39,820 nt of DNA. It comes from Oceanobacillus indicireducens. Lineage in GTDB: Bacteria; Bacillota; Bacilli; Bacillales; Amphibacillaceae. The notes beneath the pieces are model-generated. The model saw only the letters and a list, made by a program, of their open reading frames with translations. It did not search any database and was not told the origin of the DNA. The position numbers were made by a program, and so were the translations under genes. Positions 1-39,820 of this stretch are shown piece by piece; the first letter of the stretch is position 1; each line of letters opens with the position of its first letter. The DNA is taken from positions 1 through 39,820 of the forward strand of contig NZ_BMOS01000007.1 in NCBI RefSeq assembly GCF_014647195.1, written 5' to 3'.

Positions 1-383
1 GCCTATCCTCCTGCTGGAGTCTCGAGGTGTCTGGACTGCTCCTAGGAAAAGTCCAATTTGGAGCACTATTTTTCATTTAAGGAATTAGAACTCTCACCAT
101 AGTTGGGATAGTTTCCGTTAATAATAACGCTCTCTACCAGTTCAGTTGCCCGGCGGACGGTGACTCCTACGGGAAAAGCACGAGTCCGAAGACCCCGCAG
201 GAAGCGAACTTCTTCCGAGGCAGACTAAGAACGCCACGTCCTGTGGCAACGTCTGCATTAGCACTTCCTGTGCGTCGAGGCTTCGGCCGTGCCCGTGGAA
301 AGCATCCGTCCGCCGGGCAACTGAACGGCGATTAGAGCACCAAATTAAATAAACGAGCAAAGACACTTACGCTGAATGAAAGT
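1..383 (-). repeat. Composite inverted-repeat element, copy A (cut by window edge)
   Basis: This non-coding repeat lies downstream of dgkA. Read on the minus strand it matches copies B (24747-25234) and C (34533-34986). It begins at 383 with the terminal sequence CTTTCATTCAGCGTAAGTG and then carries the long palindrome starting GTTCAGTTGCCCGG. Inside that is the small double-hairpin module (loops at 237-243 and 264-270). The copy runs off the window in the second palindrome (CAGTCCAGACACCTCGAG on the minus strand at the far left). The short open frames here are by-products of GC-rich palindromes. In other Bacillaceae cdd or era would follow dgkA, but none is visible. Confidence 0.8.
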
Positions 384-398
384 AATCAGCTGAGTATG

Positions 399-773
399 CT
401 AGAAGATGGATAGGAGTTTTGGGAGAAAAATAATTACTCCGACTAGTACAGAAACAATGGAACTGACAAGGACAGCACCTGCAGCCGTATCTTTAATGAA
501 GCGGGCATCGGGATGAATCTCCGGGCGCAGATAATCAATCATCTTTTCGATCGCCGTATTTAAAAGTTCCGTTAGAAGAACCAGCCCGATTACAATGATA
601 ATGAGTGCCCATTCGAGCTGCGACAGCTCGAATAGTAGCCCAGCAGCAAGAACCAGCACCATGATGCTTACATGAAAGCGAAAGTTCCATTCCGATTTAA
701 ATACGGCCCTGATTCCAGCAAAAGCATGATGAAAGCCGACCTTTCCTTTCTTATCTTTCAATGCCAAACTCAC
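399..773 (-). CDS. dgkA: Undecaprenol / diacylglycerol kinase family protein
   Basis: This is a small integral membrane lipid kinase. In Gram-positive bacteria the family phosphorylates undecaprenol to recycle the cell-wall lipid carrier. The 124 residues contain the family signature E69-L-L-N-T-A-I-E76 and the following RPEIHPDARFIKD segment, with three hydrophobic helices at about 36-50, 55-72 and 97-120. The length matches B. subtilis DgkA (about 123). The GTG start at 773 lies 23 bases inside the 3' end of ybeY, so the two are translationally coupled. It is the last visible gene of the yqfC-to-dgkA operon. The RBS is weak, so the exact start is uncertain. Confidence 0.93.
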   Translation of the reverse strand: MSLALKDKKGKVGFHHAFAGIRAVFKSEWNFRFHVSIMVLVLAAGLLFELSQLEWALIIIVIGLVLLTELLNTAIEKMIDYLRPEIHPDARFIKDTAAGAVLVSSIVSVLVGVIIFLPKLLSIF

Positions 774-1215
774 TCAATATCTCTCTTTGTTTCGCAAACA
801 TTTCCTTTTCATCTGTCTCCGTCATATGATCGTAGCCAAGTAAGTGTAGAAATCCATGGATGGTCAGAAAAGCAATTTCCCGCTCTAGAGTGTGCCCATA
901 CTCATCCGCTTGTTCCTGTGCCCGGTCGACGGAGATAACGATATCGCCAAGTATAATAGGTATATCAACTCCTTGGATATGCATCTCTCCGTCCACACGG
1001 TCCTGCATGGCAAAGGATATGACGTCTGTCGGTGTGTTCTTCTGCCGGTAGTTACGATTCAATTCTTGGATTTCACCATCGCGGACAAAATTAACGGACA
1101 TTTCCGCTTCGTTGGAGACCCCCTCCCGCTTTGCAGCAAATTCCAAAAGACGTTTTAATAGATCCACCTGATCAGCGGGTAATAAATTCGTTTTATCATG
1201 AAAATCGATATGCAT
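751..1215 (-). CDS. ybeY: Endoribonuclease YbeY (16S rRNA 3'-end maturation)
   Basis: This is a single-domain zinc metallo-endoribonuclease acting in 16S rRNA processing and 70S quality control. The zinc site is H120-x3-H124-x5-H130 in the sequence HGFLHLLGYDH. The conserved LNRNYRQKNTPTDVISF block lies at 52-68. The length of 154 residues is normal. The ATG start overlaps the pgpH stop as TAATG, and dgkA overlaps its 3' end. The order phoH-pgpH-ybeY-dgkA is the usual one in Bacillales. Confidence 0.96.
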   Translation of the reverse strand: MHIDFHDKTNLLPADQVDLLKRLLEFAAKREGVSNEAEMSVNFVRDGEIQELNRNYRQKNTPTDVISFAMQDRVDGEMHIQGVDIPIILGDIVISVDRAQEQADEYGHTLEREIAFLTIHGFLHLLGYDHMTETDEKEMFAKQREILSEFGIER

Positions 1216-3383
1216 TATTTTTCCTCCCTATTTGGATACTGGATTCTTGAATGGAAAAAACCTTTTAATGAATCACAAATTGTCCGTTGAATGACTTTTA
1301 ATTCCGTTAATGTTAGTGGACTTTCATCCAATTGGCCATCCGCTATTTTATCACTCATTATTGCTGCAACAATCTCTTCAATTTTCTCTTCGGTCGGCTC
1401 AGATAACGACCGGACAGCAGCTTCTACGGAGTCACAAATGCTGACCACAGCAGCCTCTTTCGATTGCGGTTTGGGACCAGGATAACGGAACTCCTCTTCC
1501 TGCACATCTGGATTCTTCTCTTTCTCTTTATAATAGAAGAACTTGAGCAATGAAGTTCCATGATGTGACTTTGCAATCTCAATAATTTCTTTCGGTAATT
1601 TGTTCTCTTTCAACATCTCTACCCCATCATAAGGGTGGCTAATGATTATTTTTGCACTTTCTTTTGGATCCATCCGGTCATGCGGGTTCTGATTAGATAA
1701 CTGATTTTCAATAAAGAACTGCGGACGGACGGTTTTTCCAATATCATGATAATACGCACCGACTCTTGCTAACAATCCATTTGCACCAATCGCCTCGCAT
1801 GCCGTCTCACTAATGTTCGCAACCATGACAGAATGATGGTAAGTGCCCGGTGCTTCAACTAACAATTTCTTAAGTAAGGGCTGATTCGGGCTTGAGAGCT
1901 GCAGCAATCTCGTGTCTGATAAGATACCCAAACCTGTCTCAAAGAACGGTAAAAGACCGATTGTCAGCACTGCAGCTAAGAATGCGGAAACAAGTCCGTA
2001 TGCTGAGTTTAGGAAAAAGTCAATTAACGTATATTTTTCAAAGGACAAGAATAGAAATAGTAATACAGTCAGGATATTCACTAGTATAATTCCCAGTCCC
2101 GCCTTTAAAATAGCTAAGCGGTCTTTCACTTGCGGGAAGAAAATAATTCCTGCCAGTTGGGAAAAGAAGAAATAAATTCCTGCTTCAATATTTAATGCCC
2201 CTGGAATAAGTCCATTGAATATCACCGTACCTATAATTGCATAAATTCCTGCCATAATGATCGCCAGCCGTTCACTGATGAATAACTTCAATAAAAGGGC
2301 TCCCATGGCAATAGGCATTATATAGAACAGTTGGTTGTTATCCGTCGAAAACAGACTGACAACTTTCATTAATGTAACTACAATGAAACTTATCGTTAAC
2401 AGTGCGGCTAATACGCGCTTATTCATTGTTTCACGTTTGGCCAACTTATTAATCTCGACGACTGAAATACTGCCAAGTATAATTAACAACAGAACTAAGC
2501 CGATGACGGGATAAAAATTACGTTCCCCATCAAGTAAACCGACAAGTTGCAGCTGTTCATATATTTCATTCGTAATCACTTGACCTTCACTAACAATGAT
2601 CTCCCCGGCTTTTATCATTTCCGGATCGACATTGCTGGCAGCAATTTTTCGTGCTTCATTCGTCGCTTCCAAATCGAAAAATGAGTTTTCTGTTACGATA
2701 AAGTTTGCAAACTCGATAAGCGCATCTTTAAGAACAGGATCGAGTTCTGAATACTTTATTTCATCCTCGACAATGACTCTAGCCGATTGCAAATTCTCTG
2801 TTCGGACTCCCTCTTCCATTACCTCTTTTACACTAGTGATAAAAAGCTTTTTAGCCTTTTCGATTTCCTCCCGCGGTTGATTAATCAATGCACGAAAGGA
2901 ATCGGCACTCGCCTCTAGTACAATTTCTTCGGAGAGGACTTGTCTTAATCGGTCAATTTTCTCCTCCGTCGATAGTTCGGCAGCTTCCTCTTCGCTCTCT
3001 CCTTCTTTCACCTGTTTATCTTTGTCCTTGGTCTTATCCGATTCATCGTTTAGAGAAAGAACTGCATCGAATATCTCCTCACTATAACCGATCCTTTCGT
3101 TATTGACCTGTTCGGATATCGAATACCTGTCACCGATTTGCTGGACCGCTTCCCTCGTCTTTCTCTCTGTTTCCACTTCATTTTCAATCGTTACCGGTGA
3201 ACGGATCGTCGTATTCGCTGTAGCAAATCGTTGTAAGTCATACGTTTCCGTGTAGACATTATTTAAGGAAATGAAAAAGAAGAAAATACTTTGTATGAAC
3301 ACAGCAACGACAATTAAAAATAAGCTTGTTCTATTTCCCAGCCATTTCTCTACTTTTTGGAATAAATTCTTTTTCTTTTTCAC
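1215..3383 (-). CDS. pgpH: c-di-AMP phosphodiesterase PgpH (7TM-HD hydrolase, YqfF)
   Basis: This membrane phosphohydrolase degrades the second messenger c-di-AMP. A first membrane helix at about 19-40 is followed by an extracytoplasmic region to about 290, including an acidic stretch near 110-140. A block of seven helices spans about 292-480. The cytoplasmic HD domain carries H516/H517, the H546-D547 pair in YYHDIGK, H583 and H607/H608 in SHHGT, and D651. The 722 residues match the family. The start is GTG with an AGGGGGT ribosome site, and a hairpin separates it from phoH upstream. Its stop overlaps the ybeY start. Confidence 0.95.
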   Translation of the reverse strand: MKKKKNLFQKVEKWLGNRTSLFLIVVAVFIQSIFFFFISLNNVYTETYDLQRFATANTTIRSPVTIENEVETERKTREAVQQIGDRYSISEQVNNERIGYSEEIFDAVLSLNDESDKTKDKDKQVKEGESEEEAAELSTEEKIDRLRQVLSEEIVLEASADSFRALINQPREEIEKAKKLFITSVKEVMEEGVRTENLQSARVIVEDEIKYSELDPVLKDALIEFANFIVTENSFFDLEATNEARKIAASNVDPEMIKAGEIIVSEGQVITNEIYEQLQLVGLLDGERNFYPVIGLVLLLIILGSISVVEINKLAKRETMNKRVLAALLTISFIVVTLMKVVSLFSTDNNQLFYIMPIAMGALLLKLFISERLAIIMAGIYAIIGTVIFNGLIPGALNIEAGIYFFFSQLAGIIFFPQVKDRLAILKAGLGIILVNILTVLLFLFLSFEKYTLIDFFLNSAYGLVSAFLAAVLTIGLLPFFETGLGILSDTRLLQLSSPNQPLLKKLLVEAPGTYHHSVMVANISETACEAIGANGLLARVGAYYHDIGKTVRPQFFIENQLSNQNPHDRMDPKESAKIIISHPYDGVEMLKENKLPKEIIEIAKSHHGTSLLKFFYYKEKEKNPDVQEEEFRYPGPKPQSKEAAVVSICDSVEAAVRSLSEPTEEKIEEIVAAIMSDKIADGQLDESPLTLTELKVIQRTICDSLKGFFHSRIQYPNREEK

Positions 3384-3402
3384 TTTCCACTTACCCCCTA
3401 AG

Positions 3403-3431
3403 TGAAAATAAGACCTACAGAGCAGGTCTTA
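3403..3431 (-). terminator. Hairpin after phoH
   Basis: On the minus strand TAAGACCT pairs with AGGTCTTA across a 7-base loop and is followed by TTATTTTC. It overlaps the phoH stop codon. The U-run is short, so it may act as an attenuator before pgpH and not as a full stop. Confidence 0.5.
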
Positions 3432-4397
3432 CTGATTCGTATCATTATTTTCATATGCATGAATAATCCGCTGAACGAGCGGATGACGAACAACATCGGA
3501 CCCTTTCAAGTACACAAAAGAAATACCCTCTACATTCTGGAGGATTTGTTCCGCAATCCGAAGACCGGAGTGCACTCCTTTTGGTAAATCAATCTGCGTG
3601 ATGTCACCAGTAATCACCATTTTTGACCCGAAGCCTAGTCGGGTTAAAAACATCTTCATTTGAGCTGGTGTTGTATTCTGGGCTTCATCTAAAATAACGA
3701 AAGCGTCATCCAATGTTCTTCCACGCATATAAGCGAGCGGGGCAATTTCAATAACTTCCCTCTCAATTAACCTTGCCGTATGTTCAACTCCTAAAACATC
3801 GTGCAACGCATCATAAAGCGGACGTAAATACGGGTCAACTTTCTCTTTTAAGTCACCTGGTAAGAAACCAAGGCTTTCACCTGCCTCAACAGCAGGCCTT
3901 GTTAAAATAATCTTCTTCACAAGACCTTTCTTCAACGCATCGACAGCCATCACAACGGCTAAATACGTTTTACCCGTTCCAGCAGGACCAAAGCCAAATA
4001 CTAAGTCTGTTGCCCGTATTCGGTCCACATATACTTTTTGGCCTAATGTCTTTACACGAATGGACTTTCCTTTCATATTCTTCGTAATTTCATCTTCAAA
4101 TAATGCTTCAAATTGATTGATCGTTCCTTTTCTAGCCATCTCTACCGCATAGGCGATATCTCTTTCCGAAAACGATATGCCTCTTTGAATTAAAGAAAGT
4201 AAAGAGAACAGCACTTGTTTCAGTACTTCAACCGCTTCCACACTGCCTGAAGCTTGTACTTTCTCTCCGCGTGAAACAATACGGATATCCAAAAGGGATT
4301 CCAAATGTTTTAAATGCTTATCATTGTTTCCGAATAAAGCTAGCGCTTCGGTTGGATCTTGTAATTGTAAATCAATATCAGTTAAATTTCCTGCCAT
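3429..4397 (-). CDS. phoH: PhoH-family ATPase
   Basis: This is a cytoplasmic P-loop ATPase of the PhoH/YbeZ family, usually coupled genetically to ybeY and thought to work in RNA metabolism. The N-terminal 100 residues resemble a KH-like RNA-binding part. Walker A is GPAGTGKT at 137-144 and Walker B is VILDEAQN at about 234-241. The length of 322 residues is normal (B. subtilis 319). It starts 2 bases after the yqfD stop, so it is co-transcribed with the sporulation genes yqfC and yqfD, as in B. subtilis. Confidence 0.95.
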   Translation of the reverse strand: MAGNLTDIDLQLQDPTEALALFGNNDKHLKHLESLLDIRIVSRGEKVQASGSVEAVEVLKQVLFSLLSLIQRGISFSERDIAYAVEMARKGTINQFEALFEDEITKNMKGKSIRVKTLGQKVYVDRIRATDLVFGFGPAGTGKTYLAVVMAVDALKKGLVKKIILTRPAVEAGESLGFLPGDLKEKVDPYLRPLYDALHDVLGVEHTARLIEREVIEIAPLAYMRGRTLDDAFVILDEAQNTTPAQMKMFLTRLGFGSKMVITGDITQIDLPKGVHSGLRIAEQILQNVEGISFVYLKGSDVVRHPLVQRIIHAYENNDTNQ

Positions 4398-4399
4398 AC

Positions 4400-5617
4400 T
4401 TAATCTCCTTGGTTTATCGGTTGTTCAACAGCTATATTTTCTTCTACCGTGATGTACAAGCTTAGTTTTACTTTACCATGACGGATGGTTTCATGCAAAA
4501 CTTTTTCCGTGATAATTTCAGCATCTTTCCCAAGCCTTCTTTGCAAATCATTTTTAGCTTGGCGAATACCGGTCTGTATTGCTTCTTCTCGCGTTCTCTC
4601 ACTGTACCAAGGAGTACTCTCGAGCCTCTTTTCAGCTGTAAAGTAGATCGGAGGACGCCATCCAAAAATATCTAATTGATATTCATCTGTTTCTATCAAC
4701 TCATGTTCAAAATGTTCAAAACGAGTGAGTGGCCAAATCGGAATAGATAATGAACCGAATTTAATTCGGTATTTTTCATTCGTATTGCCAGTTAATTCAA
4801 CATGCTCTGCTGTTAAAGGGACGTTCACTTCCGCTTTATACCAAGTTGTTGCGATAATCTCACCATCTGCAGCAACCAATTCGAATTCCTGCTTATCTTC
4901 TTCCTCGTCAATGATATTCAGCTTTTCAATTGCTCCAGAAACAAGTACATCCCCCTTCTCGACCACATCATTGACCGTTACTTCAGGCATTCCTTTTTTC
5001 ACATACATATATTGGATAACACCGCTCTTACCAGCAACTAAATGCCTTGGACCTGCTGGCTCTTCCTTTTCGATGATGAGTTTTTCCACCCCTTCAAGAT
5101 AAAAACTTGTCCCTTTTTTGTCCACACCAATCCAAAGCAATTCCGGCACATCTTCGAGCAATAATTGTTGGATTTGATTAGGGGATTCGATTGAGAAAGT
5201 AAACGCTCCTGGATAAACACCATAACTAGTTAATTGTTCCTTGATTTTATTTTCCAATTCTTCCGGAACTCCTGTTACCGTTACTTGCCATACCATATTG
5301 GAGAGGATAAAGAATAATAATAAACTAAGCAGAAGACCGATTAACAAAGGTTTTTTTCTGCCGACTCTTTTCTTAAAAAAAGGTAATCCATGTTTATTCA
5401 AAAAATGGATTTTAAATTTGCTTCCACGCCGAAGTTTGCGGATTTCCTTCACATCTTTAAGCAACACGCTTGCTGTACATTGGTTAACATGAACTTTTTT
5501 TATTTCCCAAAGCATAATTCCATTCCGCGCGCATTGTTGCAAGAATTGCTCCGGGTGGTCACCTGTGACTTGAATCTCTACAACTCCTGATAGATAGGAT
5601 CCTTTTACAGATTTCAT
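4400..5617 (-). CDS. yqfD: Sporulation protein YqfD
   Basis: This is a single-pass membrane protein of the YqfD family, expressed in the mother cell under sigma-E in B. subtilis; its biochemical role is not established. The 405 residues show a short cytoplasmic N-terminus, one strong membrane helix at about 90-110 after the basic stretch KKRVGRKK, and a large extracytoplasmic domain. It is related to the SpoIIIA-region and YqfC proteins by context. It lies 11 bases after yqfC and 2 bases before phoH. Confidence 0.93.
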   Translation of the reverse strand: MKSVKGSYLSGVVEIQVTGDHPEQFLQQCARNGIMLWEIKKVHVNQCTASVLLKDVKEIRKLRRGSKFKIHFLNKHGLPFFKKRVGRKKPLLIGLLLSLLLFFILSNMVWQVTVTGVPEELENKIKEQLTSYGVYPGAFTFSIESPNQIQQLLLEDVPELLWIGVDKKGTSFYLEGVEKLIIEKEEPAGPRHLVAGKSGVIQYMYVKKGMPEVTVNDVVEKGDVLVSGAIEKLNIIDEEEDKQEFELVAADGEIIATTWYKAEVNVPLTAEHVELTGNTNEKYRIKFGSLSIPIWPLTRFEHFEHELIETDEYQLDIFGWRPPIYFTAEKRLESTPWYSERTREEAIQTGIRQAKNDLQRRLGKDAEIITEKVLHETIRHGKVKLSLYITVEENIAVEQPINQGD

Positions 5618-5628
5618 ATGTCCTCCTT

Positions 5629-5916
5629 TTACAATGAACTAGGTATATATTTTATTTCCTCAATTTCTCCTTCTAGCAAAATTTCTTCTGGGAGCATTTG
5701 TTTCAAGACAAAGGAAGTACCGAGTATTTGTACATATCCATTCGTCGTTTTTAATTTCAATTCTGTCTCGGAATATGTCTCTAGTCCTTTATGATTCTCA
5801 ATATACAGGTGGAAGTTGCCGATTATCGTAAGCCGCGGCAACTCCAGCAAAATATCGGAAGGAAGTGCTAAATAGTTAACCATTAAGTTGCGGAACTTCA
5901 GATGCCATTTTTTCAC
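5629..5916 (-). CDS. yqfC: Sporulation protein YqfC (YabP/YqfC family)
   Basis: This 95-residue protein of the YabP/YqfC family is associated with the sporulating mother cell. The sequence includes the typical DILLELPRLTIIGN core and a C-terminal beta-rich segment ending IKYIPSSL. The start is GTG with a strong AGAGGGGGA ribosome site 7-8 bases upstream. A sigma-E-like -10 (CATACATA, minus strand, about 5939-5946) sits just upstream, but no convincing -35 is seen. It heads the yqfC-yqfD-phoH-pgpH-ybeY-dgkA group, which follows the terminator at 5981-6031. Confidence 0.92.
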   Translation of the reverse strand: MKKWHLKFRNLMVNYLALPSDILLELPRLTIIGNFHLYIENHKGLETYSETELKLKTTNGYVQILGTSFVLKQMLPEEILLEGEIEEIKYIPSSL

Positions 5917-5980
5917 GGATACATCCCCCTCTTCTCTATATGTATGAACGACTAAAATGATTAAGACCTTGATAAAAACA

Positions 5981-6031
5981 AAAAACCATTAGCTTTGCAC
6001 CGAGTAAATCGATGTGCTAATGGCTTTTTTT
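5981..6031. terminator. Symmetrical terminator between the floA operon and yqfC
   Basis: CCATTAGC (5986-5993) pairs with GCTAATGG (6016-6023), flanked by A-runs on the left and T-runs on the right. It can therefore end transcription in either direction. It closes the yqeZ-floA-6031 transcript on the minus strand. Confidence 0.75.
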
Positions 6032-6597
6032 TATCTTTTATAACGTTCGGATGTGACACTCTGGTAAGGTTTCATGGAACGAGGTCTACCTAATACTTCG
6101 GCCATAATAATTCCGTTGATCAAACCTTTCTTCTTCAAGCTCCGGCGGATATCTTTCTTTAATACTTTCTGCTCCTCCGATAAGCTTTTCAATACTTCCA
6201 TTTGTTGACGGCTGATGAAGTCATCTATATTCCCATCCGTGATGTTTATATCTGCGGCTCCCCTATACCTTTCCTGTAATCGTTCCATTTGAGCCTGCTG
6301 TTCTTCTTCCATCCTCTTTGGTGTAGCGAGGGTTACCGTTGCTTCTTTCGGTTTTGGCTCTATTTTAGTCGTCACAACCTCTTTAGGGCGCTCTCGTACG
6401 GTTTCTTTCCGAGTTGACGCGGGAGCTGGTCTTGGTTGCCCTTGCTGTCTAGTCTGTGGCTGCTGTGGCCGATTTGGGCGCTGTTGTTGCTGTTTTTTCT
6501 GTTGTTCTTTATTGCTTGAAAGCATTCCGATAATTCCTGAGATGATCAAAATAACCAGGAACATATTTTCAAAGATAAATTCGAAAATCTCGCCCAT
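6031..6597 (-). CDS. Gln/Pro-rich single-pass membrane protein, unknown function
   Basis: I do not recognise a named family. The 188 residues have an N-terminal membrane helix at about 10-27 and then a low-complexity Gln/Pro/Arg-rich linker at about 31-70. A charged helical segment and a conserved-looking C-terminus (GIIMAEVLGRPRSMKPY) follow. It sits 33 bases after floA and before a terminator, so it is the last gene of the sigma-W-type yqeZ-floA operon. B. subtilis has the small yqfB in that slot, but homology is not evident. A scaffold or partner role at FloA membrane domains is inference from position and the single helix only. Confidence 0.8.
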   Translation of the reverse strand: MGEIFEFIFENMFLVILIISGIIGMLSSNKEQQKKQQQQRPNRPQQPQTRQQGQPRPAPASTRKETVRERPKEVVTTKIEPKPKEATVTLATPKRMEEEQQAQMERLQERYRGAADINITDGNIDDFISRQQMEVLKSLSEEQKVLKKDIRRSLKKKGLINGIIMAEVLGRPRSMKPYQSVTSERYKR

Positions 6598-6630
6598 TAC
6601 TTCCCTCCTTTACAGGAAACAAAGAAGTGA

Positions 6631-7614
6631 TTAATTGTTATCATCATTGTCTTCCGTTAGTTTACCGATTGTATCGCGCATTTCCGTGTCCGCCCCAATA
6701 TTGCGGTAATTCATATAATCCATGACACCCATATTGCCTGAACGTAGTGCTTCTGCAAGGGCACGCGGAACATCTGCTTCAGCTTCCACAACCTTCGCGC
6801 GCATCTCTTGAGTTCTTGCAACCATCTCTTGTTCTAGAGCAACAGCCATGGCTCGGCGCTCTTCCGCTTTCGCTTGAGCAATTTTCTTATCTGCTTCCGC
6901 CTGGTCGGTCTGTAGTGTCGCACCAATGTTCTTACCGATATCAACATCGGCAATATCAATTGAAAGTATTTCAAAAGCTGTTCCTGCATCTAACCCCTTA
7001 GCAAGTACAGTGTGGGAGATAGAATCAGGATTTTCCAGTACTTGTTCATGTGTATTAGAACTACCAATTGTACTAATAACCCCTTCACCAACACGGGCAA
7101 TTACTGTTTCTTCTCCTGCACCACCGACTAGACGGTCAATGTTCGCTCTTACAGTAATTCGTGCCAAAGCTTTTACTTCAATTCCGTTCATGGCAATACC
7201 TGCTATAAACGGGGTTTCAATCACCTTTGGGTTAACACTCATTTGTACCGCTTCTAAAACATCACGGCCAGCAAGGTCAATCGCTGCTCCTCTTTCAAAA
7301 GGAAGTTCAATATTCGCACGGTGTGATGCGATAAGCGCATTTACAACACGATCAACATTACCGCCAGCAAGATAGTGACTCTCCAGCTGATTGATTGATA
7401 CATTAAGTCCTGCCTTATGTGCTTTTATAAGTGGATTAATCACCCGGCTCGGCACAACCCGACGTAAACGCATCCCGATTAGTGTGAAGATGCTCACCTT
7501 AACACCTGCTGCGAGTGCACTGATCCACAGTGTGACTGGAATGAACGTGAATAGGATTGCAAGTGCAATAATAATCACGGCAATAATAATAAGTGGTAAA
7601 ACATCAAAACCCAT
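6631..7614 (-). CDS. floA: Flotillin-like protein FloA (YqfA)
   Basis: This membrane-microdomain scaffold protein controls membrane fluidity. The 327 residues begin with a hydrophobic hairpin at about 5-45, followed by the SPFH/PHB-like domain and an Ala/Glu-rich coiled coil at about 230-290 ([18 protein letters not shown]). This is the family layout at normal length. The ribosome site AGGAGGAG precedes the ATG. It is directly downstream of yqeZ, the NfeD-type partner, in the operon started by the sigma-W-like promoter at 9005-9031. Confidence 0.97.
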
Positions 7615-7641
7615 AAAAACTCCTCCTAAAACAATAATTTT

Positions 7642-8973
7642 TTATTCTACTATCTCTCGAACCACAATTCGCATTCCTTCTACTTTCGTTATTTTAATCT
7701 TTTTCCCTTTATCGATAAAGCTGCCTTCTGACACAATATCGAGATATTCATCACCGAATGAGCCGGTTCCAGATGGACGTAAAGGCGTGAGCGCCACCCC
7801 CTCCATACCGATCAACTCGAGACGGTTTACACTTGATACATACCCAAGTTCCGTTGTTGTCTGGTCTTTTAATATGATATGGCGGAACAAGCCTTTATCC
7901 GCCCCAATTCTTCGGTATAGGAATATCGCAGCAATAACCGCAATAATAAACGAAATACTAATACTAAGTGCCATATGACCGAGATCATAACCTGACATGA
8001 ATAAGGAGCCTAATACTGCACCGATTCCCAACAGACCGGCAATACCACCTGGTAAAAAGAATTCCAAAACGATGAGAATGATTCCGACAACTAATAGTAT
8101 AATGGCTTCCATTCCAGCTAGTCCAGCTACAATATGCCCATAGAAAAATAGGATAAGTGCGATAATTCCCATTGTTCCAGGTATACCGAATCCAGGAGAA
8201 TACAGCTCAAGAACGAGTCCAAGACTTGCGATTGAAAGCAAGATCGGAATGACAGTCGGGTGAGTTAAAAATCTTGCTACTTCTTCCGCAAGCGTCGTTT
8301 CTGTTTCAACGATTGTCGCATTTGTCAAATCAAGCTCTGCCAATAACTCTGTACGATGATTGACAATTCCTTCCGCATAGCCTACTTCCACCGCTTCATT
8401 TGGACCAAGTGTAAGGTACTTACCTTCAGGCGCCCCGTATTCAGGCAAATCAATGGATGGGTCTGCCATTGCAGCAGCATATAACGGATCTCTCCCCTTT
8501 GATTCAGCAGCACTTCTCATGGCTGCTAACCAAGCGGATTGCGCCTTTTCATCGGCAGCATTTCCATCCCCGGTAATTACCCCACTCGCCCCCATCGTTG
8601 CATGTGGCCTGAAATAAATAGTATCGGTGTTAAGGGCAATATAGGAGCCTGCTGAAAGTGCTTCGTTTACAATAAATGAAGTGTTCGGGATTTCCAGACC
8701 TTGTAATAGTTCTGCAATTTGTCCGGCAGAATCCACTCTCCCTCCAGGTGTGTTGATTTCAAATATGATATGGTCGGCATTTGACTCAATCGCTTCATTA
8801 GTCGTTCGTTTTAAAAACGCTTCAAGTCCTCGTTCCACCTCGCGTTCAATTGGAATAACATAGACAAGCTTTCCAGTTCCTTCCCCGTGAGCCTTGTTCG
8901 TAAAAGTTGGTAGAAAAATGAAGATTACAAGTAATGTTAATAATATGTAGTGCAGGATCTTTTTGGCAGGCAA
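7642..8973 (-). CDS. yqeZ: NfeD-family membrane serine protease (YqeZ)
   Basis: This long-form NfeD protein partners with flotillins. After a signal-anchor (about 6-22) comes a ClpP-like protease domain with INTPGGRVDSA and a nucleophile serine in ALSAG (about residue 107), followed by MGASGVI. Four membrane helices lie at about 230-345, and a C-terminal OB-fold NfeD domain runs to the end. I chose the TTG at 8973 because AAGGGGGTG lies 8 bases upstream; the GTG at 8982 overlaps that site and would leave no spacing. Length is 443 residues. It is the first gene after the sigma-W-type promoter. Confidence 0.94.
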   Translation of the reverse strand: MPAKKILHYILLTLLVIFIFLPTFTNKAHGEGTGKLVYVIPIEREVERGLEAFLKRTTNEAIESNADHIIFEINTPGGRVDSAGQIAELLQGLEIPNTSFIVNEALSAGSYIALNTDTIYFRPHATMGASGVITGDGNAADEKAQSAWLAAMRSAAESKGRDPLYAAAMADPSIDLPEYGAPEGKYLTLGPNEAVEVGYAEGIVNHRTELLAELDLTNATIVETETTLAEEVARFLTHPTVIPILLSIASLGLVLELYSPGFGIPGTMGIIALILFFYGHIVAGLAGMEAIILLVVGIILIVLEFFLPGGIAGLLGIGAVLGSLFMSGYDLGHMALSISISFIIAVIAAIFLYRRIGADKGLFRHIILKDQTTTELGYVSSVNRLELIGMEGVALTPLRPSGTGSFGDEYLDIVSEGSFIDKGKKIKITKVEGMRIVVREIVE

Positions 8974-9004
8974 TTTAAACACCCCCTTCGTTGGTATCTT
9001 ACTA

Positions 9005-9031
9005 TACGGATAAAAACAATCATACGTTTCA
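9005..9031 (-). promoter_or_regulatory. Sigma-W-type promoter of yqeZ-floA
   Basis: On the minus strand TGAAAC (9026-9031) is followed after 17 bases by CGTA (9005-9008), which fits the TGAAAC-N16/17-CGTA consensus of sigma-W. In B. subtilis the homologous operon is a known sigma-W target responding to cell-envelope stress. The promoter lies about 32 bases before the yqeZ start. Confidence 0.8.
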
Positions 9032-9114
9032 CTTTTTCATTTTTTTTTGCAGAAGATACCGTTTCCTACTAAAATACTACCACATATCCTTCAGTTATGA
9101 AAATTTGTATAGAA

Positions 9115-9156
9115 CTAAAAAATGATCCCGATATCACCAAGATGATGATCGGGACC
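9115..9156 (-). terminator. Terminator after yqeY
   Basis: On the minus strand TCCCGATCATCA pairs with TGATATCGGGA and is followed by ATTTTTTAG. It separates the rpsU-yqeY transcript from the yqeZ-floA operon. Confidence 0.8.
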
Positions 9157-9199
9157 ATTTTAAGGGTATAAAAGACTGGTTAGCATGCTAACTCGTCTT

Positions 9200-9646
9200 T
9201 CATTTCAATTTTTCTTCAACAATTTGCTTTACTTGAGAGCCGTCTGCTTTACCTTTGGTTAATGGAATTACTTTCCCCATTACTTTTCCAATATCTTTCA
9301 TCGATGTTGCATTGGCTTCTCGAATAGCTTGTTCTACAATTTTCTCCGTTTCCTCTATAGAAAGTTGCTTCGGCATATACTGCTCTAACACTTCTATTTC
9401 AAACTGAGCCTTGTCAGCAAGGTCTGCTCGATCCGCAGAAGTAAATTCCTGGAGGGATTCTTTTCTTTGTTTGAGCTCTCTGGACAAAATTGTTAGTTCT
9501 TCATTTTCCGAAAGATGTTCTTTTCCTAGCTTGATCAATTCATTTTGAATCGAAGCCTTTACCATGCGAATTACAGTAAGGGTATCTTTATCCTTCTTCT
9601 TCATCGCTTGAATCATATCTTGATTAAGCTTTTCAAGTAGAGTCAT
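9200..9646 (-). CDS. yqeY: GatB/YqeY domain-containing protein
   Basis: This 148-residue cytoplasmic protein belongs to the YqeY family, related to the tail domain of the GatB amidotransferase subunit. It may bind tRNA, but no catalytic activity is established. The typical start MTLLEKLNQDMIQAMKKKDK and the C-terminal GKVMGKVIPLTKGKADGS segment are present at normal length. It is 19 bases after rpsU, the conserved partner in Bacillales, and is followed by a terminator. Confidence 0.95.
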   Translation of the reverse strand: MTLLEKLNQDMIQAMKKKDKDTLTVIRMVKASIQNELIKLGKEHLSENEELTILSRELKQRKESLQEFTSADRADLADKAQFEIEVLEQYMPKQLSIEETEKIVEQAIREANATSMKDIGKVMGKVIPLTKGKADGSQVKQIVEEKLK

Positions 9647-9665
9647 TTACGCTAACACCCTCTTC

Positions 9666-9842
9666 TTAGTATCTACGCTTTCTTGCTGCCTCCGATTTTT
9701 TCTTCCGTCTTACGCTAGGTTTTTCATAGTGTTCACGCTTGCGATATTCTTGCAATGTACCACTTTTCGATACATTACGCTTGAAGCGACGAAGAGCATC
9801 CTCAAGAGACTCGTTTTTACGTACGCGAGTTGAATTTGACAT
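9666..9842 (-). CDS. rpsU: 30S ribosomal protein S21
   Basis: This 58-residue protein of the small subunit has the family sequence [20 protein letters not shown] and ends in the basic tail [14 protein letters not shown]. The ATG at 9842 follows the strong site GGAGGG with 8 bases of spacing. It has its own sigma-A promoter upstream and is co-transcribed with yqeY. In B. subtilis mtaB (yqeV) lies between rsmE and rpsU; here only a promoter region is present. Confidence 0.97.
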
Positions 9843-9913
9843 GCTTGTTTCCCTCCCTCCGAAGCAAAAAACAAAAATTTCTACATATGAAAATCAAGTC
9901 ACATGCTTCCTAA

Positions 9914-9942
9914 ATTATAATATAAGCAGGCGTGCTGGTCAA
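9914..9942 (-). promoter_or_regulatory. Sigma-A promoter of rpsU-yqeY
   Basis: On the minus strand TTGACC (9937-9942), 17 bases, then a perfect TATAAT (9914-9919). It lies 72 bases before the rpsU start. This is one of the best housekeeping promoters in the window. Confidence 0.85.
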
Positions 9943-10001
9943 CTTAAAGTTTTGAAAAGAAAAGATTTAATAGATTTCTTGTTCTGTCATTCCTTTGCCA
10001 C

Positions 10002-10766
10002 TTACGTATCCCACTCTAATTCCTCAAAATGATAAGAAATACTAGCTAAAGCATATATTGCTGCTGTTTCTGTACGAAGAATCCTTGGTCCAAAACGAAC
10101 TGCCTGAAAATCGCGTTCCGTTAAAGCTTTAGCTTCATTCTCGGAAAAGCCGCCTTCTGGACCGATGCAAATGATAAGGTTCATTCCCCGTTGCAGCTTC
10201 TTTAACACTGTTGCAAAAGATTGAAAATCACTTGATCTAGCTTCTTCCTCATAAGCGAAAATACAAGCATCATATTGTTTACTAAGTTCAAGCAGTTGTT
10301 TCAAAGTTACAGAATCTTGAATGGTTGGGATTAGGGAACGATGACTCTGTTCGCTAGCTTCTTTGACAATCTTCTCAAAACGCTGCTGTTTTTTGCGCAT
10401 TTTTTTCTCATCCCAAACAACAATCGAGCGTTCCGCCTTATAGGGGATAAAAGAAGTTGCACCAAGCTCAGTTCCTTTCTGGAGAATCAACTCAAATTTA
10501 TCCCCTTTTGGCAATCCTTGTGCAATCGTCACATTGATCGGCAGTTCAACATCTTGCCGAACCCATTCCATAATCCTCGCGGTTACCTGGTTGCTAGATA
10601 TTGCTTCAATTGCACAAATCGCTGTAGCTCCATTGCGTCCTGTACAAATAATTTGATCACCCGGTTGACTCCGCATGACTCTGTAAATATGATGAACATC
10701 ATCTCCTATAATCGTTACCGCTTCGTCTGACCATTGTTCATCTTCGAGGATAAAATATCTTTGCAT
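10002..10766 (-). CDS. rsmE: 16S rRNA m3U1498 methyltransferase RsmE
   Basis: This SPOUT-fold methyltransferase modifies U1498 of 16S rRNA. An N-terminal PUA-like part (MQRYFILEDEQWSDEAVTI) precedes the knotted domain with SHR at 141-143 and the SAM-binding loop IGPEGGFS at 201-208. The length is 254 residues. I chose the ATG at 10766 because MQRYF matches the family start and AGGTG lies 6 bases upstream. It starts shortly after prmA, with which it forms a pair. Confidence 0.95.
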   Translation of the reverse strand: MQRYFILEDEQWSDEAVTIIGDDVHHIYRVMRSQPGDQIICTGRNGATAICAIEAISSNQVTARIMEWVRQDVELPINVTIAQGLPKGDKFELILQKGTELGATSFIPYKAERSIVVWDEKKMRKKQQRFEKIVKEASEQSHRSLIPTIQDSVTLKQLLELSKQYDACIFAYEEEARSSDFQSFATVLKKLQRGMNLIICIGPEGGFSENEAKALTERDFQAVRFGPRILRTETAAIYALASISYHFEELEWDT

Positions 10767-10785
10767 GCCTTTCACCTACCGACCA

Positions 10786-11730
10786 TCAAGATTGCTTGGG
10801 CTTTCTTGCTATAATAGAAATCCAATCTTCCAATTCATTCTGTTCTATAACTTCAAAACCTTGTCTTCTTAATTCTCCAAGAACCATTTCTTGCTTATCC
10901 TTAATAATTCCGGAAGTGATAAAGTAACCGCCTGCCTTTAAATTATTCCATGCATCGTTAATAAACTTCACAATGATTTCAGCTAAAATATTAGAAACGA
11001 TGACGTCAGCATCTAAGTGTATTCCTTTTAATAAATCATTTTGCTCCACGGTAATCTCGCTCGCCAAGTCATTTAATTGAATATTGGCCTTACTGCTCTT
11101 CACCGCAACTTCATCCAAATCAAATGCATGGATTTTTGCCGCGCCTAATTTAGCAGCAGCGATTGTTAAAATTCCAGAACCGGAGCCGACATCAATAACC
11201 TTGTCTTTCGCCTTTAAATACTTTTCTAGTGCTTGGATACTTAAGATAGTTGTCGGGTGAGTACCTGTACCGAATGCCATTCCGGGATCCATTTCAATAA
11301 TGACTTCATGTTCATTTGCAGGTCGATACTCTTCCCAAATCGGTTTAATAGTTATCGTATCAGTCACTTGAACAGGCTTATAGTATTTTTTCCATGCCGT
11401 TGCCCAATCTTCTTCATGAACATCAGTTAAGACAATTTCATTTTTTCCTAGGTCGTGAAATGTTGCTAATGCATTAATCCTTTTTGTAATTTCATTAATC
11501 GTGTCTTTTAAATGGCTATTGACAGGTAAATAAGTTTTAATCCGGACACCTTCATCCGGATAATCTTGTGGATCCAGCTCATATATTTCGCCAAATTGTG
11601 CTTCTTTCGCTTTTACCAAGTCAAGTGGATCTTCTATAACTAATCCGCTTGCTCCAGTTTCTTGCAATATATAGGAAATGGATTCAATTGCTTCGTTCGT
11701 TGTATGAATGCAAATTTCTGTCCAGTTCAT
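10786..11730 (-). CDS. prmA: Ribosomal protein L11 methyltransferase
   Basis: This SAM-dependent enzyme trimethylates ribosomal protein L11. The N-terminal substrate-binding domain (MNWTEICIHTTNEAIESIS) precedes the Rossmann domain with DPGMAFGTGTHPTT at 148-161 and the SAM loop VGSGSGIL at 181-188. The length of 314 residues is normal. The ATG at 11730 fits the family N-terminus and the AGGATGG site better than the ATG at 11739. It lies downstream of the dnaJ hairpin and directly upstream of rsmE. Confidence 0.95.
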   Translation of the reverse strand: MNWTEICIHTTNEAIESISYILQETGASGLVIEDPLDLVKAKEAQFGEIYELDPQDYPDEGVRIKTYLPVNSHLKDTINEITKRINALATFHDLGKNEIVLTDVHEEDWATAWKKYYKPVQVTDTITIKPIWEEYRPANEHEVIIEMDPGMAFGTGTHPTTILSIQALEKYLKAKDKVIDVGSGSGILTIAAAKLGAAKIHAFDLDEVAVKSSKANIQLNDLASEITVEQNDLLKGIHLDADVIVSNILAEIIVKFINDAWNNLKAGGYFITSGIIKDKQEMVLGELRRQGFEVIEQNELEDWISIIARKPKQS

Positions 11731-11762
11731 TTTATCCATCCTAACCTATTGGATTCGATATG

Positions 11763-11793
11763 TATAAAGATGTTGCGGGAAACCGCAACATCT
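11763..11793 (-). terminator. Strong hairpin after dnaJ
   Basis: An 11-bp perfect stem (AGATGTTGCGG with CCGCAACATCT, 4-base loop) starts 2 bases after the dnaJ stop. The following run on the minus strand is only TTTAT, so read-through into prmA is likely. Confidence 0.6.
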
Positions 11794-11794
11794 A

Positions 11795-12919
11795 TTAATC
11801 ACCTTTAAATGCTTTTTTAAAACGCTGAAAAAAATTGGTGTCTTGTTCTTCGGTTGAATCATTACCACCGATTTCATTGAATTCTCTTAGAAGTTCTTTC
11901 TGTTTCTCAGTTAATTTCGTCGGTGTTACGATACGAACTTGAATATGCTGGTCTCCTTGACCGCGACCGCGAACGTTTGCGACACCTTTACCACGTAAAC
12001 GGAATGTTTTACCTGTTTGTGTACCAGCAGGTATCTTCAGCTTAACTTTCCCATGAACAGTAGGTACTTCGACTTCATCTCCTAAAGCTGCTTGTGTGAA
12101 TGTTAGTGGGAGCTCACAGAAAATATGGTCGCCATCCCGCTCGAAATAATCATGTGGTTTCACACGAACGACAACGTATAAATCTCCTGGTGGCCCTCCA
12201 TTAACACCGTCTTCTCCTTTTCCTGCAACACGGATCTGTTGTCCTTCATCAATCCCAGCAGGTATGGAAATGTGGATTTTACGGCTCTTCTTCACGCGGC
12301 CGTCACCATGACAGGTTGAACATTTTTCTCGAACGATTTTACCTGTCCCATTACAGTAATGACAAACTCTGCGATTAACAACTCTGCCAAATGGTGTATT
12401 CTGTTCTTGGTTTAACTGTCCTGAACCATGACAGTGGGAACAGGTTTCCGGCGTTGTTCCAGGCTTGGCACCACTTCCATGACAAGTACTACATTCTTCT
12501 TCCCTTGGAATGGTTATATCGAGTTCTTTACCAAATATAGCTTCTTCAAATTCTAGTGTTACTGTATATTGCAAATCAGCACCTTGTCTTGGTGCGTTCG
12601 GATCACGGCTTCTTCCACCGCCTCCAAAGAACATATCGAAAATATCACCGAAACCTCCGAAGTCTTGTGCATTTCCAAATCCGCCGAAACCTTGCCCGGA
12701 AGCACCAGCATGACCGAACTGATCGTATTGCGCCCTTTTCGTGTCATCACTCAATACTTCATAGGCTTCCTTCGCCTCTTTAAATTTCTCTTCGGCATCC
12801 GGTTCTTTACTCACATCTGGATGATACTTTCTTGCCAACTTACGGTACGCTTTCTTTATCTCATCTTTAGATGCTCCTTTATCTATTCCTAGAACATCAT
12901 AATAATCTCGTTTACTCAA
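11795..12919 (-). CDS. dnaJ: Chaperone protein DnaJ (Hsp40)
   Basis: This co-chaperone stimulates DnaK ATPase and delivers unfolded substrates. The J-domain has HPD at 33-35. A Gly/Phe-rich linker spans about 69-105, four CxxCxGxG zinc motifs begin at 143, 160, 186 and 200, and the C-terminal substrate-binding domain follows. The length of 374 residues is normal. The start is TTG, with AGGAGAG about 10 bases upstream. A terminator stands between dnaK and dnaJ and a candidate sigma-A promoter lies in the gap, so dnaJ may be expressed partly apart from the CIRCE-controlled operon. Confidence 0.97.
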
Positions 12920-12958
12920 AGTTTAATCACTCTCCTGCCGAACTTTAACATACGTTTC

Positions 12959-12988
12959 ATCATATCACTTTCCCCAAAGTAATAGCAA
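12959..12988 (-). promoter_or_regulatory. Candidate sigma-A promoter of dnaJ
   Basis: On the minus strand TTGCTA (12983-12988), 18 bases, then TATGAT (12959-12964), about 40 bases before the dnaJ start. The -10 is good and the -35 moderate. No CIRCE copy is visible here. Confidence 0.5.
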
Positions 12989-13024
12989 CTAAGGGGATAA
13001 ATTAAGTTCGCTGTAATTATCCTG

Positions 13025-13062
13025 AAAAAAGTCAAAGTCAAGAGAATCCTGACTTTGACTTT
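13025..13062 (-). terminator. Terminator after dnaK
   Basis: On the minus strand AGTCAAAGTCA pairs with TGACTTTGACT, followed directly by TTTTTTC. This is a classical intrinsic terminator 12 bases after the dnaK stop, ending the hrcA-grpE-dnaK transcript. Confidence 0.85.
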
Positions 13063-13073
13063 TTCGTTAAAAT

Positions 13074-15496
<2,423 letters not shown>

Positions 15497-15597
15497 AAGC
15501 GACACCTCCACTCACTATATTTCCGTAAAAAACCAGCAGAAATGGTGGTAGGGAAATATAGACACAGGTGCCTCCCCCTGCCACGCATTGAAACTGC

Positions 15598-16629
15598 TCA
15601 CTCTTTGTCCTTATACCACATATATAAGGTGTTTGTCATTTCATTCGACAATCCTTTTAGTAAAGAAATAACTTTACGATACTCCATTCGTTTCGGACCG
15701 AGCAGTGCAATTGTACCAATCTGCTCTTCCTCATGACGGAGGGATGAAGTGATCAAACTGAAATCTTTAATTGCTTCTACTTCATTTTCATTCCCAATCG
15801 TCACTTCAATACCTGGAGTCGAATCCTTAAGTAACTTAATGAGCTCATCTTCTTTATCCATCAAAGTATAAAAAGAGCGTACTTTGTCGATATCATTAAA
15901 TTCAGGCTGCATCAGCATGTTCGATGTGCCGCTCACATATACCTTCACTGGATAATCCGTTAAGAAAATCGCTTTTAAATAGTTCAAAGAGTTTTCGTAA
16001 TCATCCAGATAGCGTTTCATAATGTCCGCCATTTCAGTATAAAATATATTTTGGAGCTTCACAATCGGAATCCCGACCAGCTTCTGATTAATAATATTTA
16101 CGAGCTTTTCCAAGTCAGAAGCATTAATTGCTTCTGGCAGTGAAACCATTCGATGTTCGACATGTCCCGTATTTGTAACCAATACCGCAACAGCAGTCTG
16201 CGAAGAAAGTGGCACAATCTGCAGTTGCTTTAATTGGGTTTCAAAAATTTCAGGACCGAGAATGATTGCTGTATAACTCGTCAGCTCTGATAAAATCTCA
16301 GCCGACATCTGAACAATTTGCTCGAATTCATAGATGCCTTCTTGCACTAACTTGCTGACGATTCCACGATATTTATTATGAGAAACTGGTTTAATTAAAT
16401 GGTCGACATAGTAACGATACCCTTTTTCAGATGGAATTCGTCCAGATGATGAATGCATCTTCTCAAGAAATCCAAGTTCTTCCAAATCCGCCATTTCATT
16501 ACGGATTGTTGCAGCACTAAAAGGAATGGTTCCTTTTTTAGCTAGCACCCGTGAACCAACAGGATGGGCAGTGTCTATAAAGTCATCAATTATAACCTGT
16601 AATAATAATAGTTGCCTCTCAGTCAGCAT
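15598..16629 (-). CDS. hrcA: Heat-inducible transcription repressor HrcA
   Basis: HrcA represses class I heat-shock genes by binding CIRCE, and GroE modulates it. The 343 residues begin MLTERQLLLLQVIIDDFI with a winged-helix domain (GSRVLAKKGTIPFSAATIRNEMADLE at about 25-50), followed by the GAF-like and inserted domains. The ATG at 16629 matches the family start and has AGAGGTG 7 bases upstream. CIRCE lies 15 bases before it, so the operon hrcA-grpE-dnaK is autoregulated. Confidence 0.97.
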   Translation of the reverse strand: MLTERQLLLLQVIIDDFIDTAHPVGSRVLAKKGTIPFSAATIRNEMADLEELGFLEKMHSSSGRIPSEKGYRYYVDHLIKPVSHNKYRGIVSKLVQEGIYEFEQIVQMSAEILSELTSYTAIILGPEIFETQLKQLQIVPLSSQTAVAVLVTNTGHVEHRMVSLPEAINASDLEKLVNIINQKLVGIPIVKLQNIFYTEMADIMKRYLDDYENSLNYLKAIFLTDYPVKVYVSGTSNMLMQPEFNDIDKVRSFYTLMDKEDELIKLLKDSTPGIEVTIGNENEVEAIKDFSLITSSLRHEEEQIGTIALLGPKRMEYRKVISLLKGLSNEMTNTLYMWYKDKE

Positions 16630-16643
16630 GATGTTCACCTCTG

Positions 16644-16670
16644 TTAGCACTCCAACTTCTCGAGTGCTAA
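16644..16670. promoter_or_regulatory. CIRCE operator (HrcA binding site)
   Basis: TTAGCACTC (16644-16652), 9 spacer bases and GAGTGCTAA (16662-16670) make a perfect match to the CIRCE inverted repeat. It lies between the hrcA promoter and start codon, within the expected 5' leader. Confidence 0.98.
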
Positions 16671-16680
16671 TTCTATTTAT

Positions 16681-16709
16681 AAACTATCAAATCGGCAGGT
16701 TTTTGTCAA
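16681..16709 (-). promoter_or_regulatory. Sigma-A promoter of the hrcA operon
   Basis: On the minus strand TTGACA (16704-16709), 17 bases, then TAGTTT (16681-16686). The -35 is perfect and the -10 weak. It overlaps the last codons and stop of hemW and lies 10 bases upstream of CIRCE. Confidence 0.75.
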
Positions 16710-17886
16710 TAATCTTAGCTCTCCTCATTTTTTCTTCGAGTTCATGATCGTCAAGGATAAACTCTTCAAATACAAGATTTGCAAGTAGCATCCCCTCATT
16801 CGTTAATTTCCAAACACCTTGTTTCACGGTGAGTAATCCTTGTCTTATCAACTTATTAAGCTGATCGCTGTAAAAATCTTTTAAAGAAAGGCCAAATTTA
16901 TGCTGGAAAATCCGTTCATCATATCCGGCATTTTTCCGGAGTCCGAGCATTAATTCCTCTTCAATTTCCTCCCTTACTCCGATCTTATCAATTTCAAGGA
17001 TCGGCTTTTCTCCACTTCCTGCTTTTTCGATATAGATAGGTAATGGACGAAGGTTGGCAATTCGCTTACCTGGAACATATCCAGATGCCCCCGCACCAAA
17101 CCCATAATAATACTCATTATTCCAGTATGTTAAGTTATGCTTACTTTCAAACCCAGGCTTTGCAAAATTACTGATTTCATATTGTTTCACTCCGTTTGCT
17201 GCCATCGACTCTTTTAAAATTTGGTACATTGTTACCTCATCTTCTTCACGCGGTCGGTGCAACAGTCCTTTTTTATGCCGTTTGTAAAAAACGGTTTGCG
17301 GTTCGATTTGCAGGGCGTAAGTGGAATAATGCGGTAACTTAAATTGCAGCGCTTCCTTCAATGATTGTTGGAATTGTTCCACCGATTGATTTGGGAGTGC
17401 ATAAATTAAGTCAAGGCTTATATTCGTAAACTCTTTTTTCGAGAGAATATTTACGGTTTGATAAACATCTTTTACTCGGTGGACCCGGCCCAGCTGTGCC
17501 AACATGTCATCGTCCATCACTTGAACGCCAAATGAAATTCGATTGATTCCGTACGCTTTTAATATATCCGCTTTCTCTTCGTCTATATCCCCGGGATTTA
17601 ATTCAATGGTGAATTCTTCTAATCCGGCTATATCAAACTTCCGGTGCAACGTCTCGAACATCCATATTAATTGCTCCTTATCCAATGCGGTCGGTGTTCC
17701 CCCACCGATATAAATGGTACGAAGTTTATTTCCATCTCCGGGAATATAGCTCGCGATTTCTTTCTCGAGTGCGTGCAAATACTCTGTTGCACGTTTCTCG
17801 GTATAATAATATTTAACGAAATTGCAATAATGACACATCTGTTTACAAAACGGAATATGGATATATGCTGATTGTATGCAACTCAT
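16687..17886 (-). CDS. hemW: Radical SAM heme chaperone HemW
   Basis: This is a HemN-like radical SAM protein, now regarded as a heme chaperone that lacks coproporphyrinogen oxidase activity. The N-terminal SAYIHIPFCKQMCHYCNF holds the C-x3-C-x2-C iron-sulphur motif, followed by TIYIGGGTPTAL and the HemN C-terminal domain. The length is 399 residues. The ATG at 17886 has AGAGGT upstream and matches the family start. The open frame continues upstream to 18162 through repeat-like DNA, but that extension has no family similarity and I exclude it. It lies downstream of lepA, separated by 505 bases. Confidence 0.95.
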   Translation of the reverse strand: MSCIQSAYIHIPFCKQMCHYCNFVKYYYTEKRATEYLHALEKEIASYIPGDGNKLRTIYIGGGTPTALDKEQLIWMFETLHRKFDIAGLEEFTIELNPGDIDEEKADILKAYGINRISFGVQVMDDDMLAQLGRVHRVKDVYQTVNILSKKEFTNISLDLIYALPNQSVEQFQQSLKEALQFKLPHYSTYALQIEPQTVFYKRHKKGLLHRPREEDEVTMYQILKESMAANGVKQYEISNFAKPGFESKHNLTYWNNEYYYGFGAGASGYVPGKRIANLRPLPIYIEKAGSGEKPILEIDKIGVREEIEEELMLGLRKNAGYDERIFQHKFGLSLKDFYSDQLNKLIRQGLLTVKQGVWKLTNEGMLLANLVFEEFILDDHELEEKMRRAKIIDKNLPI

Positions 17887-18296
17887 CGTGTACCTCTTTT
17901 CTTTACTTGAAGAATCTGGACGAAAAGGAAAAGCCTGAGAGCGTTTCGCTTTCAAGCTTTTCTTATCACATAGGAAACTATAAAACATAAATGCTGTGGA
18001 TAAATAAGATATCCAGGGCTGGCCACGTCCGCTCTGCGCCCAGCAAAGCCCAAATGAATTACTTCTTGAGTAAACTTCTACGAGTAATCTTCTTGCGGCT
18101 TTGCGAGGAGTGTTTCTTCGCCGAGTATGCTTGCAACACGACGAGCAACTATCAAACTTCACACTCCTCCAATCGATAAGTCAACATCAACTCAAAACTA
18201 AAGGAGGGCCGTTTAAATTCGGGCTAAAGCCCAACTCACGTCTACCCCTAAAGAGGCATGTTTCCTTTATCTCATTCCGGAGTGCTCCAGTTTGTA
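17887..18296. other. Non-coding stretch with short inverted repeats
   Basis: This sequence between hemW and lepA shows no credible gene. It has many short palindromes, for example GGGCT-aa-AGCCC near 18221, and GC-rich patches unlike the flanking genes. It directly abuts the partial repeat D. I read it as decayed repeat or mobile DNA, but I cannot identify its source. Confidence 0.4.
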
Positions 18297-18382
18297 CGTT
18301 GCTACGACGCACAGGATGTGCTAGTGCAGGTGTAGCGACAGGACGTCGCGTTTTTAACCTGCAAGGGCGCTTCCGCCTTTGT
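18297..18382 (+). repeat. Partial repeat D: isolated CAGGAnG double-hairpin module
   Basis: This 86-base piece matches the inner module of copies A and B but lacks the large palindromes and ends. Hairpin 1 is GCAC-AGGAT-GTGC and hairpin 2 is GCGAC-AGGAC-GTCGC. The second is enclosed by GCAGGT (18326-18331) pairing with ACCTGC (18357-18362). Relative to copy B, stem positions change in pairs (GCCAC/GTGGC to GCGAC/GTCGC; GCAGAC/GTCTGC to GCAGGT/ACCTGC). It lies just downstream of lepA. Confidence 0.75.
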
Positions 18383-18391
18383 TAATGTCAT

Positions 18392-20200
18392 CTATTCATC
18401 ATCCATTTCTAATACTGCCATGAACGCTTCTTGAGGCACTTCCACGGATCCAACCATTTTCATCCGCTTCTTACCTTCTTTCTGCTTCTCTAATAGTTTC
18501 CGTTTCCGACTGACGTCTCCACCATAAAGTTTCGCTGTAACATCTTTCCTAACGGCTTTTATCGTCGAACGAGCAACTATTTTATTTCCAATCGCCGCCT
18601 GAACCGGAACTTCAAATTGTTGACGAGGAATAAGTTTCTTCAGTTTTTCAACAATTTGTTTACCGCGTTCATACGCAAAGTCCCTGTGCACGATAAAGGA
18701 TAGTGCGTCGATTGTTTCATGGTTCAACAAGATATCCATCTTAACAAGTTGGGATTCTTTGTAACCAATAAATTCATAATCAAAGGAAGCATAGCCTTTT
18801 GTGCTCGATTTTAGCTGATCGAAGAAGTCATAAACGATTTCAGATAAAGGAATATGATAAATAACATTCACTCGAATATCATCTAAATAGTCCATATTAA
18901 TAAATTGCCCGCGTTTCCTCTGGGCAATTTCCATAACTGCACCAACGAAATCATTCGGTACCATTATAGTTGCTTCTACGAAAGGTTCGCTTATTGACTC
19001 AATCACTTGAGGATCTGGCATATCTGCGGGATTATCAACAACGAGTTTCTCGCCATTCGTCTTCATGACTTCAAAAATAACACTAGGTGCTGTCGTGATT
19101 AAATCGATGCCGAACTCTCTTTCAATCCGTTCTTGAATAATCTCCATATGGAGCAGACCTAAAAATCCGCAACGGAAACCGAAGCCTAAAGCTTGGGAAG
19201 TCTCCGCTTCATATTGCAAGGAAGAATCATTCAATTCTAAACGTTCCAGCGCTTCTCGCAGGTCATTATAATTATTGGATTCTACGGGATAAAGACCACA
19301 GAAAACCATCGGATTCAAGCGGCGATATCCAGGTAATGCTTCTTTTGCCGGACGGTTGACTAACGTAACGGTGTCACCAACTTGCGTGTCACCAACATTT
19401 TTCATTGAAGCTGTAAAATAACCGACATCCCCTACTACCAATTCATCTTTAGATGTGATTTTCGGCTTAAACACACCGACATCATTCACTTCGAATTCTT
19501 TATCTGTTGAGAACATTTTAATTTTATCTCCGACTTTCATGGAACCTTCCTTAATACAAACGTAGGCAACTACACCCCGGTAAGGGTCATAAAGCGAGTC
19601 GAAAATAAGTGCTTTTAGAGGGTCAGCCGGATTACCAGCTGGCGGTGGAATCACTTCTGTTACCCGCTCTAAAATATCTTCAATTCCAATATTAGATTTA
19701 GCCGATGCAAGAATAACTTCATCTGGATCGACGCCCAACACATCTTCCAGCTCCTGCTTCACTCTATCTGTATCCGCATTCGGTAAGTCAATCTTATTAA
19801 TGACTGGAATGATTTCCAGGTCATTCTCCATGGCAAGATAGACGTTTGCTAAAGTTTGGGCTTCAATTCCTTGTGCGGCGTCCACAACTAGAATTGCCCC
19901 TTCACAAGCTGCAAGACTCCGCGATACTTCATATGTGAAATCGACGTGTCCCGGTGTATCGATTAAATGAAAGGTAAAATTCTCGCCTTTTTTACTTGTA
20001 TATTCGAGCTGAACGGCATTTAATTTAATCGTTATTCCGCGTTCACGCTCCAAGTCCATTCCATCGAGGATTTGTTCTTTCATTTCTCGTTTGGAAATTG
20101 CCTTTGTGTTTTCTAAGATACGGTCAGCCAGCGTCGACTTCCCGTGATCGATATGGGCAATGATAGAAAAATTACGTACGTTTCTTTGTTCTTTCACCAT
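18392..20200 (-). CDS. lepA: Elongation factor 4 (LepA)
   Basis: This ribosome-bound translational GTPase acts in back-translocation and ribosome assembly. The P-loop HIDHGKST lies at 16-23, followed by [15 protein letters not shown] and NKIDLP. Domains II-III, V and the LepA-specific C-terminal domain ([19 protein letters not shown]) are complete. The length of 602 residues is slightly shorter than in B. subtilis (612) because the extreme C-terminus ends at MDDE. It lies downstream of yqxA and spoIIP, the order normal for Bacillaceae. Confidence 0.98.
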
Positions 20201-20357
20201 TCCTGTTGTTCACTCCTACAACCCGATTTAGCTTGATTGTTCCTTTGCCGGGCATATAAATTTGGTGATAAATGCTAGCATTGATTATAGCAATTGAGAC
20301 AAGGATATTCAAGAACAAACGTATGCCAAACGCCATTTACACGAAGGTTTTACTTTT

Positions 20358-20693
20358 TTAGTAAAACAATCTTGATACTTGGTATAGTAGTTCGACAACG
20401 ATTTCATAGAAGAAGTTTACGATTGTTTCAAGTGCTGAGGCCGCTTTATAGGCTGGAGTGGAGTCGGTTGGGGTGAGTGTAGTTTCTTCGATGGGTTCGT
20501 ATGTGTTTCCGACTTCCACCGCCCGCCGTTCCTCTGCCTCAATGTTTGGTTGTTCTTCATTTGGTTGCTCTTCCCGTACTTCTGCAACCTCTCTTGGCTG
20601 CTCCTCATAAGCGCTTCTCTCCTGGTTGACTCCATATAAAGCGCCCCCCAAAAAGCAAACGGCAAATAATAATAAGATGGTAATGAAACGCAT
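20358..20693 (-). CDS. yqxA: YqxA family protein (DUF3679-like), membrane-anchored
   Basis: This 111-residue protein has an N-terminal hydrophobic helix (MRFITILLLFAVCFLGGALYG), then an acidic Glu/Gln/Pro-rich stretch at about 27-60, and an amphipathic C-terminal helix (TIVNFFYEIVVELLYQVS). The assignment to YqxA rests mainly on position between spoIIP and lepA, where B. subtilis yqxA lies, and on the similar layout. Its function is unknown. It starts 12 bases after spoIIP, so it is probably co-transcribed during sporulation. Confidence 0.75.
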   Translation of the reverse strand: MRFITILLLFAVCFLGGALYGVNQERSAYEEQPREVAEVREEQPNEEQPNIEAEERRAVEVGNTYEPIEETTLTPTDSTPAYKAASALETIVNFFYEIVVELLYQVSRLFY

Positions 20694-20705
20694 TTCCTCT
20701 CCCCC

Positions 20706-21860
20706 TTAGTTTCCTTGTACAGCTTCGGCATCCCAGTAATGATCACTGAAAACGTCAACTAGCGCTTGAACCGTCCGATATGTTTCTTCTAATGTATTAT
20801 CAACTCCGCCGATTTCAAGAACCAATAGATTTTCTGACAGGTCTTGGTTATAGACACCATTATTATTGGCTCCGCCTTGAGGAACGACTCCTCGACTTAA
20901 ACCGGGATATTTTTCTTCTAGTTTATTATGCAGACTTTCAGCTAGTTCGAAATTCTTTTGAAAGGAAGGATTATCTTGCCCAATAACGAACATGATACGA
21001 GCATAGATTTCTCCATTCACTTCTTTTGTCGTAACATCTCGCGGCATGCTATCTCGGTGGATATCAAATGCATATTTCAAGTCTCCGTGCTGGGAAAATG
21101 CTTCCGCTACAACTTCTCGCGATGCGTCATAAGACTTCCAGTATTCCCAACCCCTATCCAAAAGCACTTCACCAATAATATCTGTATCGTCTACAATTGC
21201 TCCGATTCCTTTTTTAGCCAAATCTTCCTTCATTCGCTCAGAAACTTTTGTAATATTTATCTCCCCGTGATGGGCAAGGTTAGAATCATCCACATCAGGT
21301 AAATGCGGCAAGAATGCTTCCCGGTTATGTGTGTTATAAATAAACACCGTATCCTGTAACTCTTCCGCTTCTTCTGGCGGCGCTTCTTCTGTTTCTTCTG
21401 TTTCCTCATTTTCTTCGTAAACAGCTTGCCTCTCCTCTAATACATCTTCCAGTGGGAAACTTGATTCAACTGGTAAATTGGAATAATCCGTTCCTTCTCC
21501 CGCAATTAGTATTTCTCTGTCGTATCTTGAAAATCCCGGTAGTTCATTACCAAGTAAACTTCGGAAATCTTGTGGTTTAATACTTGTCACTAATTGAAAT
21601 AAACTTTTGGAAAGTGTATGTAGTTGATTATGTTCTTCGTAATGAAGCATGAGCGCTCTATTTTCCATGCCTAATAAATTCAGAAAAACGGAACCGTCAA
21701 TATCACTAGTCCACTTTGAAATCATACTGGACGATAATCGGTTGGCAGGTGGCGTTGTTGTCATATAACCAACAATGACAAAGATAAGGAAAAAGCTTGC
21801 TGCTAAAGCTAAAAGCTTTCGTACTCGTCCAAATGAGCGATTATTTTTAGAATAAAACAT
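20706..21860 (-). CDS. spoIIP: Stage II sporulation protein P (SpoIIP)
   Basis: This cell-wall amidase and endopeptidase works with SpoIID and SpoIIM to thin septal peptidoglycan and drive engulfment. A membrane anchor at about 15-33 is followed by a linker region, an acidic Glu-rich segment at about 145-165, and the SpoIIP amidase domain. That domain includes VFIYNTHNREAFLP (metal-ligand His), DIHRDSMPRD and VLEIGGVDN. The length of 384 residues is near the usual 400. It lies between gpr and yqxA, as in B. subtilis. Confidence 0.95.
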   Translation of the reverse strand: MFYSKNNRSFGRVRKLLALAASFFLIFVIVGYMTTTPPANRLSSSMISKWTSDIDGSVFLNLLGMENRALMLHYEEHNQLHTLSKSLFQLVTSIKPQDFRSLLGNELPGFSRYDREILIAGEGTDYSNLPVESSFPLEDVLEERQAVYEENEETEETEEAPPEEAEELQDTVFIYNTHNREAFLPHLPDVDDSNLAHHGEINITKVSERMKEDLAKKGIGAIVDDTDIIGEVLLDRGWEYWKSYDASREVVAEAFSQHGDLKYAFDIHRDSMPRDVTTKEVNGEIYARIMFVIGQDNPSFQKNFELAESLHNKLEEKYPGLSRGVVPQGGANNNGVYNQDLSENLLVLEIGGVDNTLEETYRTVQALVDVFSDHYWDAEAVQGN

Positions 21861-21945
21861 GATTCTCCCCCCCTGATTTCCTGTACAATTAACTCTATGA
21901 CAGAAATCTAGTTGGTAGAACCATGTTTTCTAGTAAATATAGTAA

Positions 21946-23037
21946 TTATCTTGTAAAGCTCGCAGATTCACTTCCATCAATATTCTCATGCAGGGCATGG
22001 TTTATTCCTTCTGCCAACAGATGAGCCATATCGAGCATGAATCCATCTACTTCTTTCGGCGTAACCATCAAGTTATGACCAATCGGGGTCAGAACCTCGG
22101 AAATTAGCTGCCTTTTCTCTTCCTCTGTTAAACCTCCTACAATTCCAAGTACTGTCTTACGTTGTTCAGAATCAGGAAGGTCTTCCTCCGTAAACTTCTT
22201 TGAACCAAATGCAAGCCCACCTGGCGTTAATGCTTTACTTGGTAAATCTTTTTCTTTCCATTCCCTACCAAAATGTTTCAATAAAAAATCGATTGTATCA
22301 CTCGTAATCGTTACCGCGTCAACAACCGTCGGTACTCCAATTGCTATAACCGGGATTCCGAGTGTGTCTTTACTAAGTTCTTTTCGTTTATTCCCTACCC
22401 CAGAACCGGGGTGAATCCCCGAATCAGACAATTGTATCGTTTCATTTACTCGTTCAATCGACCGAGCGGCAAGTGCGTCAATCGCGATGACAAAATCTGG
22501 ATCAAACTTCTCAACAATCCCTAGCACAATGTCACTCGTTTCAATTCCTGTCACTCCCATGACTCCAGGAGTGACAGATGCGACTGGGCGATAACCCTCT
22601 GTCACAGTCTCGTAATCAAGCCTAAAAAGATGACTTGTGACCAAGATTTTTTCAGCTGTCATTGGGCCGAGTGCATCTGGTGTAACATTCCAATTCCCAA
22701 GACCTACAATTAACCCTTCCGCATCTTGCGGGACATCGTTCTTCTTTAATAAGTTACGGAGTTCCATCGCAAGAATATCTGCCGCTGCCTTTTGCCTTTT
22801 TGTATCCTGCGACTTGACTCCATCCGCATAAATCGTGACATATGCACCTTCTTTTTTTCCAATTTGTTTTGCACCCGCTGCATCTATATCTACGTAAGAA
22901 ATCCTTATCCCATCTTGGTCTCTGTCTTTAACGATGATCCCTTGAATCTCACTCGCTGGTTTTTCTTGCTCTACATACATATCCCTTGCTTCTATCGCTA
23001 AGTCTGTACGAACTTGATAATTTTTCTTATCGTCCAT
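21946..23037 (-). CDS. gpr: Spore germination protease GPR
   Basis: This endopeptidase degrades small acid-soluble spore proteins during germination. It is made as a zymogen in the forespore. The N-terminal [10 protein letters not shown] resembles the pentapeptide cleaved in SASPs, where self-processing is expected. The core has [16 protein letters not shown] and [11 protein letters not shown], both typical of the family. The length of 363 residues is normal. A sigma-G/F-type promoter lies 43 bases upstream. It precedes spoIIP with an 85-base gap. Confidence 0.96.
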
Positions 23038-23079
23038 TCCGCTTCCTCCCAGTAATACAAATATTTTTCCTGTTATCCT

Positions 23080-23109
23080 TAGAATGAACGAAAGTGCTAT
23101 GATTCATGC
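23080..23109 (-). promoter_or_regulatory. Forespore (sigma-G/sigma-F type) promoter of gpr
   Basis: On the minus strand GCATG (23105-23109), 18 bases, then CATTCTA (23080-23086). This fits the GMATR / CATNNTA consensus of sigma-G. The gpr gene of B. subtilis is read by sigma-F and sigma-G, so the match is biologically expected. Confidence 0.75.
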
Positions 23110-23133
23110 ACGAAAGATAATATAATAATTCTG

Positions 23134-23162
23134 TTGAAAACTTAAGCCTAGTTTGGTAAAAT
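23134..23162 (+). promoter_or_regulatory. Sigma-A promoter of rpsT
   Basis: TTGAAA (23134-23139), 17 bases, then TAAAAT (23157-23162). It is divergent from the gpr promoter only 24 bases away and leaves a leader of about 85 bases before rpsT. Confidence 0.75.
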
Positions 23163-23253
23163 TACTTTGTTAATGAAAAAGCGATACGAAGAGATGGTTG
23201 AAAAATAAAAATGCTTTTATTAACCACCCAATTCTTCTATAGGAGGTGACATC

Positions 23254-23520
23254 ATGGCTAACATTAAATCTGCTATCAAACGTGTACGTACTAATGATAA
23301 GAAACGTTCGCTGAACCTAGCAAAAAAATCTGACATGCGTACTGCCATTAAACAGGTAGAAAAGTATGTAGAAGCAAATGATGTGGAAAATGCTAAAACA
23401 GCACTAAATGCAACAATCAAGAAGATTGATAAAGTTGTCCAAAAAGGTATTATTCACAAAAATAATGGAGAGCGTCATAAAACTCGTTTAATTAAAAAAG
23501 TGAATAATCTAGGTGCATAA
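23254..23520 (+). CDS. rpsT: 30S ribosomal protein S20
   Basis: This 88-residue basic helical protein binds 16S rRNA early in 30S assembly. It begins MANIKSAIKRVRTNDKKR and has the family segment IHKNNGERHKTRL near the C-terminus. The ribosome site AGGAGGTGA lies upstream of the ATG. It is transcribed alone on the plus strand, between its own promoter and a bidirectional terminator, as usual in Bacillus. Confidence 0.98.
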   Translation: MANIKSAIKRVRTNDKKRSLNLAKKSDMRTAIKQVEKYVEANDVENAKTALNATIKKIDKVVQKGIIHKNNGERHKTRLIKKVNNLGA

Positions 23521-23522
23521 AT

Positions 23523-23554
23523 AAAAAACGATCCAAGCGCTGGATCGTTTTTTT
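23523..23554. terminator. Bidirectional terminator between rpsT and holA
   Basis: A 13-bp stem of AAAAAACGATCCA with TGGATCGTTTTTT around the loop AGCGC serves rpsT on the plus strand and holA on the minus strand. Confidence 0.9.
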
Positions 23555-23563
23555 ATTTTTCCT

Positions 23564-24583
23564 TTATGCTGTTTCAATTAAATCATATAGCATTAATTCA
23601 AATGCCATCTCTTTCTCCATTTTTCCTGATTTTATCGTTGCATCTGTGTCTGCCAGCTGAATGATAATGCGTTCTAACTTATCTACAGTGAATTGACGTT
23701 CCCGGTTTAGAGCAATTTTTACAACGTAAGGGTGTACTCCAAGCTGTTTTTGCATTTGAAACTGACTATACCCCTGCTGCTTTAATAATTTCACCCGTAA
23801 TATCGAACGAAATTGGAACGCGATTAAGGAGATCATCGCAATCGGCTCTTCTTTCATTTTTAATAGATCTTTAAAAATCCGGATTGCTTTATGTAAATCC
23901 TTTTCAATCACTGCGTCTACTAAACGCAATGCCGAACTTGTCGTCGTATGAGAGACAAGCTCTTCGGCAATATCTTTTGTTACTTCACCGTTCGGACCAA
24001 CATAAAGTGCTAGCTTCTGCAGTTCATTTTCCAATTGATGCAGATTGTTCGATAGCTCAGCCTCCATTATTTCATACGCTTCATCATTAATTGTCACTTG
24101 CAATTGGCTTGCGATAGAGTTTACCCATTGTTTTAAATCATTATCTTTGATTGGATTGCAAACCGCAACAGCTGCATGCTTTTTCAACAGCTTACTTATT
24201 TTCTTTCGTTCATCAATTTTCTCATATGGAGCTATGATGACGAGAACCGTATAATCAACAGGTGCTGCTAAATACCGTTCAAGTGCAAGCAGATCATGTT
24301 CGAAAGTTAATTTATCAGGTTTCGCTTTTAAAAAAACCGGATTTTCAGCAATAACCAATTTCCGTTCACTAAAAAATGGATACGTTTCTGCATCCCCTAT
24401 CGCCGCCTCTATTGGTACTTCTTCCAGGTCATAGACAGCTAAACTGTCCTCGTCATTTGCTGCTACCTTTTCAATTAATTGCTGTTTCAATTGTTGGAGG
24501 AAAAAGCTTTCGGAACCATAGAAAAAATAAATTGGTGCGATTTGTTTTTTCTTAATTTGTTTCAATACATCCATATATGACAC
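23564..24583 (-). CDS. holA: DNA polymerase III delta subunit (HolA/YqeN)
   Basis: This clamp-loader subunit opens the beta clamp. The N-terminal PIYFFYGSESFFLQQL matches the family, followed by the DNA-pol3-delta AAA-like domain without a P-loop and the C-terminal helical collar domain. The length of 339 residues is normal. The GTG at 24583 has GGAGTGG 6 bases upstream; the ATG at 24574 is an alternative. A candidate sigma-A promoter lies upstream. In other Bacillales holA follows yqzM and comEC closely; here repeat B separates them. Confidence 0.95.
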   Translation of the reverse strand: MSYMDVLKQIKKKQIAPIYFFYGSESFFLQQLKQQLIEKVAANDEDSLAVYDLEEVPIEAAIGDAETYPFFSERKLVIAENPVFLKAKPDKLTFEHDLLALERYLAAPVDYTVLVIIAPYEKIDERKKISKLLKKHAAVAVCNPIKDNDLKQWVNSIASQLQVTINDEAYEIMEAELSNNLHQLENELQKLALYVGPNGEVTKDIAEELVSHTTTSSALRLVDAVIEKDLHKAIRIFKDLLKMKEEPIAMISLIAFQFRSILRVKLLKQQGYSQFQMQKQLGVHPYVVKIALNRERQFTVDKLERIIIQLADTDATIKSGKMEKEMAFELMLYDLIETA

Positions 24584-24624
24584 GCAGAACCACTCCAGTT
24601 ATGTATGTTGCTACTTTTGATTGT

Positions 24625-24652
24625 ATCATAACAATGAAGCACAATATATCAA
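24625..24652 (-). promoter_or_regulatory. Candidate sigma-A promoter of holA
   Basis: On the minus strand TTGATA (24647-24652), 16 bases, then TATGAT (24625-24630), about 42 bases before the GTG start. The spacing is slightly short. Confidence 0.5.
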
Positions 24653-24746
24653 AGAACTAATTTTTTTCTTCCAGCAGCTTACTCAACCTGCGCAGCCTGA
24701 AATAACTAGGAAATTCCCTTTATAAAATCCAAAAAGTCTATTAATC

Positions 24747-25234
24747 GCTTTCATACAGCGTAAGTGTCTTTGCTCGTTCTTTTAATTTAGAACTCTAATC
24801 GCCGTTCAGTTGCCCGGTGGACGGATGCGCGGGCACAGCCGAAGCCTCGACGCACAGGACGTGCTAATGCAGACGTTGCCACAGGACGTGGCGTTCTTAG
24901 TCTGCCTCGGGCTAACGCCCTGCGGGGCCTCCGGACTCGTGCTATTCCCGCAGGAGTCACCGTCCACCGGGCAACTGAACTGGTAGAGAGGATTACTATT
25001 AATGGAAAAATCCCCACCATGATAGGTTTCCTCTTACTAAAATGAAAAGTAGTGCTCCAAATTTGGTATTTCCTCGGAGCAGTCCAGACACCTCGAGACT
25101 CCTGCAGGAGGATAGGCATAGGTGAGACCCGGCAGGGCGACAGCCCGAGGAGGCTCACCAGCCGCCTGCGGAAAGCGAGAGGTGTCTGGACTGCGAACCT
25201 CCAGGTAAGAGTTGCACTTACGCTGTATGAAAGC
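24747..25234 (+). repeat. Composite inverted-repeat element, copy B (complete)
   Basis: This 488-base element is bounded by the perfect terminal inverted repeat GCTTTCATACAGCGTAAGTG (24747-24766 and 25215-25234). Inside are two large palindromes, one opening GTTCAGTTGCCCGG and one opening GCAGTCCAGACACCTC. The first palindrome carries the hairpins GCAC-AGGAC-GTGC and GCCAC-AGGAC-GTGGC. I see no transposase and no clear target duplication. Open frames here are artefacts. Outside it, 24661-24746 and 25235-25397 hold nothing I recognise. Confidence 0.85.
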
Positions 25235-25400
25235 TTCTGTGGTTTATTTTATGGATTGTGATATACCCCGTCCGACTTCGAGTGCTTGATAGGATAAACT
25301 ACTTTTAGTATTTAGATGCGAAAATAGAGCAACTTATATTACAAGTGGATTTTTCATTCTTTTTATCTTATACTAGTGTTGGATGACAAGGAGGGGTATG

Positions 25401-25535
25401 ATGAACGAATTTGAAAATAATCCACAATCTAAAAACAATGACGTGATCGATTCAGGATTTGGTTTTGTGTTTTCATTTTTATTCTTTTTCCTAATTTTTG
25501 CGATTGGGGTCGTGTTTAACGTTATCGGTAGCTAA
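25401..25535 (+). CDS. yqzM: YqzM family small membrane protein
   Basis: This 44-residue protein starts MNEFENNPQSKNNDVIDSGF and has one membrane helix formed by the Phe-rich stretch at about 20-40. Small size, sequence layout and position beside comEC on the opposite strand match B. subtilis yqzM, whose function is unknown. The second of two adjacent ATGs is preferred because AAGGAGG then has 6 bases of spacing. A shared terminator follows. Confidence 0.85.
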   Translation: MNEFENNPQSKNNDVIDSGFGFVFSFLFFFLIFAIGVVFNVIGS

Positions 25536-25552
25536 AAATAAAAGCATTCCAA

Positions 25553-25584
25553 AAAGAGACTGAAAATTATTCAGTCTCTTTTTT
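25553..25584. terminator. Bidirectional terminator between yqzM and comEC
   Basis: The 12-bp stem AAAGAGACTGAA with TTCAGTCTCTTT around a 5-base loop is followed by TTT. A-runs on the other side make it useful to comEC as well. Confidence 0.85.
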
Positions 25585-27868
25585 AATACGGTAAAAATGT
25601 TTCGAACCACGCCTCATCTTCACCAAATATATATTGTACGGCCCCGTGCTTGTCCGTGCGAAAAATTCGGATACCTAGTTCTTCTAATGTTTCAATTACC
25701 TCTTTCGTTGGGTGCCCGTATGAATTACCTCTTCCAACAGAAATAAATGCATCCTTACTTTGAAGGGATTGCAGAAATAACGGATTGGATGATGTATTAC
25801 TGCCATGATGAGCTATTTTAATAACATCTGCCTGAACTTGATAGTGCTTCATAATTTCCAATTCCTCTGCTTCACTTATATCCCCAGTGAACAACCAGCT
25901 GCGGCTACCAATTTCTGTAAAAAGCACCAATGAATTTTCATTGGCATCCTGTTTATCTACTACAGGAGAGACCACCGTAAAGGGCTGTCCTTGAATATTA
26001 ATCGTACTTCCAACCTCGATGCGTTGTAATGGAACTTGATGATCCATAAGCTTTTGCATCAACTTCGGTTCAAAAACATAGTAATCGCTGACATAAACTT
26101 CTTTCACAACTCCATCCTCTATCATAAATTCAAGACTTCCGAAATGATCAAGGTCTTCATGGGATATAAACAATGCATCTATTTCATGAATTCCCCGAGA
26201 CCGCATATAAGGCTTAATGATCCGTTCATACACGGTTGGTGAAGGTTCCATATCAGTAAGAGAGAAGCTTGCACCAGCATCAATCATAATCACACCTTCT
26301 CGGTACGGTAATTCAATAATAAAAGCATCACCCTGTCCAATATCTAACATCGTTACAGTTCCTTTGGCCGAAAAGTAAGGAGCAGCTGCATAGCCAGTTA
26401 ATACAAGCGTAAGAAGGATAAATCCGATGAAAGCTTCCTTCAATCGCTCTCTTTCCACCAAGACGAGACTCACCACTAAACAGAGATAGTAACAAATAAA
26501 AAAAGCAACAGGTAAATCAGATACATACAAAGGGTAATTAAAGTATTCATCCACCCACTCGATAAATAGAAGCACATTATAATGAATACCGGTAAATAAT
26601 ATATCGAAAGCATGTAATATGGATTCTGACAAAAAAGAAAATAATAAGAAGAAAAACATAAACGGAATAACAAAAATAGAAAAGTACGGAATAATTACTA
26701 GATTCAATAGAATCGATAACGGTTGAAAAAGAGAAAAGTAATTGAGCTGGATTGGAAGAATAACCATCTGGGATATAAAACTGATAATCAACACCTGGTA
26801 GAATGAGGATGATACAAGGGACAACCATTTACGCGTAAGGATAATTCCAAATGTGACAAGGAACGAAAACTGAAACCCTATATGGTAAATGATAAACCGG
26901 TCAAAGAGAAGCAACAGGAGAAAAACGACACTAATGATATCAAGTGCAGTCACTGAAATTTTCATTCGTCTTAAAATGATGAACAGAACAACCATTGCAC
27001 TTGCACGTAGCACAGATGGTTCGCCACCAGCAAGTACAGCATAAAGCGGTAAAAATAACAAGACAACAAGTTCTGCTTTCTCCCTCGTCATGGCTGATGT
27101 TTTAATAAGTAAAAAATAGACGAGTCCTACAACGATTCCTATATGCAGTCCGGAAATCGCAAGTATATGCGATAGTCCCCAATCCTGGAACAATCGAATG
27201 ACCGATGGATCAATCTTAGAATCATCCCCCAATACAAGCGCATTGACCCAAGCGGCAGTATAATCACTGATATTTTCTGGTGCTTGATGCAATAAGAGCT
27301 GGCGGAGGTAAATAAATCTGTGCCAGAAGGAAGCGCCGACACAATCGATATCTGTCAGATCATGAACAACAATCTGTTTCGTAATTTCCTTCTTTAATAG
27401 GAATTGTCGGTAATCAAATTCACCAGGATTGCTTGCACCTTCCGGGTATTCGATTTTACCATGAACGATACATTCAGCCCCGTATTTCAATAAAGCTGTT
27501 TCATTAGGAGCGATTTCCCTTTCGTCAGGGAAATAAATCACCAGCACTTTATCAGCAGTTGTATCGTCTTCAACAACAAGTTCAATTTTATTTTCTTGAA
27601 TAATCGGCGAGCGAATAATTTCCCCTTGAAGAAGTGTGGAGTCGTTGGAGTTTTTCTGTGAAGATATATCTGTCTCTACGTGTGGCAGATAATAAAAGAA
27701 AAAGAGGTAGGAAATAATAGATAGGAGTAATGGTAATATTTTCAACCGATGACTAGCAAACAAATATGCGAGCCAAAGAAACATCAAGATAAACAAGTTC
27801 CACTCAAACAAAACAGATATTGCAGCTACTAGTGCTGATAATGCTACAATATGCCAGTAACCTTTCAT
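25583..27868 (-). CDS. comEC: DNA uptake channel protein ComEC
   Basis: This membrane channel carries transforming single-stranded DNA into the cell. The N-terminal helices and DUF4131-like soluble domain are followed by the ComEC competence domain (WGLSHILAISGLHIGIVVG) with multiple helices. The C-terminal metallo-beta-lactamase-like domain has MLDIGQGDAF, SHEDLDHFGS and IAHHGSNTS; such domains are proposed to degrade the incoming non-transforming strand. The ATG at 27868 has AAGGAGA 8 bases upstream and gives 761 residues. The frame's upstream extension to 27931 is excluded. Confidence 0.95.
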   Translation of the reverse strand: MKGYWHIVALSALVAAISVLFEWNLFILMFLWLAYLFASHRLKILPLLLSIISYLFFFYYLPHVETDISSQKNSNDSTLLQGEIIRSPIIQENKIELVVEDDTTADKVLVIYFPDEREIAPNETALLKYGAECIVHGKIEYPEGASNPGEFDYRQFLLKKEITKQIVVHDLTDIDCVGASFWHRFIYLRQLLLHQAPENISDYTAAWVNALVLGDDSKIDPSVIRLFQDWGLSHILAISGLHIGIVVGLVYFLLIKTSAMTREKAELVVLLFLPLYAVLAGGEPSVLRASAMVVLFIILRRMKISVTALDIISVVFLLLLLFDRFIIYHIGFQFSFLVTFGIILTRKWLSLVSSSFYQVLIISFISQMVILPIQLNYFSLFQPLSILLNLVIIPYFSIFVIPFMFFFLLFSFLSESILHAFDILFTGIHYNVLLFIEWVDEYFNYPLYVSDLPVAFFICYYLCLVVSLVLVERERLKEAFIGFILLTLVLTGYAAAPYFSAKGTVTMLDIGQGDAFIIELPYREGVIMIDAGASFSLTDMEPSPTVYERIIKPYMRSRGIHEIDALFISHEDLDHFGSLEFMIEDGVVKEVYVSDYYVFEPKLMQKLMDHQVPLQRIEVGSTINIQGQPFTVVSPVVDKQDANENSLVLFTEIGSRSWLFTGDISEAEELEIMKHYQVQADVIKIAHHGSNTSSNPLFLQSLQSKDAFISVGRGNSYGHPTKEVIETLEELGIRIFRTDKHGAVQYIFGEDEAWFETFLPY

Positions 27869-27944
27869 TTTACAATCTCCTTTTAGAACAGCCCAAATTC
27901 CTCTTCCACAAAAGTGATTTGGACTGTCCATAATAAAGGGGAGT

Positions 27945-28508
27945 CTATTCGTTCAAGAATAGTCGCTCTACTTCTTCTTTGAACTCTTGTACTTCATTGT
28001 CTTCTCCATTCTCAGCCAATTTTGTATATAACTTTTCAACGAGTTCTTGTTTTTCCTTGTAATGTGTGTCAAATGTGAGATAGTCTAAAGTAACTTTCAC
28101 CGTTTTTACGCCTGTTTGTTCAAATAATTCGATCGCATAAGGATGATTTCGATAATCCTGTGCATAATAAACGGTTCGAATTCCGCTTTGAATGAGCTGT
28201 TTACAGCACTGCAGACAAGGGAAATGTGTTACATAGATATCGGCTCCTTCCGTCGGGACACCGAATTTTGCACATTGTAAAAGTGCGTTGGCTTCCGCAT
28301 GAACAGTTCTTACACAGTGTCCGTCAATTACGTAACATCCTTCATCTATACAGTGTACACTTCCTGATACACTGCCATTATAACCGCCCGCAATGATCCG
28401 TTTATCCCGGACAATCGTTGCACCGACCATAAGTCGTTCGCATGTACTTCTTAATGCCAATAGATGGCTTTGTGCCATAAAATATTGATCCCATGAAATT
28501 CTTTTCAA
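27945..28508 (-). CDS. comEB: ComE operon protein 2, dCMP deaminase family
   Basis: This zinc-dependent deoxycytidylate deaminase-like protein of 187 residues has the zinc site H70-A-E72 and PCLQC (C98, C101). In B. subtilis comEB lies in the competence operon but is dispensable for DNA uptake itself. The start is TTG with GGGGGG upstream. A candidate promoter on the minus strand (TTGACG, 18 bases, TAAACT at 28540-28569) suggests expression apart from comEA. Confidence 0.94.
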   Translation of the reverse strand: MKRISWDQYFMAQSHLLALRSTCERLMVGATIVRDKRIIAGGYNGSVSGSVHCIDEGCYVIDGHCVRTVHAEANALLQCAKFGVPTEGADIYVTHFPCLQCCKQLIQSGIRTVYYAQDYRNHPYAIELFEQTGVKTVKVTLDYLTFDTHYKEKQELVEKLYTKLAENGEDNEVQEFKEEVERLFLNE

Positions 28509-28577
28509 TCGTAACCCCCCAAACTGTTTCTATTACCCTAGTTTACCTGTCAACTCTATTTTTCGTCAATCCATACT

Positions 28578-29183
28578 TTACGGGACTTGAATTTGATCAA
28601 TGAAATTAGCTAATGTTTTTTCACCAATTCCTGAAATATCCAGAAGATCCTCTGCCTGTTGAAACAATCCGTTTTCTTCCCGGTATTGAATAATTGCTTG
28701 GGCTTTGGCAGGACCAATTCCATTTAATGATTCTATTTCTTCTTGGCTTGCATCATTAATGCGAATCTTTCCTTCCGCTTCTCCACTAGCTGGGTTTTCA
28801 GGATTTGCCCCTGATTCTTCCCCTTGCTTATATACAATGAGAGACATTTCATCATGGACTTTTTGCGCAAGATTGATAAGTTGAACATCTGCATCTTCTG
28901 TAAATCCACCAGCGATTTCAATTACATCATTCACACGGGCATCCGGACTCATCTCATACACTCCAGGCTTCTTCACTTCTCCTTTAATATCAATAATTAC
29001 ATTTTCAAAAGTCGTCTCCTGTTCCTCTGCCGTGCCAATGATTGCTTCGGCATCTTCCCCTGCCGCATGGAGGTTGTTTGGCTTACTCTCTTCTTTCACA
29101 GATTTACCAGTTATGAAGAAAAAAAGTAGTACTGCTAGACCAATTCCAGCAACGAATATTATTTTCTTTTTGACATCTGACAT
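28578..29183 (-). CDS. comEA: Competence DNA receptor ComEA
   Basis: This membrane-anchored receptor binds double-stranded DNA at the cell surface. A helix at about 8-24 is followed by an SLBB domain at about 62-120 (IIDIKGEVKKPGVYEMSPDA), a Gly/Glu-rich linker, and a pair of helix-hairpin-helix motifs at about 141-200 (SLNGIGPAKAQAIIQYR, DLLDISGIGEKTL). The length of 201 residues is normal. comER, which lies upstream of comEA on the opposite strand in B. subtilis, is missing here. Confidence 0.96.
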   Translation of the reverse strand: MSDVKKKIIFVAGIGLAVLLFFFITGKSVKEESKPNNLHAAGEDAEAIIGTAEEQETTFENVIIDIKGEVKKPGVYEMSPDARVNDVIEIAGGFTEDADVQLINLAQKVHDEMSLIVYKQGEESGANPENPASGEAEGKIRINDASQEEIESLNGIGPAKAQAIIQYREENGLFQQAEDLLDISGIGEKTLANFIDQIQVP

Positions 29184-29285
29184 AGTGGGGTCACATCCTT
29201 AGAGGGGGAAATACTTATGTGGAATAGACAGTTTAGGGGGCTTAATCATATGGTTCGACATCGAACGTTAAACTCCTGCCTACAG

Positions 29286-29322
29286 AAAAACCTCAAGATA
29301 ATTGAATTATCTCGAGGTTTTT
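29286..29322 (-). terminator. Terminator overlapping the end of yqeM
   Basis: A 17-bp stem with one mismatch (AACCTCGAGATAAT with ATTATCTTGAGGTT, minus strand) is followed by TTTTTCTG. The last codons of yqeM form one arm. It ends the yqeG-to-yqeM operon. Confidence 0.8.
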
Positions 29323-30059
29323 CTTGCGGAAAAGAAAATTCTGGCAGCATCATCAGCGATGCTTTCATCATTTACTGCAAAATCGGCATACACTTTAACA
29401 TTTTCAAAGCCGCTCTGTTGTAAAATTTCTTTGTAAAAATTGATAGAAAATGTCCGTTGATGATGCTGTTCGTCAAATCGTTCATACAATCCATCCTGCA
29501 AATAATAAAAGGTTAGGTCATGATACATTTCCCCAACTTCTTCGCCCGGAATACAAAACCAGATATAAGAAGCTTCATCGGTTACTTCCGCAAATGTTTC
29601 ATTAACATAGTAATCCAAAATAAATGGTAAATGATGAACATCGAAGAGAAATAAACCACCTGGCTTCAATAGATTAAATACATGCTGAAATGTTTTGCGG
29701 ATTTCTTCTGGTTCCGTTATATAATTGATAACATCACAGTAACTGATGGCAAGATCGTAATCTCTAAGTCCTGAAAGCTCTCTGATATCTTGATGCAACC
29801 AATTGACTGTAATCTTATTTGCACTCGCTTTATGTTCAGCATACGTAAGCATTTCCGCAGAATAATCAATCCCGGTCATCTCATAGCCTCTTTCAGCAAG
29901 TCTAGTCGTTATTTCTCCAGTACCACAGCCAAGATCGGCAATCCGCTTTACGTGAGTTTTGGAAGAACGAATCATTTCCTCCGTGAAATCCACCCATTGT
30001 TCGTAGGGGGCGTGAGTCATTAAATGATCATATACTTCAGCCATGCGCCGATACACCAT
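29307..30059 (-). CDS. yqeM: Class I SAM-dependent methyltransferase YqeM
   Basis: This is a putative methyltransferase of 250 residues with an unknown substrate. The SAM loop is ADLGCGTGEITT, followed by GIDYSAEML and the post-II region ending LKPGGLFLFDVHH. It is the last gene of the yqeG operon. Two adjacent ATGs at 30062 and 30059 follow GAGGG; the second has the better spacing, while the first overlaps the rsfS stop as TAATG. The longer frame back to 30110 lies inside rsfS and is excluded. Confidence 0.92.
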   Translation of the reverse strand: MVYRRMAEVYDHLMTHAPYEQWVDFTEEMIRSSKTHVKRIADLGCGTGEITTRLAERGYEMTGIDYSAEMLTYAEHKASANKITVNWLHQDIRELSGLRDYDLAISYCDVINYITEPEEIRKTFQHVFNLLKPGGLFLFDVHHLPFILDYYVNETFAEVTDEASYIWFCIPGEEVGEMYHDLTFYYLQDGLYERFDEQHHQRTFSINFYKEILQQSGFENVKVYADFAVNDESIADDAARIFFSARKTSR

Positions 30060-30061
30060 CA

Positions 30062-30418
30062 TTAACCCTCTTGTCCGATATGAAGCGGAACTTCCGCTGC
30101 ATCTCCCCATAGCCGCTCTAAATTATAGTAGCTGCGTTCATCTTTATGGAATATGTGACAAACAATATCACCAAGGTCGATCAGTACCCAGCGCGCCTGT
30201 TCAAACCCTTCCATTCGATTAACTTCAATATCTTGTTCATCCATTTCATCCTTGATCGCCCGCGCAATCGCCTGTACTTGACGTTCCGTGTTACCGTGAC
30301 AAATTAGAAAATAATCCGCAACTAAAGATACTTGATTCATATCTAGAGCAATAATATTTTCCGCACGTTTATCATCACAAGCTTCCGCGATCGACTGAAC
30401 GATTTCATTCATTTCCAT
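30062..30418 (-). CDS. rsfS: Ribosomal silencing factor RsfS
   Basis: RsfS binds ribosomal protein L14 and blocks 30S-50S joining when nutrients are low. The 118 residues show the full DUF143 signature: CDDKRAENIIALDM, VADYFLICHGNTERQVQAIA, EGFEQARWVLIDLGDIV and FHKDERSYYNLERLWGDA. The ATG at 30418 has GGAGGG 8 bases upstream and overlaps the end of yqeK by 14 bases, indicating coupled translation. Confidence 0.97.
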   Translation of the reverse strand: MEMNEIVQSIAEACDDKRAENIIALDMNQVSLVADYFLICHGNTERQVQAIARAIKDEMDEQDIEVNRMEGFEQARWVLIDLGDIVCHIFHKDERSYYNLERLWGDAAEVPLHIGQEG

Positions 30419-30995
30419 TCAATAATCCCTCCGTATGAATTGTTCTTGTTAAATCATTATATGCGTGAAACGAATCCGGGTGGATTGTCACTTTCTTCTG
30501 TATCAGATAATTTAACGTATTTCTCGCAACTAACCAGCATGCATAATCTAAACTTTGTTCACTCGCTGCACGAACTTCGTCAATACCTGGTATATCCCTG
30601 CCAGGTTCGATATAATCTGCGAGATAGACAATTTTTTCGATATTCGTCATACCAGCTCGGCCTGTCGTATGGTGTGCAATGGCTTGAAGTACATCGGAGT
30701 CCGTGATGCCATATTCATTTTCCATTACGTGCGACGCGACAGGTCCATGCCATAATTCCGAGTGGTACGTTAATAAATCGTTAGATAAATGATTATTTAC
30801 AAGATAGGTTTTCAAATCTTCCACAGGCCAGTTCTTGGCGTAGTCATGGAGTGCTGCTGCAAGCTTTGCCTTTTCGGTAGATTCTTTAAAGCGTTTGGCT
30901 AGTACTCCACTCGTTTCAATCACACGTAACGTATGCTCAAATCGTGGAGCTTTTAGTTCTTGTTTTACTAATTCAATTGCTTCCTTCAAATCCAT
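30405..30995 (-). CDS. yqeK: HD-domain hydrolase YqeK (Ap4A hydrolase family)
   Basis: This 196-residue HD hydrolase belongs to a family shown in Gram-positive bacteria to cleave diadenosine tetraphosphate symmetrically. H21 in FEHTLRV and H50-D51 in AALHDYAKN are the metal ligands, with AIAHHTTGRAGM further on. The ATG at 30995 has GGAGAG 7 bases upstream; the frame's upstream extension lies in nadD. It overlaps nadD by 23 bases and rsfS by 14. Confidence 0.94.
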   Translation of the reverse strand: MDLKEAIELVKQELKAPRFEHTLRVIETSGVLAKRFKESTEKAKLAAALHDYAKNWPVEDLKTYLVNNHLSNDLLTYHSELWHGPVASHVMENEYGITDSDVLQAIAHHTTGRAGMTNIEKIVYLADYIEPGRDIPGIDEVRAASEQSLDYACWLVARNTLNYLIQKKVTIHPDSFHAYNDLTRTIHTEGLLNGNE

Positions 30996-31548
30996 ATAAC
31001 CGCTCTCCTCTAATATAAGCATCTACACGCTCTGGCACGAGATATTTCGCCGATCGGTTATTCTGTAGACGATTGCGAATCTCTGTCGAAGAAATATCAA
31101 TCAATGGAATATTTACCGTCAATATATTGTAATCTGTTGCTAATTCATAGCCAGAGCGTTTCACACCTACAAATGGCACGAGTTTAATAAGCTCGTCTAT
31201 ACGGTGCCAATTCGGAAGGTATTCCACCATATCAGCCCCGATAAGAAAATAAAATTCATAATCCGGGTACAAGGTGGTTAATTCCTTCATCGTATCAATC
31301 GTATATGATTTCCCGGATCGTTTAATTTCGATTGTACTTATTTTAAAATACGGGTTCGTTTCGATTGCCAGTTCAATCATTTTAATGCGGTCATGTACTT
31401 CCGTCTTTGCATCATTTTTATGAGGAGGTGTGTAAGTTGGGATAAACCAGATCTCATCCAACTCGAGCGCTAACCGGACTTCTTCGGCAATGATTAAATG
31501 GCCTAAGTGCGGCGGGTCGAATGTTCCTCCAAGAATACCAATCCTCAT
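30973..31548 (-). CDS. nadD: Nicotinate-nucleotide adenylyltransferase NadD
   Basis: NadD converts nicotinate mononucleotide and ATP to deamido-NAD in NAD synthesis. The N-terminal GILGGTFDPPHLGHL contains the nucleotidyltransferase HxGH motif, and near the C-terminus IDISSTEIRNRL holds the ISSTxxR motif. The length is 191 residues. Adjacent ATGs at 31551 and 31548 are both plausible starts; the more distant one at 31563 is unlikely. It lies between yhbY and yqeK. Confidence 0.96.
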   Translation of the reverse strand: MRIGILGGTFDPPHLGHLIIAEEVRLALELDEIWFIPTYTPPHKNDAKTEVHDRIKMIELAIETNPYFKISTIEIKRSGKSYTIDTMKELTTLYPDYEFYFLIGADMVEYLPNWHRIDELIKLVPFVGVKRSGYELATDYNILTVNIPLIDISSTEIRNRLQNNRSAKYLVPERVDAYIRGERLYGFEGSN

Positions 31549-31568
31549 CATGTCACCATCCATCCTTT

Positions 31569-31859
31569 TTAAGGCAACTCAATTTGTTTATTTTCCACTG
31601 ATTCCTTATAAAGGATAATATTATTCCCGATGATTTGCACGAGTTCTGCATCCGCCCCTTGAACTAGCTTGTCCGCAACCGTCGCTTTATCTTCGAGACA
31701 ATTTTGCAGTACACTGACCTTTATTAACTCTCTCTTTTCCAAAACGTCTATAATCTGTTCGATCATATTATCATTTACACCAATTTTTCCAACTTGGAAA
31801 ATCGGTTTTAAATGATGAGCTTCCGCGCGTAAAAATCTTTTTTGTTTTCCTGTCAACAT
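31569..31859 (-). CDS. yhbY: Ribosome assembly RNA-binding protein YhbY (CRM domain)
   Basis: This 96-residue single CRM/YhbY domain begins MLTGKQKRFLRAEAHHLKPIFQVGKIGV, with the conserved GxxG-type loop and the helix EQIIDVLEKRELIKVSVL. The family binds pre-50S particles. It starts 1 base after the aroE stop and lies within the yqeG operon together with the other ribosome-assembly genes yqeH and rsfS. Confidence 0.94.
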   Translation of the reverse strand: MLTGKQKRFLRAEAHHLKPIFQVGKIGVNDNMIEQIIDVLEKRELIKVSVLQNCLEDKATVADKLVQGADAELVQIIGNNIILYKESVENKQIELP

Positions 31860-31860
31860 A

Positions 31861-32703
31861 TTATCTTCCTTCCAATACAGCTAATAGTTCGTATTCCATT
31901 TCTTGCACATCTGGGCACATACCTGTCCAGATTTCAAACGCATATTGCGCCTGGTAAAGCAACATCGTATGCCCTAATAATATTCTTGCTCCGAGACGTT
32001 CTGCATCTTGCAGAATCTGGGTTTTAAGCGGTTGATAAACGATATCACTCATGATTGTCTCGGGATTCAACCGATTCAATTGGACAATCGGCTTTAAGTC
32101 AACACTTTTCATACCAATTGAAGTCGTCTGGATAATCAAGTCATATTCATCTAGATGCCGGCTAGCTTCCTCAATCGTGAAAATTTTTGTCTTAGTATTA
32201 TCCTTACCCAACTTTGCTATATCTTCCGCTTTTTCCTGTGTACGATTTGCAATATCGATTTGAGCGAAACCAAATTTAGTTAGGGCGTAGTAGATTCCTC
32301 GAGCTGCTCCACCTGCACCCAGAATCATTATCTTCCTATTTAAATGCTCGAATAAGTCGGGATAAGCATTTTCAAGTGATCGTACGTAACCAATCCCGTC
32401 TGTATTGTAACCCACCCATCTTCCTTTTTCATTTACGACCGTATTAACCGCCTGCATTTCCTTTGCAATATCATCCATGTCATTTAAGTAGGGAATGATT
32501 TTCTCTTTATACGGTACGGTAACGTTAAAGCCGTCCAATTGTTTTTCCTTTAACTCCAACACCTTTTCTTTAAAATCATCTTCTGGAGTAATTTCAAATA
32601 GACGATATTCCCCTTGTAATTCTGCTTTCTGTAATAATCGCTCATGTATCCATGGTGATAACGAATGCTGAATTGGATACCCGATCAGCCCTAACTTGTA
32701 CAA
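31861..32703 (-). CDS. aroE: Shikimate dehydrogenase AroE
   Basis: AroE reduces 3-dehydroshikimate with NADPH in aromatic amino acid synthesis. Shikimate-binding SLSP lies near residue 14, NVTVPYK with catalytic K66 at 60-66, and D102 in NTDG. The NADPH loop is GAGGAARG at 129-136, followed by IANRTQEKAE. The length of 280 residues is normal. It lies 12 bases after yqeH and 1 base before yhbY, the usual Bacillus order. Confidence 0.97.
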   Translation of the reverse strand: MYKLGLIGYPIQHSLSPWIHERLLQKAELQGEYRLFEITPEDDFKEKVLELKEKQLDGFNVTVPYKEKIIPYLNDMDDIAKEMQAVNTVVNEKGRWVGYNTDGIGYVRSLENAYPDLFEHLNRKIMILGAGGAARGIYYALTKFGFAQIDIANRTQEKAEDIAKLGKDNTKTKIFTIEEASRHLDEYDLIIQTTSIGMKSVDLKPIVQLNRLNPETIMSDIVYQPLKTQILQDAERLGARILLGHTMLLYQAQYAFEIWTGMCPDVQEMEYELLAVLEGR

Positions 32704-32715
32704 TGAACCTTCCCC

Positions 32716-33816
32716 CTATATTAATGAATTTCTAACTCCAGCAGAAACCCCTTTCGGACTGTGAACAACGACGGTCGCTTCTTCCCCACTCACCGTTACC
32801 CAACCAAGTCCTGGAAATACGATATCTTTTTTACCTCCTGAAATCTTGAAGGAATGCTCTATGAATGGAGGCAAGAGCTCGATACTTTCTTCTGTCGGCG
32901 GTGATAATAATCCACCGAGATGTGATTCATACAATTCATCGGCTTTTTCCAACTTAGTCCGATGAATCTCCAACTCATTTGCGAAATAACAAATAAAAGC
33001 AAGTCGTTCACCCTTAACAAAATCCAGTCTTGCCAAACCGCCAAAGAACAGGGTTTGTCCAGAATTTAATTGAAAACCTCGAGACTTAATTTCTTTTCTC
33101 GGTGTAACAACTTTTAAGTCTTCTGGGGAAAGATAATGCGCAATCTGCTGTTTATTCACAATACCAGGTGTATCAATCAACGAAGCTGAATCATCTAACG
33201 GGATTTGAATAAATCCTAACGTTGTTCCCGGGAAATAAGATGTCGTTATTACATTTTTATGTCCAGTCGACTGTTTAATGAGTGTGTTGATAAATGTTGA
33301 TTTTCCTACATTCGTCGTTCCGACTACATAAACATCTTGGCCATTTCGTTCATAGTCGATTGCTTCCTTCAGCTCATCAATTCCCGTCCCTTTCACCGAA
33401 GATATTAAAAATACATCTTGAACTTTAATACCAGCATCTTTCGCTTCCTTCCTTAACCACTGGATGAGTTTATTTGGATTCGTCGACTTTGGCAATAAAT
33501 CAAGTTTATTTCCTACTAATATAATCGGATTTTTTCCGGTAATTCTTGGAAGGCTCTCAATGAGACTTCCATGGACGTCAAATATATCAATCATATGAAC
33601 GATTAATCCTTCCGACTCGCGGATAGAACTAACCATTTTCAAAAAGTCATCATCTGTCATCGGTACATCCTGTGTTTCATTATAATGTTTCAGTCGAAAG
33701 CAGCGCTGGCAAAGCACGACTTCTTTCTCTAGTGCAGCAGCAGGAGCATAGCCGATTTTTTCTTTATCTTCTGTTTGAATTTGCGCTCCGCAACCTTCAC
33801 AATATATTGTTTCCAT
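32716..33816 (-). CDS. yqeH: Ribosome biogenesis GTPase YqeH
   Basis: This circularly permuted GTPase is needed for 30S subunit assembly. A zinc finger (C6, C9, C36, C39) precedes the permuted G motifs: G4 NKLD at 103-106, then G1 GTTNVGKST at 166-174 and G3 DTPG at 215-218. A C-terminal RNA-binding domain follows. The length of 366 residues is normal. It starts immediately after yqeG and precedes aroE. Confidence 0.97.
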   Translation of the reverse strand: METIYCEGCGAQIQTEDKEKIGYAPAAALEKEVVLCQRCFRLKHYNETQDVPMTDDDFLKMVSSIRESEGLIVHMIDIFDVHGSLIESLPRITGKNPIILVGNKLDLLPKSTNPNKLIQWLRKEAKDAGIKVQDVFLISSVKGTGIDELKEAIDYERNGQDVYVVGTTNVGKSTFINTLIKQSTGHKNVITTSYFPGTTLGFIQIPLDDSASLIDTPGIVNKQQIAHYLSPEDLKVVTPRKEIKSRGFQLNSGQTLFFGGLARLDFVKGERLAFICYFANELEIHRTKLEKADELYESHLGGLLSPPTEESIELLPPFIEHSFKISGGKKDIVFPGLGWVTVSGEEATVVVHSPKGVSAGVRNSLI

Positions 33817-34335
33817 TTATTCGTCCTCCCAGCTGATTTTTCCTTTGGAGCGGAAATAGTTTAAAATCATTCTTTCAATTCTCCGATTAAACTGTGTAAT
33901 CTTTGCATCAGACTGCACAATCGGCACAACTAATATCGTATAGAATCCAGCTGAATTTCCTCCAAGTACATCTGTCAAAAGCTGGTCACCAATCACAACG
34001 ATTTCATCTTTCTCTAGATTCATTTCCTTTGCGACTCTGTTAAAAGCCCTGCGCAGTGGTTTCCTTGCGCTATATACGTATGGAGTCCCTAGCGGATCAG
34101 AAAACGCTTTGACCCGGTCCAAATTATTATTGGAAATGATTGTAACTTTAATATCGTGTTCTTTCATTTGTTCAAACCATTTGACTACCTCAGGAGTTGC
34201 ATCGCGTACATCCCAGGCAACTAATGTATTATCAAGATCTGTAATAATTCCTTTGATCCCCCGTTTTTTCAATTTTTCCGGTTGGATATCAAAGATACTT
34301 TTCACATTTTCATTCGGTAAAAACCTATTAAGCAC
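33817..34335 (-). CDS. yqeG: HAD-superfamily phosphatase YqeG (HAD-IIIA)
   Basis: This 172-residue HAD phosphatase has the nucleophile motif DLDNTLVAWD, motif II TIISNN, and motif III in DEIVVIGDQLLTDVLGGNS. The physiological substrate is not established; relatives include phosphatidylglycerophosphate phosphatases. It is the first gene of the operon that runs to yqeM. A candidate sigma-A promoter lies upstream. Confidence 0.94.
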   Translation of the reverse strand: MLNRFLPNENVKSIFDIQPEKLKKRGIKGIITDLDNTLVAWDVRDATPEVVKWFEQMKEHDIKVTIISNNNLDRVKAFSDPLGTPYVYSARKPLRRAFNRVAKEMNLEKDEIVVIGDQLLTDVLGGNSAGFYTILVVPIVQSDAKITQFNRRIERMILNYFRSKGKISWEDE

Positions 34336-34380
34336 TTCCTACACCTCATTATTCATCTTTCCGTAGTATTATCTTACCCT

Positions 34381-34409
34381 ATAATAGCGTAATTAGGGTG
34401 AAAGATAAA
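34381..34409 (-). promoter_or_regulatory. Candidate sigma-A promoter of the yqeG operon
   Basis: On the minus strand TTTATC (34404-34409), 17 bases, then TATTAT (34381-34386). The -35 is weak. It lies 45 bases before the yqeG start. Confidence 0.4.
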
Positions 34410-34532
34410 CTAACTACTGATGTAAACTTCTATTTAATTCTAATTTTTTCCTTCTTGTTCGGTTAATTGTTCTGATGTGTGATATGCTTTTCATAATTAA
34501 CTTAACCTTCACACCCGAAAACCAAAGAAATG

Positions 34533-34986
34533 ATTCCTTTTATTCAGCGTAAGTGTCTTTGCTCGTTCCTTTAGTTTAGAACTCTAATCGCCGTTCAGTT
34601 GCCCGGTGGACGGATGCTTTCCGCGGGCACAGCCGAAGCCTCCTCGGGCTACCGCCCTGCGGGGTCTCCGGACTCGTGCTATTCCCGCAGGAGTCACCGT
34701 CCACCGGGCAACTGAACTGGTAGAGAGGGTTAATATTAACAGAAACTATCCCACTATAATGAGAGTTCTAATTCCCAATTCCTTAAATGAAAAATAGTGT
34801 TCCAAATTCGGTCATTGATGGGAGCAGTCCAGACACCTCGAGACTCCTGCGGGAGGATAGGCCTAGGTGAGACCCCGCAGCGGGCTTGCCCGCGAGGAGG
34901 CTCACCAGCCGCCCGCGGAAAGCGAGAGGTGTCTGGACTGCGGACCCCGGAAAGAGAGTTGCGGACTTACGCTGAATGAAAGGAAT
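34533..34986 (+). repeat. Composite inverted-repeat element, copy C (complete)
   Basis: This 454-base element has 22-base terminal inverted repeats with a single T/C difference, beginning ATTCCTTTTATTCAGCG. Palindrome 1 has 21-bp perfect arms at 34593-34613 and 34697-34717. Palindrome 2 has 16-bp perfect arms at 34824-34839 and 34926-34941. The CAGGAnG hairpin module found in copies A and B is absent. It fills the space between yqeG and the small gene at 35104. Open frames inside are artefacts. Confidence 0.85.
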
Positions 34987-35103
34987 TCGTAGTTTTTGCT
35001 GATGAAGGTATATATGGTATACCTTTCTGTTTCGGGCTACGAAGGTTGAGTAATAAACAAATACTTATCTATTATCTAATTTAAGGAAGAAAGGGGTATT
35101 GAC

Positions 35104-35295
35104 TTGGTATTTACTAAAGTTGTCTATGCTGAGGACACGTATACTTTTGAAGAGAAAATAAACGAGGTTATTTCCAATGAGTCAAAAACTGGGGTTACGC
35201 TAAAAGACATTAAATTCAGCTCTGTTTTTCAAGGCGGAGCCCTAGGATCGGATACAATAGCGAATACTGCTATATTAATTTTTGAAAAAGAATGA
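35104..35295 (+). CDS. Small protein, possibly Cse60-type sporulation protein
   Basis: This 63-residue protein starts at TTG, with AAGGGG 7 bases upstream, and is followed by a strong terminator, so I take it as real. The layout matches my memory of the small Cse60 sporulation family (sigma-E-dependent in B. subtilis): a short beta strand FTKVVYAED, an acidic helix TFEEKINEVISNE, then LKDIKFSSVFQGG and a hydrophobic strand AILIFEKE. I could not verify that match. It lies among sporulation genes sda and sigK, which agrees. An 8-bp hairpin (35005-35025) lies upstream. Confidence 0.6.
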   Translation: MVFTKVVYAEDTYTFEEKINEVISNESKTGVTLKDIKFSSVFQGGALGSDTIANTAILIFEKE

Positions 35296-35313
35296 TCACA
35301 GTATTTATTTGCT

Positions 35314-35346
35314 AACCCGACGAAAAATCACGTCGGGTTATTTTTT
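35314..35346 (+). terminator. Terminator after the small gene at 35104
   Basis: AACCCGACG pairs with CGTCGGGTT around an 8-base loop, followed by ATTTTTT. It is a clear intrinsic terminator 18 bases after the stop codon. Confidence 0.85.
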
Positions 35347-35509
35347 ATAAAAAATCTGAAGTATATTCTATTCAGCCAAGCTTTATACCTGTTTTCCTCC
35401 GATTTTTTTAAAAAATCGTTCGACATAAATTGACAATTCAAAAATTGGGGATAACCTTATTCACTAAAAAAATCCCTTTAATACAACATTTTTATCAGTA
35501 AACAGCGAA

Positions 35510-35548
35510 TTATGCACAAGTTATCTACATTTACCTGTAGATAACTTG
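35510..35548. promoter_or_regulatory. Cluster of DnaA-box-like sequences upstream of sda
   Basis: TTATGCACA (35510-35518), TTATCTACA (35521-35529) and its inverse TGTAGATAA (35536-35544) each differ from the DnaA box TTATCCACA by one base. The last two form a 13-bp perfect inverted repeat (35517-35529 / 35536-35548) immediately upstream of the sda promoter. In B. subtilis DnaA is known to control sda. There is no U-run, so this is not a terminator. Confidence 0.65.
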
Positions 35549-35552
35549 CGTC

Positions 35553-35581
35553 TTGTCCTCGTTTTGGAAACATGGTAAATT
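35553..35581 (+). promoter_or_regulatory. Candidate sigma-A promoter of sda
   Basis: TTGTCC (35553-35558), 17 bases, then TAAATT (35576-35581). Both hexamers are moderate, as expected for an activated promoter. The DnaA-like boxes end 5 bases upstream. Confidence 0.5.
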
Positions 35582-35625
35582 ATTAATTGAACATTCTCAT
35601 GACGATAATTTTGGGGGATTATAAT

Positions 35626-35766
35626 ATGGAAAATTTATCCGATGAACTGCTTGTAGAATCATATATAAAAGCACGTAAGTTAAATCTTAGTCAAGATTTT
35701 CTGTCACTGATCAAGAAGGAAATTGATAAGAGAAGTCTTAACAACAAGATAAAACAGTACCGTTAA
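35626..35766 (+). CDS. sda: Sporulation histidine kinase inhibitor Sda
   Basis: This 46-residue checkpoint protein blocks sporulation when DNA replication is disturbed by binding the KinA/KinB kinases. The helical-hairpin sequence [19 protein letters not shown], then [10 protein letters not shown], matches B. subtilis Sda closely, at equal length. It lacks the usual C-terminal degradation tail (B. subtilis ends VSS); here the end is KQYR. It is preceded by DnaA-like boxes and lies directly upstream of sigK. Confidence 0.92.
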
Positions 35767-35830
35767 TAGAAAAAAATCAGCTAACTCACCCCTGTTTTTG
35801 TCGATTTTTTCCTAAATCAAGAAAACTTTA

Positions 35831-35867
35831 ATGGACATACACTATTTACCCCCACAAATCATACAGT
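35831..35867 (+). promoter_or_regulatory. Sigma-E-type promoter region of sigK with SpoIIID-like site
   Basis: CATACAGT (35860-35867) matches the sigma-E -10 consensus CATACANT. The -35 is weak (ACTATTT, 35841-35847). ATGGACATAC (35831-35840) matches the SpoIIID consensus WWRRACARNY at 9 of 10 positions. B. subtilis sigK is read by sigma-E with SpoIIID, so the arrangement is expected. Confidence 0.55.
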
Positions 35868-35924
35868 TTACTATAGGCTGTAGCCTAATTGGAAGTGAAG
35901 ACTTTATTGTGGGGGTGTTTGTCC

Positions 35925-36302
35925 TTGTCTGGAATTTTATCTGTTCTTGCTGTCATCATGAAGGAAGCAATGTTTTTCGTTTCCTATATAAAGAATCACG
36001 CCTTTCCGCAACCGCTATCTTCCAAGGAGGAGGCAAAATATATAAAAGCAATGCTTGAAGGGGATGGTGAAGCAAGGAACAAATTAATCGAACATAATTT
36101 GCGTTTAGTAGCTCATATTGTTAAAAAGTTCGATAATACCGGCGAAGACACGGAAGATTTGATCTCAATTGGAACGATCGGTCTCATTAAAGGAGTAGAA
36201 AGCTTTTCAGTAGATAAGGGAACAAAATTAGCCACGTATGCCGCACGTTGTATTGAAAATGAAATTCTTATGTCTGTAGGGCAGTGCGAGGTAAAAAATT
36301 AG
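35925..36302 (+). pseudogene. sigK: 5' part of sigK (pro-sigma-K), interrupted by a skin-like element
   Basis: The product is the N-terminal half of the late mother-cell sigma factor. The hydrophobic pro-sequence ([19 protein letters not shown]), cleaved by SpoIVFB in the family, is followed by [22 protein letters not shown] and [15 protein letters not shown]. Similarity stops after CIENEILM, and nine unrelated residues lead to a stop. Region 4 is missing. The TTG at 35925 has GGGGGTG upstream. As in B. subtilis spoIVCB, a whole gene is expected only after excision of the intervening element in the mother cell, so this is a programmed split and not decay. Confidence 0.93.
36258..36262 (+). 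other. Likely left attachment core of the skin-like element
   Basis: AATGA is at the point where sigK similarity ends and is the same five-base core used at the B. subtilis skin junctions. The exact crossover cannot be fixed without the right junction, which is outside the window. Confidence 0.6.
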
Positions 36303-37798
36303 AAGGTGTGGATGTTGACGGTATCTGCATCAATCACCTCAACTTCTTGAATAATCATCTTTAGAACTTTTTGTTTTCGATTTACATCTAAGTTAGATCC
36401 CTTTACTTCGAGATAGTACTTAATTGCTTCTTCCAAAGCGTAGGTACTTTTTTTATTTCCTTCATTTTCAATTTGTTGCTGCAGGTTATCCAGCTTCTTC
36501 TGTAGATCATTCTCTTTTATCCTGGATTCCTTCATTTTTTCCTTTATCTCTTCTAGATCAATATCGTCATCATCTTCTGAAATAGTTATTAAAGTTAGAA
36601 GACGCTCCCGACCGTTTTTAATTTTCTTTATTTGTGATTTTAGATGTTCTATTTCTTCATATATATAGTGCTTCTTTTTCTCAACAGTTTCTATCTTGAT
36701 TTTATCCGGATTATCTAGCAAATCAATTATTTCCGACCAGACGAAACCGTTAAGCTTATTTTCGCTCATCATCCGGCCACATCCTTTGTTTTTAGCACCG
36801 GCATAATTCTTTCTACATTCATACACATAAAAATCTTTCCCGTGTGATTTTAGCTTTCTCCCATTCATTGTTTCACCACATCGACCGCACCTAACTAAAC
36901 CTGAAAGTAAATAATTATGTTTTCTAGTTGATTTATATCTACGGCTGGATTCTTGTATTAAAGCTTGAGCAAAATCAAATTGTTCTTCACTAATAATTGG
37001 AGGAATCTTAGTTAGTAACCATTCCTCCCTCGGGCGAAGCTTCCCATGCTCTATTTCCTCACCGGCTTGTTTTCTAACATAGTCACCTTCAGTATCGTAT
37101 TTATTCTGATAGTGATTACCCATATATGATTCATTTGTCAGAATTTGTCTAACCACATTCCTATGCCATACCTTTTTACCTTTTTTTGTGGGGATACCTA
37201 ATTCGGTCAAATGGTGAGCTATTCCATTTATACCTTTAAAAGAAGTGTCTGGATCGGTATAGTAGTCAAAAATCATCCTTACAATTTTGGCTTCTTTTTC
37301 ATTAATAATGTAAGTTTCATTTTCTTTATCGTATGTATAACCATACATATTGCCGTTTTTAACAACTTTCCCCCTTTTTGCTTTGCGGTATCGCCCAGTC
37401 ATTGTGTTGTGTTTAATTTTAGCCTTATCAAACTCTGAAAAAGCTCCACGAACTTGGAAGTATAGATTTCCTTCCGGATCGTTCTTGTAATCACTTTTTA
37501 CGAATAATAGTTTGACCTCGTGTTTATCTAGTTTTTCGGTAATTATTAATTGATTTAGTAGTTTTCTAGAAAGACGGTCCGGGTCATAACATATAACCTT
37601 TTCAATGACCCCTTTCTCAACATCTTCTAATAGCTTCGTTAAATTAGGGCGATTAAGTATCTCTCCAGTGTAACCATCATCGATATAAGTCAATACATCA
37701 TTCGTTTCTGCAAGTCGTACACAATCTTCAATCTGGCCTTCGATGCTGTACCCTTTTAGCTGTTCTTCCGTTGATACTCTTGCATAAATTGCTATCAT
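36299..37798 (-). CDS. spoIVCA: SpoIVCA-type large serine recombinase
   Basis: This site-specific recombinase should excise the skin element and restore sigK. The 499 residues start [13 protein letters not shown] with catalytic Ser9, then [10 protein letters not shown] (R75, R78) of the resolvase domain. The Recombinase domain has [13 protein letters not shown] at about 209-220. The zinc ribbon cysteines are C304, C307, C328 and C340, and a coiled coil lies at about 375-455. The length and sequence closely match B. subtilis SpoIVCA (500). It converges on sigK, and the two stop codons overlap by 4 bases. GGGAG lies 8 bases before the ATG. Confidence 0.95.
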
Positions 37799-37989
37799 CT
37801 TTTATTTTCTCCCTTCTGTATTCATTGTAGAGGTACTGATAACAATCACTGATGACTTTTTCAAAGTGCTTCCCCTTAATCACTTTTATCTGCAAAACAC
37901 ATCACCCCTTATTGGATGATATGCTGATGCAGCTTGTACGAATGTATGTTTATTATATACGGTAGTACATGATAAATCCACCTCAACAG

Positions 37990-38001
37990 GAACTTTTGTT
38001 C
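37990..38001. promoter_or_regulatory. LexA (SOS) box 1
   Basis: GAAC-TTTT-GTTC is a perfect GAAC-N4-GTTC site as bound by Bacillus LexA/DinR. It lies just upstream of the -35 of the 38069 operon. Confidence 0.75.
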
Positions 38002-38009
38002 TCTTTTTG

Positions 38010-38038
38010 TTGCTTTTTCAATCTGTTCACCTTATAAT
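38010..38038 (+). promoter_or_regulatory. Sigma-A promoter of the 38069-38750 operon
   Basis: TTGCTT (38010-38015), 17 bases, then a perfect TATAAT (38033-38038). It is framed by the two LexA boxes, 8 bases before the -35 and 2 bases after the -10, an arrangement suited to tight repression. Confidence 0.75.
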
Positions 38039-38040
38039 AA

Positions 38041-38052
38041 GAACAAACGTTC
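38041..38052. promoter_or_regulatory. LexA (SOS) box 2
   Basis: GAAC-AAAC-GTTC is a second perfect GAAC-N4-GTTC site. It covers the expected transcription start, 51 bases from box 1. Confidence 0.8.
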
Positions 38053-38068
38053 CAAGGAGTGAAGAAAA

Positions 38069-38386
38069 ATGAAATTAATAAATGTTACTTTGATGCAAGA
38101 ACAGACAGTGAATGTTGTCAAAGCAGCATCGCCATGGAAAGACTCGGCAGTGAATATTTATGAATATCAAGACACCCGTTTTATTCATGAAGTTAGTGGG
38201 GATAATCAAGTATTAAGTATTTCAAAATTAAATACGCCCATTACAGAAAATGATTGGATTCTTGGTGTTAAAAAAATAATGAAGTTGAATCTTGTGGATG
38301 TAATGATAACTGTTAGACCAAGTGGAGTTGTCTTTATTAAGGAAAAAGACGATTCACTCCCGAAGATAGCGAACTGTACTTATTGA
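38069..38386 (+). CDS. Unknown protein of SOS-type operon, gene 1
   Basis: I do not recognise this 105-residue protein. It has no membrane segment or Cys motif. Predicted strands alternate with short helices (ITENDWILGVKKIMKLN; VMITVRPSGVVFIKEKDD). The ATG has AAGGAGTG 7 bases upstream. It is the first gene behind a promoter framed by two LexA boxes, so induction by DNA damage is likely. In Bacillaceae, LexA-controlled pairs of similar size often belong to yolD-uvrX repair operons, but neither YolD nor UvrX sequence is visible. It lies inside the skin-like element, divergent from spoIVCA. Confidence 0.8.
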   Translation: MKLINVTLMQEQTVNVVKAASPWKDSAVNIYEYQDTRFIHEVSGDNQVLSISKLNTPITENDWILGVKKIMKLNLVDVMITVRPSGVVFIKEKDDSLPKIANCTY

Positions 38387-38399
38387 GGGAAGTCGAAAA

Positions 38400-38750
38400 A
38401 TGAAAGATCTGGTACTTCGATTTATAACCTTGCCAATGGCAGTGCAAGTTTTTAAACAAGATAAAGAACAACTTCAAAAGTCGAAGGTGCATATAATATA
38501 TTTCAATCTGATTGACAGCATTTTAGAAAAGATGCAGGAAGATTTTAATAAGTTGAAAGTCGAAATGTATTCCAAACATCATTTAGATGTACGATATTTG
38601 GGTAAAGAAAACGGAATGGTAAAGTATACTATTAATAAGGAAGAGATTGGATTTTCACCAAATGAGTTACGCGATAATACTGAGGAATTAATGAAGGAAT
38701 ATCTCATCAATGTGGAAATTAAAAGCAAGGAACTTATCTGGGGAAATTAA
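38400..38750 (+). CDS. Unknown protein of SOS-type operon, gene 2
   Basis: This 116-residue protein is unrecognised. It is probably mostly helical in the N-terminal two thirds (IIYFNLIDSILEKMQEDFNKLKVEM) and then has a short beta stretch (LDVRYLGKENGMVKYTI) and a C-terminal helix. It starts 13 bases after gene 1 with GAGGGA upstream, so both are on one transcript. No catalytic motif is seen. The pair may be a DNA-damage response or prophage induction module; that is inference from regulation only. Confidence 0.8.
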   Translation: MKDLVLRFITLPMAVQVFKQDKEQLQKSKVHIIYFNLIDSILEKMQEDFNKLKVEMYSKHHLDVRYLGKENGMVKYTINKEEIGFSPNELRDNTEELMKEYLINVEIKSKELIWGN

Positions 38751-38844
38751 AGGTATGAGGTAGTAAACGAATTTAATAAATATATTTAATAACACCCCCT
38801 CTTTATCAGTTATTTCGATTGTATGGTTAGGAGGGGATTTTATT

Positions 38845-39039
38845 ATGGCTAAAAAAATAACTGGACATTTAGTAAATCATTTTGAATGGAGAGAGTGGGC
38901 TGACTATGAAAATTATGTGTTTGAGGATGAAAAAATAAGAAGTGCTTATAATGGTTACCGGGATACGCCTAGTAAAGAGGAGTGCGACAAATTATGTGCA
39001 GCCCTATCAGGAGAGGTTAATGTGTATAAAATGATTTGA
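38845..39039 (+). CDS. Small acidic protein, unknown
   Basis: This 64-residue protein has an excellent TAGGAGGGG ribosome site and a strong terminator after it. It is rich in Glu, Tyr and Trp (HFEWREWADYENYVFEDEKIR) and ends with CAALSGEVNVYKMI; two Cys lie at about 48-52. I recognise no family. It is 94 bases after the SOS-type operon and could be read through from it or have its own promoter, which I cannot identify. Confidence 0.7.
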   Translation: MAKKITGHLVNHFEWREWADYENYVFEDEKIRSAYNGYRDTPSKEECDKLCAALSGEVNVYKMI

Positions 39040-39042
39040 AAG

Positions 39043-39085
39043 AAAAACAGCCTCTCAACCGGAAATTAGTTGAGAGGCTGTTTTT
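39043..39085. terminator. Bidirectional terminator between convergent small genes
   Basis: A 17-bp perfect stem (core CAGCCTCTCAAC with GTTGAGAGGCTG) around a 9-base loop is flanked by A- and T-runs. It serves the gene at 38845 (+) and the one at 39088 (-). Confidence 0.9.
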
Positions 39086-39087
39086 CT

Positions 39088-39276
39088 TTAGTAGGGTCGG
39101 TTACAACAATGACAGAATTCTCTTTTATGCCTTCTGTTGTGATTGTGTTTGTAACAGTGACACTCCTCATGTCTTCTCTTACAGGAATGACAATGATCAT
39201 GCTTCTCTCTAGAACAATGTTCATGCCTCTTTTCAAAACAATCATCATGCTTCCTTCTATGGTCGGAATAACACAT
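39088..39276 (-). CDS. His/Cys-rich small protein, putative metal-binding
   Basis: The 62 residues include 10 Cys and 13 His (37%), plus many Arg and Lys. Repeated short units such as HEHC, HDHCHSC, HEECHC and CHCC suggest metal binding. There is no signal peptide. The ATG has AGGAGGG 7 bases upstream, and the bidirectional terminator follows, so it is a real gene. A possible sigma-K promoter (39299-39327) would place expression late in the mother cell, like coat proteins. The function is unknown; coat or crust metal binding is inference. Confidence 0.75.
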   Translation of the reverse strand: MCYSDHRRKHDDCFEKRHEHCSREKHDHCHSCKRRHEECHCYKHNHNRRHKREFCHCCNRPY

Positions 39277-39298
39277 AACTTATCCCTCCTCTCACATT

Positions 39299-39327
39299 TA
39301 ACATATGCGTTTTGAAAAGAGAAGGGT
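39299..39327 (-). promoter_or_regulatory. Possible sigma-K promoter of the His/Cys-rich gene
   Basis: On the minus strand AC (39326-39327), 18 bases, then CATATGTTA (39299-39307), which fits CATANNNTA. Spacing is one base longer than usual and the -35 element has little information, so chance is possible. Confidence 0.35.
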
Positions 39328-39420
39328 GGACAAAGTTAATAGTAAGAAACACAATTTAGTTGTTACTGTATTTCGCAGAACATTGCAATTAATAGTTCAT
39401 AATTTTGAAAAGAGAAAATG

Positions 39421-39452
39421 AAAAAACAGCCCGGGGTTTCCAGTCCCGGGCT
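39421..39452 (-). terminator. Terminator after the LysM hydrolase gene
   Basis: On the minus strand AGCCCGGG pairs with CCCGGGCT around a 9-base loop, followed by GTTTTTTC. It lies 46 bases after the stop codon. Confidence 0.8.
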
Positions 39453-39497
39453 TAGTGTGTTGCACATATTTTTACACATTACACATTAAATTATAAC

Positions 39498-39820
39498 CTA
39501 TTTTACTCTCAAACGCTGCCCCGGCTGAATAACATCACTAGTCAAGCCATTAAGGCTCTTGATAGCATTTACAGTAGTATTATACTGTTGAGCGATTCCC
39601 CAGAGGGTCTCACCTTTTTTAACAGTATGATAAACAGCCCCGCCACCACTGACAATTAACACTTGTCCAGGATAAATATCATCAGATGTCAACCCATTTA
39701 AATCTTTCAACTGCTGTACAGTCATGTTGTGGGCTTGAGCAATACTCCAAAGAGTATCCCCTTTTTTAACCGTGTACGTATTACCTCCACCGCCGGACTT
39801 TCTTTTCAATCCTAAGGCTT
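39498..39820 (-). CDS. C-terminal part of LysM cell-wall hydrolase (partial)
   Basis: The gene enters from beyond the window edge; the frame stays open to 39820 with ..[12 protein letters not shown], so the TTG at 39809 is probably internal. Two LysM peptidoglycan-binding repeats are present ([22 protein letters not shown] and [23 protein letters not shown]). The ALGLK segment is typical of the end of an N-acetylmuramoyl-L-alanine amidase domain, which would make this a prophage endolysin or an autolysin like CwlA of the B. subtilis skin. The catalytic domain is not visible. Confidence 0.85.

Follow-up and report, generated by a model that had tools for sequence, protein, structure and literature searches.

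An apparently complete prophage with a predicted skin-type excision unit in the split sigK gene of Oceanobacillus indicireducens

Introduction

In Bacillus subtilis, the sigK gene is the target of the skin element. The recombinase gene spoIVCA lies within the element, and its start is overlapped in the +1 frame by skr, which encodes the demonstrated directionality factor (RDF) of skin (PMC6957869). The short core with repeats is described in PMC5025042. The sigK locus of O. indicireducens studied here is like skin in its target, in the position of the recombinase gene, in an RDF candidate overlapping the recombinase start, and in a short core with repeats. It differs in two respects. By its description, skin is a defective prophage, whereas the element considered here is apparently a complete siphoprophage. 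Moreover, skin is described in PMC6957869 without a stress-inducible promoter, whereas LexA-type boxes are located beside the skr-like frame here.

Several other systems are comparable. The infectious Alicyclobacillus phage MMB025 matches a prophage residing in sigK (PMC13141910). It is a whole phage with a SpoIVCA-type integrase, 47% identical to ours over recombinase residues 1-361, but it is 105 kb long and has a reported core TCTC (PMC13141910), compared with 36,581 bp and TGAAAT here. The Clostridium perfringens phage phiS63 also integrates in sigK; it is clostridial, and the likeness is drawn from its citation in PMC13141910 alone. Phages in sigK are already in print with MMB025 and phiS63, and ours adds another. 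In the engineered SPbeta-skin phage, a phage body is driven by the skin unit; it works, being excised both in sporulation and after mitomycin C treatment (PMC6957869). That phage is laboratory-made, whereas ours, known from sequence alone, looks natural and is perhaps its natural counterpart. SPbeta itself is described as a single prophage responsive to DNA damage and sporulation alike (PMC4191935). Finally, the Clostridioides difficile element skinCd also splits sigK, and its excision requires a recombinase and a small RDF (PMC5025042), but it uses another recombination unit and another position in sigK (PMC6957869). In the literature searched, which was mainly open-access, we found no recognisable report of the sigK prophage described below.

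Materials and methods

The window, i.e. the whole stretch of 39,820 nucleotides that was analysed, is C7:1-39820 (contig C7 of the assembly), and its end falls within the element. The SigK family cut-off was 298.65 bits. In the insert, 59 non-overlapping frames of at least 50 codons were kept by a script, a set that omits 38400-38750. PHROGs were run on 30 proteins of the insert, the large terminase being scanned over 412 of its 468 residues.

For comparison, 27 loci with recombinases of at least 42% identity were used. This set includes near-duplicates, as well as the phage contig L121 and the genome G275, both with no split sigK. Frames were judged to be skr-like from position, frame and conserved residues; B. 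subtilis skr is known here from its published description.

Results

The two halves of sigK, a gene required for completing spore formation, are located on the same contig and the same strand in direct orientation (Table 1), and a SpoIVCA-type recombinase is encoded beside the first of them. The first-pass annotation, which had described sigK as split by a skin-like element, is borne out in this, as well as in its observation that SigK similarity ends directly after ENEILM (36255-36272). The 3' half, which it had placed beyond position 39820, was found 36.6 kb downstream with a matching junction. Against the SigK family profile the separate halves score 193.5 and 182 bits, and the joined sequence, 378.9 bits. 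Joining the flanks at either end of TGAAAT yields an identical in-frame SigK of 237 residues, and in each of the 27 remaining genomes of the genus the sigK locus aligns with the joined DNA at 74-77% identity over 522-835 bases.

No SigK match at or above the cut-off was found anywhere in the genome (assembly of 89 contigs, 99.97% complete). The possibility of an intact sigK elsewhere, considered in the first-pass annotation, was rejected, the full-length match on contig C1 having 264 bits against the cut-off of 298.65 and lying directly before another sigma gene. We take this match to be placed like sigE before sigG. By score and neighbourhood, the genome contains sigma factors resembling E and G.

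Table 1. Features of the split sigK locus (positions on contig C7)
Feature	Position	Strand	Remarks
sigK 5' half (spoIVCB-like)	35925..36302	+	TIGR02846 positions 2-117 (or 2-123) of 227; last codons from element DNA
Core TGAAAT, left junction (putative attL)	36260..36265	+	exact match to 72841-72846 at right junction
Inverted repeat at element end, left arm	36263..36288	+	partner arm C7:72816-72841; 23/26 identical, centred on GA
SpoIVCA-type large serine recombinase, 499 aa	36299..37798	-	Pfam Resolvase, Recombinase, Zn_ribbon_recom
skr-like frame (RDF candidate), 55 aa, TTG start	37728..37895	-	+1 frame, overlaps recombinase start by 71 bp
CATACATT, resembles sigma-E -10 box	37941..37948	-	before skr; weak, lacks a clear -35 box
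LexA-type box GAACTTTTGTTC	37990..38001	.	identical 12-mer upstream of host lexA
LexA-type box GAACAAACGTTC	38041..38052	.	directly upstream of 38069 gene
Small gene, 105 aa	38069..38386	+	divergent from skr-spoIVCA
Small gene, 116 aa, after 38069 gene	38400..38750	+	ORF; no PHROG match
Endolysin, C-terminal LysM part	39498..39820	-	LysM domain; gene appears to continue past gap to ~40462
sigK 3' half	C7:72833-73219	+	SigK profile 109-227 at 72833-73189 (genome-wide SigK family search)

The core assigned to the junctions differs from that proposed initially. AATGA does occur at the left junction; the right one, where it had also been expected, reads AATTGA. Hence AATGA was rejected as a core common to both junctions, which share TGAAAT instead. 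We read the junctions of 15 out of the 25 genomes that have sigK interrupted at this site. The predicted crossover dinucleotide GA (36261-36262 here) is common to both junctions in 15 of these 15 loci, and sigK is broken at one identical codon in all of them. When the repeat arms were slid to 24 other registers over the 15 loci, the best match was 13/26, compared with 23/26 for the GA-centred register of our locus. The GA-centred register averages 17.7/26 in the loci read, and all the slid ones average at most 8.5. The putative attB is the short stretch encoding IENEILMHL.

A run of 123 N (39821-39943) is located within the element, and with an assembly of 89 contigs one may ask whether scaffolding brought the sigK halves together artificially. 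We regard such an artefact as extremely improbable. The gap falls within one apparent endolysin gene, with the LysM part on one side and the amidase part, which matches the endolysin family phrog_435, on the other; the arms match at both junctions; and the genes flanking both halves match genes flanking sigK in relatives.

The recombinase gene, whose frame is intact, is located beside the left junction, inside the element, and its product shares 73% identity with its counterpart at the split sigK of genome G142. It is convergent with the sigK 5' half, the two overlapping by 4 bp, stop codon against stop codon. Convergence and the 4-base overlap had been noted in the first-pass annotation, which mistook the recombinase stop in the overlap for its start. 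A scan of genome contigs yielded one distant recombinase (27%). On the recombinase tree ours groups with those of G142, G104 and G046 (support 0.94), pairing with G142 alone having the support of 0.45; a phage contig from IMG/VR adjoins this clade (support 0.98).

In all 27 loci, the stretch of about 75 bp preceding the recombinase start is open in the frame corresponding to skr, as against 3/27 and 4/27 for the other two frames. For the more distant recombinases, the skr frame is open in one of 14. The motif C[YL]xx[IL] is conserved in 22 of the 27 skr-like frames.

The insert between the junctions is 36,581 bp long. PHROGs assigned genes of packaging and head (large terminase, portal, minor head, scaffold, major head), of tail and lysis (major tail, tape measure, Dit, another tail protein, holin, endolysin), and, in addition, a DnaB-type helicase, a DnaD-like loader, a transcriptional activator, several regulators and a metallo-protease; no small terminase was found by PHROGs among the 30 proteins scanned. 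The portal is closest to those of Lactococcus phages of the r1t kind (about 65%). Comparison of the left 20 kb with phages by megablast produced 11 records, and among the 10 listed there is one common match, 126 bp in a capsid gene. In our reading, the insert is a siphovirus prophage that appears to be complete.

The middle of the prophage contains a second integrase-like gene (180 aa, G000:C7:60794-61336) assigned to phrog_216, its type being different from that of the serine recombinase. The small gene starting at 38069 has no PHROG match and no relatives in the other 396 of the 397 genomes of the order sample (E 1e-5). Together with the following ORF (38069-38750) it adjoins the LexA-type boxes, and the pair possibly represents SOS-controlled phage genes.

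Both occurrences of the pattern GAACNNNNGTTC in the window are within the 173-bp gap upstream of skr, and no further ones are found in the 44.2 kb read over the element and the right flank. A simple base-composition estimate of the chance of two occurrences in this gap is about 2e-6. At the same time, at least two were observed in 13 of 100 window shuffles, so that it is the clustering of the pattern, not its count, that is unlikely. Search for a longer LexA consensus with two mismatches showed no excess (11 observed vs 7.8 expected). Among the 27 loci, a LexA-type box is present at most 330 bp upstream in three. Binding of LexA at the two boxes is likely on these grounds, and control of skr by LexA is possible. 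Two loci besides ours may be mentioned: a 3.2-kb sigK element (L052, L088; G046:C1:2089500-2095500), which contains one small gene, regulator-like by eye, and whose recombinase is still preceded by a LexA-type box, and the recombinase of G035, which likewise has such a box upstream.

The promoter scan of the gap between skr and the 38069 gene gave one promoter-like site vs 1.2 in shuffles, that is, no excess; therefore the promoters in the gap are readings by eye. This applies to TTGCTT-17-TATAAT before the 38069 gene, which is below the threshold of the promoter tool, and to CATACATT, which resembles the sigma-E -10 consensus. The latter octamer occurs exactly in 1 of the 27 related loci, and a looser pattern, in two; the sigma-E reading of skr is drawn from this one octamer and from what is reported for B. 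subtilis.

Given the sigK target and the arrangement of the recombinase gene with the overlapping skr, both as in skin, the element could be an ordinary domesticated skin element, excised in sporulation only and producing no phage; the B. subtilis skin itself is described as a defective prophage with no stress-inducible promoter (PMC6957869). However, the main phage modules are present here with open frames, LexA-type boxes adjoin skr, and sigK scores above the cut-off in the 27 remaining genomes of the genus. We consider this explanation rather unlikely.

Within the genus, sigK over the cut-off is found in 27 of 28 genomes, and that of O. indicireducens is the sole split one. Such a distribution would be expected of a recent, possibly costly insertion, and the prophage might merely be parked in sigK, the split being damaging and unregulated and the lysogen unable to complete sporulation. 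The weakly supported sigma-E promoter of skr agrees with this. On the other hand, the att half-sites and the sigK frames are both intact, and the genome contains sigma factors that look like E and G. Besides, the B. subtilis mother cell excises its element by a recombination unit of the same type (PMC6957869). A merely parked prophage is, in our opinion, improbable.

The family sample comprises 159 genomes: 149 have sigK over the cut-off, six have it split, and four, with no match at 1e-40, were counted as neither split nor intact. With at most nine best candidates scored per genome, the six genomes with a recombinase of at least 44% identity are the same six that have split sigK, and among the 149 there are two recombinase matches, of 32% and 34%. 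In the order sample of 397 genomes, a recombinase match at 1e-45 was obtained for at least 32, among them ours, the best three candidates or fewer being considered per genome. The 39 recombinase-bearing genomes comprise 25 with sigK split at this position, five with a split at a second site and nine with sigK over the cut-off; these counts do not represent frequencies, as the genomes were picked for having a recombinase match, and the family sample is the unbiased one.

Of 16 other sigK-element loci, 13 have only the recombinase in common with the prophage (E 1e-6), in agreement with the initial remark that the cargo of such elements differs. Further prophage genes are shared by G186 (three), G277 (one) and G352 (one) at the same threshold. 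In the split genomes, the sigK halves are separated by roughly 2 to 58 kb. These distances and the paucity of common body genes suggest that the unit (att sites, skr and spoIVCA) is retained while the bodies of the elements are exchanged.

The IMG/VR phage contig, of which 21.5 of 39.7 kb were examined, encodes a recombinase 60% identical to ours with a skr-like frame. It has an unsplit attP-like inverted repeat (16/20), and its sole sigK-like match, 18 residues long (E 0.009), is located at this attP-like site. Hence phages with a skin-type unit outside sigK seem to exist. A skin-type recombinase with a skr-like frame was also observed in G275 (L065, G275:C1:749780-751276), where sigK scores above the cut-off and lies at a distance of 1.4 Mb.

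Among the split genomes, 22 have the two sigK halves on a single contig, and in two of these the halves are in opposite orientation. In one of the two (L090, G528:C7:449000-463000) the halves are at 450083-450439 (-) and 461427-461801 (+), and the att arms match in 16/16 positions in the best run and 18/26 overall; therefore recombination would invert the segment, not excise it. The surrounding 40 kb yielded no inverted DNA repeats. In the other (L085, G142:C2:354500-367000) there are 184-bp inverted repeats (84%) at 353862-354043 and 362949-363128, which offer an ordinary cause for the opposite halves; the segment between the halves encodes a subtilase and an LXG toxin-like protein that has a GH-E nuclease domain. 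The minimal sigK element (L092, G328:C6:518800-523300) is about 2 kb long and has space for little beyond the recombinase and the skr-like frame. In five genomes (L076/L094, L079/L095, L078, L080 and L081) sigK is split near residue 60 and the recombinase is about 30% identical; inspection by eye revealed no skr-like frame upstream of these second-site recombinases. This second site is perhaps the C. difficile-type site.

Discussion

We are highly confident that the element is a prophage residing in sigK and equipped with a putative skin-type excision unit, an assessment that concerns the location and the unit and leaves the response to DNA damage aside. According to this reading, a temperate phage of the siphovirus type would have integrated into sigK at the attB stretch. 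In the mother cell, skr and spoIVCA would be expressed, and Skr would switch the recombinase to recombination between attL and attR. A 36.6-kb circle would then be excised and sigK joined in frame, so that sigma-K could be made, while the forespore would retain the prophage. With less support, DNA damage may relieve LexA at the boxes beside skr, and the same unit would serve in prophage induction as well. Excision, infectivity and SOS control of the prophage are what we infer from the layout of the locus.

A broader proposal, which we put forward tentatively and with somewhat more doubt than belief, is that the prophage represents an infectious ancestor-type of skin. Here, a single RDF-recombinase unit would respond both to DNA damage and to the mother-cell programme, serving lytic escape as well as the completion of sigma-K, the last sigma factor of the mother cell, as in a natural counterpart of the SPbeta-skin phage.

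The locus provides a clear case of a predicted skin-type recombination unit carried by what appears to be a whole phage, in a single species of the genus. Since the other 27 genomes have sigK over the cut-off, the step from a phage to a domesticated sporulation switch would be directly testable in this genus.
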